The notes beneath the pieces are model-generated. The model was not told where the DNA came from and searched no databases. It saw nothing but the letters and a program-made list of their open reading frames with translations. From IMG/VR virus record IMGVR_UViG_3300032116_000037, positions 1 to 64,000 of that record: a stretch of 64,000 nt of DNA; one strand, written 5' to 3'. The translations under genes were made by a program, and so were the position numbers. The DNA comes from a virus. Positions 1 to 64,000 of the stretch are shown one piece after another; position 1 is the first letter of the stretch; every line of letters begins with the position of its first letter.

Positions 1-201
1 CGAGCATGCGACTTTGGAGCGGGGGGCGCAGGCCCCTTGAGGGGCCGAGCACAGCGAAGCGGGGGGTAGGCGCAGCCCCCGAGGGGGCGAGCATGCGACT
101 TTGGAGCGGGGGGCGCAGGCCCCTTGAGGGGCCGAGCACAGCGAAGCGGGGGGTAGGCGCAGCCCCCGAGGGGGCGAGCATGCGACTTTGGAGCGGGGGG
201 C
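1..201. repeat. 87-bp GC-rich tandem repeat, 2.3 copies
   Basis: Two full units (1-87 and 88-174) are identical and a third starts at 175 and matches for 27 bases before diverging. Each unit holds the hairpins GGCCCC/GGGGCC (31-46 in the first unit) and GCCCCC/GGGGGC (75-88). The array probably continues to the left of the window. Because 87 is divisible by three, the unit reads open in one frame, but the composition and hairpins point to non-coding repeat DNA. Confidence 0.9.
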
Positions 202-224
202 TGGCGCGGCGCGATAGCAAGCGG

Positions 225-294
225 CATGCCAGGGCTTTGACTGGCATGACGTTTGCAGCGCCATATAGCCAGCTCGTGCGAGGTTTTGCGAGCT
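225..294. repeat. Two hairpins of the GGCTTTG-loop family
   Basis: At 225-248 an 8-bp stem (CATGCCAG/CTGGCATG) encloses the loop GGCTTTGA. At 271-294 a 6-bp stem (AGCTCG/CGAGCT) encloses TGCGAGGTTTTG. The loops match the core of hairpins at 901, 1785, 1886, 9066 and 9173. Confidence 0.7.
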
Positions 295-322
295 CAGTTT
301 TGTTTTTTTAACGGCTAGAGAT

Positions 323-345
323 AAAAAAAGGAGCCTTTCGGCTCC
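323..345 (-). terminator. Rho-independent terminator of the 351-821 gene
   Basis: Read on the minus strand, the perfect stem GGAGCC-GAAA-GGCTCC (330-345) is followed by seven T residues (323-329). It starts 6 bp after the stop codon of the minus-strand gene. The duplicated copy near 1628-1645 has a decayed version of the same hairpin. Confidence 0.85.
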
Positions 346-350
346 ACGGA

Positions 351-821
351 CTAGTTGAAGCAGCCGAAAGTTTCGACTAACTGCACCATCCAGCCGCTTT
401 CCCCATAGGTTCCGATGCAGCTGATGGCGTCTTTGGTAAAGACCCATTTGCCGCCGAACTGGGCGTCAGTCCGAACTGCGATAAGGCAGCGGCGGACTGG
501 GATGTTGTGGACGCGGAGTTCCGCGTTTAGGAACTTGTCTTTCCGCGTGATGCGAACAGCCACTGCGGCTCCGCTAGGGGCAAGAAGGGGTTGGGAGCCT
601 GCATCAAAGGAGACCATTTGGTCAGGCTCCAGCATACAAAGCACCCTAGGAACGGCAGACGTCCACTCCTCGGCGTTTTCTTGGTCTGCAGGACCCTGAC
701 TGACGCGGAAGTCAGACTCTTTTAGGACAGTCCGGCCCGTAATCAGGGCGTCGGAGGGGATGAAGCACCCTGTTTCTTGGCGTTCCGCAGCTTCCGTAAC
801 TCTACCATTTTTCCGTTTCAT
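351..821 (-). CDS. Hypothetical protein, intact copy of an inverted duplicated gene (156 aa)
   Basis: The product is not recognised. The start at 821 is chosen because an AGGAGAGAG ribosome binding site lies just upstream. A longer reading to 971 would begin in the AT-rich spacer. The protein is soluble, with no membrane segment, and has a central stretch VRITRKDKFLNAELRVHNIP followed by a GGKWVF/ESGWMVQL C-terminal part that could be beta-rich. It is much richer in GC than the genes further right and is followed by its own terminator. A diverged, broken copy lies in opposite orientation at 1143-1621, so this gene belongs to an inverted duplication and was probably brought in by transfer. Confidence 0.7.
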   Translation of the reverse strand: MKRKNGRVTEAAERQETGCFIPSDALITGRTVLKESDFRVSQGPADQENAEEWTSAVPRVLCMLEPDQMVSFDAGSQPLLAPSGAAVAVRITRKDKFLNAELRVHNIPVRRCLIAVRTDAQFGGKWVFTKDAISCIGTYGESGWMVQLVETFGCFN

Positions 822-1142
822 AAGCTCTCTCCTAGCAAGTGGGTCGAGAAGTTCGACCCTTCGCGGAAAAGGCGGACGATAGAGTATGAACAATAAAAAA
901 ATGCGTGCGAGGCTTTGCGAGCACTCATCTAGACCGTTACAAGTGTAAGTGGAGAGCGGAAAAAAATGCAAAATTTAAAAAAATTTGAGCTTTGACAAAT
1001 TTTTTTAGTTATCTAATCGCCACTGTGTAGTTAAATCGCAGCCTAATTTTGTATTTTTTTAGCTTGCGGCCGCTCGTAACGGGTAAGCCGCCTAGCGAGG
1101 GTCGAACTTCTCGACACACTTGCGACCAAAGGAGAGAGCGTA
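822..1142. promoter_or_regulatory. Spacer between the inverted gene copies
   Basis: No gene is seen here. The stretch holds a GC-rich leader conserved on both sides (GGGTCGAACTTCTCGAC near 842-858 on the minus side and 1099-1115 on the plus side), one constant-loop hairpin at 901-928, and an AT-rich centre (960-1020) with a TTGACA at 992-997. A TCTAAT follows at 1012, but the 14-bp spacing is short for a sigma70 promoter. The symmetry suggests divergent promoters for the two copies. Confidence 0.45.
901..928. repeat. Constant-loop hairpin
   Basis: The stem ATGCGTGC/GCACTCAT has one mismatch and encloses the 12-base loop GAGGCTTTGCGA, identical to the loops at 1785, 1886, 9066 and 9173 although the stems differ. 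Confidence 0.75.
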
Positions 1143-1621
1143 ATGAAACGAGAAAAATGGCAGAGTTACGGAAGCTTGTATTGCGGAACGACAAGAAACG
1201 GGGTGATTCAGACCCGGAGACCAATGCGTTACGGGACGGACTGTCTTAAAAGAGGATGGCTTTCGCGTCACAAAAGGGTCTGGCAGAGCAAGAAAGCGTC
1301 GAGGAGTGGGCGTTTGCCGTTTCTAGGGTGTTTTGTATGTTGGAGCCCGACCAAATGGTATCATTTGATACAGGGGCCCGACGCCTTATTGTCACTAGTG
1401 GAGACGTAGTGGTTGTTCGCGTCACGTGGAAAGGCGAGTTTTTAAACGCGGGACTACGTGTCCACAATATTCCAGTCTGCCGCTGTCTTATCGCTGTTCG
1501 GAGTGGCTCCTAGTTTGGCGGCGAATTGGTCTTTGCCGAAGACGTTATCAGTTGTATCGGAACCGCCGGGGAAAGCGGCTGGATGGTACAGTTAGTCGAA
1601 ACTTTCGGCTGCTTCAACTAG
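1143..1621 (+). pseudogene. Decayed inverted copy of the 351-821 gene
   Basis: The DNA aligns along its length with the minus-strand gene at 351-821, including the ribosome-binding region (GGAGAGAG) and the first codons ATGAAACG. A one-base insertion after codon 2 to 3 puts the start out of frame. The middle is readable from about 1260 to 1510 (for example MLEPDQMVSFD and RVHNIPVCRCLIAVR, nearly identical to the intact copy). An in-frame TAG at 1511-1513 replaces a glutamine codon. The rest (GESGWMVQLVETFGCFN) then reads to a TAG at 1619. The downstream terminator hairpin is also degraded. The gene is most likely dead. Confidence 0.85.
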
Positions 1622-1706
1622 TCCGTTGAGACGAAAGGATCCTTATTTTAGCTCTGGCCGCTTCTTCGCTGGCGTGGTGCGGTAGCACCATATAGCCAGC
1701 GTGTGC

Positions 1707-1721
1707 GAGCTTTGCGAGCTC
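1707..1721. repeat. Short hairpin of the same repeat family
   Basis: GAGCT/AGCTC encloses TTGCG. The preceding bases (ACCATATAGCCAGC, 1687-1700) are almost the same as those before the 271-294 hairpin (GCCATATAGCCAGC), so a longer unit is shared between 259-294 and 1686-1721. Confidence 0.6.
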
Positions 1722-1759
1722 CATTTTAATGTCACGGTTAAAGTTCGCATCTAAATGCT

Positions 1760-1906
1760 TCAGCGGCCGCAAATAGAACGGTGCGAGGCTTTGCGAGCAC
1801 TCGTTCAGGCCGCAGCGGCCGTAAGCGGCCAGCGACGACCCCCTGGAGGGGGTCTAGCATCGGGGGTGTTGCGTGCCTGTAGTCCGAGGCTTTGCGAGGA
1901 TTACAG
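1760..1906. repeat. 147-bp composite GC-rich repeat, copy 1
   Basis: This copy contains, in order, a hairpin GAACG-GTGC/GCAC-T-CGTTC with loop GAGGCTTTGCGA (1776-1806), the hairpin GACCCCC/GGGGGTC (1837-1854), and the hairpin CTGTAGTCC/GGATTACAG (one G-T pair) with the same GAGGCTTTGCGA loop (1877-1906). The same order and length are found in direct orientation at 9041-9187. No plausible gene is seen between 1622 and 2021. Confidence 0.85.
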
Positions 1907-2021
1907 AACAGCACGCCGCTTGGCAAGGACGCACGCTGCAGGAACGTCAGAGAAGCGGTGAAAGACGTCCCGCAGCGTTCCTTTTGCTGCTAAAGTGCGG
2001 CCAGGGTCTCGGTTGAGACAG

Positions 2022-2048
2022 AAAAAAAGGAGAATGTTTCCACTCTCC
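2022..2048 (-). terminator. Terminator at the end of the minus-strand block
   Basis: On the minus strand GGAGA/TCTCC (2029-2048) is followed by seven T residues (2022-2028). It lies 12 bp beyond the last gene of the minus-strand operon. Confidence 0.75.
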
Positions 2049-2059
2049 CTTTATTTTAT

Positions 2060-2218
2060 TTAATAATCTTCTGGATGAGGAACTTCTGGTCCCGTATACG
2101 CTGGATTCTTAACCCATACATCATATGGTGTTAATATCCATGGTTGTTCTTTTCTTTCTTCAGCTACATTAGCTGCGAATTCTCGCATAGCATCTTGTTC
2201 TGTAGCCATTTCATCCAT
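2060..2218 (-). CDS. Small hypothetical protein (52 aa)
   Basis: Not recognised. The start at 2218 has a strong AGGAGAGAAA site immediately upstream. The N-terminal half (MDEMATEQDAMREFAANVAE) looks helical and acidic; the C-terminal half is rich in proline and aromatic residues (PWILTPYDVWVKNPAY). It is the last gene of the minus-strand block, 13 bp from the next gene, and is followed by a terminator. Confidence 0.65.
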   Translation of the reverse strand: MDEMATEQDAMREFAANVAEERKEQPWILTPYDVWVKNPAYTGPEVPHPEDY

Positions 2219-2231
2219 TTTCTCTCTCCTG

Positions 2232-2459
2232 TTAATATGTTTCCTTAATGAAATCAATGATTTTATCCACACTGTAATCCCAGAAGTATCCAGTCCTTCC
2301 TTCTGGGGGATTCAGTTCTTGAATTTCAAAATACTCCGCAGTTCGGTGCATCTTGAATTTGATTCCTTTATACTCAATATTGGCAATGTGCATATCACCA
2401 TGTTCATCTGGTAATACATCTTCTACTGCCGCAATCCAAATGTTGTCGTTTTGAAACAT
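2232..2459 (-). CDS. Small hypothetical protein (75 aa)
   Basis: Not recognised. An AGGAGAGAA site precedes the ATG at 2459. The sequence suggests a small mixed alpha/beta protein with a charged N-terminal half (DVLPDEHGDMHIANIEYKG) and a C-terminal helix (SVDKIIDFIKETY). No cysteine pairs or membrane segments. It is co-oriented and closely spaced with its neighbours. Confidence 0.7.
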   Translation of the reverse strand: MFQNDNIWIAAVEDVLPDEHGDMHIANIEYKGIKFKMHRTAEYFEIQELNPPEGRTGYFWDYSVDKIIDFIKETY

Positions 2460-2468
2460 TTCTCTCTC

Positions 2469-2666
2469 CTATTGATAAATCTCTCTGAACTGCCTTACAA
2501 ACCACGGCTCTTTAATAAGAGCAAAGATACCAGCAATATTATAATGAAATGTCACAAGATCACCAGTTGTTTTGTGGTACATCTCTACTGGCGACTCTCC
2601 ATTAAGCATAATGACTACTTCATGCCCATGCAACCAAAAACTGCAGAAGAATGTAAAATTCTCCAT
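2469..2666 (-). CDS. Small hypothetical protein (65 aa)
   Basis: Not recognised. A GAAGAGAGAAAAAG site precedes the ATG. The protein is hydrophobic and aromatic at its N-terminus (MENFTFFCSFWLHGHEVVIM) and ends in a basic helix (EPWFVRQFREIYQ). It lies 9 bp upstream of the 2459 start and belongs to the same operon. Confidence 0.65.
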   Translation of the reverse strand: MENFTFFCSFWLHGHEVVIMLNGESPVEMYHKTTGDLVTFHYNIAGIFALIKEPWFVRQFREIYQ

Positions 2667-2688
2667 CTTTTTCTCTCTTCTATTTTAT

Positions 2689-2862
2689 TTACCAAAACCA
2701 CCCATCAAATAACCAATATACAACTTGTCCTGTTGCATATCCTGCATGAGCACTAAACAACCACATAGTTAATATGTTTATTCCTTTGTCCACTGGGCAA
2801 TGTCTTGGTTTTTTCCACTCTTGTTCACTCAAATACTGAGCAAATTCAATAAACTCATCCAT
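2689..2862 (-). CDS. Small probable membrane protein (57 aa)
   Basis: The minus strand encodes MDEFIEFAQYLSEQEWKKP followed by a hydrophobic segment (about residues 29-50, GINILTMWLFSAHAGYATGQ and following) and an aromatic end FDGWFW. An AGGAG site stands 6 bases before the start at 2862. One membrane segment is likely. Function unknown. Confidence 0.6.
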   Translation of the reverse strand: MDEFIEFAQYLSEQEWKKPRHCPVDKGINILTMWLFSAHAGYATGQVVYWLFDGWFW

Positions 2863-2896
2863 GAGTTTCTCCTAGTGATAAAATTGATTCTCTGCT

Positions 2897-3103
2897 TTAC
2901 AGATGGACGCGCACCCGACCCAAAGCCGTGTGCAAATCTTCTACCTTCCTGATAAATTCGTCCGAACAACAGCCCGGATTTGCAAGGATTCGATTACATC
3001 GAGCTTCAAGTTCTTTCAACACACGGAAATCCGACGCCTTATCAATTGCCGGAGGTTGGTTAATTGTTTGATTTGGACTGGCCCAACGTTGCGTTTCATT
3101 CAT
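2897..3103 (-). CDS. Small hypothetical protein (68 aa)
   Basis: The start at 3103 (MNETQRW) is chosen because GGAG lies six bases upstream; an ATG four codons earlier (3115) contains that site within its own codons. The C-terminal two thirds (LKELEARCNRILANPGCCSDEFIRKVEDLHTALGRVR, residues 30-66) is predicted helical by eye. Function unknown. Confidence 0.6.
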   Translation of the reverse strand: MNETQRWASPNQTINQPPAIDKASDFRVLKELEARCNRILANPGCCSDEFIRKVEDLHTALGRVRVHL

Positions 3104-3230
3104 GTCAAACTCCATTCATGCTAATTAAAACCAAACACAATGTACAAAAACCGGTACTCCCAGCAGAGGAGAGATAACTGCTTAGTTTCCCGGTACAACT
3201 TAGAGGGAGAGAATCTCTTAGTTGTTAAAA

Positions 3231-3306
3231 GGTGGGTGACGGGAGTCGAACCCGCATGGATTTGATTCACAGTCAAATTTCTGAAAACCACTACAGAACA
3301 CCCAAC
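3231..3306 (-). tRNA. tRNA-His (GTG)
   Basis: The minus strand folds into a cloverleaf. The acceptor is TTGGGTG with CACCCAC, with one T-C mismatch at 1:72 but a G at -1 opposite C73, the identity mark of tRNA-His. The anticodon stem is TTTGA/TCAAA with loop CTGTGAA (anticodon GTG) and the T arm is GCGGG-TTCGACT-CCCGT. CCA is not encoded. Confidence 0.9.
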
Positions 3307-3423
3307 ATAAAAAACAGCCTTGAGTAACCACACTCTTACTGTACGGCCTTTAATTTCACTTACAAGTAACCAGCCTTCATTCTCAAGTTGAAGCATCTTG
3401 GCATTTTTTCTCTCCTTTATGAA
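3307..3423 (-). other. tRNA-tRNA spacer with a doubtful short reading frame
   Basis: A good AGGAGAGAAA site precedes ATG 3404, but that frame stops after 14 codons. A second ATG at 3396 opens a frame starting MLQLENEGWLLVSEIKGRTV that is protein-like for about 30 residues and then runs straight through the tRNA-His gene. This may be a gene truncated when the tRNA arrived, or a one- or two-base frameshift of a real small gene. Confidence 0.3.
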
Positions 3424-3507
3424 TGGTTTCAGTGGGACTTGAACCCACACGGGATAATTCCCATAGGATTTTAAATCCTAGGTGTCTGCCGATTCCACCA
3501 TGAAACC
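3424..3507 (-). tRNA. tRNA-Leu (TAA)
   Basis: Type II cloverleaf on the minus strand. The acceptor is GGTTTCA/TGAAACC, the D region GGTGGAATCGGCAGAC is typical of tRNA-Leu, the anticodon stem is TAGGA/TCCTA with loop TTTAAAA (anticodon TAA), there is a long variable arm, and the T arm is GTGGG-TTCAAGT-CCCAC. The discriminator is A73. Confidence 0.92.
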
Positions 3508-3514
3508 AAAAAAA

Positions 3515-3699
3515 CAGTTCTACTGGGATGGGCTTCAACCATCAATAGCTTAATAGGTTGTACAATTATTAGGTACATATCCCACCGGCCTTTTAGCTCC
3601 GGATTATTTTTTAGCTATTAGTCTTTCTGATTTAAAAACCAAGTAGACTAGATATACACTCTACTGTGTCTGCCATTTCCGCCATAAAACCAAAAAACA
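3515..3699 (-). ncRNA. Structured RNA or degenerate tRNA-Leu/Tyr-like element
   Basis: On the minus strand the 5' end (GGTTTTATGGCGGAAATGGC, then AGACAC) strongly resembles the 5' half of the adjacent tRNA-Leu. Its GGTTTTA can pair with TAGAACT near 3519-3525, an acceptor-like helix with two G-T pairs. Between them, about 170 bases hold other helices: AGTAGA/TCTACT, TAGCT/AGCTA, TGGGAT/ATCCCA, and a T-arm-like GATGG-TTGAAGC-CCATC. A normal anticodon arm is not visible. It could be a decayed tRNA with an insertion or a distinct structured RNA. Confidence 0.4.
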
Positions 3700-3935
3700 C
3701 GCGGGTTGGTTTTACACCAACTACTCTACTATAGAGCGGTATGGGCTATTAGTATCCATTCAGGTTTGGTTCTGGCTTATTGCTAAACACCCTAACTGCG
3801 ATACGCTGCACCCGCTTCCCTAGAAGGACCTAGTCCCTTGCACGCGTGGTATATTTTACTGTTCATTACGCGAAATTTATTCTATTCTCCTTTGTCAAAG
3901 TTAAACACTGCAAATTAAGTGCAGCATGGGGCTAA
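3700..3935 (-). ncRNA. Hairpin-rich non-coding stretch
   Basis: No gene is seen. On the minus strand CACGCG near 3840-3846 can pair with CGCGTG near 3698-3703, enclosing hairpins such as CTCTA-TAG-TAGAG and GTTGGT-GTAA-AACCAAC. This suggests one folded RNA of about 145 nt, processed together with the neighbouring tRNAs. The identity is unknown. Confidence 0.35.
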
Positions 3936-4008
3936 TGAGACTGGCGAGATTCGAACTCACGACCAGTAAATTAAAAGTTTACTGCTCTACCAACTGAGCT
4001 ACAGTCTC
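3936..4008 (-). tRNA. tRNA-Lys (TTT)
   Basis: Complete 73-nt cloverleaf on the minus strand. The acceptor is GAGACTG/CAGTCTC with A73, the D arm is AGCTCAGTTGGTAGAGC, the anticodon stem is AGTAA/TTACT with loop ACTTTTAAT centred on TTT, and the T arm is GTGAG-TTCGAAT-CTCGC. CCA is not encoded. Confidence 0.95.
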
Positions 4009-4275
4009 CTTTTAAATAGCCGGGAGCACCAATCGGTAACTCTCAGCTTTAAAGCAGTTTTTCACCAGCTACTAAGAGCTATGAATTACCACTGCTTTGA
4101 ATGATTTAAATCAGCAGGCGGGTCCCTGAAACCACTTTAAAACCTGCTGTTTGGGAAGCTCACTGCGTTCGCCTAGAGATAAATTGACTCATTGCTGGGC
4201 CATATCTCAGGCGGGAACACTTTTAAATACGACCGCATGAACCCTGCGACTTCTGGCAGCGGCTCATGTATCCTA
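4009..4275. ncRNA. Three consecutive long hairpins beside the tRNA-Lys gene
   Basis: No gene is seen. Perfect inverted repeats are AAAGCAGT/ACTGCTTT (about 4052-4101), CAGCAGG/CCTGCTG (about 4112-4151) and GAGATA/TATCTC (about 4176-4209). Their regular succession next to tRNAs suggests transcribed, folded RNA rather than protein-coding DNA. The strand is unclear, though the neighbours are all on the minus strand. Confidence 0.4.
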
Positions 4276-4782
4276 TTATATAACAAGGTTAGATTCAAGT
4301 GTGATTACCTCCGTGGGAATATTATGCTGTTGGCAGTACTTGAATGCTTGTGCTGTTCCCCTGCTTGTGGGATTGAATACCCATACCTTATTAACGGAGT
4401 CCATCATCCACTCATTCCGTACAAAATTTGAATGTCGTCCGTTACTGTAGATACTGTCGCAGATGTATTGCGTGTCAGTCGATTGATTCACCAATTCTTG
4501 GAACTCTATCATCCGATTTCGTCCAGTTTGTGAAGTCTGACCCCAGTAATACTCGCCATACCCTGCATTTGGGATGGCTGCACACCAGTCAGTTCTGGTT
4601 AGAATGGCTGCTTTTGCCAATGCTTCATCAAATCCCTCTGCCATCCCGCTGATGACGTAATCCACACGGTCCGAAATGATTTTTCGTGTAAGCAGTTCAA
4701 TCATTTCCGCCATGATGGCTGGTTTGGTTACTAACGACCGACTTCCTGCTCCCGCAATCATATTGTTGTAAACGCAGTTCAT
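4276..4782 (-). CDS. SLOG-superfamily (DprA/YspA-like) Rossmann protein (168 aa)
   Basis: The protein begins with a glycine-rich nucleotide-binding loop (AGAGSRSL, residues 10-17). It continues with the conserved SLOG strand-turn-helix VISGMAEGFDEALAKAA (about 43-59), RNEWMMDSVNKVWVF (about 122-136) and GTAQAFKYCQQHNIP (about 142-156). This arrangement matches YspA/cpYpsA-like SLOG proteins, which bind nucleotides or nucleotide-derived ligands and often act in nucleotide sensing or conflict systems. The AGGAGAG site before ATG 4782 supports the start. It is the first gene upstream of the structured RNA and tRNA cluster. The ligand is not predictable from sequence. Confidence 0.75.
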   Translation of the reverse strand: MNCVYNNMIAGAGSRSLVTKPAIMAEMIELLTRKIISDRVDYVISGMAEGFDEALAKAAILTRTDWCAAIPNAGYGEYYWGQTSQTGRNRMIEFQELVNQSTDTQYICDSIYSNGRHSNFVRNEWMMDSVNKVWVFNPTSRGTAQAFKYCQQHNIPTEVITLESNLVI

Positions 4783-4820
4783 GTCACTCTCCTATTGTTG
4801 TGATAAGCCCACAAGACACA

Positions 4821-4994
4821 TCAAGCATTTTGAATATCTTCTTGAATATCTTGTAACCGTTCTGCCCAATCAATGGCTTCTTGAAGATTCGCAAACTCGT
4901 CAAAAATCTCATCATCAGTCATGGTCTCAATGATCCAATGGCCACCTTCATCATAATTTGCCATTGCCCAATCTTTAATTTCTTGTACTTTCAT
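4821..4994 (-). CDS. Small acidic hypothetical protein (57 aa)
   Basis: The ATG at 4994 follows GGAGAGAAAAG. The protein is acidic, with a C-terminal helix LQEAIDWAERLQDIQEDIQN. An earlier in-frame start would extend into the SD region and is rejected. Function unknown; operon partner of its neighbours. Confidence 0.65.
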   Translation of the reverse strand: MKVQEIKDWAMANYDEGGHWIIETMTDDEIFDEFANLQEAIDWAERLQDIQEDIQNA

Positions 4995-5017
4995 CTTTTC
5001 TCTCCTTGTATTGTTTA

Positions 5018-5248
5018 TCACCAACCAACCCACCACTTATTATTAGATTCTTGCACTCCAAACCCTCTCTTTTTTAATTCTTCAATAGTTTGTGTATATG
5101 TTGATAAATCAATATAGATTCCTCTCATACCTTCTTCAGCAGCTTCTTTGATTTTTTGAATTACTTCTTGGAGTTCTTCATGTACAATTTTTAATTTTAC
5201 TTCATACGCAGTTTTTCTTGCTTGATTTACATCATATTCGATTGTCAT
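5018..5248 (-). CDS. Small hypothetical protein with helical core (76 aa)
   Basis: The start ATG 5248 (MTIEYDVNQ) is preceded by AGGAG. Residues 10-45 form a long amphipathic helix (KIVHEELQEVIQKIKEAAEEG), followed by a beta-alpha-beta-like end (IYIDLS, TIEELKKRGFGVQ, KWWVGW). The end resembles small nucleic-acid- or protein-binding folds, but no family is recognised. Confidence 0.65.
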   Translation of the reverse strand: MTIEYDVNQARKTAYEVKLKIVHEELQEVIQKIKEAAEEGMRGIYIDLSTYTQTIEELKKRGFGVQESNNKWWVGW

Positions 5249-5274
5249 ATCCAACTCCTGCTAATTAAATCCAG

Positions 5275-5348
5275 TAGGGCCGCCCAGACTCGAACTGGGA
5301 ACCTAAAAATTATGAGTTTTTTGCTCTAACCGATTGAGCTACGGCCCC
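5275..5348 (-). tRNA. tRNA with CAT anticodon (Met, or possibly Ile2)
   Basis: 74-nt cloverleaf on the minus strand: acceptor GGGGCCG/CGGCCCT (one G-T), D arm AGCTCAATCGGTTAGAGC, anticodon stem AAAAA/TTTTT with loop CTCATAA, T arm CCCAG-TTCGAGT-CTGGG, A73. It lacks the fMet 1:72 mismatch, so it should be elongator Met or lysidine-modified Ile2. The window has a second CAT tRNA at 21675 and a TilS gene. Confidence 0.9.
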
Positions 5349-5362
5349 ATTATTAATATACC

Positions 5363-5530
5363 CTAAGTCATCTTATTTCTGTCTAACAATTCCTGAATTT
5401 CCTGAGTTCTTTTCTTATTGGCCACTATCCAGACTGTTTTACCCCTGATAAATATTTTTCTCTCTTTTACGGGGTTTTTGAGCTTTTCGAAAAAATTTTG
5501 GACTTTTTTGACAATTTTGAGATTTTTCAT
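5363..5530 (-). CDS. Small basic hypothetical protein (55 aa)
   Basis: Starts at ATG 5530 (MKNLKIVKKVQNFFEKLKNP). The sequence is strongly lysine/arginine rich, with a central RGKTVWIVANKK strand, and may bind nucleic acid. No clear ribosome binding site is visible. A longer reading from a GTG at 5629 would cross the GAACG repeats. Moderate doubt that it is expressed. Confidence 0.4.
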   Translation of the reverse strand: MKNLKIVKKVQNFFEKLKNPVKERKIFIRGKTVWIVANKKRTQEIQELLDRNKMT

Positions 5531-5563
5531 GCTTAAAAAGTGGTGTAAGTCACTACAATATAT

Positions 5564-5725
5564 CGTTAACGTTCTTAGGACGAACGCTAACGCTGCTTTC
5601 AAGTCTTTATCGGTCCGCTTGAGAAACACCGAATTGAGACGGTTGTTAAAACAACACTTACATTTATCACCTGTAAGTATTCTACGTCTTTAAAGAACGT
5701 TATCAGTCTTTAGCGAACGTTAACG
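5564..5725. repeat. Cluster of four GAACGYTAACG motifs
   Basis: CGTTAACGTTC (5564-5574) and GAACGCTAACG (5582-5592) form a near-perfect inverted repeat with a 7-bp spacer. GAACGTTATCA (5695-5705) and GAACGTTAACG (5715-5725) follow, the last overlapping the stop of the next minus-strand gene. The arrangement looks like paired protein-binding sites (operator or initiator iterons). Confidence 0.6.
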
Positions 5726-6016
5726 GTGCCCGCCCCGAATCTGTGCTGCTGTATCGTCAAAAACACGCCAAGCGTTAGCTAATGCTGTACCTACTCTCGC
5801 ATCGTCGTAATAGATGCCAGTTTGCTCCACTTCCTCGATAAAATGTCGAAATTCAGTAAGCAGCCTTTCAATTTTACAATTAACTTCCTCCCGCTCCGCC
5901 TTCCGTCCGGCAGTGTAGGCCGCTTGCCAAAACTGCCACGCAAAAATGTCGTCGCAAGATACCCTATACTCCTTAGCCCGCTTCTCAAACTTCGCTCGCA
6001 TCTTGTCGTCGCTCAT
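5720..6016 (-). CDS. Conserved-looking phage hypothetical protein (98 aa)
   Basis: The protein is highly charged and helical. The central motif IFAWQFWQAAYTAGRKAERE (about residues 24-43) is of a kind seen in many small phage proteins of unknown function (WQAAYxAGR-AERE). The rest is helix (CKIERLLTEFRHFIEEVEQ). The start ATG 6016 overlaps the stop of the upstream gene (ATGA), showing translational coupling. GC content is higher than in the plus-strand region. Confidence 0.75.
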   Translation of the reverse strand: MSDDKMRAKFEKRAKEYRVSCDDIFAWQFWQAAYTAGRKAEREEVNCKIERLLTEFRHFIEEVEQTGIYYDDARVGTALANAWRVFDDTAAQIRGGHR

Positions 6017-6153
6017 TCGCCCCCATCCTTATCACTTGAAATATCTTTCCGTGCCAAATACTTTGCGATTGCCGTTCCAAGCTGAAACGCACAAACTGTC
6101 GATACACCAATGGCTAATCCTGTTATAAACGCATGGATTACTGACTGATACAT
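6013..6153 (-). CDS. Small membrane protein (46 aa)
   Basis: The minus strand encodes MYQSVIHAFITGLAIGVSTV followed by CAFQLGTAIAKYLARKDIS and a short charged tail. A single hydrophobic helix (residues 6-32) is followed by a basic and polar tail. The gene overlaps the next by 4 bp and follows AGGATGAGG-like SD bases. Holin-like size, but the function is unknown. Confidence 0.6.
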   Translation of the reverse strand: MYQSVIHAFITGLAIGVSTVCAFQLGTAIAKYLARKDISSDKDGGE

Positions 6154-6177
6154 TCCTCATCCTTTCCGCAGCGTGCG

Positions 6178-6300
6178 TCAGGCCACTCGCTTCATTGTTT
6201 TATTGCACTTGTGGCACTTTGGCTTTACACCGTTCCACGCCCGCTCTGTGCGTTTGCACTTCGGGCACTTGTAGGTAGCTCCATTCATCTGCTTCGGCAC
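6178..6300 (-). CDS. Zinc-ribbon mini-protein (40 aa)
   Basis: The protein has two CxxC knuckles, YKCPKCKRTE and PKCHKCNKTM, 18 residues apart, typical of a zinc ribbon. The GTG start at 6300 is supported by GGAGG five bases upstream. The next in-frame ATG is four codons later. It probably binds nucleic acid or a protein partner. Confidence 0.65.
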   Translation of the reverse strand: MPKQMNGATYKCPKCKRTERAWNGVKPKCHKCNKTMKRVA

Positions 6301-6456
6301 ATTAACCTCCCGAGCTAGAGAACAACGCGGCCCGCTTCGCCGCGTTCGCCTAGCCCAAATTTGACTTATACTGCACCGAAATGAAAAAGATGACCCAGAA
6401 CACGCATTTTCAAAAATAACGCATTCTGGGTCAAATTTGACGGCTTTATGAGCACT
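6301..6456. promoter_or_regulatory. Intergenic region with two inverted repeats
   Basis: CGCGGC/GCCGCG at 6326-6344 and a perfect 10-bp inverted repeat TGACCCAGAA/TTCTGGGTCA at 6391-6433 with a 23-bp loop. On the minus strand the second could be an operator or weak terminator between the 6457-6678 gene and the zinc-ribbon gene. No T-run is seen. Confidence 0.5.
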
Positions 6457-6678
6457 TTAGGCTCGCTTAGCCAAATCCCTGACAGGAAACCATTCATTAT
6501 GACCAGTGACCCAAAGACAAACTTTGGATTCTTTAGTCTCTCGGTTGGTTAATACCCGAGGTTCCGTCATGATTTTTCCGTTGGTGCCAGTGCTCTTTAC
6601 GAACACTTTTCGGCCAATTGGAAGATTTTCACTGACCCATTCCAAATCTTTAGTGATTTTTTCTGAGTTTGTGCTCAT
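6457..6678 (-). CDS. Hypothetical protein, SH3-like composition (73 aa)
   Basis: ATG 6678 follows AAGGAAAAG. After a helical start (SEKITKDLEWVSENL) the rest is a string of short strands (KVFVKSTGT, KIMTEPRVLT, KVCLWVTGHNEWFPVRDLAK) resembling a small beta-barrel with a conserved W-F-PVRDL end. Function unknown. Confidence 0.65.
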   Translation of the reverse strand: MSTNSEKITKDLEWVSENLPIGRKVFVKSTGTNGKIMTEPRVLTNRETKESKVCLWVTGHNEWFPVRDLAKRA

Positions 6679-6983
6679 TCGTATCTTTTCCTTTGAATAA
6701 CATTGTGGATTTGTTGCATTTGGCAAAACCTCTCAAGAATATGATAATCCCACCTTTCTTGAAAATGCTTCAAATACAGATTATTTACTCTGTTAAGTTC
6801 TTTGAAAGCTTTTTTGGGATTATTTTCCTTTTTGAATACTTCATCAGTTTGATGGAAATATTCTTTTCGCAGTTCAATAATATCCATATAGTCTTCTACA
6901 TGAATATTGAACTTACGGAGCTTTGCCCCTCGTGTTTTTAGTACTACTGCGAGGATTCCCATGGCTCTCCCTTTTTTAGACAT
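6675..6983 (-). CDS. Helical hypothetical protein (102 aa)
   Basis: The start is taken at ATG 6983 (MSKKGRAMG); a GTG ten codons upstream is the alternative. The protein is lysine rich and helical, with a likely coiled-coil stretch ELRKEYFHQTDEVFKKENNP and ERWDYHILERFCQMQQIHNV. It overlaps the next gene's start by 4 bp. Function unknown. Confidence 0.6.
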   Translation of the reverse strand: MSKKGRAMGILAVVLKTRGAKLRKFNIHVEDYMDIIELRKEYFHQTDEVFKKENNPKKAFKELNRVNNLYLKHFQERWDYHILERFCQMQQIHNVIQRKRYE

Positions 6984-7129
6984 TTTGGGGTAACTTGATT
7001 CATCCAATTCCACAAGTCAGCAGGTTTGCCCTGCTTAACTAACTTACTAGCTCCTTCAACAATCTTCCCATTCTTATCACGCGGATAAAGAACAAGGGTC
7101 GGCTTGGGGCTAGTTTCAGCTTTGGACAT
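6944..7129 (-). CDS. Small hypothetical protein (61 aa)
   Basis: ATG 7129 follows GGAAGAATGT. The protein starts MSKAETSPKPTLVLYPRDKN and ends GEPWESSQ. The central GKPADLWNWMNQVTPKCLKK is helical. It overlaps the flanking genes on both sides, as expected in a compact phage operon. Function unknown. Confidence 0.6.
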   Translation of the reverse strand: MSKAETSPKPTLVLYPRDKNGKIVEGASKLVKQGKPADLWNWMNQVTPKCLKKGEPWESSQ

Positions 7130-7646
7130 ACATTCTTCCTTTTTCTGAATCAAACACTTTTTCAAATGAGACACGAGACCCGTTTTTAATTACGAACCAA
7201 TTGCGAGGAAAGCGGCCCTCTGTGGCATTTACATACACTTCCCACATTTCATCTTGGCTCCATCCAGCATGCCCCGTGCCAATCGGAGCAATTAAAAAAT
7301 TGAGGAAGGGCTTCCTTTTTGTATACGAATACAGCTCTTTAAGCTGTGCCTCTATTTCTTCAAGTGGCACGCTGCGGGGTTGGACTGCTGTAGTACACGT
7401 GAGGATACCCCACCCAATTCCATCTGTTCCAGCCATTAGCCCGCTGGATATTCGAAGGACAGCAAACAACCCTCTAACGCGATTGCCACTGTTCCATTGA
7501 TTTTGAAATTTTTTATTATTTTCCCATCCTGATGCTCTGCCCATATAAGCCCATCCGGCACTACCAGCCCCATGAAAACCATTTTCATTTGTTTGAAAAA
7601 CGAAAATATCTCTATGTCCAATAGCACCCAATGCGGGCAGTTCCAT
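7116..7646 (-). CDS. A1S_2505-like phage protein (176 aa)
   Basis: Sequence signatures match the phage A1S_2505-type family: IFVFQTNENGFHGAGSAGWA (residues 13-32, the N-G-x-HGAG loop), WGILTCTTAVQPRSVPLEEI (about 79-98) and FLNFLIAPIGTGHAGWSQDE (about 113-132). The HGAGSA and IGTGHAGW loops resemble the ligand-binding loops of macro/NADAR-type folds, so a nucleotide or ADP-ribose-like ligand is conceivable, but this is inference. The start at 7646 (MELPALGAIG) is chosen where the conserved region begins. An upstream in-frame ATG at 7718 would add a hydrophobic stretch. Confidence 0.7.
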   Translation of the reverse strand: MELPALGAIGHRDIFVFQTNENGFHGAGSAGWAYMGRASGWENNKKFQNQWNSGNRVRGLFAVLRISSGLMAGTDGIGWGILTCTTAVQPRSVPLEEIEAQLKELYSYTKRKPFLNFLIAPIGTGHAGWSQDEMWEVYVNATEGRFPRNWFVIKNGSRVSFEKVFDSEKGRMYVQS

Positions 7647-7738
7647 TTTATTCACTTCATTTGTTAGAGTAAAACAATGTAAGAAAAAAAAGGGTACTAA
7701 GCGTATATATGTGTTCACCGCCGTTCCCCTCTGATAAA

Positions 7739-7825
7739 CTATAGTTTGTATCCAGTAGTTTCTTCAATATGAATGAGAATCATTTTGAAGATTGTAAAGA
7801 ATACAATGAGTGGTAGGATAAACAC
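7739..7825 (-). CDS. Possible 28-aa single-span membrane peptide
   Basis: A GTG start directly follows the stop of the upstream gene. The peptide is hydrophobic (FILPLIVFFTIFKMILI) with a short polar tail. No clear ribosome binding site. It could be real through coupling or chance in an AT-rich gap. The rest of 7647-7827 shows no gene. Confidence 0.3.
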   Translation of the reverse strand: MFILPLIVFFTIFKMILIHIEETTGYKL

Positions 7826-7827
7826 TA

Positions 7828-8484
7828 CTACTCGTCGCTGTCACCATCATCTTCGAGCGAGGCGAACAACTGTCCGAGAGTGTCCAGTCCCAATCCCGGT
7901 ACCGACTCATCACCCTTCGAGTAAAGGATGTCGTCTAACCCATCAGCCTTCGCACGTCCCGGAGTCCAGTAGGTACCATCTTCGGAAGCACCAACAAAGC
8001 TGAGAATCGATTGCGACTCAGATTGAATCGCTTGCAGCTTTGGAATCTGAATCTTCATGGACTGGACCGTGTTCCGCCACATTTCTGACAGCGAAACCTT
8101 TTGTGCCTCAGCCGACGCGTGCAACTTGTTCATGAGAACTTCGTCGCCAATCTTGTCCTGCAACTCTTGGACAGTCCCAATCGCGGTGAGAGCCTCGAAC
8201 TTCTCCAACTTTGCACTTGACAGTTGGTTGCGACGAATGGCTCGTGGGATAATACCCTCTGCCTTCGGGTTCGCTTCGTTCTTGGTAAAAATCTTGCGAT
8301 AGAGTGCTTCAGCTACCGCCTGCCGGTCGTCATCCTTCAGTTCACGGTCGACAAACGTTGACTTGAGATAGTCAATCGCGTCCTTCTTGGACATGTCACC
8401 ACGCTTCATCGCAGTGTACGATTCGAGAAGCTGCTCGTTAGAAACCTTGTTCACGTGAATGCTGTTTTTGCCTTTACGGGCCAT
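7828..8484 (-). CDS. Hypothetical protein with acidic C-terminus (218 aa)
   Basis: The start is placed at ATG 8484 (MARKGKNSIHV). The N-terminal basic part is followed by mostly helical sequence (EQLLESYTAMKRGDMSKKDA; TVQELQDKIGDEVLMNKLHA) and a strongly acidic tail ending EDDGDSDE. GC content and codon use are higher than its AT-rich neighbours, like the protein at 24214. No family is recognised; the layout (basic head, helical body, acidic tail) would suit a nucleoprotein or scaffold. Confidence 0.75.
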   Translation of the reverse strand: MARKGKNSIHVNKVSNEQLLESYTAMKRGDMSKKDAIDYLKSTFVDRELKDDDRQAVAEALYRKIFTKNEANPKAEGIIPRAIRRNQLSSAKLEKFEALTAIGTVQELQDKIGDEVLMNKLHASAEAQKVSLSEMWRNTVQSMKIQIPKLQAIQSESQSILSFVGASEDGTYWTPGRAKADGLDDILYSKGDESVPGLGLDTLGQLFASLEDDGDSDE

Positions 8485-8566
8485 GTGTGTAACCTTTGTA
8501 ACAGATGTGAAAAACCAAAACAAAACTCAAAAATCAAAATCAACCATCGACCAATTTCTTACACTT

Positions 8567-8803
8567 TCAATTCTCCTTTTGACGAAGATACAACTTGCCA
8601 CCACCTTTCACACGAAGATAGTGCAAATTTGTTAACTTACAGTCGCACAAATCCACCATCATCTGATGGTCTTCAACACTTTCAGGAAACTCCAATTTTA
8701 CTGTCACTGGTGGATTATACAATCTCAAAGAAAGCTCATTATCTTGAATGTTCGTTTTCAACACTCCAATCTTACACGCCACTTCCAATATTGTTGCTGT
8801 CAT
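8567..8803 (-). CDS. Small hypothetical protein (78 aa)
   Basis: ATG 8803 (MTATILEVACKIGV) follows AAGGAAAAAG. It has a beta-rich middle (LSLRLYNPPVTVKLEFPES) and a C-terminal strand-rich end (LHYLRVKGGGKLYLR). Overlaps the upstream gene by 32 bp. Function unknown. Confidence 0.6.
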   Translation of the reverse strand: MTATILEVACKIGVLKTNIQDNELSLRLYNPPVTVKLEFPESVEDHQMMVDLCDCKLTNLHYLRVKGGGKLYLRQKEN

Positions 8804-8960
8804 TTTCTTTTTCCTTAAAACACTGACAACCAATAAATTTATTTTTCTTTAATATTTCTTTTATTGTATTATCAGCTTCTTTAATTGTTTTTGCGACACA
8901 CTCAAAAACTAATTTTTTATTTTCCCACCCGCCAGCATTATCATAATATTTAAATTTCAT
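8772..8960 (-). CDS. Small hypothetical protein (62 aa)
   Basis: Starts MKFKYYDNAGGWENKK after AAAGGAAAA. A beta strand KLVFECVAKT is followed by a lysine-rich helix (EADNTIKEILKKN). It is the first gene of the minus-strand block, next to the divergent regulatory region. The strand-strand-helix pattern is loosely like the array proteins on the other side of that region. Confidence 0.6.
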   Translation of the reverse strand: MKFKYYDNAGGWENKKLVFECVAKTIKEADNTIKEILKKNKFIGCQCFKEKENDSNNIGSGV

Positions 8961-9392
8961 TTTTTTTCCTTTTTATTAAATCGCCCGACGATACACTACT
9001 TTTCATTTTTTTATTTTTATTTTTTTATTTTTTTATTTTTTCAGCGACCGCCAGAGGAACGGTGCGAGGCTTTGCGAGCACTCGTTCAGCCGGCAGCGGT
9101 CGCAATGGCCGGCCTAGCGACGACCCCCTGGATAGGGGGTCTAGCATTGGGGGTCGAGTCGAGACCGCAGACGAGGCTTTGCGAGTCAAGGTCGAGACTT
9201 GCTTTTCCGCGTCGCATATTGATAAAAATAATCTCAAAATAATACAGAAAATATATTAGAGGAAAAATTCCCGCCGTAAAGGCTGTTCAAGGGCTGTTAA
9301 AATTCCCTTAAGTCCGGCACGCTGTTTGCTCTATAGTGGCCCGGCAAGTGCCGCATTTCCATTTTATAAATAAAAATAATAAATAAAATAAT
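8961..9392. promoter_or_regulatory. Divergent intergenic region
   Basis: Minus-strand genes end their upstream side here and the plus-strand series starts at 9393. From 9000 to 9040 there is an almost pure T/A tract, then the 147-bp GC-rich repeat, then an AT-rich promoter-like stretch with CTATAGT (9332-9338) and TATAAAT (9365-9371) ahead of the first plus-strand ATG. The GC hairpin region between 9240 and 9360 (GCCGGCAC and GCCCGGCAAGTGCCGC) is also palindromic. Confidence 0.55.
9041..9187. repeat. 147-bp composite GC-rich repeat, copy 2
   Basis: The order of elements is the same as at 1760-1906: CAGCGACCGC, hairpin GAACG-GTGC/GCAC-T-CGTTC with loop GAGGCTTTGCGA (9057-9087), hairpin GACCCCC/GGGGGTC with loop TGGATA (9122-9141), the bases TCTAGCATTGGGGGT, then GAGGCTTTGCGA again (9173-9184), here with only a 3-bp stem GAC/GTC. 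The copies lie in direct orientation 7.28 kb apart. Confidence 0.85.
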
Positions 9393-10079
9393 ATGCAAAA
9401 TAATAATTTTATTGTAGATAAAGTTCATGGTGAATTGTATAATAATATTTTATACTTTACCTTGGAAAAACGCGAAAGTTTAGAATATTTGTGGAATTTT
9501 CGTATCGAAAAGTCAAAGTTTAACAATAATTTTGATAAATTTGCTAAGTTTTGCCGCGAAGTTACTAAAAAGACGGCCACGGAACTTAATAAGTACGTGG
9601 AAAATAAGGAAAAACTGCTCCCTATATTAGAATATAGTGGAAATAGCCCGCAAAAGTTAGAAATTCAGGCCAAACTTAATAAAATTATGCAAAATTTTGC
9701 TGAAATGGGCTTATTCCCATTAAAGCGTGTAGTTAAGTATAATCATATCCCGCTCAAGAAAAATATTACTGGATATGCTATCTTAGCTACTTCTACTTAT
9801 AGTAATCAGTCTCATAATATTAATGCTGAGTATGAGCATCCGCGTGTTGCTATTGTAGAAGAAGAAAATAAAGAAGATAAAAAAGTTAGCTGGGAAATGG
9901 CCCCTCCCAAAAGAAAAGCCCCACGTAAGCGGCAATATACTAAAAGACGTGGGCCTTCTACTAATAATAAATATTTCACTATTGATACCCGCAGCTTAAT
10001 TAAAGAAGATGAAGCTATGGGTATTGCTTATAATGCAGAAAAGAATAATAGTATTAGTAAGTTGCTAGAGGATTTATAA
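9393..10079 (+). CDS. Basic hypothetical protein, distantly like the 24214 protein (228 aa)
   Basis: This is the first gene of the plus-strand series. Residues 60-80 (TKKTATELNKYVENKEKLL) and 104-125 (KIMQNFAEMGLFPLKRVVKY) resemble TKLTTDLNLYIQNRENIQ and RVMVRYQKMGFNYATRTAIY of the protein at 24214, suggesting a shared helical domain. A very basic linker (PPKRKAPRKRQYTKRRG, about 171-187) could bind DNA or RNA. The C-terminus SKLLEDL also recurs in spirit in the 24214 protein (SLEDLL). Function unknown. Its stop overlaps the start of the first array gene (TAATG). Confidence 0.75.
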   Translation: MQNNNFIVDKVHGELYNNILYFTLEKRESLEYLWNFRIEKSKFNNNFDKFAKFCREVTKKTATELNKYVENKEKLLPILEYSGNSPQKLEIQAKLNKIMQNFAEMGLFPLKRVVKYNHIPLKKNITGYAILATSTYSNQSHNINAEYEHPRVAIVEEENKEDKKVSWEMAPPKRKAPRKRQYTKRRGPSTNNKYFTIDTRSLIKEDEAMGIAYNAEKNNSISKLLEDL

Positions 10080-10240
10080 TGGAATATAAAATTTCAGCCA
10101 GATTCTCAGATGCTAAAATGTTTATAATATTAACGTGCAGCTCAGATAAATTAGTAGATGTAATTAGATTGAAAAGAAATCTTATATGTCGTTGGCTTAT
10201 GAATAGTTTAATTATCAGAAAATATGAGAATTTTAATTAA
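10079..10240 (+). CDS. Array small protein 1 (53 aa)
   Basis: First member of the tandem array of tiny genes. ATG overlaps the upstream stop (TAATG). Reads MEYKISARFSDAKMFIILT, then a helix DKLVDVIRLKRN: the strand, strand, turn, helix, strand order seen through the array. No Shine-Dalgarno motif. Function unknown. Confidence 0.6.
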   Translation: MEYKISARFSDAKMFIILTCSSDKLVDVIRLKRNLICRWLMNSLIIRKYENFN

Positions 10241-10385
10241 ATACCGCAATTCCCGCATTTATTTATTTTTTAAAGATGAAAAAATGCGCAATATGGCATA
10301 TACAAAACGTGGCATGATAAATTATCCCCACCAAAGATTTTTCCTATTTACTCGCGGTGAATATGAGAGTATATGCACAAAATAA
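10224..10385 (+). CDS. Array small protein 2 (53 aa)
   Basis: Starts 17 bp inside the previous gene in another frame. MRILIKYRNSRIYLFFKDEK gives two strands and an acidic turn; the end is QRFFLFTRGEYESICTK. Function unknown. Confidence 0.55.
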   Translation: MRILIKYRNSRIYLFFKDEKMRNMAYTKRGMINYPHQRFFLFTRGEYESICTK

Positions 10386-10522
10386 ATGTTAATTTTGACT
10401 CATGGGCGAATAGTTTTTGTCTGAAAACAGAAGATAAAATTATAATGGGTATGATAGTATTTAAAAGAATCATAATAATGCATCCACATATATCTAGTAT
10501 TTATCTTTTAAAAACAATTTAA
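10373..10522 (+). CDS. Array small protein 3 (49 aa)
   Basis: Overlaps the previous gene by 13 bp. Starts MHKINVNFDSWANSFCLKTE, continues with a hydrophobic basic strand (MIVFKRIIIMHPHI). Function unknown. Confidence 0.55.
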   Translation: MHKINVNFDSWANSFCLKTEDKIIMGMIVFKRIIIMHPHISSIYLLKTI

Positions 10523-10523
10523 A

Positions 10524-10676
10524 ATGGATAAAATTCAAGTATATTATTCAGTAAGCCTAAAATGGTTTATATTGAAATATAGTTGCAAAAAAACCGCAGA
10601 TGCTTTAAAAGATAGAATATATCTAATACATATAGATACTCCAGTCTTATCAATGCGCCGCATACTTAAAGACTAA
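10524..10676 (+). CDS. Array small protein 4 (50 aa)
   Basis: One base after the previous stop. MDKIQVYYSVSLKWFILKYS, then helix KKTADALKDRIYLIH. A typical array member: two strands then an ALKDRI helix. Function unknown. Confidence 0.55.
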   Translation: MDKIQVYYSVSLKWFILKYSCKKTADALKDRIYLIHIDTPVLSMRRILKD

Positions 10677-10679
10677 ATT

Positions 10680-10829
10680 ATGATTACAATAGTTCAAGAC
10701 GAATCTACTCTAACGGCAATAAGCAAATATAAATATATATCTTTAATCATGGGGATGAAGTTATTAATATTATCTAATACTGATAAGCTTATTGTTAAGG
10801 GCGGCGCTATTTTAGTTGAAATTGAATAA
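10680..10829 (+). CDS. Array small protein 5 (49 aa)
   Basis: Three bases after the previous stop. MITIVQDESTLTAISKYKYI, then ISLIMGMKLLILSNTDKLIV. Function unknown. Confidence 0.55.
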   Translation: MITIVQDESTLTAISKYKYISLIMGMKLLILSNTDKLIVKGGAILVEIE

Positions 10830-10831
10830 AT

Positions 10832-10981
10832 ATGTCAAATAAAATCATTGTTAGATACACCAGCAACCTTGATTTAATATCAATAATTTTCCCAGAAGAT
10901 AAGATTTTTATGGTCGAAATATTACTAGAAAAACGGGCCGCAATTTCTCCTTTAGAAATAGCATTTTTAATTCAGACTTAA
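10832..10981 (+). CDS. Array small protein 6 (49 aa)
   Basis: Starts two bases after the previous stop. Contains FPEDKIFMVEILLEKRAAIS; the FPEDK turn recurs as FPTDENKISV at 15846 and YPEDKNKIGV at 16058. Function unknown. Confidence 0.55.
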   Translation: MSNKIIVRYTSNLDLISIIFPEDKIFMVEILLEKRAAISPLEIAFLIQT

Positions 10982-10982
10982 A

Positions 10983-11148
10983 ATAAATAGTCAAACTCAA
11001 ACCACACTTTACGCCCGCCGAATTAAAGTATGGCGTATGTATAAATATATACCTAGAAACAGTAGATTGGCATACTCTTGCAAGAAAAATTGCCACTATT
11101 GTAACATTTGATTATTATACTAGAATAATAACATGGCCAAGCCCATAA
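10983..11148 (+). pseudogene. Frameshifted array member (group D)
   Basis: Residues SQTQTTLYARRIKVWRMYKY in one frame and IYLETVDWHTLARKIATIVT in the next line up with SQTQNSLIASSIRVLCYGKY and LYLESLDWLKIDNKIEYIRK of the intact gene at 13101. A one-base change between the halves breaks the frame and there is no ATG at the expected start, so this copy appears dead. Confidence 0.6.
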
Positions 11149-11276
11149 GAGTAAAATACTATCAATATACTTATCATTCTGATAGATATTTATATTTATC
11201 AATAAAAGATAAAGATATGTGGTTAAAAATAAGGGCTAAAATAATTTGTATAAAGAATATCAGGTTTATAATATAA
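11133..11276 (+). CDS. Array small protein 7, group D (47 aa)
   Basis: MAKPIRVKYYQYTYHSDRYL, then YLSIKDKDMWLKIRAKIICI. The IRV-strand, RYLYL strand and WLKI-xx-KI helix match the 13101 protein (IRVLCYGKYLYLES and WLKIDNKIEYI), so the two are paralogues. Starts inside the preceding pseudogene. Function unknown. Confidence 0.6.
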   Translation: MAKPIRVKYYQYTYHSDRYLYLSIKDKDMWLKIRAKIICIKNIRFII

Positions 11277-11315
11277 GTAAAAGGGACGCGGCCCGTAGAT
11301 TTTTGACTGAATAAG

Positions 11316-11480
11316 ATGATTAATACTATATATATAGATATAAACCCTCCAGGTATAGATTTACATATAAACAGTGAATCATTATTAAATACTATAACTC
11401 ATAAAATACGTTGTCTTGGATATATGGAAACTCCTCTTTATGTAAGATATCATGATAAACACTGTATATATAGACAATAA
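11316..11480 (+). CDS. Array small protein 8, group C (54 aa)
   Basis: MINTIYIDINPPGIDLHINS followed by LLNTITHKIRCLGYMETP. Its direct neighbour at 11452 begins MINTVYIDNKGTGIDIACTD, a clear tandem duplicate. A 40-bp AT/GC-mixed spacer precedes it. Function unknown. Confidence 0.65.
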   Translation: MINTIYIDINPPGIDLHINSESLLNTITHKIRCLGYMETPLYVRYHDKHCIYRQ

Positions 11481-11670
11481 AGGTACAGGGATAGATATAG
11501 CCTGTACTGATAATACACTGGAGTTTGCAAACAATATAAGGAAGAAATACCGTTTAATCCGAAATGGCCCGGTTATATCATTTAAAAATACACTCTATAT
11601 TTTTTATTTTACTGAAGAAATGATGGAAAAAGCGCGGGAAAATGGCACTATTTATGAAAAACACGCGTAA
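11452..11670 (+). CDS. Array small protein 9, group C (72 aa)
   Basis: Tandem paralogue of the 11316 gene; starts 29 bp inside it in another frame. After MINTVYIDNKGTGIDIACTD come the helix LEFANNIRKKYRLI and a C-terminal extension EEMMEKARENGTIYEKHA. Function unknown. Confidence 0.65.
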   Translation: MINTVYIDNKGTGIDIACTDNTLEFANNIRKKYRLIRNGPVISFKNTLYIFYFTEEMMEKARENGTIYEKHA

Positions 11671-11873
11671 ATGAAGGGGATTTCGCGTTGATGAAGTTGG
11701 GCCCATAAATGATTATTATATACTTATCCCTATCCCCTCCCCCTCCCATAGGTTATTCTCCCCTTTATATATTCTATATATTGTATGGTATAATAGAGTA
11801 TTATTCCCCTAGTAATATAATGATATATTCCCTGTGTTTTTGGGGGTAAAATGGGGAAATAGGTATTAGCTTT
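11671..11873 (+). promoter_or_regulatory. Array-internal spacer with promoter-like bases
   Basis: The largest gap inside the array. It holds pyrimidine tracts (CCCCTATCCCCTCCCCCTCCC near 11737 is one of them in part), TATAAT at 11790-11795 within an inverted repeat (ATAAT-AGAGT-ATTAT), and GTTTTTGGGGG. It could be an internal promoter for the following genes. No gene is seen. Confidence 0.4.
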
Positions 11874-12044
11874 ATGCAATATTTTAAAGTCGTTTTTCTC
11901 TATGGTATGGGCTATATTTTATACTGCCCGCACGACCAATATGCTATAAATTTACAGACAAAAAATTATTACGTATTTCCTAATCTATATTTAATTATAT
12001 CAAAAGAGATATATAATAACACGATGAACAAAAGAATTATTTAA
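11874..12044 (+). CDS. Array small protein 10 (56 aa)
   Basis: MQYFKVVFLYGMGYILYCPH, then DQYAINLQTKNYYVFPNLYL. Strand-rich, ending in a helix. First gene after the internal spacer. Function unknown. Confidence 0.55.
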   Translation: MQYFKVVFLYGMGYILYCPHDQYAINLQTKNYYVFPNLYLIISKEIYNNTMNKRII

Positions 12045-12065
12045 CCAATTACCTATAATTCATTT

Positions 12066-12239
12066 ATGAAAATTAAAGTAAAAATAATCTACTTACTAAA
12101 TCTTCGTTTTTGGACGCTTGATATCTACGGGCCGAGAAATTTTATAAAAAAAATGGAAGTAAAAAGGGGTTTGATGACTTCTTTTAATAAAACTTGTAGT
12201 ATGTTAAATATTAATTTATTTTATTATAGAGATCAATGA
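12066..12239 (+). CDS. Array small protein 11, group A (57 aa)
   Basis: Group A is marked by a K-I-x-V first strand, a second strand ending in a GP turn, then a helix. Here MKIKVKIIYLL, FWTLDIYGPRNFIKKMEVKR. Compare 13730 (IHYIGPRDSIRQI), 14061 (LFIDGPKNFIKMI) and 15130 (LFLDGPRELMNIL). Function unknown. Confidence 0.65.
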   Translation: MKIKVKIIYLLNLRFWTLDIYGPRNFIKKMEVKRGLMTSFNKTCSMLNINLFYYRDQ

Positions 12240-12397
12240 AAATAAAAGTTGAATTTGACTTACATGCAAATTGTTTTTGGCTCTCACCAAATAATAAATA
12301 TGTATTGTCTATTATTATAGCTAAAAGATATTTGATATGCAGCTGGAATACTCATGGGATTTTCCTTATGAATAAAAATTATGAATGCCAGATATAA
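12236..12397 (+). CDS. Array small protein 12 (53 aa)
   Basis: ATGA overlap with the previous gene. MKIKVEFDLHANCFWLSPNN keeps the KIKV start; then YVLSIIIAKRYLICSW. Function unknown. Confidence 0.6.
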   Translation: MKIKVEFDLHANCFWLSPNNKYVLSIIIAKRYLICSWNTHGIFLMNKNYECQI

Positions 12398-12530
12398 TAG
12401 AAAAATAAAAGCTTTTATAATAACTTTTAATAAAAAGACCGGGGCGTATGCGAAAAACCTCTATCAGAAAAGGTTATTTCTTTATAAAACAGGAGCTGGT
12501 TTGAAAATATACGCAGAATATAAAAAATAA
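12381..12530 (+). CDS. Array small protein 13 (49 aa)
   Basis: Overlaps the previous gene by 17 bp. Basic: MNARYNRKIKAFIITFNKKT, then AYAKNLYQKRLFLYKTGAGL. Function unknown. Confidence 0.55.
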   Translation: MNARYNRKIKAFIITFNKKTGAYAKNLYQKRLFLYKTGAGLKIYAEYKK

Positions 12531-12533
12531 ATT

Positions 12534-12698
12534 ATGAGAACAAGTAAAATATATGTAAGTTGGGATTATAATGTAAAATGTTATAGATTCGATGACCGTG
12601 ATGGAGTATATATGTGGTTAATAGGGATGGTCAGGATTAAAAGAACATTCATTACCAAACACCATATCGGCCGCCACTCTTATCTTCATTTTCGCTAA
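12534..12698 (+). CDS. Array small protein 14 (54 aa)
   Basis: MRTSKIYVSWDYNVKCYRFD, then MWLIGMVRIKRTF and a histidine-rich end KHHIGRHSYLHFR. Its stop overlaps the next ATG (TAATG). Function unknown. Confidence 0.55.
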   Translation: MRTSKIYVSWDYNVKCYRFDDRDGVYMWLIGMVRIKRTFITKHHIGRHSYLHFR

Positions 12699-12853
12699 TG
12701 AATACAATACGGTTTAAATATTATAAAGCGCTCCGCTTATTCTTTTTTTACTTTCAAAACAAAAAACATGCAGAAAGTTTTAAAATAAAAAGTTATTTAA
12801 TTGGTCGTTTTAAGATACACTCTCAATATGAAAATGATTTGGAATCTATATAA
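12698..12853 (+). CDS. Array small protein 15 (51 aa)
   Basis: MNTIRFKYYKALRLFFFYFQ followed by helix KKHAESFKIKSYLIGRFKI. Start overlaps the upstream stop. Function unknown. Confidence 0.55.
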   Translation: MNTIRFKYYKALRLFFFYFQNKKHAESFKIKSYLIGRFKIHSQYENDLESI

Positions 12854-12960
12854 TATTGACGCATCCTTCTGCGATTATGGTTGATTTTATTAGAAAGAAA
12901 AAGAATATGATAAACTGGTTTGTACGCTTGGGCGTATCGCAGAAACACAAACAAACATAA
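12828..12960 (+). pseudogene. Probable frameshifted array member
   Basis: ATG 12828 opens MKMIWNLYNIDASFCDYG and stops; the adjacent frame continues MVDFIRKKKNMINWFVRLGV to a stop at 12958. Joined by one base shift the pieces would give a 44-residue array-type protein (strand, strand, basic helix, strand). Confidence 0.4.
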
Positions 12961-12961
12961 T

Positions 12962-13114
12962 ATGTTTTCAATAATTAATAATAAGTCAAGTTTAATCCTT
13001 ATAACAATAGATAATTTAAAATATTATTATATAGTTTTAAATAAACTGACTGCAATGGTGGATAATTCTATTGTTCTAGAATATAGAAGCCCTAAGATAT
13101 ATGGCCGCAAGTAG
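12962..13114 (+). CDS. Array small protein 16 (50 aa)
   Basis: ATG 12962 is preferred to a TTG 14 codons earlier, because it starts right after the preceding stop and gives the usual length. MFSIINNKSSLILITIDNLK, then helix YYIVLNKLTAMVD and strand SIVLEYRS. A clear example of the strand-strand-helix-strand pattern. Confidence 0.6.
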   Translation: MFSIINNKSSLILITIDNLKYYYIVLNKLTAMVDNSIVLEYRSPKIYGRK

Positions 13115-13271
13115 TCAAACTCAAAACTCACTTATCGCTTCCAGTATTAGAGTGTTGTGTTATGGCAAGTATTTATATTTAGAATCATTAGATTGGCTTA
13201 AAATTGATAATAAAATTGAATATATCAGGAAAAACAGAGGCGTAAGTAAAATAATGGCGTGGCCAAAATGA
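13101..13271 (+). CDS. Array small protein 17, group D (56 aa)
   Basis: MAASSQTQNSLIASSIRVLC, then YGKYLYLESLDWLKIDNKIE. Intact paralogue of the pseudogene at 10983 and relative of 11133. The N-terminal SQTQ extension is missing from other members. Overlaps its neighbours by 14 bp and 4 bp. Confidence 0.65.
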   Translation: MAASSQTQNSLIASSIRVLCYGKYLYLESLDWLKIDNKIEYIRKNRGVSKIMAWPK

Positions 13272-13399
13272 TTAAAATAGACCGAGTTCATTATTATATA
13301 CGTCTTAATATAACAGATAATAGATATATGTGTGGTTTATTATTTGCCCGCCTATTTTTGATTAAATATACTAAAATTCTAACAGAATCATATGATTGA
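13268..13399 (+). CDS. Array small protein 18 (43 aa)
   Basis: Smallest intact member. ATGA overlap. MIKIDRVHYYIRLNITDNRY, then MCGLLFARLFLIKYTKIL. Start ATGATTAAA is shared with 13730, 15130 and 18102. Confidence 0.55.
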   Translation: MIKIDRVHYYIRLNITDNRYMCGLLFARLFLIKYTKILTESYD

Positions 13400-13580
13400 A
13401 CTAATAAATGTAAGAATTAGGCCGCGAAGAGGAATAGATTTATTGATATCTGTGGATTTTAAATGGTTTTATCAAAATATGAACAGTAAAATAATGTGTA
13501 TTGAATATACTAAAACTGTTAATATATATCCATATTGGCCAATGTTCTCCGCGAGGCCATGCTCTCCGCGAGTCAAATAA
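13392..13580 (+). CDS. Array small protein 19 (62 aa)
   Basis: MIELINVRIRPRRGIDLLIS, then VDFKWFYQNMNSKIMCIEYT and a GC-richer tail (FSARPCSPRVK) in which the bases GCGAGG and CTCTCCGCGAG resemble the window's GC repeat material. Function unknown. Confidence 0.55.
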   Translation: MIELINVRIRPRRGIDLLISVDFKWFYQNMNSKIMCIEYTKTVNIYPYWPMFSARPCSPRVK

Positions 13581-13592
13581 AAGATAGACAAA

Positions 13593-13733
13593 ATGTATAT
13601 AAAAACTGATGGTGGTATAGGTATAGATATATATCTTAGTGAAGGGTGGACGAAAGTTACAGAGATGTTTTGGAAAAAGAAAAAACTTATCTATAGATTT
13701 ACCTCAATATATTTTCATTCAAAAGATATATGA
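13593..13733 (+). CDS. Array small protein 20 (46 aa)
   Basis: MYIKTDGGIGIDIYLSEGWT, then KVTEMFWKKKKLIYRFTSIY. The GIGIDI strand recalls group C (PGIDLHI, TGIDIAC). Its stop overlaps the next ATG. Function unknown. Confidence 0.55.
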   Translation: MYIKTDGGIGIDIYLSEGWTKVTEMFWKKKKLIYRFTSIYFHSKDI

Positions 13734-13864
13734 TTAAAGTAAAATTAGTAGATAGGCCTTATTCATTTATGATTCACTATATAGGGCCGCGAGATTCAAT
13801 ACGTCAAATATATTATAAAATAAATAAAATCGGCTATTTTTCTAATTTATATTATAGTTGGTAG
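13730..13864 (+). CDS. Array small protein 21, group A (44 aa)
   Basis: ATGATTAAAGTAAAA start (MIKVKLVDRP), second strand FMIHYIGPRD, helix SIRQIYYKINKI, last strand NLYYSW. A compact group A member. Next gene (13874) is group B; the A-B pair is repeated at 14301/14449. Confidence 0.65.
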   Translation: MIKVKLVDRPYSFMIHYIGPRDSIRQIYYKINKIGYFSNLYYSW

Positions 13865-13873
13865 TGATATTAA

Positions 13874-14068
13874 ATGTATATTTCCTTTCCATCATCTGGT
13901 TATTATGTTCCTATAAATACTGGACATCTTAAATATATCGAACATCCAATATATTTTAATCTTATTTGGACCGATTCTGGCATGTATTATAAAAATATAA
14001 TAGCCAAAAAAATAATACTTATTGCCCCAAGCCAAGATTGTAAGTTTATGAATTATTTTTATGAATAA
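13874..14068 (+). CDS. Array small protein 22, group B (64 aa)
   Basis: Group B is marked by S/T-GYY, a HP or YP-I strand and a helix ending in D-CK-I. MYISFPSSGYYVPINTGHLK, then YIEHPIYFNLIWTDSG. Compare 14449, 14791 and 14955. Function unknown. Confidence 0.65.
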   Translation: MYISFPSSGYYVPINTGHLKYIEHPIYFNLIWTDSGMYYKNIIAKKIILIAPSQDCKFMNYFYE

Positions 14069-14228
14069 TTTTCCACAAAAGTGTGTTAAAATAACAAAAT
14101 CTATTTTACATGGTAGCTCTACAGAGGTCTTATTCATCGATGGGCCTAAGAATTTTATAAAAATGATAAAAAGAAAAGAAAATATGATATCTGATCTCCT
14201 GACCGGTCTAGAGTATCATGTCTATTAA
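14061..14228 (+). CDS. Array small protein 23, group A (55 aa)
   Basis: KCVKITKSILHGSSTEVLFI followed by DGPKNFIKMIKRKENMISDL and LTGLEYHVY. Very close in layout to 14301 (KKENIISIRLSGLNYYV) and 15130 (KKEKIISQRYSGLDYYT), the best-conserved trio of the array. Confidence 0.7.
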   Translation: MNNFPQKCVKITKSILHGSSTEVLFIDGPKNFIKMIKRKENMISDLLTGLEYHVY

Positions 14229-14300
14229 AAAAATTGAAGTAGAGAAAATGTATTTATAAATATGGATCTGTTATAAGTAAAACCACAATGATTGAAACCA
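14229..14300 (+). other. Array gap with remnants
   Basis: Three short ATG frames of 4-13 codons; MSIKKIEVEKMYL from 14218 looks like the first strand of a lost member. Confidence 0.3.
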
Positions 14301-14459
14301 ATGATTAGAATTACAAAAGAAAAGCTTTTAAGCTGGTCTAAAGAAATGTTATTTCTGGAAGCTTGTAATAAAAAAGGTGAGCAATTAGTAGAAATTATAG
14401 ATAAAAAAGAAAATATAATTTCTATAAGATTAAGTGGGTTAAATTATTATGTTAAATAA
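14301..14459 (+). CDS. Array small protein 24, group A (52 aa)
   Basis: MIRITKEKLLSWSKEMLFLE, then ACNKKGEQLVEIIDKKENII and SIRLSGLNYYVK. Shares the KKENIIS-xRLSGL-YY end with 14061 and 15130 but lacks the GP turn. Followed by a group B gene. Confidence 0.7.
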   Translation: MIRITKEKLLSWSKEMLFLEACNKKGEQLVEIIDKKENIISIRLSGLNYYVK

Positions 14460-14646
14460 AATGTTTATAAAATTTGGCTCCACATCTTATTATGTAACTC
14501 AAATAACTGGACCATATTATGTCTTAATAAGACATCCGATATGTATTTATTTTATAAAAGATGGTCAAACACACATGGCTAAACTTTTATTATTTTCAAA
14601 ATTAAGAGCGATTCTTAAAAAAGACTCTAAGATTAGAATCTATTAA
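14449..14646 (+). CDS. Array small protein 25, group B (65 aa)
   Basis: SYYVTQITGPYYVLIRHPIC, IYFIKDG, helix MAKLLLFSKLRAILKKDSKI. The SKLRAILKKDSKIRI end matches SKMREIMRSDCKIII of 14955. Overlaps the previous gene by 11 bp. Confidence 0.7.
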   Translation: MLNKMFIKFGSTSYYVTQITGPYYVLIRHPICIYFIKDGQTHMAKLLLFSKLRAILKKDSKIRIY

Positions 14647-14647
14647 T

Positions 14648-14800
14648 ATGTATTATTTTAAAATAGATTTTTGTAAAATGTGGTGCGAATGTGCACGGCC
14701 AATATTTTATATTAAAAATTATCAAAGTAGATGCAACTTAGTTGCAAAATTATCTTATATAAAAATAAATATAGATATATGTGATATAAAATGCGAGTAA
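14648..14800 (+). CDS. Array small protein 26, cysteine-rich (50 aa)
   Basis: MYYFKIDFCKMWCECARPIF, then YQSRCNLVAKLSYIKINIDI. Six cysteines (FCKMWCEC, RCN, ICDIKCE) could bind metal or be chance. The helix LVAKLSYIKI fits the array pattern. Confidence 0.55.
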   Translation: MYYFKIDFCKMWCECARPIFYIKNYQSRCNLVAKLSYIKINIDICDIKCE

Positions 14801-14958
14801 TATATTATTCACCTGGCGTATATTATTTTGGTGATAGATGGCAATATCTACAATATCCACTAGTAATTAATACTAATGATTATTACAGTTATTATTTATT
14901 TGTAAAACTGACAAAAATTGCATATTTTAAATCTAAAATCTTAATAAAAACTTTATGA
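14791..14958 (+). CDS. Array small protein 27, group B (55 aa)
   Basis: MRVIYYSPGVYYFGDRWQYL, QYPLVINTNDYYSYYLFVKL, ending YFKSKILIKTL. The GVYY and YPLVI pieces place it with 13874 and 14955. Confidence 0.6.
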   Translation: MRVIYYSPGVYYFGDRWQYLQYPLVINTNDYYSYYLFVKLTKIAYFKSKILIKTL

Positions 14959-15137
14959 AAATATCTTTTATTCATACTGGATATTATCTTGCAATATTTA
15001 ATTGGGGCTATATAAATTATCCAATACGTATTTTAATTAGAAAAACTAATTCAGTTGATATATATGCTATATCAAAAATGAGAGAGATTATGCGTTCTGA
15101 CTGTAAAATTATTATTACTTATGAAGTAGATGATTAA
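14955..15137 (+). CDS. Array small protein 28, group B (60 aa)
   Basis: MKISFIHTGYYLAIFNWGYI, NYPIRILIRKTNSVDIYAIS, KMREIMRSDCKIIITYEVDD. ATGA overlap upstream and an 8-bp overlap with the group A gene that follows (B-A order). Confidence 0.65.
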   Translation: MKISFIHTGYYLAIFNWGYINYPIRILIRKTNSVDIYAISKMREIMRSDCKIIITYEVDD

Positions 15138-15294
15138 AGTAACAAGAAGACTAGTATATGGGTTTTCAAGCAATAGAGAAACTTTATTTCTTGATGGTCC
15201 CCGTGAGTTAATGAACATCTTACTAAAAAAAGAAAAGATAATATCTCAGCGCTATAGTGGATTGGATTATTATACTTATTATGGTAGTAAATAA
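15130..15294 (+). CDS. Array small protein 29, group A (54 aa)
   Basis: MIKVTRRLVYGFSSNRETLF, then LDGPRELMNILLKKEKIISQ and RYSGLDYYTYYGSK. The archetype of group A: two strands, DGPR turn, helix, YSGLDYY strand. Confidence 0.7.
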   Translation: MIKVTRRLVYGFSSNRETLFLDGPRELMNILLKKEKIISQRYSGLDYYTYYGSK

Positions 15295-15315
15295 TATAAA
15301 CATATAGTGGCTAAA

Positions 15316-15456
15316 ATGAAAATATTAATCAAAAATGAATATTATATAATACTTCTTTATTTTAAAAATGATGTTAATAGAAATCAGTGTAATATATGTT
15401 CAGTAAAATTTACAAACATATGTAATTTATGGCCTCCTAAAGTGTTTGCCTGTTAA
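15316..15456 (+). CDS. Array small protein 30 (46 aa)
   Basis: MKILIKNEYYIILLYFKNDV, then NRNQCNICSVKFTNICNLWP. Four cysteines in the second half (QCNIC, NICN, FAC). Function unknown. Confidence 0.5.
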   Translation: MKILIKNEYYIILLYFKNDVNRNQCNICSVKFTNICNLWPPKVFAC

Positions 15457-15623
15457 TGATGTATAAAATCACAGTGGATAATATACAGACTAAAAAAGTC
15501 TTAATATATTCAAGCAGCCAAAAAATAGCTTTTGATGTTTGCAAGGTTAAATTGAATTATATCTGGCCTTGGGCAAAGCGTTTATATTTAATTAGAGATT
15601 TGAAGTGTAATGAGTTGATTTAG
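15456..15623 (+). CDS. Array small protein 31 (55 aa)
   Basis: MMYKITVDNIQTKKVLIYSS, helix QKIAFDVCKVKLNYI, strand RLYLIRDLKC. The standard array pattern. Start overlaps the upstream stop by one base. Confidence 0.6.
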   Translation: MMYKITVDNIQTKKVLIYSSSQKIAFDVCKVKLNYIWPWAKRLYLIRDLKCNELI

Positions 15624-15654
15624 TAAAACCCAAATCTCACTTATCAGAACCACA

Positions 15655-15840
15655 ATGATACAATGTATAAGGATTAACACCAACCATTATAATTTTTTAT
15701 ATGGGAGAATGTGCGGTGTTTATTGTTATGATTATCAAATATACTATTTATTTAGAGATAAAATGCTAACTATTATACCTCATAAAGTCCATTATCATTA
15801 TGATGTTTATGATAGATTTTATCTTTTTTTAGTGAATTAA
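15655..15840 (+). CDS. Array small protein 32 (61 aa)
   Basis: MIQCIRINTNHYNFLYGRMC, then YYLFRDKMLTIIPHKVHYHY. Preceded by ACCCAAATCTCACTTATCAG, which resembles the SQTQ region DNA of 13101. Tyrosine- and histidine-rich. Function unknown. Confidence 0.5.
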   Translation: MIQCIRINTNHYNFLYGRMCGVYCYDYQIYYLFRDKMLTIIPHKVHYHYDVYDRFYLFLVN

Positions 15841-15845
15841 GTTCT

Positions 15846-16058
15846 ATGTATATCAAAAATTCTTTATTTAAGATACATGGTAAAAGTCTTGTGGTTAAAA
15901 GACTATTTCCTACTGATGAAAATAAAATATCAGTTTTTATAGAATCTACCGCTTTCTTATTTGGGAATAGTAGAATTGTCGAAGCTGAAATGTTTAATAC
16001 TAAACTTCAATTAATGACTTGGTTAGGTATTGATTTATTTATAGCCGAGGATAAGTAA
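15846..16058 (+). CDS. Array small protein 33, group F (70 aa)
   Basis: MYIKNSLFKIHGKSLVVKRL, FPTDENKISVFIESTAFLFG, then a helical end. Tandem paralogue of 16058, with which it shares the MY-V/I-K start, the [FY]P-x-D-x-NKI-x-V motif and length 70. Confidence 0.65.
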   Translation: MYIKNSLFKIHGKSLVVKRLFPTDENKISVFIESTAFLFGNSRIVEAEMFNTKLQLMTWLGIDLFIAEDK

Positions 16059-16270
16059 TGTATGTTGTTAAGTTGTCTACTAAGACTAATAAATTTCTAG
16101 AACATATTTATCCAGAAGATAAAAATAAAATAGGTGTGTCTACTAATCATTTGAATAAGGTATCTATATATTTTGGCGAGAATGTATTAAAAATAGGTGA
16201 GTCATTAATTGCAAAAGACGCATTTATACTAAATTATCCATTTAGAATCTTCATCTATCTAAATAGATAG
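16058..16270 (+). CDS. Array small protein 34, group F (70 aa)
   Basis: MYVVKLSTKTNKFLEHIYPE, DKNKIGVSTNHLNKVSIYFG, ESLIAKDAFILNYPFRIFIY. Start overlaps the upstream stop (TAATG). Paralogue of the preceding gene. Confidence 0.65.
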   Translation: MYVVKLSTKTNKFLEHIYPEDKNKIGVSTNHLNKVSIYFGENVLKIGESLIAKDAFILNYPFRIFIYLNR

Positions 16271-16276
16271 TATTTT

Positions 16277-16450
16277 ATGTTTAAAGAAAAACAAATATCT
16301 ATAAAGATAGATGGCAAAGATATAATTTTAAATATAACTCTATATTCTTATAGAGAATATTCCAGTTCGCCCGCCAATATTATACGCACAAAAATTATAG
16401 CGGTCCACCCATCAACTAAAATCTTTAGTTTTCTAATCTATTCTAATTGA
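16277..16450 (+). CDS. Array small protein 35 (57 aa)
   Basis: MFKEKQISIKIDGKDIILNI, then YSYREYSSSPANIIRTKIIA and a strand FSFLIYSN. Function unknown. Confidence 0.55.
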   Translation: MFKEKQISIKIDGKDIILNITLYSYREYSSSPANIIRTKIIAVHPSTKIFSFLIYSN

Positions 16451-16455
16451 AATGT

Positions 16456-16659
16456 ATGAATTTAATCAAAGATAAAATTACTGTCAGATTAATAAAACCT
16501 AATATGAGTAGTTGGACTGTTGGTTTATTTACTGACAATAGACAAACTCTTATAAAAAAAGTTCTTATGATTGTAGATTATGATGGCTATCAAGCACATA
16601 GTATTTTAGTTGAAACAAAAAAATGGCTTAATAATTATGAGAACTGGTCTAAATTATAG
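16456..16659 (+). CDS. Array small protein 36, group E (67 aa)
   Basis: ATG 16456 preferred over a TTG three codons earlier. KDKITVRLIKPNMSSWTVGL, FTDNRQTLIKKVLMIVDYDG, SILVETKKWLNNYENWSKL. Aligns with 17034 along its length (GLFTDN-x-LIKK / GIFSKN-x-LLDK, ILVETKKW / ILIESKNW). Confidence 0.65.
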   Translation: MNLIKDKITVRLIKPNMSSWTVGLFTDNRQTLIKKVLMIVDYDGYQAHSILVETKKWLNNYENWSKL

Positions 16660-16834
16660 TAATAATTTAAAGCTTACCGTTATAATTCGATATTATGAAA
16701 CACCAAAATTAACGTACATATGGATACATTCTAATACTTATTTTACAAATGACGCGTTAATACAAAAATTATACTACCTTGGAAGAGCAATGAGAAGGTT
16801 AAATTGTGCGCTGAAGCTGAAGGAGCTGAATTAA
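16637..16834 (+). CDS. Array small protein 37 (65 aa)
   Basis: ATG 16637 preferred over an upstream TTG. LKLTVIIRYYETPKLTYIWI, SNTYFTNDALIQKLYYLGRA, basic end MRRLNCALKLKELN. Overlaps neighbours by 23 bp and 1 bp. Confidence 0.55.
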   Translation: MRTGLNYSNNLKLTVIIRYYETPKLTYIWIHSNTYFTNDALIQKLYYLGRAMRRLNCALKLKELN

Positions 16835-17028
16835 TGATTGAAGTATTTTTCGATTACGGAATGATATGTTTCACTTATAAATCAGGTATTGGTTTACCTT
16901 TTTTGTGGCCAAAATTGCTAAAAATAGATATGAAATTTTTTAACCCTCATAGTAGAATTTTATTACGTAATGATCTTCAAGTTAGTTATAAGAATATTCA
17001 ACGATTTGGTCTATCAAATTTTAGGTGA
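16834..17028 (+). CDS. Array small protein 38 (64 aa)
   Basis: ATG 16834 overlaps the previous stop (TAATG); a TTG further up is rejected. MIEVFFDYGMICFTYKSGIG, then FLWPKLLKIDMKFFNPHSRI. Function unknown. Confidence 0.55.
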   Translation: MIEVFFDYGMICFTYKSGIGLPFLWPKLLKIDMKFFNPHSRILLRNDLQVSYKNIQRFGLSNFR

Positions 17029-17033
17029 AATAA

Positions 17034-17234
17034 ATGGATAAAATATTTGTTGAAATAAGGGAGATACCATATCTCAGGAATCTTCCTTCATCTATAGGCA
17101 TCTTTTCTAAAAATCATGAACCTTTATTAGATAAACTTATAAACGTTATTGGTATAGACGCATATCATAAGTGTAATATCTTAATCGAATCTAAAAACTG
17201 GTTCGAATATCAAAGACAATCATATGAAAATTAG
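17034..17234 (+). CDS. Array small protein 39, group E (66 aa)
   Basis: MDKIFVEIREIPYLRNLPSS, IGIFSKNHEPLLDKLINVIG, NILIESKNWFEYQRQSYEN. Paralogue of 16456. Two unrelated-looking members lie between the pair, so duplication involved a block or was followed by insertions. Confidence 0.65.
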   Translation: MDKIFVEIREIPYLRNLPSSIGIFSKNHEPLLDKLINVIGIDAYHKCNILIESKNWFEYQRQSYEN

Positions 17235-17436
17235 AGTGCAATCTACTCCATGCAGAATTAAGTTCTTATCACGTAAAAGAGGTAGATCTTTTCAAAAATG
17301 TAAAGTAGCATTTGTATTTTATTTTCCTCTTTTAGATAAGCCTTTTTTTAAAAGCGTTTTTAAACACTTTCCTAAAAAATTGCGTATACTCGATACTTCT
17401 CGACTTGATATAACTGAAACTTATAAATATTTATAA
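17224..17436 (+). CDS. Array small protein 40 (70 aa)
   Basis: MKIRVQSTPCRIKFLSRKRG, KVAFVFYFPLLDKPFFKSVF, end LRILDTSRLDITETYKYL. Very basic first half. Overlaps the previous gene by 11 bp. Confidence 0.55.
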   Translation: MKIRVQSTPCRIKFLSRKRGRSFQKCKVAFVFYFPLLDKPFFKSVFKHFPKKLRILDTSRLDITETYKYL

Positions 17437-17438
17437 TA

Positions 17439-17576
17439 ATGATAAAAGTTGTGTTTATGCCAAAATACAGGATTTTTGATTTAATTTGCAGTGACCAAGC
17501 ACTTTTTAATATGTGCGTGAATAAAGCAGGCTTAATACATTTTGATCTTGAGCGTCTCTTCTTTGTATATATCTAA
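17439..17576 (+). CDS. Array small protein 41 (45 aa)
   Basis: MIKVVFMPKYRIFDLICSDQ, ALFNMCVNKAGLIHFDLERL, FFVYI. Complete strand-strand-helix-strand in 45 residues. Its stop shares a base with the next ATG. Confidence 0.55.
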   Translation: MIKVVFMPKYRIFDLICSDQALFNMCVNKAGLIHFDLERLFFVYI

Positions 17577-17725
17577 TGAATATAAAAATAACATTTAACA
17601 AAATAGATAAAGCATTAAATATATTAGTCAAAAGAAACCATAAATTATATAAATCTCTTATTAATAAGAAGCGCACCATCTTTAAAAAAGGGTTATGTAT
17701 TCTTATTCATTATAAAGAAATTTAA
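17576..17725 (+). CDS. Array small protein 42 (49 aa)
   Basis: MNIKITFNKIDKALNILVKR, then KLYKSLINKKRTIFKKGLCI. Strongly basic. Function unknown. Confidence 0.55.
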   Translation: MNIKITFNKIDKALNILVKRNHKLYKSLINKKRTIFKKGLCILIHYKEI

Positions 17726-17746
17726 TTTTGAGACTTAAAAATTAAT

Positions 17747-17905
17747 ATGTTTAAAATTACAGCATATTGCTTTGAAAACGAATATTTTATATGTATTATA
17801 TCTTCACAACCTTGTCCTTTATTAGAAAAGTTAATATTAATTAATCAATACATAGGTAATATTTATATCTATGATGGAACGTGGCTAGAAGAATGTCACA
17901 TATAA
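17747..17905 (+). CDS. Array small protein 43 (52 aa)
   Basis: MFKITAYCFENEYFICIISS, QPCPLLEKLILINQYIGNIY, IYDGTWLEECHI. Good fit to the pattern, with helix LLEKLILINQYI. Confidence 0.6.
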   Translation: MFKITAYCFENEYFICIISSQPCPLLEKLILINQYIGNIYIYDGTWLEECHI

Positions 17906-17919
17906 TTCTGGGTAAAATA

Positions 17920-18105
17920 ATGACCTCAAAGTGGTATATCTTATTTAAAACAAAAGTCGAAATCAATTTTTTTATCCATATTTACATAGCTAGGAAAAAA
18001 CATTTTCTAGCTTTAGAGAAAAAACTGAATATAATTAATGTAGGCAGAGATGATATTTATCACTGTGTCTATGGAAAATTCTGGCTTGTAGATACACGAC
18101 AATGA
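17920..18105 (+). CDS. Array small protein 44 (61 aa)
   Basis: ATG 17920 preferred over an upstream GTG/ATG that would overlap the previous gene. MTSKWYILFKTKVEINFFIH, ARKKHFLALEKKLNIINVGR, DDIYHCVYGKFWLVDTRQ. Fits the pattern with a long helix. Confidence 0.6.
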   Translation: MTSKWYILFKTKVEINFFIHIYIARKKHFLALEKKLNIINVGRDDIYHCVYGKFWLVDTRQ

Positions 18106-18263
18106 TTAAAGTAATACCTTCTACTGATCTTGATTATACTATAATACTTATAGATGAAGAATTTCTATCATATTATTTAGTATTAGAGAAAATGAATAAA
18201 ATAAGTTATCTTTATCCTGGTGTTTGTATAATGACTGAATCTCTATATTTAGATAGCCTTTAG
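18102..18263 (+). CDS. Array small protein 45 (53 aa)
   Basis: ATGATTAAAGTAATA start (MIKVIPSTDLDYTIILIDEE), helix YYLVLEKMNKISY, then VCIMTESLYLDSL. Same gene start sequence as 13730 and 15130. Confidence 0.6.
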   Translation: MIKVIPSTDLDYTIILIDEEFLSYYLVLEKMNKISYLYPGVCIMTESLYLDSL

Positions 18264-18337
18264 TCTTGCTCAAAGTGAGTAGTCTAAACCATGACTCCGT
18301 ATTTTAATATGGACAAATATAATAATACGGTATTCAA
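18264..18337 (+). other. Array gap
   Basis: Only a 16-codon frame (MTPYFNMDKYNNTVFK) is open; possible remnant. Confidence 0.3.
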
Positions 18338-18499
18338 ATGATAATCCATACATGTAGTATCCTCGACAATCGTATTTTTAATAGAAAATATCTAATTTTC
18401 TGTAAAGATAGAAAATTTTATGAAGCTTTATCTGGAAAATGTTATCTTATTATTAAAAAATATTCGTTCAAAAATTTCGCAATAATTTTACAATCTTAA
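18338..18499 (+). CDS. Array small protein 46 (53 aa)
   Basis: MIIHTCSILDNRIFNRKYLI, FCKDRKFYEALSGKCYLIIK, KYSFKNFAIILQS. Followed by 60 bp that read CYIGDKIRIIDLYYR to a stop, perhaps the end of a lost member. Confidence 0.55.
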   Translation: MIIHTCSILDNRIFNRKYLIFCKDRKFYEALSGKCYLIIKKYSFKNFAIILQS

Positions 18500-18561
18500 A
18501 AAAATAAAGATTGCTATATTGGTGATAAAATTAGAATCATTGATTTATATTATAGATAATA

Positions 18562-18729
18562 ATGTATATTACATATAGACAAGAATATCTTAGAAGACGT
18601 ATAGAAATATATGTTAGTGTAGATTTTATTACAAAAAAAAGTTTTCATATAAATGAATATAATATGTTATGGGAAAAATATCACACTATTCTACAATCGC
18701 CGGACAATGCGACATTAATCATAAGATGA
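18562..18729 (+). CDS. Array small protein 47 (55 aa)
   Basis: MYITYRQEYLRRRIEIYVSV, DFITKKSFHINEYNMLWEKY, HTILQSPDNATLIIR. ATGA overlap with the next gene. Confidence 0.55.
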   Translation: MYITYRQEYLRRRIEIYVSVDFITKKSFHINEYNMLWEKYHTILQSPDNATLIIR

Positions 18730-18956
18730 AAGTATATTTATATTCTTTTAATGAAATATTTAAGCATCCTACTGGTTTTTTTATTTATACTGGCTCATAT
18801 TTTAAAATATGCGTAGCAAAAATACAAACTATAGATAAGAAATCAATAGTTTTACAATCCGCAAATAAAGATAATCATATATGCTGTAAGTGTTGCGGGG
18901 TTATGTACTGGAGTCTTTTCTGCGATGCGAAAGATTTTAATTCAACAAAGTATTAA
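18726..18956 (+). CDS. Array small protein 48 with CxxC-like cysteines (76 aa)
   Basis: ATG 18726 (MKVYLYSFNEIF) is chosen because of the ATGA overlap; an ATG at 18669 would sit within the previous gene. GFFIYTGSYFKICVAKIQTI, then HICCKCCGVMYWSLFCDAKD, which contains ICCKCC and could bind zinc. Confidence 0.55.
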   Translation: MKVYLYSFNEIFKHPTGFFIYTGSYFKICVAKIQTIDKKSIVLQSANKDNHICCKCCGVMYWSLFCDAKDFNSTKY

Positions 18957-19128
18957 TGAGACTGGATTTTGTTTAGTTACTAATGATAATATTATATATC
19001 AAAAACTTAATTTAATTAAAAAAACTACAGGTATTGAAATCGATAAATATTATTGTAATAAACCATTGAAATGCGTTGGAAATAATAAATATAGCACTCC
19101 AATTTTGGTATATATTTATGATTTTTAG
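18925..19128 (+). CDS. Array small protein 49 (67 aa)
   Basis: MRKILIQQSINETGFCLVTN, DNIIYQKLNLIKKTTGIEID, ending STPILVYIYDF. Overlaps the previous gene by 32 bp. Clear helix IIYQKLNLIKKT. Confidence 0.6.
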   Translation: MRKILIQQSINETGFCLVTNDNIIYQKLNLIKKTTGIEIDKYYCNKPLKCVGNNKYSTPILVYIYDF

Positions 19129-19369
19129 ACCAACTTTTAAAGTCAGAAATAGAAGATATTCATTTTATATTGTAAAATTTGATGCAGATAAATTAATAGA
19201 TATTTTCAACTGCGACGGTGATTTATTTTACAGATTAAATCTGATAAATATCAATAAACGCTATTTTGTGACTGGCAAGTATTATTTTTTAGGTAGAATA
19301 TGTTTTCACAATTATTGTAAAAAAGCAATATATTGGTGCGGATTTAATGAATATAAATTTAGAAAATAA
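19118..19369 (+). CDS. Array small protein 50 (83 aa)
   Basis: Largest member. ATG 19118 preferred over a TTG inside the previous gene. RRYSFYIVKFDADKLIDIFN, RLNLININKRYFVTGKYYFL, then a cysteine/tyrosine-rich tail. Function unknown. Confidence 0.6.
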   Translation: MIFRPTFKVRNRRYSFYIVKFDADKLIDIFNCDGDLFYRLNLININKRYFVTGKYYFLGRICFHNYCKKAIYWCGFNEYKFRK

Positions 19370-19691
19370 ATTAATTAAAAAAATAGAATGTATACATCCA
19401 AAATACGTTGAATTTTTTAAGACGGTGAATACACTGGCTAAATCTTACCGTAAATTAATTATCGGTGAGACGTACTTAGTATTTTTTATGTTTTTAGTAA
19501 TTATATTTCTAATATGTGTAATGATTTCTATTATAGATAATCCAGAACAACCTATAGTTTCTGTTTTTATGGCAATATGTAGTATGGGTGCGCAGTTCGG
19601 TGTTAGTTGTGAAAAGCTTCTTGATTCTCATGATAGATACGAATTCTATAATAATCAAAGAATGCGACCTTTTAAAGATTTTTTACGATGA
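19347..19691 (+). CDS. Two-span membrane protein within the array (114 aa)
   Basis: Unlike its neighbours it has an amphipathic N-terminal helix (ENKLIKKIECIHPKYVEFFK) and two hydrophobic segments, TYLVFFMFLVIIFLICVMIS (about 42-61) and PIVSVFMAICSMGAQFGVSC (about 69-88), with a basic C-terminus. A small inner-membrane protein, possibly holin-like or a membrane anchor. Overlaps both neighbours. Confidence 0.65.
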   Translation: MNINLENKLIKKIECIHPKYVEFFKTVNTLAKSYRKLIIGETYLVFFMFLVIIFLICVMISIIDNPEQPIVSVFMAICSMGAQFGVSCEKLLDSHDRYEFYNNQRMRPFKDFLR

Positions 19692-19858
19692 TATTTAGAT
19701 ATAAAATAGAAAACAGTTTTGTTCCTGGCTGTCCATTTATAATAATTTGCGATATTAATACATATAATATTTTGCATCGTAAAGTACATCTAATAACTAA
19801 AACTATATTAAACCAATATAGTATTATTGATTATGCTAAAAAATCTGTGTGGATGTAA
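19688..19858 (+). CDS. Array small protein 51 (56 aa)
   Basis: MIFRYKIENSFVPGCPFIII, CDINTYNILHRKVHLITKTI, LNQYSIIDYAKKSVWM. Same MIFR start as 19118 (MIFRPTFKV). Overlaps both neighbours. Confidence 0.6.
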   Translation: MIFRYKIENSFVPGCPFIIICDINTYNILHRKVHLITKTILNQYSIIDYAKKSVWM

Positions 19859-20348
19859 AACTTGTGTATGCACTACTGGCGGCTATCAAGTTCATATTAC
19901 AATTGAAAATCTTAACGCAAAAGTATCAGCTTTTATTAATGAAAATGGCGGAGAGATAATTAAATTAAAAAATTATACAAATGACAGTTTTTATGAAGAA
20001 AATATAACTTCAAAGAACTATAATAAGTATGAAGATGCTTATGAAGAAATGTATAAGTGGGATGAAATTATAAAAAGCTTGGGTAGTTCTGTTACTAGAC
20101 TTAAAATTGAGTCACACCCAAAAGAAGCATCTCAGTCACTCTATTACGAATATCATTATAAAATCTCAAGACAAGAAACTGAGCAGTATAAAAAACTTGG
20201 ATGTTTTATTTCTGAAAATAGTAAAGGGACTATATTTGCTACTAAGAGAAGTAAAGAACCAGTGAATCCTATTAAGCCTGAACATAGATTAGAAAAAGTT
20301 TGTATTGATTCAAATCCTGGTTTAGATAAAAGAATGATGTCTAAATAG
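19833..20348 (+). CDS. Hypothetical protein with cysteine-rich N-terminus (171 aa)
   Basis: ATG 19833 (MLKNLCGCKTCVCTTGGYQV) gives four clustered cysteines at residues 6-14 (CGCKTCVC), a possible metal site. The rest is an alpha/beta protein (HITIENLNAKVSAFINENGG; KYEDAYEEMYKWDEIIKSLG) with a basic C-terminal tail (ATKRSKEPVNPIKPEHRLEK). No family recognised. It lies between array genes and tilS. Confidence 0.65.
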   Translation: MLKNLCGCKTCVCTTGGYQVHITIENLNAKVSAFINENGGEIIKLKNYTNDSFYEENITSKNYNKYEDAYEEMYKWDEIIKSLGSSVTRLKIESHPKEASQSLYYEYHYKISRQETEQYKKLGCFISENSKGTIFATKRSKEPVNPIKPEHRLEKVCIDSNPGLDKRMMSK

Positions 20349-20356
20349 ACTTATTT

Positions 20357-20545
20357 ATGAAAAAATCTTTTTTAATAAAAAAAGGCATAGCAAATTATTA
20401 TTATATATGTATTGAATGTTATAATACTCAATATATAACATTAAGACAAAAACTAAATAAAATTAGTCCTTGTGTATGCAGAGGGCGTTATTGTTTTGAG
20501 AATAATTTTAGTTTAAGTCTTATAGCGCTATATCAAAAATTATGA
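20357..20545 (+). CDS. Array small protein 52 (62 aa)
   Basis: MKKSFLIKKGIANYYYICIE, CYNTQYITLRQKLNKISPCV, CRGRYCFENN. Array pattern with helix ITLRQKLNKI. Its stop overlaps the tilS-like start by 4 bp. Confidence 0.6.
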   Translation: MKKSFLIKKGIANYYYICIECYNTQYITLRQKLNKISPCVCRGRYCFENNFSLSLIALYQKL

Positions 20546-21084
20546 AAATTACAAAACTTCCTAAAACATGCCATCTTGCCTTAAGTGGCGGAATTGATTC
20601 TATGTTTGGTTTGGTTTTTTTAATGAGCGGGCCGCCTAGAATTGAATCATGTATCCATATTAATCATGGAACTGAAAGAGCTAATGAATATGAAGATTTT
20701 TGCTCTAATATTTGTAATTATTATGGTATCAGACTTGATGTACATCACTATGATAAAAATAAACCAATGACTGAGGATGCTTGGCATTCTTTTAGATATG
20801 ATATTTTCTCTTCCTATCCTAAAAAAGTAATTGTTTGCCATCATAAAGATGATAATCTTGAAAACAAATTACTGTTTGGTAAGATTATGAAGCCCGAAAA
20901 TGGTAATATTGTAAGACCTTTTTTGCAAGTTACTAAAGCAGAAATTAGAAATAGAATGGCTGGTTATGCGTATATTGAAGACCCGACCAATCTTGATGAA
21001 AATTTTACTAAAAGAAATAAAGTAAGACGAATTATTCAAGAGTTAAAAGATATTGGTTGTGCATTAGATAGTTTACTACAATGA
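20542..21084 (+). CDS. tilS: Minimal tRNA(Ile)-lysidine synthetase, TilS N-type PP-loop protein (180 aa)
   Basis: The PP-loop SGGIDS (residues 15-20), HHKDDNLEN (100-108), EDPTNLDENF (146-155) and RNKVRR (158-163) are the signature motifs of TilS, in the right order and spacing. TilS adenylates C34 of tRNA-Ile(CAU) with ATP and attaches lysine, giving lysidine, so that the tRNA reads AUA and is charged with Ile instead of Met. Cellular TilS is usually 300-430 residues; here only the catalytic N-terminal domain is present. A CAT-anticodon tRNA with an Ile2-like anticodon arm lies 0.6 kb downstream. TtcA-like thiolation enzymes are the alternative but lack the DPTN-RN motif and carry other cysteines. 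Confidence 0.85.
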   Translation: MKITKLPKTCHLALSGGIDSMFGLVFLMSGPPRIESCIHINHGTERANEYEDFCSNICNYYGIRLDVHHYDKNKPMTEDAWHSFRYDIFSSYPKKVIVCHHKDDNLENKLLFGKIMKPENGNIVRPFLQVTKAEIRNRMAGYAYIEDPTNLDENFTKRNKVRRIIQELKDIGCALDSLLQ

Positions 21085-21263
21085 TAACAGTTCTTCCACA
21101 AAAAAATTCAAGTTTTTGTATGTTATTACAAATTAATTTTACACAATCTGAAGAAATAACAGATGAAGATAGATTAAAAATATTTTTGAAAAAAAGTATT
21201 AATGAGAAAATTGCCAATATAGAAACAATAAACTGGCCTTTACCAATAGTTGTACAATCATAG
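21081..21263 (+). CDS. Array small protein 53 (60 aa)
   Basis: MITVLPQKNSSFCMLLQINF, TQSEEITDEDRLKIFLKKSI, NWPLPIVVQS. ATGA overlap with tilS. Array pattern with helix DRLKIFLKKSI. Confidence 0.6.
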   Translation: MITVLPQKNSSFCMLLQINFTQSEEITDEDRLKIFLKKSINEKIANIETINWPLPIVVQS

Positions 21264-21274
21264 ATGGAGATTAA

Positions 21275-21469
21275 ATGTATACTGCACAAATTCTTTTGTT
21301 AATTTTGTTTATTTGTCGCTCGTTTTTAACTATTGTTAATACTGCAAAAAATAACAGGAAATCAAATCTTTCAATGGGAGAGGATTTATTCGCATCAGTG
21401 ATTGCTATAGGTGTTATTTATGCTTTATTGTATTATGCTGGTTCATTTAGTTTGATTTTTAAAAATTAA
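21275..21469 (+). CDS. Small two-span membrane protein (64 aa)
   Basis: MYTAQILLLILFICRSFLTI (1-20) and LFASVIAIGVIYALLYYAGS (about 38-57) are hydrophobic, separated by a polar loop NTAKNNRKSNLSMGED. GGAG stands seven bases upstream of the ATG, unlike array genes. Function unknown. Confidence 0.6.
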   Translation: MYTAQILLLILFICRSFLTIVNTAKNNRKSNLSMGEDLFASVIAIGVIYALLYYAGSFSLIFKN

Positions 21470-21610
21470 ATGATTGAGATTAGATTACCATACATAAGCG
21501 CTCGCAATATTGATTTATATTGTAAAGACTCAAGTGTATTTAATATTATATTTGATAAAATTGATCTAATTAATAAATATTATGTGACCTCAAAAATTCA
21601 AGTTTATTGA
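21470..21610 (+). CDS. Array small protein 54, last member (46 aa)
   Basis: MIEIRLPYISARNIDLYCKD, SSVFNIIFDKIDLINKYYVT, KIQVY. Full strand-strand-helix-strand pattern. Followed by a 64-bp spacer and tRNA genes. Confidence 0.6.
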   Translation: MIEIRLPYISARNIDLYCKDSSVFNIIFDKIDLINKYYVTSKIQVY

Positions 21611-21674
21611 TAAATATGATATGCTCGGTCATACAAGAATAATAGATCATTTAATGTGTAATTATTAATTACCT

Positions 21675-21748
21675 CCGCCATTAGCTCAATCGGTTAGAGC
21701 AGGAAACTCATAATTTCAAGGTTCCAAGTTCGAGTCTTGGATGGCGGA
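21675..21748 (+). tRNA. tRNA with CAT anticodon, probably tRNA-Ile2 (lysidine target)
   Basis: Cloverleaf with acceptor CCGCCAT/ATGGCGG, D arm AGCTCAATCGGTTAGAGC, anticodon stem GGAAA/TTTCA-type with loop CTCATAA, T arm CCAAG-TTCGAGT-CTTGG and A73. The stretch AGCAGG-xx-ACTCATAAT-xx matches the anticodon arm of bacterial tRNA-Ile(CAU) more closely than tRNA-Met. With tilS 591 bp upstream, Ile2 identity is the favoured reading. Confidence 0.85.
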
Positions 21749-21754
21749 CTATTT

Positions 21755-21826
21755 GCTCCCATAGCTCAAGGGATAGAGCAATGGATTTCTAATCCATCGA
21801 TATAGGTTCGAATCCTATTGGGAGTA
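21755..21826 (+). tRNA. tRNA-Arg (TCT)
   Basis: 72-nt cloverleaf: acceptor GCTCCCA/TGGGAGT, D arm AGCTCAAGGGATAGAGC, anticodon stem ATGGA/TCCAT with loop TTTCTAA (TCT), T arm ATAGG-TTCGAAT-CCTAT, A73. It reads AGA/AGG, frequent in this AT-rich coding sequence. Lies 6 bp after the preceding tRNA. Confidence 0.93.
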
Positions 21827-21850
21827 TTTTTCTTTTTTTAGGAGATATTT

Positions 21851-22060
21851 ATGAAAAAATCTTATCAAGAGTATTTAAAAGCATTAAACAAATCAATTCC
21901 ATATGAACATCTGAGGGCTGGTCAACATGCAATGAACTTATTATATTCTCACAACTTAGAATTGTACGAAAAGATATTGGGTTCTAATATAGACCCATTT
22001 TATCTTAATAATAGACTTGGTTCTTTTTTCTCTCATTTAGAGGAGCATTGGGATGATTAG
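21851..22060 (+). CDS. Small helical hypothetical protein (69 aa)
   Basis: MKKSYQEYLKALNKSIPYEH, then an amphipathic helical sequence ending SFFSHLEEHWDD. TAGGAGATATTT gives a strong ribosome binding site, marking the return of normal SD-led genes after the array. Function unknown. Confidence 0.7.
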   Translation: MKKSYQEYLKALNKSIPYEHLRAGQHAMNLLYSHNLELYEKILGSNIDPFYLNNRLGSFFSHLEEHWDD

Positions 22061-22256
22061 ATTAGTAACTTTTAATCCTGGAAAACCTAGGACTACTAAT
22101 GCAGATTTATCTGTTAGTAAAGGTGTTCCGTTTAAATGGATTTATGTAGATGAAAATACTGGTAAAACTTATAGCAGAAAAGAAGTTAAAAGAATTGCCA
22201 AAAAGACGAAAATGAAAATTGCCGGACTGTATAACCCTTCTAGTTTTCTTAATTAA
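22053..22256 (+). CDS. Small basic hypothetical protein (67 aa)
   Basis: MIRLVTFNPGKPRTTNADLS, then FKWIYVDENTGKTYSRKEVK and RIAKKTKMKI. Beta-rich start and a basic helix; possible nucleic-acid binding. Overlaps the previous gene by 8 bp. Confidence 0.65.
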   Translation: MIRLVTFNPGKPRTTNADLSVSKGVPFKWIYVDENTGKTYSRKEVKRIAKKTKMKIAGLYNPSSFLN

Positions 22257-22279
22257 TTATTTTTTGAGGTTTTGTTACT

Positions 22280-22600
22280 ATGAGCACTAATTTGGTAAAA
22301 GAAGTTCCTTACATGTATCTGACTAAGACCAGTGACCACGCAGCAATTAAGATGCTCGTTAAGAGTATTGACCAAGAAAAGGTTGCTGTTGATAAGGAAT
22401 TGGTTGAAATGCCAGAAGGTCTTAATGTTAATTATCTACTGTTTGTTTATCTCGGTAAATATGGAGAAAACTTTAGTGGAGTATTGACTTATAATCAAGA
22501 AATTGATGAGGCTAACGCTCCAAAGGCGGCTCATATGCTTGATTTTTCTAATTTTATTAAGGTATGTAAATACGAGCATGAGACGCAAACCGACTACTAA
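22280..22600 (+). CDS. Hypothetical protein (106 aa)
   Basis: MSTNLVKEVPYMYLTKTSDH, with acidic and hydrophobic stretches VAVDKELVEMPEGLNVNYLL and a YLGKYGENFSGVLTY segment. GAGG lies 11 bases before the ATG. More G and C at third codon positions than its neighbours, suggesting higher expression. Function unknown. Confidence 0.7.
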   Translation: MSTNLVKEVPYMYLTKTSDHAAIKMLVKSIDQEKVAVDKELVEMPEGLNVNYLLFVYLGKYGENFSGVLTYNQEIDEANAPKAAHMLDFSNFIKVCKYEHETQTDY

Positions 22601-22817
22601 TCAGAATAATTATTATTGTGTAGATATTAAGAAATTAGATAGTTCAGCAGTTGCAATGCTTCATAAAATGACAGGAATTCGTAGATATGAAGAAAGTAAT
22701 CCTATGGGATTCTTCGTAGTAAGAATTGTTGGTATTAAACAATATGTGTACAGCACTAATTTTAGTGTTGGAGAAGAAGTAGATATAAGTAAATTTTTGG
22801 AGATCATCAAACAATGA
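22578..22817 (+). CDS. Small hypothetical protein (79 aa)
   Basis: ATG 22578 (MRRKPTTNQNNYYCVDIKKL) is preferred; starts upstream lie within the previous gene. Mixed alpha/beta: AVAMLHKMTGIRRYEE helix, FFVVRIVGIKQYVY strands. Function unknown. Confidence 0.6.
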   Translation: MRRKPTTNQNNYYCVDIKKLDSSAVAMLHKMTGIRRYEESNPMGFFVVRIVGIKQYVYSTNFSVGEEVDISKFLEIIKQ

Positions 22818-23473
22818 TATTTGTTGGGGATACTCATGGGAAATACTATGAGTATTATGATATAGTTAAAAATGAAAAGGCAAGTCTTCAACTAGGAGAT
22901 TTTGGCTTTCAAAATAGTTGGAATAAATTAATGTATTCCGATTTGAATCATGAGATGCATAAAGTTGGACAAGGCAACCACGACCCTCATGAATTTTTGA
23001 CTAAAGATATGCCTTATTGGACTGGAAGATTTGGAAAACTTTCTATAGATAAAAATGATATGTACTGGATTGGTGGAGCTTTATCCATAGATTTGGTATA
23101 TAGAGTCGGTGATTGGCTTTCTAGAGAAAGAAATCCAATGTATAAAACTTGGTGGTCAAATGAGCAGCTTGATTTATTTGAAATGGAGGCTTGCAAAAAG
23201 GAATTTTTACAAGAAAAGCCGCGAATAGTAGTTTCTCATACTTGTCCATCAACAATAATTCCACTTTTTAATAATAATAAAAGTGGTAATATTATGGACC
23301 ATTACGGCTGGGGTCATGGATATAATGATATGACTAGTCAATTTTTACAAATATTGCTAGAACAATATCAACCAGAGCTTTGGTTGTTTGGGCATTTCCA
23401 TAATAATTTTGAGTCTACTATAAATGGGACAAAATTTATTTGCCTTGGAGAACTCCAAACGTATAAAATATGA
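22814..23473 (+). CDS. Calcineurin-like metallophosphoesterase (219 aa)
   Basis: The metal-binding motifs appear in order: GDTHG (residues 5-9), GDF (32-34), GNHDPH (about 54-59), SHTCPS (about 143-148) and GHFHNNF (about 194-200). These are the D-x-H, GD, GNHD/E, H and GHxH blocks of the superfamily, which holds two metal ions and cleaves phosphoesters (serine/threonine phosphatases, nucleotide or RNA phosphoesterases). The substrate is not evident. ATGA overlap with the previous gene and overlap with the next. A different metallophosphoesterase lies at 48118. Confidence 0.85.
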   Translation: MIFVGDTHGKYYEYYDIVKNEKASLQLGDFGFQNSWNKLMYSDLNHEMHKVGQGNHDPHEFLTKDMPYWTGRFGKLSIDKNDMYWIGGALSIDLVYRVGDWLSRERNPMYKTWWSNEQLDLFEMEACKKEFLQEKPRIVVSHTCPSTIIPLFNNNKSGNIMDHYGWGHGYNDMTSQFLQILLEQYQPELWLFGHFHNNFESTINGTKFICLGELQTYKI

Positions 23474-23694
23474 TAATCTATGGAAAACAAGTTAGAGAAG
23501 TTCTAACAAAATTAAAAACCCCCAAATTTTTATGGGAGGATTGTTTTAGTGAAGGTTTGCTTTATGCGGTGATCGCTGCAAAAAAGTATGATAAAACTAA
23601 AGGCAGTCTTAATAATTGGATTAAAATATGCGTATTTCATAATATGAAAAGGTATTTAAATAATGAAAAGACTGCAAGGGGAATTGAAATCTGA
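23470..23694 (+). CDS. Sigma-factor region-2-like small protein (74 aa)
   Basis: Residues 22-64 read WEDCFSEGLLYAVIAAKKYD and KTKGSLNNWIKICVFHNMK. The pattern (E/D-x-SEG-LL-A---K-YD-x-TKG-L--WI------M-RYL) is that of sigma70 region 2, where -10 DNA and the polymerase clamp bind. It is also the part kept in T4-type late sigma proteins (gp55). No region 4 is present. It could be a phage late sigma factor piece or a polymerase-binding adaptor. A second, similarly built protein lies at 52719. Confidence 0.55.
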   Translation: MIIYGKQVREVLTKLKTPKFLWEDCFSEGLLYAVIAAKKYDKTKGSLNNWIKICVFHNMKRYLNNEKTARGIEI

Positions 23695-23899
23695 ATTTAT
23701 TTCTTCTTTCAGGAAGATGCTTGATAAGTATCCTTCTTTAAAAGAAATATATGAGGAGCGCTTGGAATTATCAGCACAAAGGGAAAAAATGTATGATAAT
23801 TTAAGTGAGAGCGATTATAAAAATCCTGAAATAATGGAAAGTTTTTTTAATGATGTCTCTGTTATTGTTCTTCTGGCTGTTTTAGAAGGTACTATATGA
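23663..23899 (+). CDS. Small helical protein (78 aa)
   Basis: MKRLQGELKSEFISSFRKML, a helical acidic body (LKEIYEERLELSAQREKMYD) and a hydrophobic end (DVSVIVLLAVLEGTI). It overlaps the sigma-like gene by 32 bp, so the two may act together. Function unknown. Confidence 0.6.
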   Translation: MKRLQGELKSEFISSFRKMLDKYPSLKEIYEERLELSAQREKMYDNLSESDYKNPEIMESFFNDVSVIVLLAVLEGTI

Positions 23900-24081
23900 A
23901 AGTGCAAAATCCAGTTGTTGGTATTGGTAGTGTTGTTGATGGCAATCGTGTAACAAGCATTGATGGCCGTTGGCAAAATATCAATTTAGTAAATGAGTCT
24001 GGTGTTGTAAGTGTTATGAGTTTTCAGGAAGTTGAAAAATTTTATGAGCAACAAAGAAAGCAAGAACAACCAACAACATAA
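23896..24081 (+). CDS. Small beta-rich hypothetical protein (61 aa)
   Basis: MKVQNPVVGIGSVVDGNRVT, RWQNINLVNESGVVSVMSFQ, then an acidic/glutamine-rich tail. The strand pattern resembles a small SH3-like barrel. ATGA overlap upstream. Confidence 0.6.
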   Translation: MKVQNPVVGIGSVVDGNRVTSIDGRWQNINLVNESGVVSVMSFQEVEKFYEQQRKQEQPTT

Positions 24082-24199
24082 GGACAAAAAGAAAAAAGAA
24101 GCTGACGAACGTTCTTCAGCATCTAAAAGAAAGTTCAAGCGTGAAGTTCAAGAAGAGGAAACTCTACAAGAACTTAAAGATTTTTTAAAAGGTTTTTAG
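24044..24199 (+). CDS. Highly charged small protein (51 aa)
   Basis: MSNKESKNNQQHKDKKKKEA followed by KRKFKREVQEEE and LQELKDFLKGF. Very lysine-rich and disordered-looking, ending in a short hydrophobic helix. Overlaps the previous gene by 38 bp. The C-terminus (ELKDFL) resembles the LEDLL end of the next gene. Confidence 0.5.
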   Translation: MSNKESKNNQQHKDKKKKEADERSSASKRKFKREVQEEETLQELKDFLKGF

Positions 24200-24213
24200 T
24201 ATAGAGGTGTTTT

Positions 24214-24609
24214 ATGAATCGTCATAAGTTTAGTGGTTTTAAGTCAGAACGGCGTGAAGAAATGTTGGTAGAAGCTCTTGAGCACGATATGTCTAGCCAA
24301 GATTTGTTTGATAAGTATCAGACAGAATTGACAACTTATGGTGTTACTACTTATCAAGAGTTGCATAGTGCTCTGTATCCTAAGTGTACTAAGCTTACTA
24401 CTGATTTGAATCTTTACATTCAGAATCGTGAGAACATTCAAAAGATGTCATCCGAAAAGCGTGCTAAGGTCGAGCGTGTTATGGTTCGTTACCAAAAGAT
24501 GGGTTTTAATTACGCTACACGCACAGCGATTTATGAGAATCTTCGTAAGTCGTCTGGTACTGCCAAGGAATCTCTAGAAGATTTGTTGGCTGATTTTACT
24601 GTTGAATAG
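24214..24609 (+). CDS. Hypothetical protein related to the 9393 protein (131 aa)
   Basis: TKLTTDLNLYIQNRENIQKM and RVMVRYQKMGFNYATRTAIY (residues 60-110) resemble two segments of the 228-aa protein at 9393. AGAGGTGTT before the ATG is a good ribosome binding site. Codon usage is more GC-rich than its neighbours, a sign of strong expression. The sequence is helical throughout and ends in an acidic SLEDLLADF. It may be a small DNA-binding or structural protein. Confidence 0.7.
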   Translation: MNRHKFSGFKSERREEMLVEALEHDMSSQDLFDKYQTELTTYGVTTYQELHSALYPKCTKLTTDLNLYIQNRENIQKMSSEKRAKVERVMVRYQKMGFNYATRTAIYENLRKSSGTAKESLEDLLADFTVE

Positions 24610-24632
24610 TTGGCACACTATTAACAGTTCCA

Positions 24633-24696
24633 TTTGCTATAGTTTAATCGGTAAAACATATTACAGTATATGCGGGTTCGAATCCTGTTAGCAAAT
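24633..24696 (+). tRNA. tRNA-like gene with shortened anticodon arm (64 nt)
   Basis: The acceptor TTTGCTA/TAGCAAA pairs perfectly. The D arm (GTTT-AATCGGTA-AAAC) and T arm (GCGGG-TTCGAAT-CCTGT) are normal. Only 14 bases (ATATTACAGTATAT) are left for the anticodon arm plus variable loop, about 9 fewer than usual. They form a small palindrome with no clear anticodon. Either a decayed tRNA or a tRNA-like RNA with another job. Confidence 0.6.
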
Positions 24697-24737
24697 TTAT
24701 TTTTCAATATGGAGATTTTTATTTCTAAATTATTATT

Positions 24738-24938
24738 ATGAATTACAAGCAAATGGTTTTAATATTGACTGCGTGCGGATGGACAAAAATTTCAAAACCT
24801 TATAGAATAGGATCTTCTGATTATAGAAAAAAAGATAAGACGTGCTATCTTGGATGGCATCTAGATTATTATAATCTGATAGAATATCGTTATACTTTAG
24901 AAAATGCAAAAAAAGCAATCCAAAAAATAATGGTTTAA
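24738..24938 (+). CDS. Small hypothetical protein (66 aa)
   Basis: MNYKQMVLILTACGWTKISK, then IGSSDYRKKDKTCYLGWHLD and helix LENAKKAIQKIMV. It resembles short single-domain nucleic-acid-binding proteins by composition only. Function unknown. Confidence 0.6.
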   Translation: MNYKQMVLILTACGWTKISKPYRIGSSDYRKKDKTCYLGWHLDYYNLIEYRYTLENAKKAIQKIMV

Positions 24939-24940
24939 AC

Positions 24941-25036
24941 ATGACTTTACAAGATATATTCATATATAGTTCAATTCAACAAAGGATAATTAATGATAGT
25001 ATTGTATGCATATACTGGTTTGCAAATTCCATATGA
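24941..25036 (+). CDS. Leader-like mini-ORF upstream of prs (31 aa)
   Basis: MTLQDIFIYSSIQQRIINDS runs into the prs start. Its sequence contains the prs ribosome binding site (AAAGGATAATTA). A second mini-ORF starting MTLQDVFYIS stands in the same place before the AAA+ gene at 31031, so the first five residues are conserved. It may be a translational-coupling leader. Confidence 0.45.
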   Translation: MTLQDIFIYSSIQQRIINDSIVCIYWFANSI

Positions 25037-25859
25037 AATCTTAAACTTTCCAGACGGTGAAACTTTTGTAAAGTTGGCCGTATCAAAAGATGATAAGATA
25101 TCTATACTATGGAAGTATGAGAACGACGGCGAATTATTTACTCTCGGTTTGTTAGCTGATGTTATCAAAAATAACAAAGCTTCATTAGAGAAAATCATAA
25201 TTCCTTATTTTCCTCATGCTAGACAAGATAGGGCGACCGCACCTAATCAACCGTTCTCTCTGAAAGTTTTCATGGAGATTCTAAAGAGTATTATTGGTAA
25301 AGATTCTACGCAAATATATACTCTTGATATTCATTCCAATACGCCATTCGATTTAATAAATCATGGTAGTCTAACAAATATAAGTTCATCAATACTAACC
25401 ACTAATTTTAGTTTTAGTAATATAGATTGTTTAATTTGTCCAGATAAAGGGGCAAGGAGTAGAGTAGAGGAATGGGCGTTAATGTTAAATTTGCCAATTT
25501 TATATTGCGAAAAAACCCGCGACCCGTCAACTGGCAAATTGAGTAATCCTACTGTAGTTAATAAAAGTAATCTTAAAGAAGATTGGAAATACTTATTAGT
25601 TGATGATATTGGTACAGGATTTGGAACTCATATAGGATTAGCAAAAAGTATCAAAAGTTTAACAAACGTTTCTATTGAAATTGTTGTTTCTCATGCTGGA
25701 TTCTCTAATGGAATAGAGCCAGTATTAGAGGTCTTTGACAAAATTTATACAACAGATAGTTTAATTAAGGGATATAATAAAATAAAAGATTCAGAAAGTT
25801 TCAATAGCCGTATATTTGTAATGCCAGTAGAAAAAGTTTTTAATTTGCCTACCGTATAA
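24993..25859 (+). CDS. prs: Ribose-phosphate pyrophosphokinase (PRPP synthetase, 288 aa)
   Basis: The enzyme makes PRPP from ribose 5-phosphate and ATP. Motifs: PDGETFVK (20-27, ribose-phosphate side), PYFPHARQDR (71-80, ATP and metal site), DIHS (112-115) and the PRPP loop LLVDDIGTG (201-209). It is slightly shorter than bacterial Prs (about 315). It sits directly before nadV, whose enzyme uses PRPP, so the two form an NAD-precursor pathway; PRPP also feeds nucleotide synthesis. ATG 24993 has AAAGGA seven bases upstream. Confidence 0.93.
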   Translation: MIVLYAYTGLQIPYEILNFPDGETFVKLAVSKDDKISILWKYENDGELFTLGLLADVIKNNKASLEKIIIPYFPHARQDRATAPNQPFSLKVFMEILKSIIGKDSTQIYTLDIHSNTPFDLINHGSLTNISSSILTTNFSFSNIDCLICPDKGARSRVEEWALMLNLPILYCEKTRDPSTGKLSNPTVVNKSNLKEDWKYLLVDDIGTGFGTHIGLAKSIKSLTNVSIEIVVSHAGFSNGIEPVLEVFDKIYTTDSLIKGYNKIKDSESFNSRIFVMPVEKVFNLPTV

Positions 25860-25871
25860 AGGAAAATATAA

Positions 25872-27335
25872 ATGAAAGTTTTACCAATTCTATTGTCTGA
25901 TAGTTATAAACAATTTCATTGGATGATGTACCCAAAAGGGATTACTAAACTTTATAGTAATATGACCCCAAGGAATTTTAAGCACTTAAAAACTGATAAG
26001 GCTGTTTTTTTTGGATTACAGTATTATGTCAAAGAATATCTAATGAAGCAGTGGAATGAAAACTTTTTTAATCAACCAAAAGAAAAGGTATTACAAGAGT
26101 TTAAGCGATTCCATAAATATTTTAGCAACTATGATATGTCAACAGAACATATTGAAAAGTTGCATGATTTAGGTTATCTACCAATTTCCATTAAAGCTCT
26201 ACCAGAAGGCAGTCTTGTTAAAGAAAAGATTCCTTTCTTTACTATAACAAATACCCATCCTGATTTTGCCTGGTTAGTTAATTTCCTTGAAACTCAAATG
26301 AGTACTAGTATTTGGGATTGCTGTGTAGTTGCTACAATAGCATATGAATATAAAAAGATATTAAATAAATGGGCAGACCTTACTTGTGATGATAGAAGTT
26401 TTGTACAATGGCAGGGTCATGATTTTTCTCAAAGAGGAAGAAGTAGCCAAGAAAGTACATTAAATCAGGCTGGGCATCTTTTAAGTTTTACTGGCACTGA
26501 TACTATTCCTAGCGTATTAATGCTAGAAGAATATTATAATGCCAACATGGAAAATGAATTAATTGCCAGTAGCGTGCCAGCAACTGAACATTCAGTTATG
26601 ACAAGTTATGGTAAAGAAAATGAAATCAATGCATTCGAAAGAATTTTAGAACAATTCCCTACTGGGATAGTTTCTGTCGTAAGTGATAGTTTTGATTTGT
26701 GGGCAGTGTGTACTGACTTTTGCGTTAAGCTTAAAGATAAGATATTGAATAGAGATGGAAAGTTAGTTATCCGCCCTGATAGTGGAGATCCTGTTGATAT
26801 TGTTTGTGGTTTAAATACTACAGATAAAGCACATCAATTAGATCATCCTTCATCTAAAGGCGTTGTTGAACTTCTTTGGAATGTTTTCGGTGGAAAAATT
26901 AATAGCAAGGGTTATAAAGAATTAGACCCCCATATTGGTGTTATCTATGGTGATAGTATCAGCAGAGAAAGAGCAGAAGAAATTTGCAAGCGATTAGAAC
27001 AAAAAGGTTTTGCAAGTAACAATATAGTTTTTGGTATAGGAAGCTATACTTATAACTATAATACTAGAGATAGTCTTGGGATAGCTGTTAAGAGCACTTA
27101 TTGTGAAGTAGACGGAATCCCTAGAGAAATCTTTAAGGACCCTGTCACCGATGATGGAATCAAAAAGAGCGCAAAGGGTTTGCTTAAAGTTAATAAAGAC
27201 AATGGAGAATATTCTTTACAAGATATGGTTTCTCCAGAAGATGAAAAAGGAGGATTCTTAGATACAGTATTCCTGGATGGAAAATTGTTAATAGACCATC
27301 GTCTAGGAGATATTAGGTCAAGGTTACAATCATAA
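25872..27335 (+). CDS. nadV: Nicotinamide phosphoribosyltransferase (487 aa)
   Basis: NAMPT/NadV family enzyme joining nicotinamide and PRPP to nicotinamide mononucleotide. Diagnostic stretches: FGLQYYVKEYL (46-56), GRSSQESTLNQAGHLLSFTG (about 196-215) leading to TDT, SVPATEHSVMTSYG (about 238-251), VVSDSFDLW, and VIRPDSGDPVDIV (about 300-312), the PRPP-binding region. Full length for the family (about 460-490). It lies 12 bp after prs. Phage NadV with Prs restores NAD pools, including after host defences consume NAD; the NMN adenylyltransferase that would finish NAD is not in this window. Confidence 0.95.
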   Translation: MKVLPILLSDSYKQFHWMMYPKGITKLYSNMTPRNFKHLKTDKAVFFGLQYYVKEYLMKQWNENFFNQPKEKVLQEFKRFHKYFSNYDMSTEHIEKLHDLGYLPISIKALPEGSLVKEKIPFFTITNTHPDFAWLVNFLETQMSTSIWDCCVVATIAYEYKKILNKWADLTCDDRSFVQWQGHDFSQRGRSSQESTLNQAGHLLSFTGTDTIPSVLMLEEYYNANMENELIASSVPATEHSVMTSYGKENEINAFERILEQFPTGIVSVVSDSFDLWAVCTDFCVKLKDKILNRDGKLVIRPDSGDPVDIVCGLNTTDKAHQLDHPSSKGVVELLWNVFGGKINSKGYKELDPHIGVIYGDSISRERAEEICKRLEQKGFASNNIVFGIGSYTYNYNTRDSLGIAVKSTYCEVDGIPREIFKDPVTDDGIKKSAKGLLKVNKDNGEYSLQDMVSPEDEKGGFLDTVFLDGKLLIDHRLGDIRSRLQS

Positions 27336-27338
27336 GAG

Positions 27339-27554
27339 ATGAATAATATGATTCAATGTGCTATTTGTAAAGCTGAAATACCGCTAGAGCGTCTTGAGTG
27401 TGGTTTTAAGACTTGCATAAATTGTTCAAATACGAAAAAAGTTGTAGGATTTATGTCGTACGGGCATAAAACTGCTGCTGAAGTTGTAATTATTCCATCT
27501 ACAGATACTGAGTCTGTAAGACGAGCGAATAATGCATTTAATAGAAAGCGTTAA
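27339..27554 (+). CDS. Zinc-ribbon small protein (71 aa)
   Basis: IQCAICKAEIPLERLECGF and KTCINCSNTKKV supply four cysteines (CxxC and CxxC, 21 residues apart). The following GFMSYGHKTAAEVVII is typical of phage zinc-finger proteins of the DksA/TraR-like size class. Probably regulatory. Four bases after nadV, so co-transcribed. Confidence 0.7.
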   Translation: MNNMIQCAICKAEIPLERLECGFKTCINCSNTKKVVGFMSYGHKTAAEVVIIPSTDTESVRRANNAFNRKR

Positions 27555-27565
27555 CGGAGGTTACT

Positions 27566-27862
27566 ATGTCTTACAAGCAAGCATTACAAAATGTTAGTGC
27601 TGAAATTTTTGGCATTAGATTTTATCCAGTGATTCTATCATATGATGATGAATACGTTGCGTATAAAATCTCTTGGCACGCCCGAAATAGAGAAGGTATT
27701 TTAACTCCTCAAGTAAGTGAAGAGTTATTTTATGATGGCGAGCCACAATATGTAGTAGATAATTTTTTCAAAGAGCTTGAAAGAGTTCTATTGGAAGAAT
27801 TAGATATTTCTTATAATCAGTATAGTATCAATGAAGACCAAGAAATTAATTACACACTGTGA
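27566..27862 (+). CDS. Hypothetical protein (98 aa)
   Basis: A very good ribosome binding site (GGAGGTTACT) precedes ATG. Strand-rich first half (FGIRFYPVILSYDDEYVAYK) and helical acidic second half (VVDNFFKELERVLLEELDIS). Function unknown. Confidence 0.65.
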   Translation: MSYKQALQNVSAEIFGIRFYPVILSYDDEYVAYKISWHARNREGILTPQVSEELFYDGEPQYVVDNFFKELERVLLEELDISYNQYSINEDQEINYTL

Positions 27863-28238
27863 AAATATAGCCTCTGTTAATATTAATAAACATCCTTTAT
27901 TTTATGATAGTGGAAGAAAATTGCATTTTTCTTTTATCATAGCTGATGGAGGTATTATTGAATGGGGTTGTAATATGTCTCACGTACCACCAATCCATAT
28001 GGGATATTCTCAAAGGATTGGGGGGAATGAGCCAAAACTACATAGTGAACTTGTGGCTTATAATAAATCGAAAGGTTTACTTAAAAATAATTTTGATATA
28101 ATTAATGTCAGATTTAATAGAGCGGGCCAGCTTAGAATAAGCATGCCCTGTTCTGTATGTTATTCAATCTTAAAAGGATTGGGTTGTAAAGTTTTTTTCT
28201 TCTCAAATGAAGATGGTACTTATGGAAAAATTAGATAA
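27831..28238 (+). CDS. Cytidine-deaminase-fold protein (135 aa)
   Basis: KLHSELVAYNK (about 69-79) and MPCSVCYSILKGLGC (about 105-119) are the H-[AS]-E and P-C-x-x-C zinc and catalytic motifs of the cytidine/deoxycytidylate/tRNA deaminase superfamily. The Glu acts as proton shuttle and His plus two Cys hold zinc. The length fits single-domain phage deaminases. The substrate (CMP, dCMP, cytidine or a nucleic acid) cannot be told. Overlaps its neighbours. Confidence 0.8.
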   Translation: MKTKKLITHCENIASVNINKHPLFYDSGRKLHFSFIIADGGIIEWGCNMSHVPPIHMGYSQRIGGNEPKLHSELVAYNKSKGLLKNNFDIINVRFNRAGQLRISMPCSVCYSILKGLGCKVFFFSNEDGTYGKIR

Positions 28239-29370
28239 ATTTATTAGAAGATTGTGTTTTGAAGAAAGTTTCTTCTCAGCACTTTCAATTCACATTGATA
28301 AGCGATTTATCAAAGATGATAAAATTACAGCTTATGTGGCAGTAAAGAAAGACTCTGATATAGAGTTAGTAATTAACGAAAATTTTTGGGATACCTTAAC
28401 TGAAGACCAAAAATATGGTATTATCAAACATGAGTTGTATCACATCTCTTTTTTCCATTTATTTAAAATGATGGAAAATAAGGCCCTGGATAATATAGCT
28501 AAGGATATTGTTGTTAATCAATATATTCCAGCTAATATGCTTCCTCCCGGTGCGGCTACTATAGAGCAATTTGCTCATCTTAATTTACTACCTCTACAAG
28601 ATTTCATGACTTATTATAATATTCTGATGCAAAATCAGGATGATAAGAAAGTTAAGCAATATACTGATGCTTATAATGAAATGGGGGGCGGTGATTTAAG
28701 AGAGTGCCAAGATGGTGATGAAGGTGAGCAGTCTGATGCTAAAAAGTATGGAGAAGCTCAACTAAAGAATAACATGAAGAAAATCTTCAATGATGTTCTT
28801 AAACGCAATCGTGGAAAAATTCCTGCCGGTCTTGAATCTATAATGGATTATGTTAATACTGCTGTTGTAGATGAATTGAATTGGAAAGAAAAGTTAAAGT
28901 ATTTTGCTTCTGCTGCACGCAGAGTGAAAATTCATTTAACACGAAATAAGCTAAATAAACGTCTAGGAATGGATTATCCTGGTACAAATATTAAGCGTAA
29001 AACAAAAGTGTTAGTTGCCATAGATACGTCTGGCTCAGTAGCTGACGAAGAATTAATGAAATTTATGGAACAAGTATACTTAATGAGCAAAACAGACTGC
29101 GAAATAACAATCGTAGAATGTGATGCTAAAATGTATGAGCCTTGGTTATTTAATAAAAAACGTAAAATTAAGTTTAAAGGACGAGGTGGAACTTCTTTTG
29201 ACCCTGTATTAGAATATTTTAACAAAGAACCTTATAATGGCCTAATCTATTTCACAGATGGTTATTGTAGCACTAGCATTTCTACAAATAAGAAAATTTT
29301 GTGGGTTGTGACTAGTGGTGGAACAATGGAATTTCAAGCTCCCGGCAATAAAGTACAGATTAAGAATTAA
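28207..29370 (+). CDS. Metallopeptidase-like (DUF2201-type) plus VWA domain protein, copy 1 (387 aa)
   Basis: The N-terminal part contains KHELYHISFFH (about 74-84), the HExxH zinc motif of the DUF2201-type putative metallopeptidase domain. The C-terminal part is a VWA-like domain with the metal site AIDTSGSVADEE (about 271-282) and IYFTDG. A charged linker (ECQDGDEGEQSDAKKYGEAQ) separates them. Such proteins work with MoxR-type AAA+ ATPases, one of which follows 25 bp later. A second copy lies at 35108. ATG 28207 overlaps the previous gene; ATG 28222 is possible. Confidence 0.85.
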   Translation: MKMVLMEKLDKFIRRLCFEESFFSALSIHIDKRFIKDDKITAYVAVKKDSDIELVINENFWDTLTEDQKYGIIKHELYHISFFHLFKMMENKALDNIAKDIVVNQYIPANMLPPGAATIEQFAHLNLLPLQDFMTYYNILMQNQDDKKVKQYTDAYNEMGGGDLRECQDGDEGEQSDAKKYGEAQLKNNMKKIFNDVLKRNRGKIPAGLESIMDYVNTAVVDELNWKEKLKYFASAARRVKIHLTRNKLNKRLGMDYPGTNIKRKTKVLVAIDTSGSVADEELMKFMEQVYLMSKTDCEITIVECDAKMYEPWLFNKKRKIKFKGRGGTSFDPVLEYFNKEPYNGLIYFTDGYCSTSISTNKKILWVVTSGGTMEFQAPGNKVQIKN

Positions 29371-29395
29371 GTTTTTTAAAAAAAGGATAATAATT

Positions 29396-30538
29396 ATGAG
29401 TTCTTCGAAAGATATCCAAAATACTTTGACTTACGTTTTCAATAATAATAAGGAGTTGGCAAAAAAGAATCGCCCACCAGTAGCACTAGAAATTATCGGT
29501 CCTGCTGGTATTGGTAAGACTAGCGTGATTATTGATTTTTGCAAGTATAACTCTCTTGATTATGCTAAGATTAACTTAGCTCAAATGGATGAGTTGGCAG
29601 AACTTATTGGTTGGCAAGTTCGTGAATTCAAGACTGTTGATGGTGAATGGATTAACGAAAAGCAAACTGAAAATAATAAAGTTAAGTTGACTAACGAAAC
29701 TCGTACTTCTTGGTGTCCTCCTAAATGGGTTCCTACTGATACTAAGGGTGGCGTACTAATTCTTGACGACTGGAATCGTGCTGACCCACGATTTACTCAA
29801 GCTGTTATGGAGTTGATTGACCGTGGAGAATATGTTTCTTGGAAAATGCCACAGAATTGGACTATTGTATTAACGAGTAATCCTGATAATGGTGATTACT
29901 CTGTTAATACTGTTGACCCTGCTCAACGCACTCGTTATTTGACTGTCGAAATGTCTTTCAACCACAAAGAATGGGCTACTTGGGCTGAATTTAATAATAT
30001 TGATTCGCGTTGTATCAATTTCGTATTGATGAATCCAGAAATCATTAATAATAAGAAGGTAAATCCTCGTGCAGCTACAAAGTTCTTCGATGTGATTTCT
30101 TCTATTAAAGACTTTTCTGATAATTTAGATTTCATTTCTACTATTGGTCATGGATTAGGTGAAGAATTTACTACCTGTTTCATTTTGGCAGTTCAAAACC
30201 GCCAAGATAAAATCATTGATATCTCTGATATCTTTGCACTGGATTTCCCATCTGTAAAGAATCAAATGAATGATTGTACTGGTTTTGGTAGTAAGAAGTA
30301 TAAGAGCAGTGTTGGTGCAACTATTATTACTCGTATGGTGAACTACCTTGCAAAACTTAATGTTGAAGGTAAGATTACTAAGAGTCATTATAATCGTTTG
30401 CGTGAATTTTGTGACACCGCTCTACTTCCAAAGGAAAATTATTCTTATCTTTTGAAGGAAATTGCAACCATTGATAATCCAATCACTGATGCAATTTATA
30501 AGTCTAACGACACGGTCTTTACTCAATATATTCACTAA
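29396..30538 (+). CDS. MoxR-type AAA+ ATPase, partner of copy 1 (380 aa)
   Basis: Walker A GPAGIGKT (35-42), Walker B GGVLILDDWNRA (119-130) and the sensor-like TSNPDNGDY. AAAGGATAATAATT is the ribosome binding site for ATG 29396; upstream starts in the previous gene are rejected. It resembles MoxR/CbbQ-type ATPases that remodel or load VWA partners. A paralogue at 36527 is alike throughout (CPPKWVP, IDSRCINFVL in both). GC at codon third positions is raised, so the gene may be well expressed. Confidence 0.88.
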   Translation: MSSSKDIQNTLTYVFNNNKELAKKNRPPVALEIIGPAGIGKTSVIIDFCKYNSLDYAKINLAQMDELAELIGWQVREFKTVDGEWINEKQTENNKVKLTNETRTSWCPPKWVPTDTKGGVLILDDWNRADPRFTQAVMELIDRGEYVSWKMPQNWTIVLTSNPDNGDYSVNTVDPAQRTRYLTVEMSFNHKEWATWAEFNNIDSRCINFVLMNPEIINNKKVNPRAATKFFDVISSIKDFSDNLDFISTIGHGLGEEFTTCFILAVQNRQDKIIDISDIFALDFPSVKNQMNDCTGFGSKKYKSSVGATIITRMVNYLAKLNVEGKITKSHYNRLREFCDTALLPKENYSYLLKEIATIDNPITDAIYKSNDTVFTQYIH

Positions 30539-30598
30539 TTTTTGAATTTAATTTTATTTTTTTTATTTTTTTTATTTTTTGCTACGAGGATAATATAT
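30539..30598 (+). other. T-rich spacer
   Basis: Almost pure T/A (poly-T blocks) between the AAA+ gene and the 30599 gene, ending in the ribosome-binding bases ACGAGGATAA. Confidence 0.5.
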
Positions 30599-30949
30599 AT
30601 GTCTACTTCTACTATTCATGATTTGCGGCGTGCTGGTTACAAAGTTCATGTTGACCATTACCGATATTTTATCGAAGATGTAACTTGTGATTATATCTTT
30701 ACTGATAAAATCAGGAAGCGTACTAAGACCCATAAGATTCCAGTGCTAAAGAAATATAGTATGTCAACTATTACGAAAGATCGTAAGAAAGATGTGTTCG
30801 CACGCGGAGGTGAAACTGTTGTAACTATTACAACTAATGCTGGTACTTTTAGTAGCAATGTTCATTGTTCAATTGATGATAATTATAATAAAAAGGAAGG
30901 TGCAAGTCAAGCTCTAACCAAGCTTCTCGCTGCCATAAAGTTATCATAA
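30599..30949 (+). CDS. Hypothetical protein of the MoxR/VWA module (116 aa)
   Basis: ATG 30599 (MSTSTIHDLRRAGYKVHVDH) with GAGGATAATA upstream; a TTG in the T-rich spacer is rejected. Basic middle (KIRKRTKTHKIPVLKKY), then a polar glycine/threonine-rich beta part (ARGGETVVTITTNAGTF). It lies between two AAA+ genes. Function unknown. Confidence 0.65.
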   Translation: MSTSTIHDLRRAGYKVHVDHYRYFIEDVTCDYIFTDKIRKRTKTHKIPVLKKYSMSTITKDRKKDVFARGGETVVTITTNAGTFSSNVHCSIDDNYNKKEGASQALTKLLAAIKLS

Positions 30950-30950
30950 C

Positions 30951-31034
30951 ATGACTCTACAAGACGTTTTTTATATCTCCGCCCTTATTACTTTATGCAT
31001 CAATATTTTATTCAATAAAAAGGATTATCAATGA
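30951..31034 (+). CDS. Leader-like mini-ORF upstream of an AAA+ gene (27 aa)
   Basis: MTLQDVFYISALITLCINIL then FNKKDYQ. It ends by overlapping the next ATG (ATGA) and holds that gene's ribosome site (AAAAGGATTATCA). The first residues equal those of the mini-ORF before prs at 24941. Confidence 0.5.
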   Translation: MTLQDVFYISALITLCINILFNKKDYQ

Positions 31035-31894
31035 GTATTTTTAAACCAGAGCTAAACAAAACATATTTTGTTAACAAAGATATTACCAGTCTATTTACTT
31101 ATGTTGAAAATCAGCGTAAGACTAAGACCCAAAAAGTTTTACTTAAAGGACCTCATGGTGCTGGTAAAACTGAAATGGCGATGCATTATGCTGCTGTAAA
31201 TAAGCTACCAATGCTAATTATGGATTGTGCTAATTTGCGTGAGCCAAGAGATTGGTTTGGATATAAGAAGATTGAGAAGTCTAAGATTGTTTGGCATGAA
31301 AGTCAATTTGATAAGACTTTAGGCGAAGGTAATGTTGTTGTATTATTGGATGAGATTAATCGTGTACATCCAAGTATTCTGAATACTCTACTCCCATTGC
31401 TAGATAATCGTGGATTCACGTATCTAGAAGAAAAAGGTTCTAATATTGTTGTTGGACCTGGAGTTGTATTTTTTGCTACTATGAATGAAGGGGCTGTTTA
31501 TACTGGCACTACTTCTATTGACGTTGCTTTAAAAGATAGATTTCCTCGTATTATCGAAGTAAAATATCTGGAAGCTGACAAGGAAGTAGAATTGTTAGTT
31601 AAACGCACTGGTATAGAGCAAGATGATGCCACAAGTCTAGTACATATTGCTAACCAAATTAGAGAAAAAAGCTCTGGTATTTCTTCATCTTTTTCTAATA
31701 CTATGTCTACTCGTCAACTATTAGCTGCGGCTGAAGATTTTGTTGATGGTGGAGTTGATAGTTTAACATTTACTATTACTAATTTGTTCTCACCAGAAGG
31801 TGGAACATCTAGCGAACGAGCCTCTGTATTACAATTAATACAAGGTAAGTTTGGTGGAGTGCGTTCTAAGGCTAAGTCTCGTCTAAGTAAGTGA
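31031..31894 (+). CDS. MoxR/CbbQ-type AAA+ ATPase (287 aa)
   Basis: Walker A GPHGAGKT (40-47), Walker B VVVLLDEINR (102-111) and sensor 1 FFATMNEG with a D-RF arginine finger region (ALKDRFPRI). It is closer to NorQ/CbbQ-type ATPases than to the 29396 and 36527 pair. The CobT-like VWA gene follows 4 bp later, the usual partner of this class; together they probably form an ATP-driven chaperone or metal-insertion-like machine. Confidence 0.88.
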   Translation: MSIFKPELNKTYFVNKDITSLFTYVENQRKTKTQKVLLKGPHGAGKTEMAMHYAAVNKLPMLIMDCANLREPRDWFGYKKIEKSKIVWHESQFDKTLGEGNVVVLLDEINRVHPSILNTLLPLLDNRGFTYLEEKGSNIVVGPGVVFFATMNEGAVYTGTTSIDVALKDRFPRIIEVKYLEADKEVELLVKRTGIEQDDATSLVHIANQIREKSSGISSSFSNTMSTRQLLAAAEDFVDGGVDSLTFTITNLFSPEGGTSSERASVLQLIQGKFGGVRSKAKSRLSK

Positions 31895-31898
31895 AAAA

Positions 31899-33689
31899 AT
31901 GTCTAAGAATTATAAAAAAAAGTGGTGGTACGATAAGTACGACTTTGATGATGAATTTTATAAGAAAGAACAAAAAAAAGATGATGATTTTAGCTCATCT
32001 TCTTGGTGGAAAACATCTTATAAGAATCCAACCAAAAGTTGGATGTCTAAATTAGGTGGCTACACTTATTCTTTTGGAGAATCTTCTGATGAGAAGTATC
32101 ATAAAGTATTAAAACAATTACAAACATCAATTAATATTATTAATAATAATGATATTGTTGTAAAATGGAGTGATAATACTAACAAAAATAAACATGATGA
32201 TAATATTGTTTATTTGTCGCCTAATAATTTATTAAAAGGTGGAGAAATAGATGATAATGAAATTGATGTTCTTACTGGAGAAGTTTATTTATCTAGAATG
32301 ATTAAAGAGCAATCTAATAAAGACTATGATGCAAAAAAAACTGTGTCTGAGTCAGCTTTATGGAAAGCTCTTGAGATAAATATCGCTAAAACTAATCTTG
32401 AAAAAGATTGGCCTGGTTTTATTCCTAATGTTTTGAAAAATTTAGATAATAAAAACTGTGATAAAACAAAAGTTGAAAATGTTTTAAATGCAGAAACAGT
32501 ATCTATAGAAGCTATAACATCAGGTTTAAGCTGGAATTTAGTTAATCCTCATGATATGGTAGAAATACCAGAAAAATATAATGCTTGTTTAGATGCGGCG
32601 TCAGAAATATTAGCGGATGATAAAGTCGAGTATAATAGATTAGACGCTTGTAAACAAATTATAAAAAAGATTAAAGAAATTCTTGGTGTAGATGAAGATT
32701 TTGAAAAAGATTTACCTGCCCCAAAATTAGAAAGATTGTTTGGTGAAGAAAGAATATCTAATACTATTGGAGAAGGATTAAAAAATCAATCTGCTGAATC
32801 TAAAACGGATGATTTAGGTTCGCCAAAAGTTGAAGGAACTTTGGCTAAACAAGAATTATATGCTCATTTTACTTTAATGAAAAATAGAAGAATAGGCATA
32901 TATGAAAAACAGGCTAGAGAATTAACAAATCAAATTAATCATATCAAAAATAATTTGATGTTTATGGATAATAAAATGCACAATCATTCTTTTGGGCATT
33001 TATCTGGAGATATAGATGAAAATTCTCTTTTTAAAATTAAATTAAAAGATGAAAGATTAATGTCTAGACCAGATATTTTATCTAGAAAGCAGAATGCATT
33101 TTGCTTTTTATTAGATGAAAGTGGTTCAATGGGTTGTGATAATAGAATTAGTGAAGCGCGAAAAGTATTAATTACATTAACAGAGGCGTTAAAAGATAAA
33201 TTTAATATTTCTGTTTATGGGCATACTGCAGAAGGTAACGCTCCTGATGGACGTTTTATTCGCGGCACTATAATTAATGAATATTATTCTCCAAGAAATT
33301 CTGATTATAAAAGTATAATTGAAGCAAAAGCAAGACACCAAAATTTTGATGGTATGGCCATTAAACAATGTGGAAAAAGGCTTTTGCAAGATTATCCAGA
33401 ATCTAGAAAAATCTTATTCCATATAGCAGATGGTAAACCATATACTAACTATATGTATGGAGAAAAAGCAGAACAATATGTAAAAGAAGTATCTGATGAA
33501 TTAAAAAAGAAAGGTGTTGAAGTTTATTGTATAGGTATTTGTAACGCCTTCCATCGAACAGAAGGTGAAAAAATGTACGGAAAAGATCGTTTCGTTATAA
33601 TAAACGATGTCGCTTCATCCGTAGGTATTTTATCAAGATTTATTCAACAAATTTGCAACAAGAGTATAGCCGCTTATGTACAAAGTTAA
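31899..33689 (+). CDS. CobT/NorD-like VWA domain protein (596 aa)
   Basis: A long acidic and lysine-rich N-terminal part ends in a C-terminal VWA domain (about 395-596). The MIDAS motif is LLDESGSMG (about 402-410), followed by ISVYGHTAEG and LFHIADGKPYTN. The N-terminus is full of aromatic and charged repeats (KKWWYDKYDFDDEF, SSSWWKTSYK). CobT-type proteins couple MoxR/CbbQ ATPases to their targets. It overlaps the next gene by 14 bp. Confidence 0.83.
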   Translation: MSKNYKKKWWYDKYDFDDEFYKKEQKKDDDFSSSSWWKTSYKNPTKSWMSKLGGYTYSFGESSDEKYHKVLKQLQTSINIINNNDIVVKWSDNTNKNKHDDNIVYLSPNNLLKGGEIDDNEIDVLTGEVYLSRMIKEQSNKDYDAKKTVSESALWKALEINIAKTNLEKDWPGFIPNVLKNLDNKNCDKTKVENVLNAETVSIEAITSGLSWNLVNPHDMVEIPEKYNACLDAASEILADDKVEYNRLDACKQIIKKIKEILGVDEDFEKDLPAPKLERLFGEERISNTIGEGLKNQSAESKTDDLGSPKVEGTLAKQELYAHFTLMKNRRIGIYEKQARELTNQINHIKNNLMFMDNKMHNHSFGHLSGDIDENSLFKIKLKDERLMSRPDILSRKQNAFCFLLDESGSMGCDNRISEARKVLITLTEALKDKFNISVYGHTAEGNAPDGRFIRGTIINEYYSPRNSDYKSIIEAKARHQNFDGMAIKQCGKRLLQDYPESRKILFHIADGKPYTNYMYGEKAEQYVKEVSDELKKKGVEVYCIGICNAFHRTEGEKMYGKDRFVIINDVASSVGILSRFIQQICNKSIAAYVQS

Positions 33690-33951
33690 AATATTAAATC
33701 CTTTAAAATTTAAAAAGATAATTAATAAAGCGATTTTAATATCTAAAACTTTAGACGAAGTAAGATTCTTTTATAAGAATGAATTTTATTTAAGCGTCTT
33801 ACCAGATGGTTATATTCTAGATGTAAAAGATAAAACTTTTTCGATATCTAAAAATTTAGATTATTATATTGCTTACAATGGTTCTAAAGAAGATTTTCAA
33901 CATTTCATTAACATAGTGAGAAAAGAATATGCACCCAGAAAATTGGCCTAA
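33676..33951 (+). CDS. Hypothetical protein of the MoxR/VWA module (91 aa)
   Basis: MYKVKILNPLKFKKIINKAI, strands VRFFYKNEFYLSVLPDGYIL, and a DFQHFINIVRKEY helix. The start overlaps the VWA gene and the end overlaps the following gene, so it is likely co-translated with the module. Function unknown. Confidence 0.65.
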   Translation: MYKVKILNPLKFKKIINKAILISKTLDEVRFFYKNEFYLSVLPDGYILDVKDKTFSISKNLDYYIAYNGSKEDFQHFINIVRKEYAPRKLA

Positions 33952-34312
33952 CTCGATTAAGGAAAGCGAATATTTTTGCATTTCTGATTTAAGTTCTGAA
34001 GTTTCAACTCCAGTAGACCAAGCGCATGTAATGGATTTATTCAAGTATGTTGGATATCCATTTAAGTTTGAAGGATTTTATGCTGGTAGTATGATTTTGG
34101 CCTCTGATAAGAAAGGTCCTCTTCCAATTAAGCTAAAGTATATTGAACGAGTGACAAAAATTTCTAATGAAGAAGTTGAAAAATTCTTTAACTGCATGAA
34201 TTCTGCTCAGGATGATACTGTTGATAAGTTGAAAGGCTTATTTTCAAAGATGGTTAATCCTCAAGAACCTCCAAAAGAAGAAGGAAGCGAAGATGATACT
34301 ATACAAGGATAG
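33929..34312 (+). CDS. Hypothetical protein of the MoxR/VWA module (127 aa)
   Basis: MHPENWPNSIKESEYFCISD, ending in an acidic and proline-rich tail (VNPQEPPKEEGSEDDTIQ). The middle (VSTPVDQAHVMDLFKYVGYP) looks structured. No family recognised. Confidence 0.65.
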   Translation: MHPENWPNSIKESEYFCISDLSSEVSTPVDQAHVMDLFKYVGYPFKFEGFYAGSMILASDKKGPLPIKLKYIERVTKISNEEVEKFFNCMNSAQDDTVDKLKGLFSKMVNPQEPPKEEGSEDDTIQG

Positions 34313-35108
34313 ATTGTTCTTTACAATTCCTCCAAAAGAATCTGAAATTGGTTTGACTTCTAATCATTTCTATTTTGTGAAAGGTACTGTTGGATGCCGC
34401 GAAACCCATAAGCATTTATATAGCAAATATATGATTAAAGAAGTAGAAAATATTATAAATGCAGATATGATTGTTATGGAGTGGCCATCATTTAAGTCTC
34501 ATCATATAGATGTTAAAACAGATGATTTTAAAATGATTGAAAAATTCTATGCTATAGAACATAGCAAATTATATTTTCATGAAGTAGAAAAAATTTGGAA
34601 AGAATTTTTTGATAAACCAAAAATAAGTATAAATACTTTTTTATCTTATTTTTTATCTGACAGAGAAGAATTGACTAAAGATACTTTTTTAGATTTGTAT
34701 AATAAATGTTTACGCTGTTCTACTCCTGAATCACTAAATGTTTTATTATCTAAAATTGTAAATATAGATATTAAATATAAACATTTAATAGGCTGTCTTA
34801 ATTTTGCTATTGATAGTTCTTCTTGTGGAAGATATGGGGCGTCAGGTAATACTTTCTTTAGAAAGAGCGCTCACTCAAATATAAGGAGACTTTCTCCATG
34901 GCATTTGTTTAACGCCTATCATAATGAAGAATTCGCTCAAGAAGAAAACAATATCATTGAACAAATTTTAAATAATGATAAAGATTTCTTTCTAGAGGAA
35001 CTAGAGCTTAAAAAGAGATATCCGCATTTAGAATTGAGTATTTCTAAAAAGAAAAAAATGGAAGTGGAACAACCAATAGCCGCTTCTACTTCATGGGGTG
35101 ATTTTTAA
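34293..35108 (+). CDS. Module accessory protein 1 (271 aa)
   Basis: No known domain. It is helical in the middle (TFLSYFLSDREELTKDTFLD) and ends with basic and acidic segments and the short motif STSWGDF. The protein at 37698 has a similar size, a similar helical segment after a first half rich in aromatic residues, and a comparable end (TETNKWDL). They appear to be diverged accessory proteins, one for each metallopeptidase-VWA copy. Overlaps the next gene by one base. Confidence 0.6.
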   Translation: MILYKDRLFFTIPPKESEIGLTSNHFYFVKGTVGCRETHKHLYSKYMIKEVENIINADMIVMEWPSFKSHHIDVKTDDFKMIEKFYAIEHSKLYFHEVEKIWKEFFDKPKISINTFLSYFLSDREELTKDTFLDLYNKCLRCSTPESLNVLLSKIVNIDIKYKHLIGCLNFAIDSSSCGRYGASGNTFFRKSAHSNIRRLSPWHLFNAYHNEEFAQEENNIIEQILNNDKDFFLEELELKKRYPHLELSISKKKKMEVEQPIAASTSWGDF

Positions 35109-36295
35109 TGAGTTATAATGTCTATGATGCCATCAAAGATTTGATGTTATTAGACCCATTTTATGGCAATCTATCCATTCAGTTAGATAAATATATGACT
35201 GAATCTGTAGATACTGCCTGCGTGTCCTTGAAAAAGGATAAGATGAATATTGATTTATTAGTAAGCCCAAAATATTGGGATAAACTTAGTAATAATTTAC
35301 GTCTTGGTCTAATTAAGCATGAAATGCTTCATGTGGCATTCTTTCATCTATTTCTTGTACCTGGATATGAAGATAAAAAATTATTCAATATTGCTGCTGA
35401 TTTGTGCGTGAACCAATATATTGACGCAAATCAAGTAGGTGATAACTGGATTACTTTTAAGTCTTTTCCAGACATATCTTTTAAACCAAAAGAAAGCACA
35501 GATTATTATTATAATGTTTTAGAACAAAATAAAAATAATCCAACTGTAAAATCTTTATTAGACCATTTAAATGCTGGAAAACCAGCAGTATGTTCTCATA
35601 AAGGTTGGGAAGGTATTCAAGATGTACCAGAAGAAATGAGAGAATTGGCCAAAAAACAACTTGAGTATCAGATGAAAGATATTTTTGATAATATCTTAAA
35701 TAAAAATAGAGGTTTATTACCCGGTCATTTGGCTGGTTTGATAGACAGTTTTGGAAAAATTCAGCCTCCTATATTAGATTGGAAGCAAGCTATACGTAGA
35801 TTTGCTACTGGTTCTAATAAAATTAAGTTTAAGTTAAACAAAAACAAACTTAATAAAAGATATGAAGGTTGTGATTTTCCTGGCTCTATTATTAAAAGAA
35901 AGCGAAAATTACTTGTTGCAATAGATACTTCTGGTTCAGTTTCAGGAGAAGAATTAAAGCAATTCTTAACACAAATACATCATATTTGGCGAACTGATAC
36001 TGAAATCGATATTATCCAATGCGATGCTAAAATCCAGAATATTGCTAAGTATACTGGTAAAACAGTAGATTTTAAAATATTTGGAAGAGGTGGTACTGCT
36101 TTTGACCCTCCAGTGCAATATTTAAATGAAAATAACTACAATGGTTTAATTTATTTTACTGATGGAGCAGGTAGCTGCAGTGTCAAAACATTAAAACCAA
36201 TTCTATGGGTTATATCTGGAAGAAATCCATCTCATTATGGAGTATCTCAGTATATAGACCAATTACCCGGAAAGAAAGTGTTTATAGAGAAATAA
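35108..36295 (+). CDS. Metallopeptidase-like plus VWA domain protein, copy 2 (395 aa)
   Basis: Paralogue of the 28207 protein: KHEMLHVAFFH (about 70-80, HExxH), a linker, then the VWA-like domain with AIDTSGSVSGEE (about 271-282) and IYFTDGAG. The two copies share whole blocks (FGRGGTAFDP / KGRGGTSFDP, NGLIYFTDG). Its AAA+ partner copy follows at 36527. Duplication of the pair suggests different substrates or hetero-complexes. Confidence 0.85.
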   Translation: MSYNVYDAIKDLMLLDPFYGNLSIQLDKYMTESVDTACVSLKKDKMNIDLLVSPKYWDKLSNNLRLGLIKHEMLHVAFFHLFLVPGYEDKKLFNIAADLCVNQYIDANQVGDNWITFKSFPDISFKPKESTDYYYNVLEQNKNNPTVKSLLDHLNAGKPAVCSHKGWEGIQDVPEEMRELAKKQLEYQMKDIFDNILNKNRGLLPGHLAGLIDSFGKIQPPILDWKQAIRRFATGSNKIKFKLNKNKLNKRYEGCDFPGSIIKRKRKLLVAIDTSGSVSGEELKQFLTQIHHIWRTDTEIDIIQCDAKIQNIAKYTGKTVDFKIFGRGGTAFDPPVQYLNENNYNGLIYFTDGAGSCSVKTLKPILWVISGRNPSHYGVSQYIDQLPGKKVFIEK

Positions 36296-36296
36296 T

Positions 36297-36521
36297 ATGG
36301 ATTTTAGAAAACATGTTGACGAACAGTTAGAGAAAAACAGACATAAAAAGAAAATAACCTCTGTTCATGAAGGTTATGGTCTTTTGATAGAAGAAGTAGA
36401 TGAGTTTTTTGATGAAGTAAAAAAGAAAACATCTGTAAGATTTAGAGAAGATGTTGTAAAAGAACTCGCTCAAATAGCAGCAATGTGTGAACGTATCTAT
36501 AATGATTTGTATAAAGGGTAA
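36297..36521 (+). CDS. MazG-like nucleotide pyrophosphohydrolase domain protein (74 aa)
   Basis: HEGYGLLIEEVDEFFDEVKK (about 24-43) followed by VVKELAQIAAMCERIYNDL (about 53-71). The EExxE pair with a downstream E-L-A-x-I-A-A-M helix is the arrangement of short phage MazG/dUTPase-like all-alpha NTP pyrophosphohydrolases. Only four helices fit in 74 residues, so it would work as a dimer or tetramer. One base after the previous gene. Confidence 0.65.
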   Translation: MDFRKHVDEQLEKNRHKKKITSVHEGYGLLIEEVDEFFDEVKKKTSVRFREDVVKELAQIAAMCERIYNDLYKG

Positions 36522-36526
36522 TAAAT

Positions 36527-37693
36527 ATGCATAAAGTATCTGTCTCTTATAAGCCGTCTGAAGTCCGGAGCTTGCTCCAACATATTGTTAATAATAATCA
36601 ATACTTGGTTGAAAATGATTTACAACCATTAGCTATTGAAATTGTTGGTGAGCCTGGAATTGGTAAGACAACTCTAGTAATAGATGAGGCAAAAAGATTA
36701 GGTTTAGATTATTATAAACTATCTATGTCTCAAACAGATGAATTATCTGATTTAGTTGGTTTTCCTATTCGTGAGTTTAAAACAAATACTGGAGAATGGA
36801 TTAGTGAAAAACAGCTAAATTCTTCTCACGAATTAAGTGGTGAAGCTCGCACAGCATGGTGTCCACCTAAGTGGGTTCCAAATGATGAAAATAGTAAAGG
36901 AGTATTGATTCTAGACGATTGGACTCGTGCTGATTCTAGATTTGCTCAAGCCACAATGGAATTAATTGAGAAATCAGAATATATGAGCTGGAAATTGCCA
37001 AAGGGCTGGAGTATTGTATTAACAAGCAATCCAGATAATGGTGATTATGCTGTTAATAGCCTAGATACTGCGCAAAAAACACGCTATCTCTCTATCAATA
37101 TGAAATATGATAAGGATGATTGGGCGGAGTGGGCGGAAGCAAATAGTATTGACTCTCGTTGTATTAACTTTGTGCTTCTTAATCCTGAAGTTCTAGATGT
37201 AAATAAGAATTTGAACGCAAGAATTGTAACTAAATTTTTCAATTCAATTTCATCTATTAGTTCTTTTAAGGGAAATCTTAGACTTATTAGAACTCTTGGA
37301 GAAGCCTCTGTTGGTTCAGATTTTGTTGAAAGATTCTTAGTCTTTATTAATAATGAGCAAGATAGAATTCCATCTCCTCATGAAATACTAACTCATGATA
37401 ATGAAGAATATATTATTGGTAAAATTAAGCAGGTATCAGGAGATAGAGAAGACACTTCTTATAAAGCTGCGGTTGCCGGGACTATTGCTGCAAGATTAGT
37501 TAATTATATTAAATATTCAGTTACTGAACCTAAAAAGTTCAAGAAAAAGGCTTTTACTGAACGTATTAAGAATATAATGTTAGCTAAATTATTCCATGAT
37601 GATACTAATTATTATCTAACAGCATCATTTTCTGTAATTCCTCAATTTGAAGCGTTCTTGCAAGATCCTCATATTAAGCAATTTATTAGGTAA
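36527..37693 (+). CDS. MoxR-type AAA+ ATPase, partner of copy 2 (388 aa)
   Basis: Walker A GEPGIGKTT (about 42-50), Walker B KGVLILDDWTRA (about 126-137), TSNPDNGDYAVN. Clear paralogue of the 29396 ATPase (shared AWCPPKWVP, IDSRCINFVLLNPEVL). Together with 35108 it repeats the gene order of the first copy. Confidence 0.88.
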   Translation: MHKVSVSYKPSEVRSLLQHIVNNNQYLVENDLQPLAIEIVGEPGIGKTTLVIDEAKRLGLDYYKLSMSQTDELSDLVGFPIREFKTNTGEWISEKQLNSSHELSGEARTAWCPPKWVPNDENSKGVLILDDWTRADSRFAQATMELIEKSEYMSWKLPKGWSIVLTSNPDNGDYAVNSLDTAQKTRYLSINMKYDKDDWAEWAEANSIDSRCINFVLLNPEVLDVNKNLNARIVTKFFNSISSISSFKGNLRLIRTLGEASVGSDFVERFLVFINNEQDRIPSPHEILTHDNEEYIIGKIKQVSGDREDTSYKAAVAGTIAARLVNYIKYSVTEPKKFKKKAFTERIKNIMLAKLFHDDTNYYLTASFSVIPQFEAFLQDPHIKQFIR

Positions 37694-37697
37694 TAAA

Positions 37698-38504
37698 ATG
37701 GACTATAAAAATCATTTTATAATTATACCAAATGAAAAAGCAAGATTAGCCCTCAGATGGTATGGAAGTAGTTCACAAACAGAGTCATCACGCTATGGTA
37801 CGCCTTTGATAGAACAAGAATTAAATGACGCTTTAACAGAAGTATCCAAGAGAAAAATTGATATTACAAATAAAACAATTTTTTTCTTAAATGGTATTGA
37901 AATAAAGCAAGAATTATATAAAAAAAATTATAATCTTAAAACTACTAAAGACCCCGAAAAAGCTGATTATATTGTCTTTGGTCAAAGACATATTCATAAA
38001 AATTATTGGGGATATGGATATTACCATATAAATAAAAATATTATTGATATATGTAAAAAATATCATGATAAGTTTTTAGATTATAGAAACATTATGGCTG
38101 CGGCAACTAAACAACAAACTTTAACTCATGAAAATGCGTTAAAACTTTTTAGAATGTCGTGTGCTGAAGATGATGTAAATGCTAAATTATTAAAAACATT
38201 AGTAATTGATATAGATTATAATGAATATCCTCTTCTTATGTCAATTTTATTAAGGAAAATAAGAACTAGAACGAGTGATGGAATATTTTTAAATTATTAC
38301 AATCAATTTAGAGCAAGTAGTGCCTATATAAATTTAGGTAATGTATATTCTAACCATATTGATTTAAAATGGATAATTGATAATGTTGGTGCAAAAGATT
38401 TAGAATTGGTTATTGGCTTATTTAATGAGCAAATACCAGACTTTCAATTAGTCAGAAAGAATCCAGCACCGGCTTTGACTGAAACTAATAAATGGGATTT
38501 ATGA
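37698..38504 (+). CDS. Module accessory protein 2 (268 aa)
   Basis: Start MDYKNHFIIIPNEKARLALR at 37698; an upstream start lies within the AAA+ gene. First half mixed alpha/beta with DPEKADYIVFGQRHIHKNYW, second half helical. Ends in TETNKWDL. Likely counterpart of the 34293 protein. Function unknown. Confidence 0.6.
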   Translation: MDYKNHFIIIPNEKARLALRWYGSSSQTESSRYGTPLIEQELNDALTEVSKRKIDITNKTIFFLNGIEIKQELYKKNYNLKTTKDPEKADYIVFGQRHIHKNYWGYGYYHINKNIIDICKKYHDKFLDYRNIMAAATKQQTLTHENALKLFRMSCAEDDVNAKLLKTLVIDIDYNEYPLLMSILLRKIRTRTSDGIFLNYYNQFRASSAYINLGNVYSNHIDLKWIIDNVGAKDLELVIGLFNEQIPDFQLVRKNPAPALTETNKWDL

Positions 38505-38863
38505 TATATATAGTAAATCATTCTATTAAAAAAGGCACTGAAATTATTTTAAAAAATAAATTACATTATTCTAAGAAAATTTCAGGTATATATGAAGATT
38601 TAACTAAAAATAAAGTAGACTCTAGGTATATTTATATTGCTTATGATGGAGATATACCTATCGGTTGTGCTTTATCTAGTACTAATGCGACAGCAATGGT
38701 TTTCATATCGCCTAAATATAGGCGTAAAGGTTTAGGTACTTTATTAATTACAAAATTATGCGAAGAAAACAAAAAAAATTATTTTCTTTCTGTAGACAAA
38801 ACCAGTTCAAAAAGTAAAAAACATTTTTGGGATTATGTTAAAAATAAGATATATAAATGTTGA
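38501..38863 (+). CDS. GNAT-family N-acetyltransferase (120 aa)
   Basis: IPIGCALSSTNATAMVFISP (strands 3-4) leads into KYRRKGLGTLLITKLCEEN (about 72-90), the R/Q-x-x-G-x-G/A acetyl-CoA pyrophosphate-binding loop of GNAT enzymes. It is shorter than usual (about 140-160) but keeps the core. ATGA overlap with the previous gene. The acceptor substrate is unknown. Confidence 0.75.
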   Translation: MIYIVNHSIKKGTEIILKNKLHYSKKISGIYEDLTKNKVDSRYIYIAYDGDIPIGCALSSTNATAMVFISPKYRRKGLGTLLITKLCEENKKNYFLSVDKTSSKSKKHFWDYVKNKIYKC

Positions 38864-39107
38864 ATGTGATAAATGTGGCGAAGTTATTTTACCTTATAAT
38901 AAAATTATAGAATGTCGATGTGGACAAAAAATTAAATATACTTATAAAGTAGAAAAAAGCCCAATGGATTTAGCATTTTCAACACTAATATCTTTAGGTT
39001 ATTCTAACAATGAAATTAGAAATGCGATACATAACTCATACTTTTTGACACCTCAAGATATGATTGAGCATGTAAAAAAATATGTTAATAGGACAAAACA
39101 AGGTTAA
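38835..39107 (+). CDS. Zinc-ribbon protein with RuvA domain-III-like tail (90 aa)
   Basis: VECDKCGEVILPYNKI and ECRCGQKIKY provide two CxxC/CxC knuckles (about residues 11-31). The tail SPMDLAFSTLISLGYSNNEI (about 43-62) followed by RNAI has the spacing of RuvA domain III and UBA-like three-helix folds (A-x-x-x-L-x-x-LGY-x-x-x-E). RuvA domain III is the part that binds RuvB. The next gene is RuvB-like and overlaps it, so a role as its DNA-targeting adaptor is inferred. Confidence 0.55.
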   Translation: MLKIRYINVECDKCGEVILPYNKIIECRCGQKIKYTYKVEKSPMDLAFSTLISLGYSNNEIRNAIHNSYFLTPQDMIEHVKKYVNRTKQG

Positions 39108-39942
39108 AAAACAAATAGAGTTAATAACTCAAAATGAATTTAAACCGACTTTAATATGCGGGCCGAGCGGTTATGGTAAAACCACGTTCGCCAGCTATAT
39201 TTCAGAATCATTAAATCAAGATATTACGGTGATAAATTGCGCAACAAAAACAAACAAGCAGGATATTATCAAAGATATCCTTAGAGTGTCAAAATATTCT
39301 TGTGTATTATTAGATGAGATTCATTCATTACCTAATTCTTACCAGGAAATAGTTTATTCTTTTTTGGATAAGCAGCAAATAAATTTTAATAAATTAAAAT
39401 TGGACGTTTCAACTATTAATTTTATAGGAGCGACAACCGATGAAGGCTCTTTACTAGAGCCTCTCTTAAATAGATTTGTTTATAAACTTAGATTAGATAA
39501 TTATACTGATGATGATTTAGGTCATATTATTTATAATTATTTACAGCAAGCATATAATAAAGACGATTGTTTTGCTTTAGGTAAAACAGCTAGAGGTTGC
39601 CCACGTGTTGCAATAGCCAGAGCTAATGCTTTTAAAATCAGTAAAAGTTTAAGTAATTTTTTTGAATATTGGGATGTTTCTCCAGAAGGTTTTGAAAAGC
39701 CAGATTATCAATATTTAGAATTATTGCGAGACAATTATCCAAAACCAGTCTCTCTTAAAACAATAGAACAAAAATTAAAAATGTCTTCTGATTCTGTAGT
39801 TAATAATATTGAATCTTTTTTGATTCATAAAGACTTAATTATAAAATCTTCTAAGGGTAGAGAGCTGACTAGAAAAGGGTTGGATTTTATGAATATTGAT
39901 AATATTGATAAATTTCTACAAAACGATTTAAGCTGGTTATAA
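39082..39942 (+). CDS. RuvB-like Holliday-junction branch-migration ATPase (286 aa)
   Basis: IGQNKVKKQIEL (3-14) matches the RuvB start. Walker A GPSGYGKT (27-34), Walker B VLLDEIH (75-81), sensor 1 FIGATTDEGSLLEPLLNRF (114-132) and ARGCPRVAIARAN (about 169-181) all follow RuvB. The C-terminal winged helix (NYPKPVSLKTIEQKLKMSSD to LIIKSSKGRELTRKGLDF) is present. Bacterial RuvB is about 330-350 residues. It would drive branch migration during phage recombination or replication restart, or clamp-loader-like remodelling. A strong terminator follows. Confidence 0.75.
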   Translation: MLIGQNKVKKQIELITQNEFKPTLICGPSGYGKTTFASYISESLNQDITVINCATKTNKQDIIKDILRVSKYSCVLLDEIHSLPNSYQEIVYSFLDKQQINFNKLKLDVSTINFIGATTDEGSLLEPLLNRFVYKLRLDNYTDDDLGHIIYNYLQQAYNKDDCFALGKTARGCPRVAIARANAFKISKSLSNFFEYWDVSPEGFEKPDYQYLELLRDNYPKPVSLKTIEQKLKMSSDSVVNNIESFLIHKDLIIKSSKGRELTRKGLDFMNIDNIDKFLQNDLSWL

Positions 39943-39965
39943 AATAACGCGCCTGCTTCGCAAAA

Positions 39966-40017
39966 ACGGCCCGTCTGCGCATTTCTTTTGAGATTGCGTG
40001 GTCCGGGCCGTTTTTTT
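39966..40017 (+). terminator. Rho-independent terminator
   Basis: ACGGCCCG (39966-39973) pairs with CGGGCCGT (40004-40011) and is followed by seven T residues. The long loop (30 nt) contains TGCGCA. It ends the transcript that includes the MoxR/VWA module and the RuvB-like gene. Confidence 0.85.
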
Positions 40018-40051
40018 ATGTAAACGCATTATAAACGAAATTTGGAGTTTT

Positions 40052-40363
40052 ATGAATATTTTTATTCTTAAAGAAGATTTTTTCTTGTTAACTAAAATCT
40101 TTCTTACATTCCCTAAATCTTACATAATTTTTAACAGTTCTTATCTATATCCTTCAGATCATGCATTATTATCGTTACTAAATAAAATATATAGTAGATA
40201 TTCCAAGATATATTTTAAAGAATATGTTAAACAACAAGAATATTCTTTACACGCCTTTGAATTAAAATTACTTAAAAGTATTAGTGAAGCTCGTCATGCT
40301 TGGGTGTCAAGCCAAATTCTCCCTTCTCAATCTAAACTTTTCTTTAAATTGGTGGTCGAATGA
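40052..40363 (+). CDS. Hypothetical protein (103 aa)
   Basis: ATG 40052 with GGAG seven bases upstream. MNIFILKEDFFLLTKIFLTF, aromatic and leucine-rich; ends LPSQSKLFFKLVVE. Not recognised. First gene after the terminator. Confidence 0.65.
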   Translation: MNIFILKEDFFLLTKIFLTFPKSYIIFNSSYLYPSDHALLSLLNKIYSRYSKIYFKEYVKQQEYSLHAFELKLLKSISEARHAWVSSQILPSQSKLFFKLVVE

Positions 40364-40689
40364 AAACAAAAATGAAAAAGAAACAAATAATAGTTGATCA
40401 TATGTTTATTCAAGAATTATGTCATTTTAATTCTATTAGAGAAGCATTAACTTATTACGCGCAAATATATATAAGTGGGTATGATAAATTAGATTATGAT
40501 GATTTTAACGATTTGATTGCTTGTAAAACGCGAGAAGAAACTGATGAAGAGTTTAATAAACGTATAAAGAATGAAAAAGAAAAAAGAGCAAAACGCAATG
40601 CACAAATTAAAAGAGAAAAAGAGCAACAAAAAGAAAAAAGACGCGAGCAATATGAAAAATTAAAAAAGGAATTTGAAGATGAAGCCTGA
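40360..40689 (+). CDS. Charged coiled-coil protein, REETD paralogue 1 (109 aa)
   Basis: After a folded N-terminal half comes CKTREETDEEFNKRIKNEKE and a long lysine/glutamate helix ending KLKKEFEDEA. The next gene carries the same layout (CKYREETDAEYEERMQSEEK and KLKKKFENEG), so the two arose by tandem duplication. Likely a coiled-coil adaptor. ATGA overlap. Confidence 0.7.
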   Translation: MKTKMKKKQIIVDHMFIQELCHFNSIREALTYYAQIYISGYDKLDYDDFNDLIACKTREETDEEFNKRIKNEKEKRAKRNAQIKREKEQQKEKRREQYEKLKKEFEDEA

Positions 40690-40969
40690 AAAAATAATAA
40701 AAATGTTTGAAGAAAAATATCTAGATTTAGAAGGAGATATTAAAGATGCGTTGATAACACTATCTAAATTATTAGGTGAAGGTTTTACTAAAATAGATAC
40801 TGAATACGATGATGATACTAAAAAATTCTATGCGTGTAAATACAGAGAAGAAACTGATGCGGAATATGAAGAAAGAATGCAATCAGAAGAAAAACAAAGA
40901 CAAAGAACTTTATATTATGAAAAACAGATGTATGAAAAATTGAAGAAAAAATTTGAAAATGAGGGATGA
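40679..40969 (+). CDS. Charged coiled-coil protein, REETD paralogue 2 (96 aa)
   Basis: ATG 40679 (MKPEKIIKMFEEKYLDLEGD) is preferred over a TTG two codons earlier. Paralogue of 40360: DALITLSKLLGEGFTKIDTE then CKYREETD and a charged helix. Function unknown. Confidence 0.7.
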   Translation: MKPEKIIKMFEEKYLDLEGDIKDALITLSKLLGEGFTKIDTEYDDDTKKFYACKYREETDAEYEERMQSEEKQRQRTLYYEKQMYEKLKKKFENEG

Positions 40970-41187
40970 AAATGTCAAGAGTTGACGATCAGTTTAATTC
41001 TGGAGTTTTATGTACAATTTGTATAGTTTTATTTTTTCTTATTGAAATAATGATAGTTTATACTACTCATTGTATTACTCATTATCAAATTTGGAATGAG
41101 GCTGTGCATTATGGCCACGCTATAAAAATTAAAACAAATGAAGGTGATTCTTTTATTTGGAAAAAAGCTGAAGAGGTAAAAGAATGA
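40966..41187 (+). CDS. Single-span membrane protein (73 aa)
   Basis: GVLCTICIVLFFLIEIMIVY (about 13-32) is a clear membrane segment, followed by a soluble, mixed-charge C-terminal part. ATGA overlap with both neighbours. Function unknown. Confidence 0.65.
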   Translation: MKMSRVDDQFNSGVLCTICIVLFFLIEIMIVYTTHCITHYQIWNEAVHYGHAIKIKTNEGDSFIWKKAEEVKE

Positions 41188-41417
41188 TAAAATGTTATGA
41201 TGTAACTATTAAAATACTCCATAAAAAACATTTACCATCTATATTAAAAAAAAATAATATTGAAAATTTATTAGTTCCGTTTTTTGAACCTGATAAAGAT
41301 ATAAATGAAATAATAAAACGTATGGTTCAGTATGCTCCTGAGAGTGAAAATATATGTTATTGTTTTTATGAAAATAATGAATGGGGTTTTGTTTGTTTTA
41401 AGGATGATGAGGTTTAA
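41184..41417 (+). CDS. Hypothetical protein (77 aa)
   Basis: MIKCYDVTIKILHKKHLPSI then IENLLVPFFEPDKDINEIIK and NICYCFYENNEWGFVCFKDD. Mixed alpha/beta. ATGA overlap. Function unknown. Confidence 0.65.
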   Translation: MIKCYDVTIKILHKKHLPSILKKNNIENLLVPFFEPDKDINEIIKRMVQYAPESENICYCFYENNEWGFVCFKDDEV

Positions 41418-41419
41418 AA

Positions 41420-41803
41420 ATGTTTACTGTTGATGAAGCTAGAGAGTTCCTATTAAAGGCTCATATTTGTTTTGGTGTTGATGAAGATGGTATTTATGAT
41501 GAAGCAGAAAACGACCCAAAGTGGAATCAAACAATTAATTTAAATGACGCTATGCATTGGGCTATGTCAGATATGCAATATATAGAAGATGAAGAATTAC
41601 CTAGAGTTGCACGATTGTTTTGGTTATATGGTTGGGCCGGTATTTTATATTGGGTTTGTAAAGAAAAGCGTAAAAATGAAATGCCAACATTTGAAGACGC
41701 AAAAAGACAAATTCAATTTGTTGAAAACGAAGAAAATATAATGAAAGAATGTCCAGAGTCTTCTAAGAGAGCTTACTTAAAGAGACAGTATACTATAGGA
41801 TAA
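41420..41803 (+). CDS. Acidic hypothetical protein (127 aa)
   Basis: MFTVDEAREFLLKAHICFGV, VDEDGIYDEAENDPKWNQTI, ARLFWLYGWAGILYWVCKEK and a charged C-terminal helix. The hydrophobic LYGWAGILYWV is likely a buried helix. Two bases after the previous gene. Function unknown. Confidence 0.7.
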   Translation: MFTVDEAREFLLKAHICFGVDEDGIYDEAENDPKWNQTINLNDAMHWAMSDMQYIEDEELPRVARLFWLYGWAGILYWVCKEKRKNEMPTFEDAKRQIQFVENEENIMKECPESSKRAYLKRQYTIG

Positions 41804-41811
41804 ATTTAATT

Positions 41812-42108
41812 ATGATAAAAATTACTAAAAAAGGTGATAGCAATATTACTCATATCAAAATGGTTGATATGTTAAATTATCCAAATGAAGTATTTCAAGA
41901 ATATTCTAAAGGGAAGCCTCAAGAATGGTATTTTATTAATCCTGGAATTAACGAAAAAAATCTTATTGTTATTTGGTATGATGATGAAGATAAGGAATAC
42001 AAGTTATCGACTGAAGATAAAAAAGGATTAAAAGAATATAATTCTTTTGTTACTGCGGTAAAAGTCACTGACAATATTGATATTTCAATTAATATTGAGA
42101 AAAAATAA
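41812..42108 (+). CDS. Hypothetical protein (98 aa)
   Basis: MIKITKKGDSNITHIKMVDM, QEWYFINPGINEKNLIVIWY, DDEDKEYKLSTEDKKGLKEY. Beta-rich and charged. Function unknown. Confidence 0.65.
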   Translation: MIKITKKGDSNITHIKMVDMLNYPNEVFQEYSKGKPQEWYFINPGINEKNLIVIWYDDEDKEYKLSTEDKKGLKEYNSFVTAVKVTDNIDISINIEKK

Positions 42109-42365
42109 TGGAAAATATAGAATTTACTTTTAAAGTGTATGATGAACCTTTTTTTAAATTATCCGCAAGAAAAAATTTTCCAAATAGATGGGGCGTAAGT
42201 ATTATATTAGGTAAATATACTTATGGAGGTTGCCAATTATTATGGGAATTAGCAGTTCTTTATGATGATGAGATAAATTATACATCTATGTTGACTTCTG
42301 ATGTAATAGGATATTTGACTATGACTGAAGTACAAGAACTTACAAAACAAGTAGCTAGTTGGTAG
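42108..42365 (+). CDS. Hypothetical protein (85 aa)
   Basis: MENIEFTFKVYDEPFFKLSA, GVSIILGKYTYGGCQLLWEL, then a C-terminal helix MTEVQELTKQVASW. Start overlaps the upstream stop. Function unknown. Confidence 0.65.
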   Translation: MENIEFTFKVYDEPFFKLSARKNFPNRWGVSIILGKYTYGGCQLLWELAVLYDDEINYTSMLTSDVIGYLTMTEVQELTKQVASW

Positions 42366-42373
42366 AATATAAA

Positions 42374-42793
42374 ATGTATAAATTTAGAATTTGGGATAAA
42401 ACTAATAAAGTTTTTGTGTATATGGATTTTCACCGTATTAAAGCGCAAAACGTCAACAGATATACAGATGGTAAAATTCGCTTACAATTAGAGTTTAAAT
42501 ATACAAATCAATTTGCTCCAGAAGTTAAAAATTTACATCAACAAGAAGATAATTATGTGATTCAAATTTATACTGGGAAAAAAGATAAGCATGGTAAAGA
42601 AATCTATGAAGGAGATATAATTGAATGCTATCATTGGTTTGATGGATTAGAATCAAAAGCAACAGAAAAATCTAAAATACCAGTCACATGTTCTATTAGT
42701 AGTTCTTTAGACCCAGAATATTCCACTTGTTATGATGGTGTCGACCATTTTGAAGATATAGAAATTATTGGGCACATTTTTGAAGAAAAATAA
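42374..42793 (+). CDS. YopX-family protein (139 aa)
   Basis: Starts with YKFRIWDKTNKVFVYMDFHR and contains IQIYTGKKDKHGKEIYEGDI (about 79-98), then EIIGHIFE at the end: the hallmarks of the YopX family (KFRxWD, YTGxKDKxGKxIYEGDI, GNI/H-E). The family is common in phages, folds as a small beta-barrel and is of unknown function. ATG 42374 is used rather than an earlier TTG. Confidence 0.88.
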   Translation: MYKFRIWDKTNKVFVYMDFHRIKAQNVNRYTDGKIRLQLEFKYTNQFAPEVKNLHQQEDNYVIQIYTGKKDKHGKEIYEGDIIECYHWFDGLESKATEKSKIPVTCSISSSLDPEYSTCYDGVDHFEDIEIIGHIFEEK

Positions 42794-42795
42794 AT

Positions 42796-43125
42796 ATGTT
42801 TATTACATTTATACAAAATAATCCTGGCGGAAAATTTATTGGACCTACAACTGTAGTTATTGAGGGAAATTCTTATGCTGATATATTAGATAGCGCAGAA
42901 GATTATGGAATTTATTTTGATGGAGTAGAAGAAGGCACTGATTGTAAATGTTGTGGTGATAGATGGAATTGTCCAAGCGAATCAAAAATGAATAAAAATA
43001 TAATGTTTTATGGTAAAGAAATTGATATGTTAAAAAGCTACATAATTTTTGGAAAAAATTTATTTTTAAATTCTGAAGGTAATCGTGATTTTATAATAAT
43101 CCCAAAAAATAAAAATGAAAAGTAA
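42796..43125 (+). CDS. Hypothetical protein with CxCCGDRW motif (109 aa)
   Basis: MFITFIQNNPGGKFIGPTTV, YADILDSAEDYGIYFDGVEE, then CKCCGDRWNCPSESK, four cysteines in 10 residues that may hold a metal. The C-terminal half is mixed. Similar DCxCCGxRW motifs occur in small phage proteins of unknown function. Confidence 0.65.
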   Translation: MFITFIQNNPGGKFIGPTTVVIEGNSYADILDSAEDYGIYFDGVEEGTDCKCCGDRWNCPSESKMNKNIMFYGKEIDMLKSYIIFGKNLFLNSEGNRDFIIIPKNKNEK

Positions 43126-43321
43126 AATTTATTGCCCGCGCTCTGGTTGTGGCAAAGCAAATGGGGCCGCTCCGCCATGTCCAGTGAAGTGTAAAAATTG
43201 TGGATATGGTACTTATGAAAAACCTTATGTATTAACTAATGTTGACAAAATTTGTATAAAATGTAAATATTGCTTATCGTGTGGAAGAATTAGTAAAAAA
43301 GAGTATTATAATAATGTATGA
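43115..43321 (+). CDS. Double zinc-knuckle protein (68 aa)
   Basis: CPRSGCGKANG, CPVKCKNCGYG and CIKCKYCLSCGR give ten cysteines, enough for two zinc ribbons. Probably nucleic-acid or protein binding. Overlaps the previous gene by 11 bp. Confidence 0.65.
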   Translation: MKSKIYCPRSGCGKANGAAPPCPVKCKNCGYGTYEKPYVLTNVDKICIKCKYCLSCGRISKKEYYNNV

Positions 43322-43685
43322 GAATTATAGTGGTCCAGGCAAAAGTGAAAAAATATTTATAATATCTATTATCATATTATCATTTTTATTCAATTTTTTA
43401 TTAATGTGTAATATCATTTCCATTCTAAATAGGAATGAGAATTTTGGTGGTATACCGATATTATTATTTATATATATAATAATGGGGGTATTTCTGGGTA
43501 ATTTAATACCTATATATAATGTGGTATCTAAAGATTATATAGAAGAGATGTGTTTTTTTAAGTTGCGTATAATTAAGCCCACCCACAACACTCATATTCC
43601 TTTAACCATAGGAATGAGTTATTCTCATACTAACATTATCGTTCATTTAAAACCCTTACCAAGTTATTTTCTGCAAAATTCTTAA
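43314..43685 (+). CDS. Two-span membrane protein (123 aa)
   Basis: ATG 43314 (MYENYSGPGKSEK) overlaps the previous gene. Hydrophobic segments FIISIIILSFLFNFLLMCNI (about 15-34) and ILLFIYIIMGVFLGNLIPIY (about 48-67) are followed by a basic, histidine-rich C-terminal part. Topology suggests a small envelope protein. Function unknown. Confidence 0.6.
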   Translation: MYENYSGPGKSEKIFIISIIILSFLFNFLLMCNIISILNRNENFGGIPILLFIYIIMGVFLGNLIPIYNVVSKDYIEEMCFFKLRIIKPTHNTHIPLTIGMSYSHTNIIVHLKPLPSYFLQNS

Positions 43686-43861
43686 ATTTCTTATTTTCTT
43701 TGTTAAATTAGAGCAGTTCTCTTTATAATATCTATGTCGCCCCGTCGAGCGTTATAGTATATATACTACATTTCCCTGGCGGACTGTAAGTATTATAAAG
43801 ACAAGTGCTCCATATTTTCAAAAAATATTGTCTATTTTAAAAAAATAAAGGAAAAAATAAA
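43686..43861 (+). promoter_or_regulatory. Promoter-like intergenic region before the RNA ligase gene
   Basis: It contains TTATAATAT (43723-43731) and the palindrome AGTATATATACT (43756-43767) followed by ACATTT, similar to motifs before the genes at 45163 (GGTGTATACT) and 53894 (GGTGTATATACT). AAAGGAAAAAAT is the ribosome binding site of the next gene. No gene is seen. Confidence 0.5.
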
Positions 43862-45103
43862 ATGCTGAATATTGTTAATAATGACGCGAACTATTGCGGG
43901 ACGATAGTTAAAGTTAAAGAGTTGAATGATATTCCAAATATGGACAACTGTTTGTCTATGCCTATATTTGGATATAACGCTATAGTTAGTAAGACAACTA
44001 AGATAGGAGACTATGGAATAGTATTTGGTCCAGAGACTCAACTATCAGAAGCATTTTGCCATTTTAATAATTTATTTTCTAATGCAGAAGAAAATACAGA
44101 TAAAAATATAAAAGGCTATCTTGGTGCTAATAGACGGGTCCGCTCTATAAAATTACGCGGAAATTTTTCTACTTGTTTATTTATGCCGATATCTGCTTTA
44201 GCATACTTAGGAGTATCTTTAGAAGATATAAAAGAAGGTGACTCGTTCACTTCTATAAACGGTGTTGAAATATGCAAGAAGTATTTTATACAAGAAAAAA
44301 CTCAACACGGGGCTCATAATAAAAAGTTTAAGGAAAGAATAGACGATAGATTATTTCCAAAACATATCAAGACTCTACATTTAATGAAAGAGTTAGATAA
44401 GTTTGATGCTGAAGATGATATAGTTGTTACATGTAAGCTACACGGCACTTCTGGCCGCTTCACTCATCAATTAATTGATAGAAAACTTTCTTTGATGGAA
44501 AGATTCTTATCTATGTTTGTGAATATAAATAAGAAACAATATGAATTATTTTGTGGTACGCGTAATACAATAAAATATGATAGTAAATTTGACCAAAACT
44601 TTTATGGCCATGATGTATGGCAAGAAACTTTAAATAAAATTAAAGATAAAATTCCTAAGAACTATGTTATATATGGAGAAATAATTGGTTGGGCTGGTGA
44701 AAAAGAGATACAGAAAAATTATACATACTGTTTACCAAAAAATCATAATGAGTTCTATGTATATAGAATATCAATAGTTAATGAAGATGGTATTCAATCT
44801 GATTTATCTTGGGACCAGCTTAAGACTTTTTGCGCAGAGAAAAATTTAAAAGTTGTTCCAGAAGTTTGGAGAGGTAAGTTTAAAAACTTTGACCACTCTA
44901 TTTATGAAAATAAAAACTTTTATGAAGAACTTGGTTTTAAACAATGTTTAAGATTAGATTCTAATTCTCCTTGCGATGAGGGTGTAGTAGTTAGAAAAGA
45001 TGGAGTAATACCATTCTTAACTAAGTTTAAATCACCCAAGTTTTTAATTATGGAAACCAAATTATTAGACGAGAATGTAGTGTCTATGGAGGATGAAAGC
45101 TAA
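43862..45103 (+). CDS. RNA ligase, Rnl5/DRB0094-like (413 aa)
   Basis: The nucleotidyltransferase motifs are in order: motif I CKLHGTSGR (lysine near residue 192), motif III FCGTRNT, IIIa IYGEIIGWAG, motif IV EGVVVR and motif V LTKFKSPKFL. An N-terminal domain of about 150 residues (ANRRVRSIKLRGNFSTCLFM) corresponds to the OB-like module found in DRB0094-type RNA ligases, which seal 3'-OH/5'-phosphate ends in duplex contexts. Likely role: repair of tRNAs cut by host anticodon nucleases, or RNA processing. It has its own promoter-like region. Confidence 0.85.
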   Translation: MLNIVNNDANYCGTIVKVKELNDIPNMDNCLSMPIFGYNAIVSKTTKIGDYGIVFGPETQLSEAFCHFNNLFSNAEENTDKNIKGYLGANRRVRSIKLRGNFSTCLFMPISALAYLGVSLEDIKEGDSFTSINGVEICKKYFIQEKTQHGAHNKKFKERIDDRLFPKHIKTLHLMKELDKFDAEDDIVVTCKLHGTSGRFTHQLIDRKLSLMERFLSMFVNINKKQYELFCGTRNTIKYDSKFDQNFYGHDVWQETLNKIKDKIPKNYVIYGEIIGWAGEKEIQKNYTYCLPKNHNEFYVYRISIVNEDGIQSDLSWDQLKTFCAEKNLKVVPEVWRGKFKNFDHSIYENKNFYEELGFKQCLRLDSNSPCDEGVVVRKDGVIPFLTKFKSPKFLIMETKLLDENVVSMEDES

Positions 45104-45162
45104 TATTTGCGGTGTATACTATTTTAGTTATTTTTTTAACATAGTTTTTATTTTATGCTAAA
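45104..45162 (+). promoter_or_regulatory. Promoter-like motif before the 45163 gene
   Basis: GCGGTGTATACTATTTTAG (45109-45127) matches TGGTGTATATACTCTTTATA at 53817; the spacing to the start codon is 43 bp. TAAAAT adjoins the start. Confidence 0.45.
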
Positions 45163-45372
45163 ATGATTAAAATACCTCAATATGTTATTGAGGATAAGTA
45201 TACGTCAGAATTGATAGCTATTTATAATGAAACTCATTCTTTTTGTTTTGGCGAAATAATAGTATCAAAAGATTCAAAACGTATAGGATTAACTTATGTA
45301 GCCTACAAAGCTAATATAAAAGCTATGTACGGTGAACGATATGATTTTATGAAAGGGATAAATTATGGATAA
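45163..45372 (+). CDS. Small hypothetical protein (69 aa)
   Basis: MIKIPQYVIEDKYTSELIAI, beta-rich FGEIIVSKDSKRIGLTYVAY, helical end MKGINYG. Superficially like array proteins (IKI start) but follows a promoter motif. Function unknown. Confidence 0.6.
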   Translation: MIKIPQYVIEDKYTSELIAIYNETHSFCFGEIIVSKDSKRIGLTYVAYKANIKAMYGERYDFMKGINYG

Positions 45373-45577
45373 TTGCTGCAATGGTCAAATTCAAAATTTT
45401 GACGAAAATAATAAGTGTTGTAAAGGTAAAGGGACGCAACTCGACGTTCAACAAACCTATTACGACTTAGGTTTTAATTCTGGCAGACAGACTATTAAGA
45501 ATGAGATTAAGAAAATAATTGATTCTGGTATGACTGATACTGCTATTGTTCATTGGCTAAAGGGCTTAATATCTTGA
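45365..45577 (+). CDS. Small cysteine-rich hypothetical protein (70 aa)
   Basis: MDNCCNGQIQNFDENNKCCK, then helical YYDLGFNSGRQTIKNEIKKI. Four cysteines near the N-terminus. Overlaps neighbours by 8 bp and 1 bp. Confidence 0.65.
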   Translation: MDNCCNGQIQNFDENNKCCKGKGTQLDVQQTYYDLGFNSGRQTIKNEIKKIIDSGMTDTAIVHWLKGLIS

Positions 45578-45969
45578 TGATGAAAAGCTGTAAGTGTGGG
45601 CATCAAGTTAGGATTGCTAGAAAAAAGTGTCCTAAATGTGCTTACAAGTTTAAACAGGATGATAAATTCTACTCTAAAGAAGAAATTATAGTAAAAAAAT
45701 ACTGTAGCAAAATAGGCGCAAAACAAGGAGACGTAATTACGCACTGCCCTAGTGTTGATTTATCTGAGATACCAGAATTTCAACCTGAAGAAGGCTGGGT
45801 TAATGAAATCATTGAGATGTTCTTAGAAAGAAAAAGAATATTAATGCCTGAAGCAATAGTATATATAGCCGCAAGGAAATATGGATATAAGAGCGATACT
45901 TTTATGAAGATAATAGAAGAGGCTTCTGAAGTATTCGATGAATTTGAGATATTGGATAGTAGATTATGA
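45577..45969 (+). CDS. Zinc-ribbon hypothetical protein (130 aa)
   Basis: ATG 45577 overlaps the previous stop (TGATGATG, so 45580 is also possible). SCKCGHQVRIARKKCPKCAY is a zinc ribbon; the rest is helical with an acidic end (EVFDEFEILDSRL). Function unknown. Confidence 0.65.
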   Translation: MMKSCKCGHQVRIARKKCPKCAYKFKQDDKFYSKEEIIVKKYCSKIGAKQGDVITHCPSVDLSEIPEFQPEEGWVNEIIEMFLERKRILMPEAIVYIAARKYGYKSDTFMKIIEEASEVFDEFEILDSRL

Positions 45970-46028
45970 AGTGTAAATTTAAAAAAGGGATGCTGTAATT
46001 TTAGATTAGCTACAGAGGAAGAGTTATA

Positions 46029-46412
46029 ATGCCAAAGATTAAATTAATTAGAATCCATGATAGTTCTTATTATGAAGACATAAATATAAGTCAATCAGAT
46101 CTTTCTGATTGGGAAGAAGTTTCTCAAGAAGATTTAGATTATTTATTGTCATGGGAATCTATGTCAGTTTTTGTTAAAGATAGAATTAAAATAGTAGTAT
46201 TAGAAGATGTCACATCAAAAGAAAATATTCGTGGATATATAAAAAATATTAAAAATTTTATCAAAGAACAGCAAATAAAACAAGAAGAAAAAGCTAAAAA
46301 ATATAAAGCTGCCGAAGCTAAAAGAAAAGCAGAGGCCGAAAAAAAGAAACTAGAAAAAGCCAAGAAATTACTTGAAAAAAGTGGTTTAAAAATTATTCAA
46401 GATAAGGTATAG
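46029..46412 (+). CDS. Hypothetical protein with coiled-coil tail (127 aa)
   Basis: MPKIKLIRIHDSSYYEDINI and a folded first half, then from about residue 75 a long lysine/alanine/glutamate helix (EEKAKKYKAAEAKRKAEAEK). GAGGAAGAG before the ATG is a good ribosome site. May be a scaffold-type protein. Confidence 0.65.
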   Translation: MPKIKLIRIHDSSYYEDINISQSDLSDWEEVSQEDLDYLLSWESMSVFVKDRIKIVVLEDVTSKENIRGYIKNIKNFIKEQQIKQEEKAKKYKAAEAKRKAEAEKKKLEKAKKLLEKSGLKIIQDKV

Positions 46413-46414
46413 TA

Positions 46415-47254
46415 ATGAGTGATAATTTACAAAACGAAATAGTTGATAATCTAAAAAAGATAGCTGGTATTACTGAGTATAATGAAGAATGGGATGAGTT
46501 TATCTCAGAAGCAGAAGTTGAAGAGATATATGATGAAAACGATGTAATAATTGCTGAAGAAAAAGGTAAAAAGAAAGTAAAACTTAATAAACCTTTTAGA
46601 ACACCTGACGGGCCAAAAAAATTTAGTGTTTATGTTAAAAACGACAAAGGAAATGTTGTTAAGGTAAATTTTGGTGACCCTAATATGGAAATTAAAAGAG
46701 ATGACCCAGAACGTAGGAAAAGTTTTAGAGCAAGGCATAATTGCGATAACCCCGGTCCAAAATATAAAGCAAGATATTGGTCTTGTAAAATGTGGGAAAG
46801 TAATAAGAGTGTAACAGATTATACAAGTGGTGAAGATTCTTATATGACAAGAGAAGAAATTTTATCAGAAGCTGAAAAAAAGAAACCTGGCTTATGGGAT
46901 AATATTCGCAAGAAGAAAGAAAAGATGGGTAAAAGATATCGTCCAGCCCGTCCCGGTTCTCCAGATAGACCAGACCCAAAACAATGGGATAAGCTCACAA
47001 AAAGTGAAGATGTTGAAGAAAATGAAAATGAAACAGTAGAACAAGAATTTCAAGAATATAAAGATGATTTTCTCGGCATGATTATCGGTTCTTTAGAAAG
47101 TATTAAGGCTCACACTGAACAAATTCTAATGAATATTGAAAATCCTCAAGTAAGAGAAAATCTTACAGAACCATTTCTACAGCAGGCTGCTGTATTAGCT
47201 GAAGATTATATTTTGACAATACATAATTACGTGATGTTTAATAAAGAAAGTTAA
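46415..47254 (+). CDS. Phage protein with KVNFGDPNM/RARHNCD domain (279 aa)
   Basis: The core KKFSVYVKNDKGNVVKVNFG, then DPNMEIKRDDPERRKSFRAR, HNCDNPGP and YWSCKMW (about 68-128) is a compact cysteine-containing domain that recurs in proteins near phage capsid and portal genes. Flanks are acidic (WDEFISEAEVEEIYDENDVI) and the C-terminus is helical. Function unknown; association with head morphogenesis is inference from family context. Confidence 0.65.
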   Translation: MSDNLQNEIVDNLKKIAGITEYNEEWDEFISEAEVEEIYDENDVIIAEEKGKKKVKLNKPFRTPDGPKKFSVYVKNDKGNVVKVNFGDPNMEIKRDDPERRKSFRARHNCDNPGPKYKARYWSCKMWESNKSVTDYTSGEDSYMTREEILSEAEKKKPGLWDNIRKKKEKMGKRYRPARPGSPDRPDPKQWDKLTKSEDVEENENETVEQEFQEYKDDFLGMIIGSLESIKAHTEQILMNIENPQVRENLTEPFLQQAAVLAEDYILTIHNYVMFNKES

Positions 47255-47256
47255 AA

Positions 47257-47766
47257 ATGACAGAGCAAGAAAAATATCAAGCAGTAAAAGAATTTGGCGA
47301 TGATATTATTCATGATACAGAATTTTTTCAAACATATTATAATCCAAAAGCGGAGGAAGTACTTTTTGTACTACCAAATTCTTCTAAAGGAATTGGCGAG
47401 CAGAAACTAAAAAAGCCATTATTAAATGAGAATGGCTGGATTAGGAAAATAAAATTCTTATATGAGGAATTTCCCACTAAAGATTCTGGTTTTCATCTAG
47501 TCTCTAATGGTTCTCAAGAAACAGTAATTGAAGAAGTGGTGGAAACCACAACTACTATTGCTCCAGAAATAGCGAAAAGAGACCAAATGCTAATACCTAT
47601 TCAAACTAAATTTCCATGCGGGAATTTTAGAGCAAATCCAGACGACCCCAAATCTATTATTGGTTCTAGAAAAAACGGCGCCAATTATGAAGTTGTAGTG
47701 CCACCAGATTTACGCGAGAATTTTATATATTTATTAAACCAAGTCAACACTTTGCTTAAGCTATAA
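47257..47766 (+). CDS. Hypothetical protein (169 aa)
   Basis: MTEQEKYQAVKEFGDDIIHD, a threonine-rich middle (VIEEVVETTTTIAPEIAKRD), and NAPE-like helical end FIYLLNQVNTLLKL. The VLFVLPNSSKGIGEQKLKKP region is basic. No domain recognised. Confidence 0.6.
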   Translation: MTEQEKYQAVKEFGDDIIHDTEFFQTYYNPKAEEVLFVLPNSSKGIGEQKLKKPLLNENGWIRKIKFLYEEFPTKDSGFHLVSNGSQETVIEEVVETTTTIAPEIAKRDQMLIPIQTKFPCGNFRANPDDPKSIIGSRKNGANYEVVVPPDLRENFIYLLNQVNTLLKL

Positions 47767-47767
47767 T

Positions 47768-48118
47768 ATGAATGAAGATTTTAATAAACTTTTATATGAA
47801 AAAACAAAAAGAGATTATATTTTACAATTAATAAGACAAATATCTCAACCAACTTTTAATAAGAAAAATTTATCTAAAACAGACTTGGAATATTGGGATG
47901 AAACTTGTGAGCTAATATATCGACAAAAAATTTTTCTAGAAAAAGAATTAGTTAAAGTTAATCAACAATATAAAGAATTACTTATTAAAAAAACAAATTA
48001 TATGAATCCTAGTTATATGTCAACAGTTTATTATAAACAAGACCCAAATAATCCTTATGGAATGATAAAAATAACAGACAGTTGGGGCACTAGCTGGGGA
48101 AGGAACTCTACTGAATAA
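47768..48118 (+). CDS. Hypothetical protein (116 aa)
   Basis: MNEDFNKLLYEKTKRDYILQ, helical, and a C-terminal part with PSYMSTVYYKQDPNNPYGMI. Acidic and basic clusters. Function unknown. Confidence 0.6.
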   Translation: MNEDFNKLLYEKTKRDYILQLIRQISQPTFNKKNLSKTDLEYWDETCELIYRQKIFLEKELVKVNQQYKELLIKKTNYMNPSYMSTVYYKQDPNNPYGMIKITDSWGTSWGRNSTE

Positions 48119-48726
48119 TGAAATATTTTATATCAGATTTACATTTTGGCCACCATAAGATGGTCACTTTTCCTGGAAGAACATCTTTTACATTAGAACA
48201 ATGGGAGAAGATGTATTTAGATATAATCAATAGTAAACTTACTAAAGACGATTTTTTATATTTACTAGGTGATTTTGCTTTTAAACCAGAAAAAGTTAAA
48301 CACAAAATTAAAAATAAAAATGTTGTGCTGATTCATGGTAACCACGACCCGTCTTATGAAAAATGTGTGCGTGTATTTGGTAAGTCAAATTTCTTTATAA
48401 CAAAAGATATAAAGATAAAAGATAAGAACGTTTTCTTATCTCATTATCCACACTTGGCTTGGCCAGCATCTCACCATGGTACTTTCCATTTATATGGACA
48501 TGTTCATGATCAAAGAAGCGAATATTGGCAGCAAATTCCAGAATTAAGTGAAATGCGCAGTATGGATGTATCACCAGAATCGTATTTTAGGCAATATAGT
48601 GAGTTTGGAATTTTTTCTGAAGAACAAGTATATGAGACTTTATCTAAGCTAAAAGGGCATGATAATGTCGAATGGTATAATAAAAGAAATGGAAAATATG
48701 AGAAAAAGGGTGCTAATAGCATGTGA
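48118..48726 (+). CDS. Calcineurin-like metallophosphoesterase, second type (202 aa)
   Basis: The metal motifs SDLHFGHHK (about 5-13), LLGDFAF (about 48-54), HGNHDPS (about 70-76), LSHYPHLAW (about 105-113) and LYGHVHDQR (about 123-131) mark a class related to phage and bacterial phosphoesterases of about 170-210 residues. It is distinct from the 22814 enzyme. Overlaps the next gene by 68 bp, depending on that gene's start. Confidence 0.85.
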   Translation: MKYFISDLHFGHHKMVTFPGRTSFTLEQWEKMYLDIINSKLTKDDFLYLLGDFAFKPEKVKHKIKNKNVVLIHGNHDPSYEKCVRVFGKSNFFITKDIKIKDKNVFLSHYPHLAWPASHHGTFHLYGHVHDQRSEYWQQIPELSEMRSMDVSPESYFRQYSEFGIFSEEQVYETLSKLKGHDNVEWYNKRNGKYEKKGANSM

Positions 48727-49294
48727 AGAATCTCAAACGCTTACTATAGAATTTAGACTTCTAGGTATAGAAGCTTTCTCTTGCGATATTGTACCAACTA
48801 GCGGCCCGCATAAAGAATGGCATTTACAACAAGATGTAATTCCATTACTTAAAGAAAAATGGGACGCTATTTTTGCTTTTCCTCCTTGCACTCATTTAGC
48901 ATCTTCTGGTGCTAGATGGTTTAAACAAAAACAAAAAGATGGTAGGCAAAAACAAGGTATAGATTTTTTCATGTCGATAGCAAATGCTGATTGCGACAAA
49001 ATCTTGATAGAAAATCCTGTAGGTATAATGTCTAGTATTTTTAGAAAACCAGACCAAGTCATTCATCCTTGGATGTTTGGACATAAAGAAAATAAAGCAA
49101 CGTGCTTATGGTTAAAAAATTTACCACTATTAAAACCAACAAGAAATGTGCAACATTTAATGAAAAGTTTACCTAAAAGTAAAACAGATAAGATTTGGTA
49201 TATGTCTCCTGGACCAGATAGAGCAAGACTAAGAAGTAAAACATATAGTGGAATAGCAAAAGCTATAGCTAAACAATATTATTCAATAATATAA
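48659..49294 (+). CDS. DNA cytosine-methyltransferase-like phage protein (up to 211 aa)
   Basis: KRVLIACEESQTLTIEFR (the AdoMet-binding start), PPCTHLASSGARWF (PPC catalytic loop of C5-methyltransferases), LIENPVG (ENV-like motif) and a C-terminal region with HPWMFGHKENKATCLWLKNL. About 190 residues is short for C5 methyltransferases and the target-recognition half is absent, as in a group of small phage members. The start is uncertain (ATG at 48659, 48689 or 48698). It may modify or scan DNA; activity is unproven. Confidence 0.65.
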   Translation: MIMSNGIIKEMENMRKRVLIACEESQTLTIEFRLLGIEAFSCDIVPTSGPHKEWHLQQDVIPLLKEKWDAIFAFPPCTHLASSGARWFKQKQKDGRQKQGIDFFMSIANADCDKILIENPVGIMSSIFRKPDQVIHPWMFGHKENKATCLWLKNLPLLKPTRNVQHLMKSLPKSKTDKIWYMSPGPDRARLRSKTYSGIAKAIAKQYYSII

Positions 49295-49498
49295 ATGGAA
49301 AGTAGTAAAAATATGAGAGATTTTGTAATACTTGCTATCATAGTATGGTCAATTTTACTTTCAATTGAATTAATTTTTGGTAAATTAGATTATGAAAAAA
49401 TAACATTTTGGTGTCTACTAATGTATTTTATCTTAGATAATTTAGAGATGCTTGTCGATTATTTAAAAAATCGAAAAAACTTAAATAAACAGGATTAA
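49295..49498 (+). CDS. Small membrane protein (67 aa)
   Basis: VILAIIVWSILLSIELIFGK (about 11-30) and ITFWCLLMYFILDNLEMLVD (about 35-54) are likely membrane spans or a hairpin. The end is charged (KNRKNLNKQD). Two bases before the IMPDH-like gene. Confidence 0.6.
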   Translation: MESSKNMRDFVILAIIVWSILLSIELIFGKLDYEKITFWCLLMYFILDNLEMLVDYLKNRKNLNKQD

Positions 49499-49499
49499 A

Positions 49500-50468
49500 A
49501 TGAAAGAAAGAGGATTGGATTATAAAGATATACATTTATTACCACATGAAGTATCATCTTTCTCGTCTAGAGACGATGTGTCAACAGATATAATATTTTG
49601 CGGACAAAAACTAAAATTTGGAATTCTCGCTGCCCCTATGCCAGATGTTTCAGACGGAGCTTTCTGTTATGAATTACATAAGTTTGGAGGATTCGGTTTT
49701 ATACACAGATTTCAAGAAATAGCAACGCAAGTCTGTGATTTTAGACATTGTGGTCAAAAAGCTGGTTGCGCAATAGGTATTAATGGTGATTATAAAGAAA
49801 GATATCAAGCATTATATGATAATGGATGCAGGATTTTTCTAATAGATGTCGCAAATGGCGCCAATCTTAATATAGGAAAAATAGTTAATGAATTATATTC
49901 TGCTTATAGTGATATTTATATTATTGCCGGTAATATAGCTTCTAGAGAAGGTTTAAAATTTCTTAATGATATAGGAGTTTATGCCGCTCGAGTTGGTATT
50001 GCTGGCGGCTCTGTTTGTAGTACAAAGATAGCTACTGGTATATATACTCCAATGTTTTCTGTATTAAAAGATTTATATCAATATAAACAAGATTTTAATT
50101 TTGATATAAAAATTATAGCAGATGGAGGAATTAAAATTCCCGCAGATTATTGCAAGGCAATGTGTGTAGCAGATATAGCTATGGCTGGTGGAATTTTTGC
50201 CGGTACAGATGAATCTCCAGGCAATGTAATTAAAAACGATGGAAAATTATATAAAATTTTTAGGGGCGCTGCTTCATATGGAGTACAAAAATATGATGCG
50301 GGTAAAGAACCAAAGTATGTAGAAGGTTTAGAAACTTTAGTAGAATATAAAGGCTCTTTAGAAAAAGTAGTAACATCATTTAATAATGGTTTAAAATCAT
50401 GTCTTTCTTATATGAATGCAAAAGATATAGATGAATTGAAAACTAAATATCATTATGTTACTGCGTAA
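49500..50468 (+). CDS. IMP dehydrogenase / GMP reductase family enzyme (322 aa)
   Basis: (beta/alpha)8-barrel purine enzyme: LDYKDIHLLP start, LAAPMPDVSD, IIAGNIASREGL, then the catalytic loop GIAGGSVCSTKIATG (Cys about 175) and ADGGIKIPADYCKA. Length and lack of a CBS insert fit GMP reductase (about 320-345) better than IMPDH, and the FRGAASYG flap resembles GMPR. Either GMP to IMP (NADPH) or IMP to XMP (NAD) is possible. Probably recycles purines for phage DNA synthesis. Confidence 0.75.
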   Translation: MKERGLDYKDIHLLPHEVSSFSSRDDVSTDIIFCGQKLKFGILAAPMPDVSDGAFCYELHKFGGFGFIHRFQEIATQVCDFRHCGQKAGCAIGINGDYKERYQALYDNGCRIFLIDVANGANLNIGKIVNELYSAYSDIYIIAGNIASREGLKFLNDIGVYAARVGIAGGSVCSTKIATGIYTPMFSVLKDLYQYKQDFNFDIKIIADGGIKIPADYCKAMCVADIAMAGGIFAGTDESPGNVIKNDGKLYKIFRGAASYGVQKYDAGKEPKYVEGLETLVEYKGSLEKVVTSFNNGLKSCLSYMNAKDIDELKTKYHYVTA

Positions 50469-50483
50469 CTAAGAATATAAATA

Positions 50484-50957
50484 ATGAATATATTTTACAG
50501 CGATCCATGCCCAGTAAAATGCGCAATTAATTTAGATTCAAAAAGAGTTGTCAAGATGACACTTGAAACATGTCAAATTTTAATGACTTCATTGAATTGC
50601 TATGGTGTGTCAACGCCATATAAAGCTACTCACAAAAACCATCCGTGTTGCATCTGGGCCAGAGAAACTAGAGCTAATTTTGAATGGTTATTAAAACATT
50701 TTATAGCTTTGTTATCAGAGTATCAGTATAGATATGGGAAAAAGCATAAATGTTTTGGATATGTAAATTTTCTATATTCTAATATTAATGTAATTCCTAC
50801 TGGTAATTTAACAGACCATAAAAATTGCACAAAATTTAAAGAAGTTGATGATATTATATTAGCGTATAGAATGGCGTTAAAAGATAAGTGGATAAATGAT
50901 AAAAGAAAACCAGTTTTTCACAAAAGGAACCAGCCTAGTTGGTATAATAAAATATGA
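50484..50957 (+). CDS. Conserved phage protein of unknown function (157 aa)
   Basis: The pattern MNIFYSDPCPVKCAINLDSK, ETCQILMTSLN, THKNHPCCIWARETRANFEW (about 55-74), EYQYRYGKKHKC and ILAYRMALKDKWI is that of a well-populated but uncharacterised phage family (H-P-C-x-W-x-R core). A catalytic role is possible, since the conserved His, Cys and Arg cluster, but no activity is known. Confidence 0.7.
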   Translation: MNIFYSDPCPVKCAINLDSKRVVKMTLETCQILMTSLNCYGVSTPYKATHKNHPCCIWARETRANFEWLLKHFIALLSEYQYRYGKKHKCFGYVNFLYSNINVIPTGNLTDHKNCTKFKEVDDIILAYRMALKDKWINDKRKPVFHKRNQPSWYNKI

Positions 50958-51004
50958 AGTTATGACTGTTGATTTTAACATACGCAATAAAGGAAAATAA
51001 TTAC

Positions 51005-51694
51005 ATGGAACTTCTTTCTATAGGCACTAATGCAAAAACCATTAAGAGTGATGCTTTAGGTGTATATTTGACCGCAATACAATATTTGTCTCCGCATAAA
51101 ATAAGTGGTAAGAATTTTTGTCCACAAGCTTCTAAAGGCTGCATAGCAACATGCTTAAATACAGCTGGGCGTGGAGCTTTTCATGTTGTTCAAAAATCGA
51201 GATTAAGAAAATCATTATTGTTTATTAATGATAGAAAACAATACAAAGAATTATTATTACAAGATTTAAACACTTTCAAGAAAAAGTGCGAAAAAGAAAA
51301 AGTAAAACCCGCAGTCAGATTAAATGGAACATCTGATTTACAATGGGAAGATATATTTCCTGAAATTTTTGATAATTATAAAGATTTTCAATTTTATGAT
51401 TATACAAAACAAAAAAGAAGATATCTAAATTTTTTAGAAGGAAATTTTCCATCCAATTATCATCTTACTTTTTCAAGAAGTGAAAATAACGAAACAGCTT
51501 GTTTAGATTTTTTAAATAAATATAAACACGCAAGAATCGCAGTTGTCTTTGAAAAAGTGCCAAAAAAATGGAATAATTATGCGGTAAATACTGGTGATGA
51601 GAATGATTTACGTTTTTTAGATAAGAAACCAATATGTGGTTTGATAGCTAAAGGACGTGCCAAGAAAGATACAACTGGATTCGTAGTAAGATAA
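51005..51694 (+). CDS. Gene product 88 (GP88) family protein (229 aa)
   Basis: GTNAKTIKSDALGVYLTAIQ, FCPQASKGCIATCLNTAGRG (about 37-56), VRLNGTSDLQWED, FYDYTKQKRRY, YHLTFSRSENNE and the end CGLIAKGRAKKDTTGFV match the GP88 family of phages. The conserved C-P-x-A-S-x-G-C-x-x-x-C suggests metal or cluster binding. Function unknown. ATG 51005 has AAAGGAAAATAATTAC upstream; a start 12 codons earlier has no ribosome site. Confidence 0.85.
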   Translation: MELLSIGTNAKTIKSDALGVYLTAIQYLSPHKISGKNFCPQASKGCIATCLNTAGRGAFHVVQKSRLRKSLLFINDRKQYKELLLQDLNTFKKKCEKEKVKPAVRLNGTSDLQWEDIFPEIFDNYKDFQFYDYTKQKRRYLNFLEGNFPSNYHLTFSRSENNETACLDFLNKYKHARIAVVFEKVPKKWNNYAVNTGDENDLRFLDKKPICGLIAKGRAKKDTTGFVVR

Positions 51695-51705
51695 TAAGGA
51701 TTAAT

Positions 51706-52764
51706 ATGTATAATTTAATGATGCCAATCAATACAACATCTTATGGTATTGTAGGCTATAATATAGCAAAAAATTGGGATGAAGAATTTTCTCTTTTCCC
51801 AATTTATTCTATGAAAGATATTTATGTTGAAAAAGATGGCGAAGTTGATTTTATTAAAAACGCAATAACAAACTCAGACGCGTGGGATAGTAATAAACCA
51901 GCTTTAAAACTATGGCACCAACACTCAATGGAGTTATTTCCTAAATGTTCTAAGCGAGTTGGTTTTCCTATTTTTGAATTAGATGAATTTACTAGGAAAG
52001 AAAAACACAATTTACTAAGTTTAGATAAAATTATTGTTTGTTCTAAATGGGCAAAAGATATAATTCATTCGCATGCTTTATTAGCAAATACTAATGTAGA
52101 GGTTGTGAATTTAGGCACGGATACATCTCTATTTAATGATAATTGGCAAGATGCTAGAAAAGACGGTCCTTATGTATTCCTAAATATAGGAAAACTAGAA
52201 AAAAGAAAGGGTCATGATGTTTTATGCGAAATGTTTAATCGAGCATTTAGCCCGACCGATGATGTAGCATTAGTAATTTATTGGGAAAATCATTTTCTTT
52301 CAAAAGAAGAGCATGAAAAAGTAGCATCTATGTATAAATCATCTAAAATGGGTGATAAAATACATATAATGCCTAGAGTACCAAAACAAGCTGATGTAGC
52401 TAATATTATTAAAGCTGCGCAGGCGTATATCTCTCCAGCTAGGGCAGAAGGATGGAATATGCCTCTTTATGATGCGATTGCTTGCAATAAACCAGTAATT
52501 ACTACTAACTGCACTGCACATACAGAATATTGTAATAAATCAAATTCATTTTTAGTAGATGCATCAGAAACAGAAATTGCTCATGATGGTTTATTCTTTA
52601 AGCAGTATGTTGGAAGCTGGCATAAAATAACAAATAAGCAAATTGATGAATTTGCGGAATACATGAGGCATTGTTATAAGAATGATATAACAAGAATGCA
52701 GAAAACGGAGGTCAATACGTGGAAAAATGTGGCCCAGAATCTCAAGAACTCTCTACAGAATTAG
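51706..52764 (+). CDS. GT4-type glycosyltransferase (352 aa)
   Basis: The C-terminal half has FLNIGKLEKRKGHDVLCEMF (about 160-179) and ISPARAEGWNMPLYDAIACN (about 243-262) followed by KPVI, the nucleotide-sugar-binding fold of retaining GT4 enzymes. The second Glu of the usual E-x7-E motif is Asp here. It may glycosylate phage DNA bases, host surface or virion proteins. Its last 46 bp overlap the next gene. Confidence 0.83.
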   Translation: MYNLMMPINTTSYGIVGYNIAKNWDEEFSLFPIYSMKDIYVEKDGEVDFIKNAITNSDAWDSNKPALKLWHQHSMELFPKCSKRVGFPIFELDEFTRKEKHNLLSLDKIIVCSKWAKDIIHSHALLANTNVEVVNLGTDTSLFNDNWQDARKDGPYVFLNIGKLEKRKGHDVLCEMFNRAFSPTDDVALVIYWENHFLSKEEHEKVASMYKSSKMGDKIHIMPRVPKQADVANIIKAAQAYISPARAEGWNMPLYDAIACNKPVITTNCTAHTEYCNKSNSFLVDASETEIAHDGLFFKQYVGSWHKITNKQIDEFAEYMRHCYKNDITRMQKTEVNTWKNVAQNLKNSLQN

Positions 52765-53168
52765 TAAACGAATATAAGCAAATAATTAGAAAAACATTGC
52801 ATTATTTTTATATTCCTGATTTGTATAAAGAAGATCTTGAAGTAGATTTATTATATGTTCTTTTTAAAGCAGATAAAGATTTTAATGGAGTTGGTTCAAT
52901 TCATGGTTATAGAAAAACTATGATGGGTTATTATATTAAAAACTTTTTACGGAAGCTAAAAAGAGAAAATGAAATTAAAAAAGTACAAATTCATGAGAAC
53001 ATTCAAGCAAAAGATATCAAAGATTTTGATTACCTTTCATATGAGGAAAAGCGCCTCTTATTAGATAAGTATGTCTATAAAAATCCTATGTCATCTTTTT
53101 CTAAAAATGAAAAGAAATCTTTAGAATTAGCTTTAGAAAAGGTGAAATATAATGAAAATAACAGTTGA
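52719..53168 (+). CDS. Sigma-factor-like protein (149 aa), GTG start
   Basis: The GTG at 52719 is chosen because GGAGG lies nine bases upstream, inside the glycosyltransferase gene. Residues 33-80 (DLYKEDLEVDLLYVLFKADK, GVGSIHGYRKTMMGYYIKNF) follow sigma70 region 2: an acidic helix, the D-F-x-G loop and an aromatic helix ending R-K-L-K-R. The rest is helical and charged. As in the 23470 protein no typical region 4 is seen. Likely a phage late sigma-type factor or polymerase modifier. Confidence 0.5.
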   Translation: MEKCGPESQELSTELVNEYKQIIRKTLHYFYIPDLYKEDLEVDLLYVLFKADKDFNGVGSIHGYRKTMMGYYIKNFLRKLKRENEIKKVQIHENIQAKDIKDFDYLSYEEKRLLLDKYVYKNPMSSFSKNEKKSLELALEKVKYNENNS

Positions 53169-53379
53169 AGTATTAGATGACAGTATAAATTTTGATTTTA
53201 CAGAAGGTACTGAAGCAGAATACGCAGAGGTCATGGCAGATATTTTTAGTGTAGATTTATTATATTTCTTTATTAATAATAAACAAGAGCAATATCAAAA
53301 AACTATTGATTTATTAAAAGAGATAATTAAAAATAGGAAACCAGTTGTAAATCCAAAAAATATTTTTAAAACAGATTAA
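53152..53379 (+). CDS. Small hypothetical protein (75 aa)
   Basis: MKITVEVLDDSINFDFTEGT, helix AEYAEVMADIFSVDLLYFFI, then a basic end. The beta-beta-alpha start is reminiscent of the array fold. Overlaps the previous gene by 17 bp. Function unknown. Confidence 0.65.
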   Translation: MKITVEVLDDSINFDFTEGTEAEYAEVMADIFSVDLLYFFINNKQEQYQKTIDLLKEIIKNRKPVVNPKNIFKTD

Positions 53380-53380
53380 T

Positions 53381-53812
53381 ATGACAGATAAAAAAATAAT
53401 TTGGCAGCATTTTGCCAATCCGTTTGAAACAAAAATTGAACCAAGACTCGGTTTTATTGACCCTTCAGCCATTGAAAAAGAAATGGATGAATCTGACAAT
53501 TTAGCTATGTTAGAAGAAGATGAGTTAAATAAAAAAGATTTTTTAGAAGGAATTATTACGCAACATGGAGTTATAGGGATTAATGAATCTTATAATCCTT
53601 ATGATTTTTGGGTTGGGCACTGTTCTTTTAAAATAACCGATCATATTGAGCATATTATAGAAAACTCAGAAGGCGTAGAATATTTAAAGGTTCTTTCTCC
53701 ATACCGATTTAAAATTGCTGTAGCAAGGTACTTTTCACAACATAATTTACGTGGAAAAGTGCTTAAAAACATTGAAATGAGAATTTTCCAATTTTTAGAT
53801 TGCGTATCATAA
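53381..53812 (+). CDS. Hypothetical protein (143 aa)
   Basis: MTDKKIIWQHFANPFETKIE, EEDELNKKDFLEGIITQHGV, then PYDFWVGHCSFKITDHIEHI and a basic C-terminal part (FKIAVARYFSQHNLRGKVLK). One base after the preceding gene. No family recognised. Confidence 0.65.
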   Translation: MTDKKIIWQHFANPFETKIEPRLGFIDPSAIEKEMDESDNLAMLEEDELNKKDFLEGIITQHGVIGINESYNPYDFWVGHCSFKITDHIEHIIENSEGVEYLKVLSPYRFKIAVARYFSQHNLRGKVLKNIEMRIFQFLDCVS

Positions 53813-53893
53813 CTGGTGGTGTATATACTCTTTATAAGACCGGATTAAAATATTAGGAAATAGGAAAAAGAAAATTCTTATAAGGTTGTAATA
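53813..53893 (+). promoter_or_regulatory. Promoter-like region of the 53894 gene
   Basis: GGTGTATATACTC (53818-53830) followed by TTTATAAGA, similar to the motifs at 43756 and 45111. TAAGGTTG before ATG. The gene downstream ends in terminators, so this is likely a strong promoter of its own. Confidence 0.5.
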
Positions 53894-54328
53894 ATGCGTA
53901 CTGTAGTTAATCGTTTGGCTTCAAATCCATCATATTTTAAATTATCTGATGGTACTGCTGTAAGTACTCCTACTGAAATTGTAGTTGACGGCGGTGTTTA
54001 TATGGGCGGTCCTTCTGGAGATAAACTAAGTGGTATATCTTTAGGTGGAACTTACTATGATTTAGTTGATACTGGTAATTATCCAGATGTAATGTTTAAA
54101 GGTTTGCCAGGAATACCATATTCTTCATATGGTGGCGATGCTATTCATTACTTTAATTCTGACTACGCTGATGGCGTTGGTCCTGCTATACGAGAAGGTT
54201 ATTGGAATCCAGTTGAAGGCGCTTGGACTACTTCACCAAGTGGTGATATAACCACCTTTGCTGCTGATACTACTAACTTTATTGTATTCACTTACGGTGC
54301 TCCGAATCCAGATTCAAGCACTATCTAG
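53894..54328 (+). CDS. Glycine/threonine-rich probable structural protein (144 aa)
   Basis: The composition is rich in Gly, Ser, Thr, Asp and Tyr with many short strands (VVDGGVYMGGPSGDKLSGIS, GAIRE-like GPAIREGYWNPVEGAW). No lysine-rich or helical parts. The sequence looks like a beta-sheet capsid decoration, fibre or head protein. It stands alone, flanked by a promoter-like motif and two terminators, and its codons are more balanced than its neighbours, all of which suggest high expression. The exact function is not recognisable. Confidence 0.65.
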   Translation: MRTVVNRLASNPSYFKLSDGTAVSTPTEIVVDGGVYMGGPSGDKLSGISLGGTYYDLVDTGNYPDVMFKGLPGIPYSSYGGDAIHYFNSDYADGVGPAIREGYWNPVEGAWTTSPSGDITTFAADTTNFIVFTYGAPNPDSSTI

Positions 54329-54334
54329 TTCACC

Positions 54335-54348
54335 GCCGTAAACACGGC
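54335..54348 (+). terminator. Short hairpin, first of two terminators
   Basis: GCCGT-AAAC-ACGGC followed by TTTAT directly after the stop of the glycine-rich gene. Weak T-run, so it probably assists the next hairpin. Confidence 0.5.
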
Positions 54349-54356
54349 TTTATACT

Positions 54357-54390
54357 ACCGCTCTAAAATAAAATTTAGGGCGGTTTTTTT
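54357..54390 (+). terminator. Rho-independent terminator
   Basis: ACCGCTCTAAA pairs with TTTAGGGCGGT (one G-T), loop ATAAAA, followed by seven T residues. Confidence 0.9.
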
Positions 54391-54409
54391 ATACAAAAAA
54401 GGAATAAAA

Positions 54410-54601
54410 ATGTTTGAAATAGTACTTCTAGAAAGATATAAAGACGGAAAACCAACCGGAAAGAAAATATCAAAACAGTCAGATAAAGGTATAGATTTAT
54501 GGTATTTTATGCATAAAAATATGCCTAAAAGTATACAAGAAAAAAATGGTTTAGATAAAAACGATTTTAAGAAAGATAAAAAAGAAAAGAGAGAAGAATA
54601 A
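54410..54601 (+). CDS. Small charged hypothetical protein (63 aa)
   Basis: MFEIVLLERYKDGKPTGKKI, then PKSIQEKNGLDKNDFKKDKK and EKREE. Starts the nucleotide metabolism operon; its stop TAATG overlaps nrdB. AAAGGAATAAAA gives the ribosome site. Function unknown. Confidence 0.65.
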   Translation: MFEIVLLERYKDGKPTGKKISKQSDKGIDLWYFMHKNMPKSIQEKNGLDKNDFKKDKKEKREE

Positions 54602-55581
54602 TGGGTGTTTATGATAAAAGAAAGGCTTTTAAACCTTATGAATATCCAGAAGTTTTAGAATTTAGAGAAGCTATTAAACATTCTAGATGGGATGTAGAAG
54701 AGTTTAATTTAGAAGCAGACGCTTTTGAATTCAATCATAAACTGAGTCAAAGCGAACAAGAGCTAATTAAACGCGCACTTCTCGCAATATCTCAAATAGA
54801 AATTGCGGTAAAAACTTTTTGGGCAAAACTTGGTGAACATTTACCTAAACCTGAATTTAATTCAGTTGGTATTACATTTGCTGAGAATGAAATAGTGCAT
54901 GCCGAAGCGTATTCTAAATTATTAGAAGTGTTAGGTTTTAATAATGAATTCGACCAACTTTTAACTAATCCAGTTATTGGTGGGCGCGTTGATTATTTAA
55001 CTAAATATTTAAAGAATGAAGCAGATTCAGTCAAAGAAGCATATACTCTTAATTTAACTCTCTTTTCTCTATTTATAGAAAACGTATCTCTATTTTCTCA
55101 ATTTGCAATTATTAAATCTTTTTTGCAAAATAAGAATTATTTAAAAGAAGTAGATACAATAGTTGAAGCGACCATGAAAGAAGAAACTATTCATGGTAAA
55201 TTTGGAGTCTATCTTATCAATCTTATTAAAAAAGAATATCCTAAATGGTTTAATGAAGATTTTTATGAAAAGATAGAGAAAGCCTGTAAGAAAGCTTTTA
55301 ATGCAGAAATGAAAATTATAGATTGGATGTTTGAAGCTGGAGAAGTAGACTCCGTTTCAAAAGAAGCTATAATTGAATTTATTAAACATAGATTTAATTC
55401 CTCTCTTAAAGATATCGGAGCTAAAGAAATTTTTGAGATTGACGATAAAAAGTTAAGCTCATTGTATTGGATGGTTGAAGCAATTTATGCTTATACTAGA
55501 AATGATTTCTTCTGTACTCAGAGCACAAACTACACAAAATTTAACAAATCAGTAACAATTAACGATTTATTTGATGACTAA
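54601..55581 (+). CDS. nrdB: Ribonucleotide reductase class I beta subunit (326 aa)
   Basis: Small subunit that holds the metal-radical cofactor. Metal-ligand stretches: RSRWDVEEFNLEADAFEF-type helix near 28-44, then FAENEIVHAEAYSKLL (about 97-112, E and H ligands) and ATMKEETIHGKFGVYL (about 190-205, EExxH). The C-terminus (NKSVTINDLFDD) carries the tail that docks on the alpha subunit. nrdA follows with a one-base overlap. The family length is about 320-380. Confidence 0.93.
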   Translation: MGVYDKRKAFKPYEYPEVLEFREAIKHSRWDVEEFNLEADAFEFNHKLSQSEQELIKRALLAISQIEIAVKTFWAKLGEHLPKPEFNSVGITFAENEIVHAEAYSKLLEVLGFNNEFDQLLTNPVIGGRVDYLTKYLKNEADSVKEAYTLNLTLFSLFIENVSLFSQFAIIKSFLQNKNYLKEVDTIVEATMKEETIHGKFGVYLINLIKKEYPKWFNEDFYEKIEKACKKAFNAEMKIIDWMFEAGEVDSVSKEAIIEFIKHRFNSSLKDIGAKEIFEIDDKKLSSLYWMVEAIYAYTRNDFFCTQSTNYTKFNKSVTINDLFDD

Positions 55582-57224
55582 TGGCAAAATTTGATTGGTA
55601 TAACGACACCTCTAAAGAATTTCTCGATAGAGGTTATTTAAATAATAAGACTATTTATCAAAGAATCGATGATATAGCTAATACTGTATATCACGTTTAC
55701 AATGATACCGAAGTTAGAGACAAAGTTAAAGAATATATTGAACTTGGTTATTATGTATTACCAAGCCCAGTATGGTCTAATGTAGGTACAGGTAAAGCTG
55801 CAGGCATTAGTTGCTTTAATTCATATATAGAAGATAGTGTTAAATCTATTCTACATACAGCCGCAGAGGTTGGTATGTTATGTAAAATAGGTGGTGGAAC
55901 ATCTGCGTATTTTGGTAATATCCGTCCAGCTGGTAGTAACATATCCGTTGGCGGAACTACTTATGGCAGTGTCCATTTTATGAAAATCTTTGATGTAATT
56001 AAGAATACTATAAGCCAAGGTTCAACTAGAAGAGGTGAGTTTGCAGCTTATCTAGATATATCTCATGGAGACATAGAAGAATTTTTAAGAATTAATCAAG
56101 AAGGACATCCTCTCCAAAGATTTCCTTTTGGAGTATGCGTATCTGATGAATGGCTAGAGAGCATGAAAAATGGAGATGCTCATAAGAGAAAAATATGGGC
56201 GTCTTTATTAGAAGCGCGAGGTAAGACCGGCTTCCCTTATATTATGTTTTCAGATACAGTAAATAATAATACTGTAGATGTGTATAAAGATAAAGGAATG
56301 AGAATATATTCATCTAATATGTGTTCTGAAATTTTATTACCAACTAATTCCGAAGAGACGTTTGTCTGTGATTTAATTGGTATGAATTTAACTAAATATG
56401 ATGAGTGGAAAAATACCGATGCCGTAAGAATTGCCACTTATATTGCAGATGCAGTTTTAGAAGAATTTATTGAACTTTATGAAAATGAAGACTTGATTAA
56501 AAGATCAATTAACTTTGCAAAAAGACATAGGGCGCTTGGTATAGGCGCAAGTGGATATCATTCATTACTTCAAAGTAAAATGATTGCGTTTGAGAGTATG
56601 GAGGCTAAATTTTTAAATTTAGAAATGTTTAAGCATATACAAACAAATGCGTGGAAAGCCTCGAAAGAACTCGCTGAAAGATACGGTGCGCCAGAACTCC
56701 TGCGAGATTATGGCCGACGCAATACTACTCTTACCGCTATTGCTCCAAATACTTCTTCTTCTATGATTATGGGACAACATTCTCAATCAATAGAACCTTA
56801 TACGGCAAATTATTATATTAAAAAATCTGCCAAAAAGAAGTTAAGTGTAAAAAATCCATACTTAGAAAAAGTATTAGATGCTAAAAATCATAATACTATG
56901 GATGTGTGGGAATCTATATTAATTAAGGGTGGCAGCGTACAACATTTACCATTTTTATCAGAGCAAGAGAAAAAGATTTTTAGAACTTTTGGAGAAATAT
57001 CTCAAAAAGAGATATTGATACAAGCCAGTCAAAGACAACAATATGTTGACCAAGGGCAGTCTTTAAATCTTATGATTCATCCAAATACTTCAATTAAAGA
57101 TATTAACAAGTTAATGTTGGAAGCTCATGAAATGGGGATTAAAACTTTATATTATCAATTAAGTACTAATGCGGCCCAAGAATTTATTAGAGATATATTA
57201 TCTTGTGATAATTGCGCTGGATAG
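55581..57224 (+). CDS. nrdA: Ribonucleotide reductase class I alpha subunit (547 aa)
   Basis: Catalytic subunit reducing NDPs to dNDPs. Active-site residues: C in AGISCFNSY (about 78), SSNMCSEILLP (about 245-255, N-x-C-x-E), the partner cysteine in CDLIGMNL (about 264), radical-transfer tyrosines in KTLYYQLST and the C-terminal redox pair CDNCAG. It is shorter than cellular NrdA (about 730-760) and has no N-terminal ATP-cone, so dATP inhibition through that cone is absent. Confidence 0.93.
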   Translation: MAKFDWYNDTSKEFLDRGYLNNKTIYQRIDDIANTVYHVYNDTEVRDKVKEYIELGYYVLPSPVWSNVGTGKAAGISCFNSYIEDSVKSILHTAAEVGMLCKIGGGTSAYFGNIRPAGSNISVGGTTYGSVHFMKIFDVIKNTISQGSTRRGEFAAYLDISHGDIEEFLRINQEGHPLQRFPFGVCVSDEWLESMKNGDAHKRKIWASLLEARGKTGFPYIMFSDTVNNNTVDVYKDKGMRIYSSNMCSEILLPTNSEETFVCDLIGMNLTKYDEWKNTDAVRIATYIADAVLEEFIELYENEDLIKRSINFAKRHRALGIGASGYHSLLQSKMIAFESMEAKFLNLEMFKHIQTNAWKASKELAERYGAPELLRDYGRRNTTLTAIAPNTSSSMIMGQHSQSIEPYTANYYIKKSAKKKLSVKNPYLEKVLDAKNHNTMDVWESILIKGGSVQHLPFLSEQEKKIFRTFGEISQKEILIQASQRQQYVDQGQSLNLMIHPNTSIKDINKLMLEAHEMGIKTLYYQLSTNAAQEFIRDILSCDNCAG

Positions 57225-57231
57225 GAGTTAT

Positions 57232-57447
57232 ATGCCAATACCAAAAAGAGAAAAAAGCGAAAAAGTCAAAAAATTCATAAGTAGATGTATGGATGACTCT
57301 GTAATGAAAGAAGAATATCCAGATATTAAACAAAGATTTGCAATTTGTAAATCAAACGCTCAAATAGAAAATAATCTTGCTAGTGAAATAGAAGATAATT
57401 TAGAATTAAATAATATTGAAAAGGAATATTTCAATGGACAAAGTTAA
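57232..57447 (+). CDS. Small phage protein with FISRCM motif (71 aa)
   Basis: ATG 57232 has AGGAGTTAT upstream. PIPKREKSEKVKKFISRCMD, then YPDIKQRFAICKSNAQ. This pattern (KSEK-x-FISRCM ... QR-AIC) is a short domain seen in phage proteins near head-maturation genes. Acidic end. Function unknown. Confidence 0.65.
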   Translation: MPIPKREKSEKVKKFISRCMDDSVMKEEYPDIKQRFAICKSNAQIENNLASEIEDNLELNNIEKEYFNGQS

Positions 57448-57859
57448 TGCAGAAAGAGCGTATTCTTGGGAATGTCTAGGGTGCGGCGAGCAACACTTTT
57501 TTAAAGTTGATTTTGATAGTAATATAGATAATCCTAATGCTGAAAAACATATTAGAGACTATCTTGAATTAGAAGAGTGGCAAGACATTCCAGAAAATCA
57601 TGGATTAGAAGTCGCCCGTCTACCTACTGAAGTAATATGCAATAGTTGTGGAATGGCTTTTGCTATTTATTACGATGATGCATATTATGAAGATGAAGAT
57701 GAGGATGAGGATGGATCAGATGATAACGATCAATTTATCGATGAAGATGAAGATGATATTTTGGACACCTCGTACGATATTACAAGATCATCACAGGAAG
57801 ATCTTTTATTTGAAGATGATGATGATAACGAGTTCGGAGAATATGAGGATGAGTCATGA
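57434..57859 (+). CDS. Zinc-ribbon protein with acidic tail (141 aa)
   Basis: ATG 57434. WECLGCGEQHFF and VICNSCGMAF form a zinc ribbon (C-x-x-C pair spaced by about 47). Then a long run of Asp/Glu (for example EDEDEDEDGSDD) forms an acidic tail, suggesting a DNA mimic or a basic-protein binder. Overlaps both neighbours. Confidence 0.7.
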   Translation: MDKVNAERAYSWECLGCGEQHFFKVDFDSNIDNPNAEKHIRDYLELEEWQDIPENHGLEVARLPTEVICNSCGMAFAIYYDDAYYEDEDEDEDGSDDNDQFIDEDEDDILDTSYDITRSSQEDLLFEDDDDNEFGEYEDES

Positions 57860-58434
57860 ATTTGTCAATTAAACTTGATATGGATGGCGTAATAGCCGAT
57901 TTCATTGGCGGCGTATTTAAAATCATGAAAGAAAGAAAAATGATTAAAGATACTGTCACTAAAGAAATGTGGACTGAATTTAATGCACACGGCAATTTAG
58001 GTATTACAGATTTTCAATGGCAAACATTATTTAAAGAAATATCTTACGATTCTTTCTTTTGGTCGAAATTAGATAAAGAACCTCATTTTGATGATTTAAT
58101 TAAAATAGTAAATGATTTTGATATAGATTATGAAATAGTAACAGATGCACCGTCTATATACGCTTCTCATGGCAAACAAGTATGGTTAAGGAATCATGGT
58201 ATATATAATAACATGCATACTGAAAAAAATAAATATAAACATGCTTCGCCACACGCCGTGTTAATAGATGATAAACCACTTAATTGTGATTTATTTATTA
58301 AATATGGTGGAAAAGCAATATTATATGCCCAACCATGGAATGCAACATATAAAGGATTGGCCCCAAGATTAAGTGTAGATAATAAAGAAGAATTTATAAA
58401 TATATTGCAAGGATATGAACTTGCAGCAAAATAA
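57856..58434 (+). CDS. HAD-family 5'(3')-deoxyribonucleotidase-like protein (192 aa)
   Basis: KLDMDGVIADF (about 6-16, catalytic DxD), the T/S motif IVTDAPSIYASHG (about 94-106) and the acidic motif VLIDDKPLNCDLF (about 135-147) are the three HAD motifs. Length and the DGVIADF start fit the NT5C/YorS-like nucleotidases that dephosphorylate dNMPs. Fits the operon's nucleotide theme. ATGA overlap. Confidence 0.8.
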   Translation: MNLSIKLDMDGVIADFIGGVFKIMKERKMIKDTVTKEMWTEFNAHGNLGITDFQWQTLFKEISYDSFFWSKLDKEPHFDDLIKIVNDFDIDYEIVTDAPSIYASHGKQVWLRNHGIYNNMHTEKNKYKHASPHAVLIDDKPLNCDLFIKYGGKAILYAQPWNATYKGLAPRLSVDNKEEFINILQGYELAAK

Positions 58435-58458
58435 TTTAAAATATAAACTAGTCTATAT

Positions 58459-58686
58459 ATGGTATATCTAAGTAATAATAATTGTATATTAAATAATATA
58501 AATAGTAAATTTACACTTATGTATGAAAGAACGCCCAAAAATTATATAGATGCGATTAGATTCTTTTTTATGTTAGAGCAATGTTTAGATTATGAAATGG
58601 ATTCGTTCGAAGATGAAATTCCCAAAACTATACAAAAAGACAGCGACAGGTGCGACCCAAACTTGGGAAATAGAGGTTCTAGATAA
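58459..58686 (+). CDS. Small hypothetical protein overlapping the ligase gene (75 aa)
   Basis: MVYLSNNNCILNNINSKFTL, helix NYIDAIRFFFMLEQCLDYEM, acidic end. Overlap with the ligase shrinks to 74 bp if the ligase begins at 58613. Plausible but could be chance. Function unknown. Confidence 0.5.
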   Translation: MVYLSNNNCILNNINSKFTLMYERTPKNYIDAIRFFFMLEQCLDYEMDSFEDEIPKTIQKDSDRCDPNLGNRGSR

Positions 58687-59716
58687 TAAATTTAGAACCT
58701 ACAGCGGCCAAGTAGATGGTATTATTACTATCTCTGAATGGACTTATTGCGCTGGTAAGAATATTGGTAAGAAAAATGAAACTTCTCCAGACCAACAGGC
58801 TTATAAAGAAGCAGAAGCCAAATGGACAAAAAAACAAGAAAGGGAAACTTATGTTAAAAATATTGATGACGTAGATACATTAATTTATCATAAGCCAATG
58901 TTAGCCCATATTTACAATGATTATAAAGACAGATTGAATTTTAAAGACGGAGTCTGGACTAATATTAAATATAATGGTGTCAGATGTATAGCAACTAAAA
59001 ATGGGTTGTTTTCTAGAAAAGGAAAAGAAATTAAAAGTTGTCCGCATATCAACCAAGCTTTAAAAGCAATTTTTGAAGAGCATCCAAATCTCATTTTAGA
59101 TGGCGAATTATTTAATGATGATTTAAAGCAAAATCTTGGAGAACTAATATCCTTAGTAGCGAAGAAAGAGCCTGACCCAAAAGCAAAGGATATTGTTCAG
59201 TATTGGATTTATGATATTATTGATATTTCAAAAAACTATAATGAAAGATATTCATTCATAAAAAAATCAATAAAAGAAAATAAAATTATAAAAAAGTGCC
59301 CAAGAACTCAAGTTTCCGACTATATTAGTATAGACCAACATTTGGCCGAGGCTGAAAAAAATGGCCAAGAAGGAATTATGGTCCGCACCAACGGTGTATA
59401 TCAATGCAAGAGATCAAAACATCTTCTAAAATATAAAAGTTTTTTTGATGAAGAATTCAAAATTATTGATATAGAAGAAGGTAAAGGTAACTTAGCTGGA
59501 ATGGCTGGTACTATTATCCTTCTAGCTAAGAATGGCGAACCTTTTGGTGCGTCACCCACCGGATCTCATGAGTCTTGGTCATCAATGTGGGCAAATAGGC
59601 AAAGCTTAATAGGTAAAATGGCTACTGTTAAATACAAGGAGCTAACTCCTGTAACTAAACGGGGTGGCGGAGTGCCAAGTTTTGCCAAAGTAATATCTAT
59701 AAGAGACTATGAATAA
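58592..59716 (+). CDS. ATP-dependent DNA ligase with WGR-like N-terminus (374 aa)
   Basis: Motif I IKYNGVRCIA (adenylated Lys about residue 125), motif III LDGELFNDD, motif IV EGIMVR and motif V LLKYKSFFDEEFKI show an ATP-dependent DNA ligase, with an OB-like end. The N-terminal 100 residues (KTATGATQTWEIEVLDNKFR, GKNIGKKNETSPDQQAYKEA) resemble the WGR domain seen in phage ligases. ATG 58613 (MKFPKLYKK) is an alternative start with less overlap. Seals nicks in phage DNA. Confidence 0.9.
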   Translation: MKWIRSKMKFPKLYKKTATGATQTWEIEVLDNKFRTYSGQVDGIITISEWTYCAGKNIGKKNETSPDQQAYKEAEAKWTKKQERETYVKNIDDVDTLIYHKPMLAHIYNDYKDRLNFKDGVWTNIKYNGVRCIATKNGLFSRKGKEIKSCPHINQALKAIFEEHPNLILDGELFNDDLKQNLGELISLVAKKEPDPKAKDIVQYWIYDIIDISKNYNERYSFIKKSIKENKIIKKCPRTQVSDYISIDQHLAEAEKNGQEGIMVRTNGVYQCKRSKHLLKYKSFFDEEFKIIDIEEGKGNLAGMAGTIILLAKNGEPFGASPTGSHESWSSMWANRQSLIGKMATVKYKELTPVTKRGGGVPSFAKVISIRDYE

Positions 59717-60401
59717 TAAACGACAAACGAAAAAAAGCAAGCGTGTCGATGAAGCTCAAGAAAATAAAGTTGAATTAATTAAATACATTAAACCAAAAAC
59801 AAGGGGTCAATATAATTACTATAAAGCTATAGAAAATAATAGAATTGTTCTTGTAAGTGGTCCAGCAGGTACTGGAAAAACAAGCCTATCATGTTATTAT
59901 GCAGCTAAGTCTTTAATAGCAAATAAGTATAGAAAAGTAATAATCACTAGACCAGCTATTGAAGCGTGTAATGAAAATTTTGGTTTCTTAAAAGGCGATA
60001 TTGATTCGAAAATTTATCCATATTTAATACCAATTTACGAAGAATTAGAAAAGTACGTAGATAAACAAGTAGTGCAAAGGTGGAAAGCAGATAAAACAAT
60101 TGAGATTGCTCCACTTGCTTTCATGAGAGGAAGAAATTTAGAATCTTGTTTTATCATTGCTGATGAATGTCAAAATATGAGTATGGAGCAATTTAAAATG
60201 ATTCTAACAAGAATGCACGATGATAGTAAAATAGTTCTATGCGGTGACTTTGAACAATCGGATTTAAAAAATAAAGGAAATGATTTCAGAACAGCTTGTG
60301 AAAGATTAGATGGTATGGAAAGTGCCGCCTATATTAATCTAACAGACGACGATATTGTTAGAAGCAGGTTTATATCTGAAATCTTAGACAGATTAAGATA
60401 A
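59709..60401 (+). CDS. phoH: PhoH-like ATPase (230 aa)
   Basis: Walker A GPAGTGKTSLSCYYA (about 50-64), ITRPAIEACNENFGFLKGDI (about 77-96, the RP-x-E-GFLPG region of PhoH) and Walker B IIADECQNMSMEQF (about 149-162), then ILTRMHDDSKIVLCGDFEQ. PhoH-like RNA-helicase-type ATPases are widespread in phages; the role is unclear. Overlaps the ligase gene by 8 bp. Confidence 0.9.
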   Translation: MNNKRQTKKSKRVDEAQENKVELIKYIKPKTRGQYNYYKAIENNRIVLVSGPAGTGKTSLSCYYAAKSLIANKYRKVIITRPAIEACNENFGFLKGDIDSKIYPYLIPIYEELEKYVDKQVVQRWKADKTIEIAPLAFMRGRNLESCFIIADECQNMSMEQFKMILTRMHDDSKIVLCGDFEQSDLKNKGNDFRTACERLDGMESAAYINLTDDDIVRSRFISEILDRLR

Positions 60402-60649
60402 TGCCTATATATTTATACAAGTGTGAGCAGTGTGATGATTCTTTTGATATTATCGCACCTATGAAAGACGCATCAGTCAAGCGCAAGTGCCCTAAGTGTA
60501 AAAGTTGTAAAACTTATAGAGATTATGCTGGAGAAAAACATCATAATTTCATTCCTCATACACTAGGGCACTTGGCTGATGTAAATGCATCAAAACTATC
60601 ACAAGAAGCAAAAGATTTTAAATCAGGACAGAATAGGAAAAATGATTAA
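60401..60649 (+). CDS. FmdB-type zinc-ribbon protein (82 aa)
   Basis: MPIYLYKCEQCDDSFDIIAP, CPKCKSCKTYRDY: the FmdB family start (MPxYxYxCxxC) and second CxxC. Probably regulatory or structural zinc protein. Starts on the last base of phoH. Confidence 0.75.
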   Translation: MPIYLYKCEQCDDSFDIIAPMKDASVKRKCPKCKSCKTYRDYAGEKHHNFIPHTLGHLADVNASKLSQEAKDFKSGQNRKND

Positions 60650-60944
60650 CACTTTTTATTTTACAACAGGTAAAGAAAAATTAACAGATAATGAAAAGGT
60701 GGCATTGGCTTGTAAAGAAGTTTCGCCACAAGAAATAAGATATTATCTAAGAATTTCTATAAGAGATCATACATTGTTATCTTATGATACTATGCCGGAT
60801 TTTAGAGAGAACAATATTAATTTAAATCTTATTACAAAATGGAAGAAAGTCAGCGAAAAAGCTTTTACTCATTATATTAATTATCTGTCGAATAAACATC
60901 AACAGAATTATAGATACGCGACATTAGAATTAACTGGAGGATAA
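60642..60944 (+). CDS. Hypothetical protein (100 aa)
   Basis: ATG 60642 (MINTFYFTTGKEKLTDNEKV). Helical and basic (EIRYYLRISIRDHTLLSYDT; KKVSEKAFTHYINYLSNKHQ). Overlaps the FmdB gene by 8 bp. Possibly a replication accessory by context only. Confidence 0.6.
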   Translation: MINTFYFTTGKEKLTDNEKVALACKEVSPQEIRYYLRISIRDHTLLSYDTMPDFRENNINLNLITKWKKVSEKAFTHYINYLSNKHQQNYRYATLELTGG

Positions 60945-60945
60945 T

Positions 60946-61428
60946 ATGACAGATAAATTAGCAAGTGAGATTTTACGTAATGTGTATAAAGGTGGAACTC
61001 TGGCAGACATTCTTAATAAAATTGGAGCTTCTGAGAAAGAAGTCTTATTAGTCTTGAATAAAACTAAGATTAATTTAGATGCTTTATTAGTAAAAGATGA
61101 GCCAAAAACTAATAGTAAAGTTGAAGAATGGGATGCTCAAAGTAGAAATCTAAAAATTGAAGCGGTCCAAAAGTTGATAGAAAAGGGTTATAATGAAGTA
61201 GTGGCGGCAAATTTAGTAGAAAAGGGTTATGAAAATTTCATTATAGATGAAAACACTAGCTCTGACATGATCGTTAATGCCGCCCTGCTTAAAGCTAGGA
61301 AAAATGATTTAATTAGTGTAAAACCAGGAATCGCCGTTATGAATCAGGCAGCATCTCAATTAGTAGATGCCCAGAAGAAAAATATTTCAAACAAGTCAGT
61401 TAAAGATGACGGAATCTATAAAATATGA
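60946..61428 (+). CDS. Hypothetical protein with repeated helical segments (160 aa)
   Basis: MTDKLASEILRNVYKGGTLA, QKLIEKGYNEVVAANLVEKG, VNAALLKARKNDLISVKPGI. Two short repeats of the form xIEKGYNE / VEKGYEN suggest small UBA-like or HTH helices. Function unknown. One base after the previous gene. Confidence 0.6.
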   Translation: MTDKLASEILRNVYKGGTLADILNKIGASEKEVLLVLNKTKINLDALLVKDEPKTNSKVEEWDAQSRNLKIEAVQKLIEKGYNEVVAANLVEKGYENFIIDENTSSDMIVNAALLKARKNDLISVKPGIAVMNQAASQLVDAQKKNISNKSVKDDGIYKI

Positions 61429-61786
61429 TTCTAAATATTCTCCTGGTAAAAAAGTAAGTGGCCTTAAACTAATAATAGAAATAGTATGCGAAAACAAAGC
61501 TAAAAAAGATAATAAGGAACTCCCCATTCAATTCTGGAAAATTAAAGAGTGGGAAAATTATTATAAATCGCAGCTTCGTGCTGGTTCTAAACTATGTAAA
61601 GAATTCGGTGAAAATCGAGTTCTTTCTTTTATAAGAAAAAATACAGTGTATTCACTGCATCCTAAATGGATTAAAGAAGCTATTGCAAAAATACCAGAAG
61701 AAAAAATACAAGAATCAAAATTAAAAATACCAGAAACAGCAAAAGTTAAAACTAAAAAAATAGATAAATTAAAAGGTTTAGAATAA
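61406..61786 (+). CDS. Hypothetical basic protein before uvsX (126 aa)
   Basis: ATG 61406 (MTESIKYDSKYSPGKKVSGL). Lysine-rich, with WKIKEWENYYKSQLRAGSKL and a basic tail (AKVKTKKIDKLKGLE). May be a DNA-binding accessory; position before uvsX is the only hint. Stop overlaps the uvsX start by one base. Confidence 0.6.
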   Translation: MTESIKYDSKYSPGKKVSGLKLIIEIVCENKAKKDNKELPIQFWKIKEWENYYKSQLRAGSKLCKEFGENRVLSFIRKNTVYSLHPKWIKEAIAKIPEEKIQESKLKIPETAKVKTKKIDKLKGLE

Positions 61787-62784
61787 TGGCTAAAACCAAA
61801 AATATAGAACAAGATATTTTTAAGGAATTCGGAATAGACCCGAATAAATATTTAAATGATGTTATTACGTCAGATGATTATGCTACTTTCAGCATTTCTC
61901 CTAGGATTGATGTTACTTGTGGCGGTGGTATAAAAGAGGGTAGTTTAGTATTAGTTTCAGGACAAGAGAAGCTAGGTAAAACTACATTATGTTTAGCCGC
62001 GGCTGCTTCTGCACAGAACCAAAAAGATGGTATTCATAGAAAAGTATATTACATAGATGTTGAGAATAGAATCCAACCAAGAGATTTAAAGGCTTTTGGT
62101 TTAAAAACAGATGAAGATAGTCTGTGTGTAATAGGTTCTGTATCTGGCAGATTATTGTCTGCTGAAGATGTTTTTAAAATCTGTGAGAAGCTTGTATCTA
62201 ATGTTAGAAATGCCGTAATAATTATAGATTCTATTTCTATGCTTTGCACAAAATCAGAAATGGATTATGATTACGAAAACCAGTTCAGGCAAGACGTGCA
62301 AAAATTAACAGCTATTTTTTGCAGGAAGATGGCCCAAGTATTAAGACCTAGTAAAAATACTATTTTTGGTATTTTACATATGCACGCCAATCAAAATGCT
62401 AATAGTCCATATGCTCCTAAAACTATCGAACAAGGCGGCACTAAGTTAAAATATGCGGCCAACTATCAGTTTAAATTAACTCATAAAGAAGAAGTTAAGA
62501 ACGGTGATGAACATATAGGTAATAAAGTACATTTTAAGTGCTTATATCATCCTGGAGAGGGTCCAGCGACTACAAGTTATTTTCAGCATAGATTTGGATA
62601 TGGGATAGATATTGTGAAAGAAACAATAGAATTAGCTAAAGATATTGGCGCTATTAAGAGCGCAGGAGCTTGGTTAAAATTACCAGATGGTACACAATAC
62701 CAAGGTCTGGAAAACCTAACAGAAGCTTGTCGCAATAACAAAGAAGTTTTTGATTTGATTAAAACTTCTATAGAAAATATATGA
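61786..62784 (+). CDS. uvsX: UvsX/RecA-like recombinase (332 aa)
   Basis: Walker A SGQEKLGKTT (58-67), Walker B NAVIIIDSISML (about 144-155), glutamate-ligand region VYYIDVENRIQPRDL and a long loop 2 region ending QGGTKLKYAANYQFKLTHKE. Close to T4 UvsX in size and motifs. It forms ATP-dependent filaments on single-stranded DNA for strand exchange, and pairs naturally with the ligase, RuvB-like ATPase and nuclease of this window. Confidence 0.85.
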   Translation: MAKTKNIEQDIFKEFGIDPNKYLNDVITSDDYATFSISPRIDVTCGGGIKEGSLVLVSGQEKLGKTTLCLAAAASAQNQKDGIHRKVYYIDVENRIQPRDLKAFGLKTDEDSLCVIGSVSGRLLSAEDVFKICEKLVSNVRNAVIIIDSISMLCTKSEMDYDYENQFRQDVQKLTAIFCRKMAQVLRPSKNTIFGILHMHANQNANSPYAPKTIEQGGTKLKYAANYQFKLTHKEEVKNGDEHIGNKVHFKCLYHPGEGPATTSYFQHRFGYGIDIVKETIELAKDIGAIKSAGAWLKLPDGTQYQGLENLTEACRNNKEVFDLIKTSIENI

Positions 62785-63173
62785 AATTAAATCTAATAAC
62801 GTTAGATGGACACAGCTTATCTCATAAAATTGAATCTAATATATTAACTACAAGGTCTGAGCTGCATTTAAAAGCCAGAGAATTACTTCAACAAGAATTC
62901 CCTTTTGTTTCTATATTAGAAGAAGTTTATATGCCTGTGTTAAAAAAGAAAAAACTTCCTTTTGATTTTTTTATTCCTAAAAATAATTTAATTATAGAAG
63001 TTCATGGCGAGCAACATTTTAAATACATTCCTTTTTATCATAAAACTAAATTCGACTATTTGCGAAGTAAAGTAAGAGATAATGATAAAAAAGAATGGTG
63101 CAATTTAAATAAGTTTAGGTTAGTTGAATTTTTATGGAATGAGAATATAGAAACATGGAAAATGAAGCTATAA
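62781..63173 (+). CDS. PD-(D/E)XK / VSR-like endonuclease (130 aa)
   Basis: SELHLKARELLQQEFP (about 27-42), LPFDFFIPKNNLIIEVHGEQ (about 60-79) followed by HF: the D-x9-E-x-H-G-x-Q-H core of VSR/DUF559-type nucleases. The C-terminal part is basic and ends near KLVEFLW. ATGA overlap with uvsX suggests recombination or repair work (end processing, or homing-type cleavage). Confidence 0.7.
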   Translation: MKLNLITLDGHSLSHKIESNILTTRSELHLKARELLQQEFPFVSILEEVYMPVLKKKKLPFDFFIPKNNLIIEVHGEQHFKYIPFYHKTKFDYLRSKVRDNDKKEWCNLNKFRLVEFLWNENIETWKMKL

Positions 63174-63616
63174 TAGAAAAAGTTACAAAACTACATAAAG
63201 ATGTTGTTGGTTTTGATAAAATAGATAAGTGCAAGCAAGAAGATATAGAAACATATCTACAATATAGTGGAGAAGATTTAAAAAATCTTTCAGAAAATGA
63301 ATGCGAGCTCATCTCAATCAAAATTTTACAACACTGCTTATTCATCCAACGAAAAGTTAATTGTATTAAAGCTGCATCTGATTGGATACAGTACGAACTC
63401 AAAAAAATCATATCAAGAGACATACAAAATATCAAAGGTGTTAGCTGGGAAAATGCGGAACAAATAGTTATTAATAATAATCCCACTGCATTAATGATGC
63501 AAGAAAAAATACAAAATTATAAAATAATGCTTAACACTTCATATAATATAGTTAACTTGTTAGATAATTTTTCTAAAAGAATAGATAGTATAAAATTTAG
63601 TAAAAAAGGAAGATAG
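63155..63616 (+). CDS. Helical hypothetical protein (153 aa)
   Basis: MENEAIIEKVTKLHKDVVGF, KQEDIETYLQYSGEDLKNLS, YELKKIISRDIQNIKGVSWE, helical throughout. It overlaps the nuclease gene by 19 bp. It may be a recombination accessory (by neighbourhood only). Function unknown. Confidence 0.65.
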   Translation: MENEAIIEKVTKLHKDVVGFDKIDKCKQEDIETYLQYSGEDLKNLSENECELISIKILQHCLFIQRKVNCIKAASDWIQYELKKIISRDIQNIKGVSWENAEQIVINNNPTALMMQEKIQNYKIMLNTSYNIVNLLDNFSKRIDSIKFSKKGR

Positions 63617-63617
63617 C

Positions 63618-63992
63618 ATGATTAGAATGACAGAATCTATGCTTAATAAATTAAGTAAAAAAGAATTAATACAGTTAATTCTAGATGCTCAAGAAGTAAA
63701 GGAAAAGGTTTATCCTCCTAATAAGGTTATAATTAATGAGCCTACTCAAATAATTAAACCTACACAGACTAAGCATGGTTCACAAGTATTAGCTCAAATT
63801 GATTATGATGATGTCCCTGTCGAAGTCGAGTGGAAAGAAGGCGCAAAACCTATTCCACGACGACCTTCTGATGAAACAACGTATATTTGTCGTAGATGTA
63901 CGACGAAGTTTAAAGCTAAAGCCGGACTGTTTGCTAAAGATAGAAATGAACCCATATGTAATAGGTGTATGAATGGAAGTGCTGGCGGATAG
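63618..63992 (+). CDS. Zinc-ribbon protein at the window end (124 aa)
   Basis: MIRMTESMLNKLSKKELIQL, a proline/threonine-rich linker, then YICRRCTTKFKAKAGLF and CNRCMNG (CxxC pairs, about 95-121). The zinc ribbon stands at the C-terminus, as in some transcription or DNA-processing adaptors. Function unknown. The window ends 8 bases later. Confidence 0.65.
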   Translation: MIRMTESMLNKLSKKELIQLILDAQEVKEKVYPPNKVIINEPTQIIKPTQTKHGSQVLAQIDYDDVPVEVEWKEGAKPIPRRPSDETTYICRRCTTKFKAKAGLFAKDRNEPICNRCMNGSAGG

Positions 63993-64000
63993 TAATAGTG

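Follow-up and report, generated by a model that had tools for sequence, protein, structure and literature searches.

Can a RuvB-type motor be served by something other than RuvA? The question is raised by two overlapping genes in the IMG/VR virus record IMGVR_UViG_3300032116_000037 (128,386 bp), of which positions 1-64,000, the whole stretch analysed here, are referred to as the window. The original prediction placed a gene for a zinc-ribbon and RuvA-domain-III-like protein in overlap with a gene for a RuvB-like ATPase, and both the coordinates and the overlap (26 nt) proved right. The features of the locus in window numbering are as follows:

38835..39107, + strand: ORF1, zinc-ribbon and RuvA-domain-III-like adaptor, 90 aa
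38835..38957, + strand: ribbon part of ORF1, aa 1-41, with C11, C14, C27 and C29; net charge +4
38958..39104, + strand: tail of ORF1, aa 42-90, RuvA domain III-like, with predicted helices 43-53, 58-69 and 73-88
38985..39002, + strand: L51, L54 and Y56 of ORF1, from tail alignments with RuvA
39082..39942, + strand: ORF2, mini-RuvB AAA+ ATPase with winged helix, 286 aa
39160..39186, + strand: Walker A of ORF2, aa 27-35
39313..39324, + strand: Walker B of ORF2 (DEIH), aa 78-81
39376..39405, + strand: presensor-1 beta-hairpin of ORF2, aa 99-108, shortened
39685..39891, + strand: RuvB_C winged helix of ORF2, aa 202-270

The motor and its small neighbour

ORF2 carries both RuvB domains, RuvB_N (PF05496; 1.2e-16, 61.3 bits against a cut-off of 27) and RuvB_C (PF05491; 8e-18, 64.6 bits against a cut-off of 24.7), and its best match among RuvB structures by sequence is 2.7e-22. 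The AlphaFold2 model (pLDDT 92.7) matches RuvB chains in the VIA fold comparison with Z scores of 22.0-28.7, the next AAA+/non-RuvB rows reaching at most 17.7, and rows 1-45 of the 50 listed by Foldseek are RuvB (E 1e-22 to 7.5e-15). The proposed RuvB-family neighbour is thus borne out by RuvB_N, RuvB_C and the fold ranking. We place ORF2 in the RuvB family and do not call it an orthologue, because it falls below both NCBIfam RuvB equivalog cut-offs (147.5 against 282 and 139.5 against 299.05 bits); the RuvB of another viral locus, L037, passes both (337.2 and 319.5 bits).

Bacterial RuvAB and the pair described here share an AAA+ RuvB with a winged helix, a domain-III-like partner with both key leucines, and adjacent genes with the partner gene first. 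Unlike the bacterial motor, that of the window is about 50 residues shorter and has a short hairpin, modelled as strands 99-102 and 105-108; the spacing from DEIH to GATT is 34 residues in the window RuvB, 38 in most of its close clade and 42 in bacterial-type RuvB. In bacterial RuvB the presensor-1 hairpin is the docking element for RuvA domain III, according to the available excerpts of the structural literature (PMC9477746, PMC10272136). When residue roles and numbering from the accessible part of PMC9477746 are mapped onto a bacterial RuvB by spacing, ORF2 retains T34, R131 and R175 as the equivalents of Walker A Thr66, Arg171 and sensor-2 Arg218, whereas the N-terminal Leu20-Arg21 is missing and D96 and K97 take the place of the trans-acting Glu128-Asp129. 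Because of these last two differences, the regulation of ORF2 may differ from that of bacterial RuvB.

The tail of ORF1 is the part that points to RuvA. Pfam RuvA_C (PF07499) matches the whole of ORF1 with E 5e-4 and 20.9 bits and the tail alone with E 1.4e-4 and 22.7 bits, both slightly below the curated cut-off of 24 bits, and at E 10 nothing else in the record matches this family. ORF1 shares with RuvA_C the three-helix module and the L..LGY..E pattern, and related phage tails align across the entire domain; unlike in the family, the module is attached to a ribbon and not to OB and helix-hairpin-helix domains. When the record is read as its 1,644 stop-to-stop frames with a length of 30 aa or more, a profile of 23 phage tails from which the window was excluded ranks ORF1 first (E 2.3e-6, next 0.37), and so does a profile of three bacterial RuvAs (E 0.025, next 1.7), which aligns just its positions 145-177 to ORF1. 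Searched against 177,635 PDB sequences, the 23-tail profile returns RuvA for all of its best seven matches, the best being 1ixs_A (E 2.8e-4), which is RuvA domain III from its crystal with RuvB.

RuvA_C is matched at E 1 by 12 of the 24 tails, the other 12 having no such match, and every other family is matched by at most one tail. RuvA_C also matches three full-length adaptors out of nine, leaving six without. In profile-profile comparison the tails alone fall on RuvA 158-200 of 202 (probability 67, E 5.1e-5), and the nine full-length adaptors match RuvA weakly (probability 5, E 0.0076). NCBIfam ruvA aligns by its domain III region to ORF1 with E 0.0059 and to the adaptor of L037 with 1.9e-4, in each case far below the whole-protein cut-off. 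Of the 45 adaptor representatives, between 20 and 23 went into alignments A7, A8, A9 and A12, taken as every second name, and A7 dropped a further three.

L51 and L54 of ORF1 align with RuvA L167 and L170, the RuvA numbering being derived from ungapped alignment starts. Positions 167 and 170 of RuvA have been studied as alanine mutants, and both leucines are known to matter (PMC2628435, in excerpt). The positions of L51, L54 and Y56 hold Leu, Met, Tyr or Phe in 24/24 tails. Structure modelling of ORF1 (pLDDT 75) gives three tail helices; the VIA comparison places RuvA domain III (7pbm_H) at Z 5.6, tied with a protein A bundle at Z 5.9, and Foldseek with the adaptor model returned no match below 1e-3. 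The claim of a RuvA-III-like tail found support in Pfam, the 23-tail profile and the PDB and record rankings. As a relative of RuvA, ORF1 has a domain III-like part and lacks domains I and II, the helix-hairpin-helix of domain II being absent from its Pfam scan. An ORF of 160 aa shortly before the RecA gene (window 60946-61428) ranks second against the full adaptor profile with E 0.0042, matching in the tail part only.

In the other half of ORF1, the four cysteines form two knuckles with ribbon-like spacing. All four are kept in 45/45 representative related adaptors, and the ribbon is net positive in 39 of them. The Pfam scan of ORF1 found no ribbon family below 0.1; the L037 adaptor matches a Pfam zinc ribbon (5.2e-4) and RuvA_C (1.4e-4), each below cut-off. 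Since ribbon-like four-cysteine patterns by themselves are not rare (22 of the 1,644 record frames), we put the weight on the tail and on its recurring adjacency to RuvB.

Recurrence of the pair in viral contigs

Scanning viral contigs with ORF1 and with ORF2 as single sequences returned nothing, and the family emerged with alignments only. The RuvB alignment led to 41 loci, 15 of which have a ribbon-plus-tail ORF immediately before RuvB by HMM, although seven of these 15 had been HMM seeds; the adaptor query led to 30 loci; and a tblastn scan with a phage RuvB found at least 449 relatives, of which the best 80 were taken. Loci L015-L158, weak AAA+ matches L051-L055 included, hold 143 RuvB ORFs, 105 with an adaptor immediately upstream, and by longest-ORF starts the two genes touch or overlap in 104 of these 105 pairs. 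No adaptor-RuvB fusion was seen among the 143 RuvB ORFs when long ends and the four-cysteine pattern were inspected. The search for the same pair in other phages, which the original prediction proposed as a check, thus finds it in other viral contigs, in varied gene settings.

Restricting the count to loci found by RuvB queries, which omits 25 of the 30 adaptor-scan loci as a guard against bias, leaves 119 RuvB ORFs (adaptor in 81, none in 35, cut in 3). In 95% clusters this becomes 39 of 70 with an adaptor immediately upstream, 29 without and 2 cut, and within the close RuvB clade 39/48 clusters have the adaptor and 9/48 have none upstream. Conversely, 24 of the 25 adaptors fetched by the adaptor query only precede a RuvB, the remaining one ending at a contig end; some loci share contigs, so the RuvB-based and adaptor-based counts are not independent. 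Nor is the share of pairs a census, because the best 80 of at least 449 relatives were used and the first query came from a pair-bearing phage.

Besides the window, two RuvB lineages show the pairing, and their neighbouring genes differ. In the second lineage, around L037, the adaptor is present in 6/15 loci, one is cut at the 5' end and 8 are without; the count covers 15 of 16 loci, L183 (a fragment at a contig start) being left out, and among the six pairs L169 is the L037 contig itself and L170 has an identical RuvB. A RuvB tree of 44 rows puts all 20 pair-bearing RuvBs within a group of 28, together with 7 adaptor-less and 1 cut, the support of this group (86/86) being below the thresholds of the tree tool (95 and 80). 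This suggests that the pair arose once and was lost several times. The window RuvB itself sits on a very long branch, and its placement is unsure. In nine adaptor-less records (5 to 229 kb), an adaptor profile search run without a positive control found none.

Several of these loci offer observations of their own. In L064 (2132-9339), a GHKL-ATPase gene resembling rIIA and several genes that have no firm Pfam match precede the adaptor and RuvB in one cluster. In L174 the pair adjoins a gene resembling, by eye, the pyrimidine-dimer glycosylase of the window (50484), and in L176 a gene judged by eye to be acetyltransferase-like stands immediately before RuvB, with no adaptor.

Beyond viral contigs, none of three different adaptor queries had a match among 50,697 records of named phages. 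RuvB matches occur in 31 named phage records, of which six were examined (L002-L007). Three of them (L002, L003, L005) show ruvA-ruvB with bacterial-looking neighbours, probably host DNA in 'phage' records, and were rejected as phage RuvB; in L004 the RuvB frame starts after the P-loop, near a dUTPase-looking gene, and L006 and L007 resemble AAA+ proteins of other kinds, all three judged by eye. With the RuvB of L022 as query, 198 named phage records match, 33 of them covering at least 80% of it, all below 60% identity and at best 39.7% among the matches listed. Plasmids gave 57 matching records, likewise all below 60% identity, and the 10 listed comprise 8 annotated as ruvB and 2 unannotated. 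Among 84,980 prokaryote species, with one genome each and one adaptor alignment, a pattern-based scan, which could miss distant relatives, gave 57 matches, none of them confirmed as a relative.

In the accessible text of open-licence PMC papers on phage RuvB or on RuvA domain III and zinc, no description of the pair was found, and the available parts of PMC8451122, PMC9127768 and PMC3364216 hold nothing on an adaptor-RuvB pair. From excerpts of related work, a 221-kDa protein of the structural proteome of phage PaBG has been named 'RuvB helicase-like' (PMC7412058), and a survey of 224 jumbo phages describes their RuvC as uncoupled from the RuvB-like ATPase found in cellular systems (PMC7824862).

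A proposed reduced RuvAB-type machine and its rivals

On balance we consider it probable, if far from assured, that ORF1 and ORF2 form a reduced RuvAB-type machine, that is, a tail-docked ring motor in which a ribbon replaces the RuvA core. The basis for this is the homology of both parts, the conserved docking positions, the gene pairing and the lack of RuvA_N in the record; the mostly net positive ribbons and the presence of RecA, DNA ligase, Pol III alpha, DnaB and the PD-(D/E)XK nuclease in the record also speak for it. Counting against it are the tails and full-length adaptors that do not match RuvA_C, the weak profile comparison of full-length adaptors, the tied fold comparison of the tail, the adaptor-less close relatives, the lack of RuvC and endonuclease VII in the record, and, in the window RuvB, the shortened hairpin, the lost regulatory residues and the uncertain place in the tree. 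ORF2 would act as a RuvB-type ring motor that pulls duplex DNA, and ORF1 as its tether, with the RuvA-III-like tail predicted to dock on the presensor-1 hairpin of ORF2. The basic zinc ribbon, which probably binds zinc and DNA, would stand in place of the tetrameric junction-binding core of RuvA and might bring the ring to branched phage DNA arising from recombination and replication; the outcome would be branch migration or fork processing. Of RuvA, the adaptor of these uncultured phages seems to have retained the motor-binding domain alone, here attached to a zinc ribbon, and our results suggest a slimmed-down motor and adaptor that is apparently undescribed. It would be a variant of the known RuvAB complex.

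RuvA_N (PF01330; domain I, OB fold) has no match at E 10 in the record, which may be incomplete, and none in 10 clade records either. This gives partial support to the original prediction, in which the small neighbour could replace RuvA. Strict replacement, on the other hand, is disfavoured, because 9/48 close-clade clusters are without an upstream adaptor and the profile search of nine adaptor-less records, run without a positive control, showed none elsewhere. A different arrangement is seen in L033, a 180-kb viral contig, which shares a virus-encoded RuvB with an adjacent partner; there, however, the partner is downstream and RuvA-like, matching RuvA 1-187 of 202 (TIGR00084, E 3.7e-13, below cut-off). 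RuvA_N is weakly present in that record, and a profile search without a positive control found no adaptor in it. In L033:7932-9507, RuvB is followed by this RuvA-like gene, which matches RuvA domains I and II. As to resolvases, neither RuvC nor endonuclease VII was found in the record of the window; across 11 records searched, endonuclease VII occurs in six and RuvC over cut-off in none.

A bolder version of the same idea, which we regard as possible but rather doubtful, is that a broad range of uncultured phages did away with the junction-reading RuvA tetramer and fused its motor-binding domain to the zinc ribbon, which would steer the ring to a structure other than the Holliday junction; the target might be a phage protein, the end of a DNA molecule or a replication fork. 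If true, the pair would represent a retargeted RuvB duplex-DNA pump and would imply that RuvB motors can take another DNA-recognition head. The pair also offers a natural test of the need for the junction-holding core of RuvA, and a small RuvB system for biochemistry.

Three rival explanations have to be weighed against the reduced machine. The best PHROGs match of ORF2 is phrog_168, 'clamp loader' (6.9e-18), and ORF2 could accordingly be a clamp-loader-like or other replisome loader with the zinc-ribbon protein as its small subunit; we retain such a role as a rival because RuvB is the sole phrog_168 match (E 1e-5) in 10/10 clade records. ORF2 shares the AAA+ core with the phage clamp loader ATPase, but its fold and C-terminal domain are RuvB-like instead: the RuvB_C winged helix is present, the 45 RuvB rows of Foldseek rank ahead of the first clamp loader (3e-11), the RuvB chains in VIA score well above the first non-RuvB row, and the adaptor tails match RuvA. 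On the Foldseek and VIA rankings and the winged helix we reject a clamp-loader identity for ORF2, and we hold the loader explanation as a whole for quite improbable. The PHROGs label for these RuvB-like proteins is thereby called into question. As to defence systems, PADLOC returned weak matches only (at best 8.5e-7 for ORF2, 5.9e-8 for the L022 RuvB and 0.0074 for ORF1).

Alternatively, the adaptor might act on the host: its RuvA-III-like tail could compete for host RuvB with the host's own RuvA, or the phage RuvB could use host RuvA, with ORF1 as a modulator. That RuvA and RuvB can function together across species has been reported (PMC9477746, in excerpt), and the existence of adaptor-less relatives means that their RuvB may borrow host RuvA. 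Yet the position of 24/25 adaptor-query adaptors immediately before a phage RuvB argues that the phage RuvB is the partner, and the window hairpin is shorter than that of bacterial-type RuvB; we find this explanation unlikely. The remaining rival sees in ORF1 a transcription-factor-like or RNA-polymerase-binding zinc ribbon with a chance UBA-like tail, its adjacency to RuvB being an operon habit. The ribbon profile does pick up general zinc fingers and ribbons, and Foldseek and VIA also return non-RuvA three-helix bundles for the tail, but the sequence matches of the tail favour RuvA and the pairing extends to the two further RuvB lineages in spite of their different neighbours, and we give it very little credence. 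The reduced RuvAB-type machine is the reading that we prefer.

Gene setting in the virus record

In the window the gene order is acetyltransferase-adaptor-RuvB. Elsewhere, the record encodes Pol III alpha, DnaB, a PD-(D/E)XK nuclease, Thy1, RecA, an ATP DNA ligase and ribonucleotide reductase. The first 2000 nucleotides of the window have a GC content of 0.55 against 0.32 window-wide, and the first 2.5 kb had no match among named phages. Between 10080 and 18668 the GC content is about 0.25-0.29, and a single ORF of at least 80 aa is listed. A ribose-phosphate pyrophosphokinase-like gene adjoins a NAMPT/NAPRTase gene (24993-27335), possibly as an NAD-making pair, and the stretch 28207-37693 holds three AAA ATPase genes, each with a VWA or DUF2201 neighbour in MoxR-VWA-like sets (pairs at 28207/29315, 31031/31899 and 35108/36527).

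Beyond the window, Pol III alpha is split over two ORFs, the N part (L008:8017-9621) and the finger part (L008:10475-11998), with an exonuclease-domain ORF between them (L008:9819-10502; L008:8017-11998 equals record positions 72017-75998). The PD-(D/E)XK nuclease ORF (L008:3081-4997) contains an intein-like insert that bears a LAGLIDADG domain.
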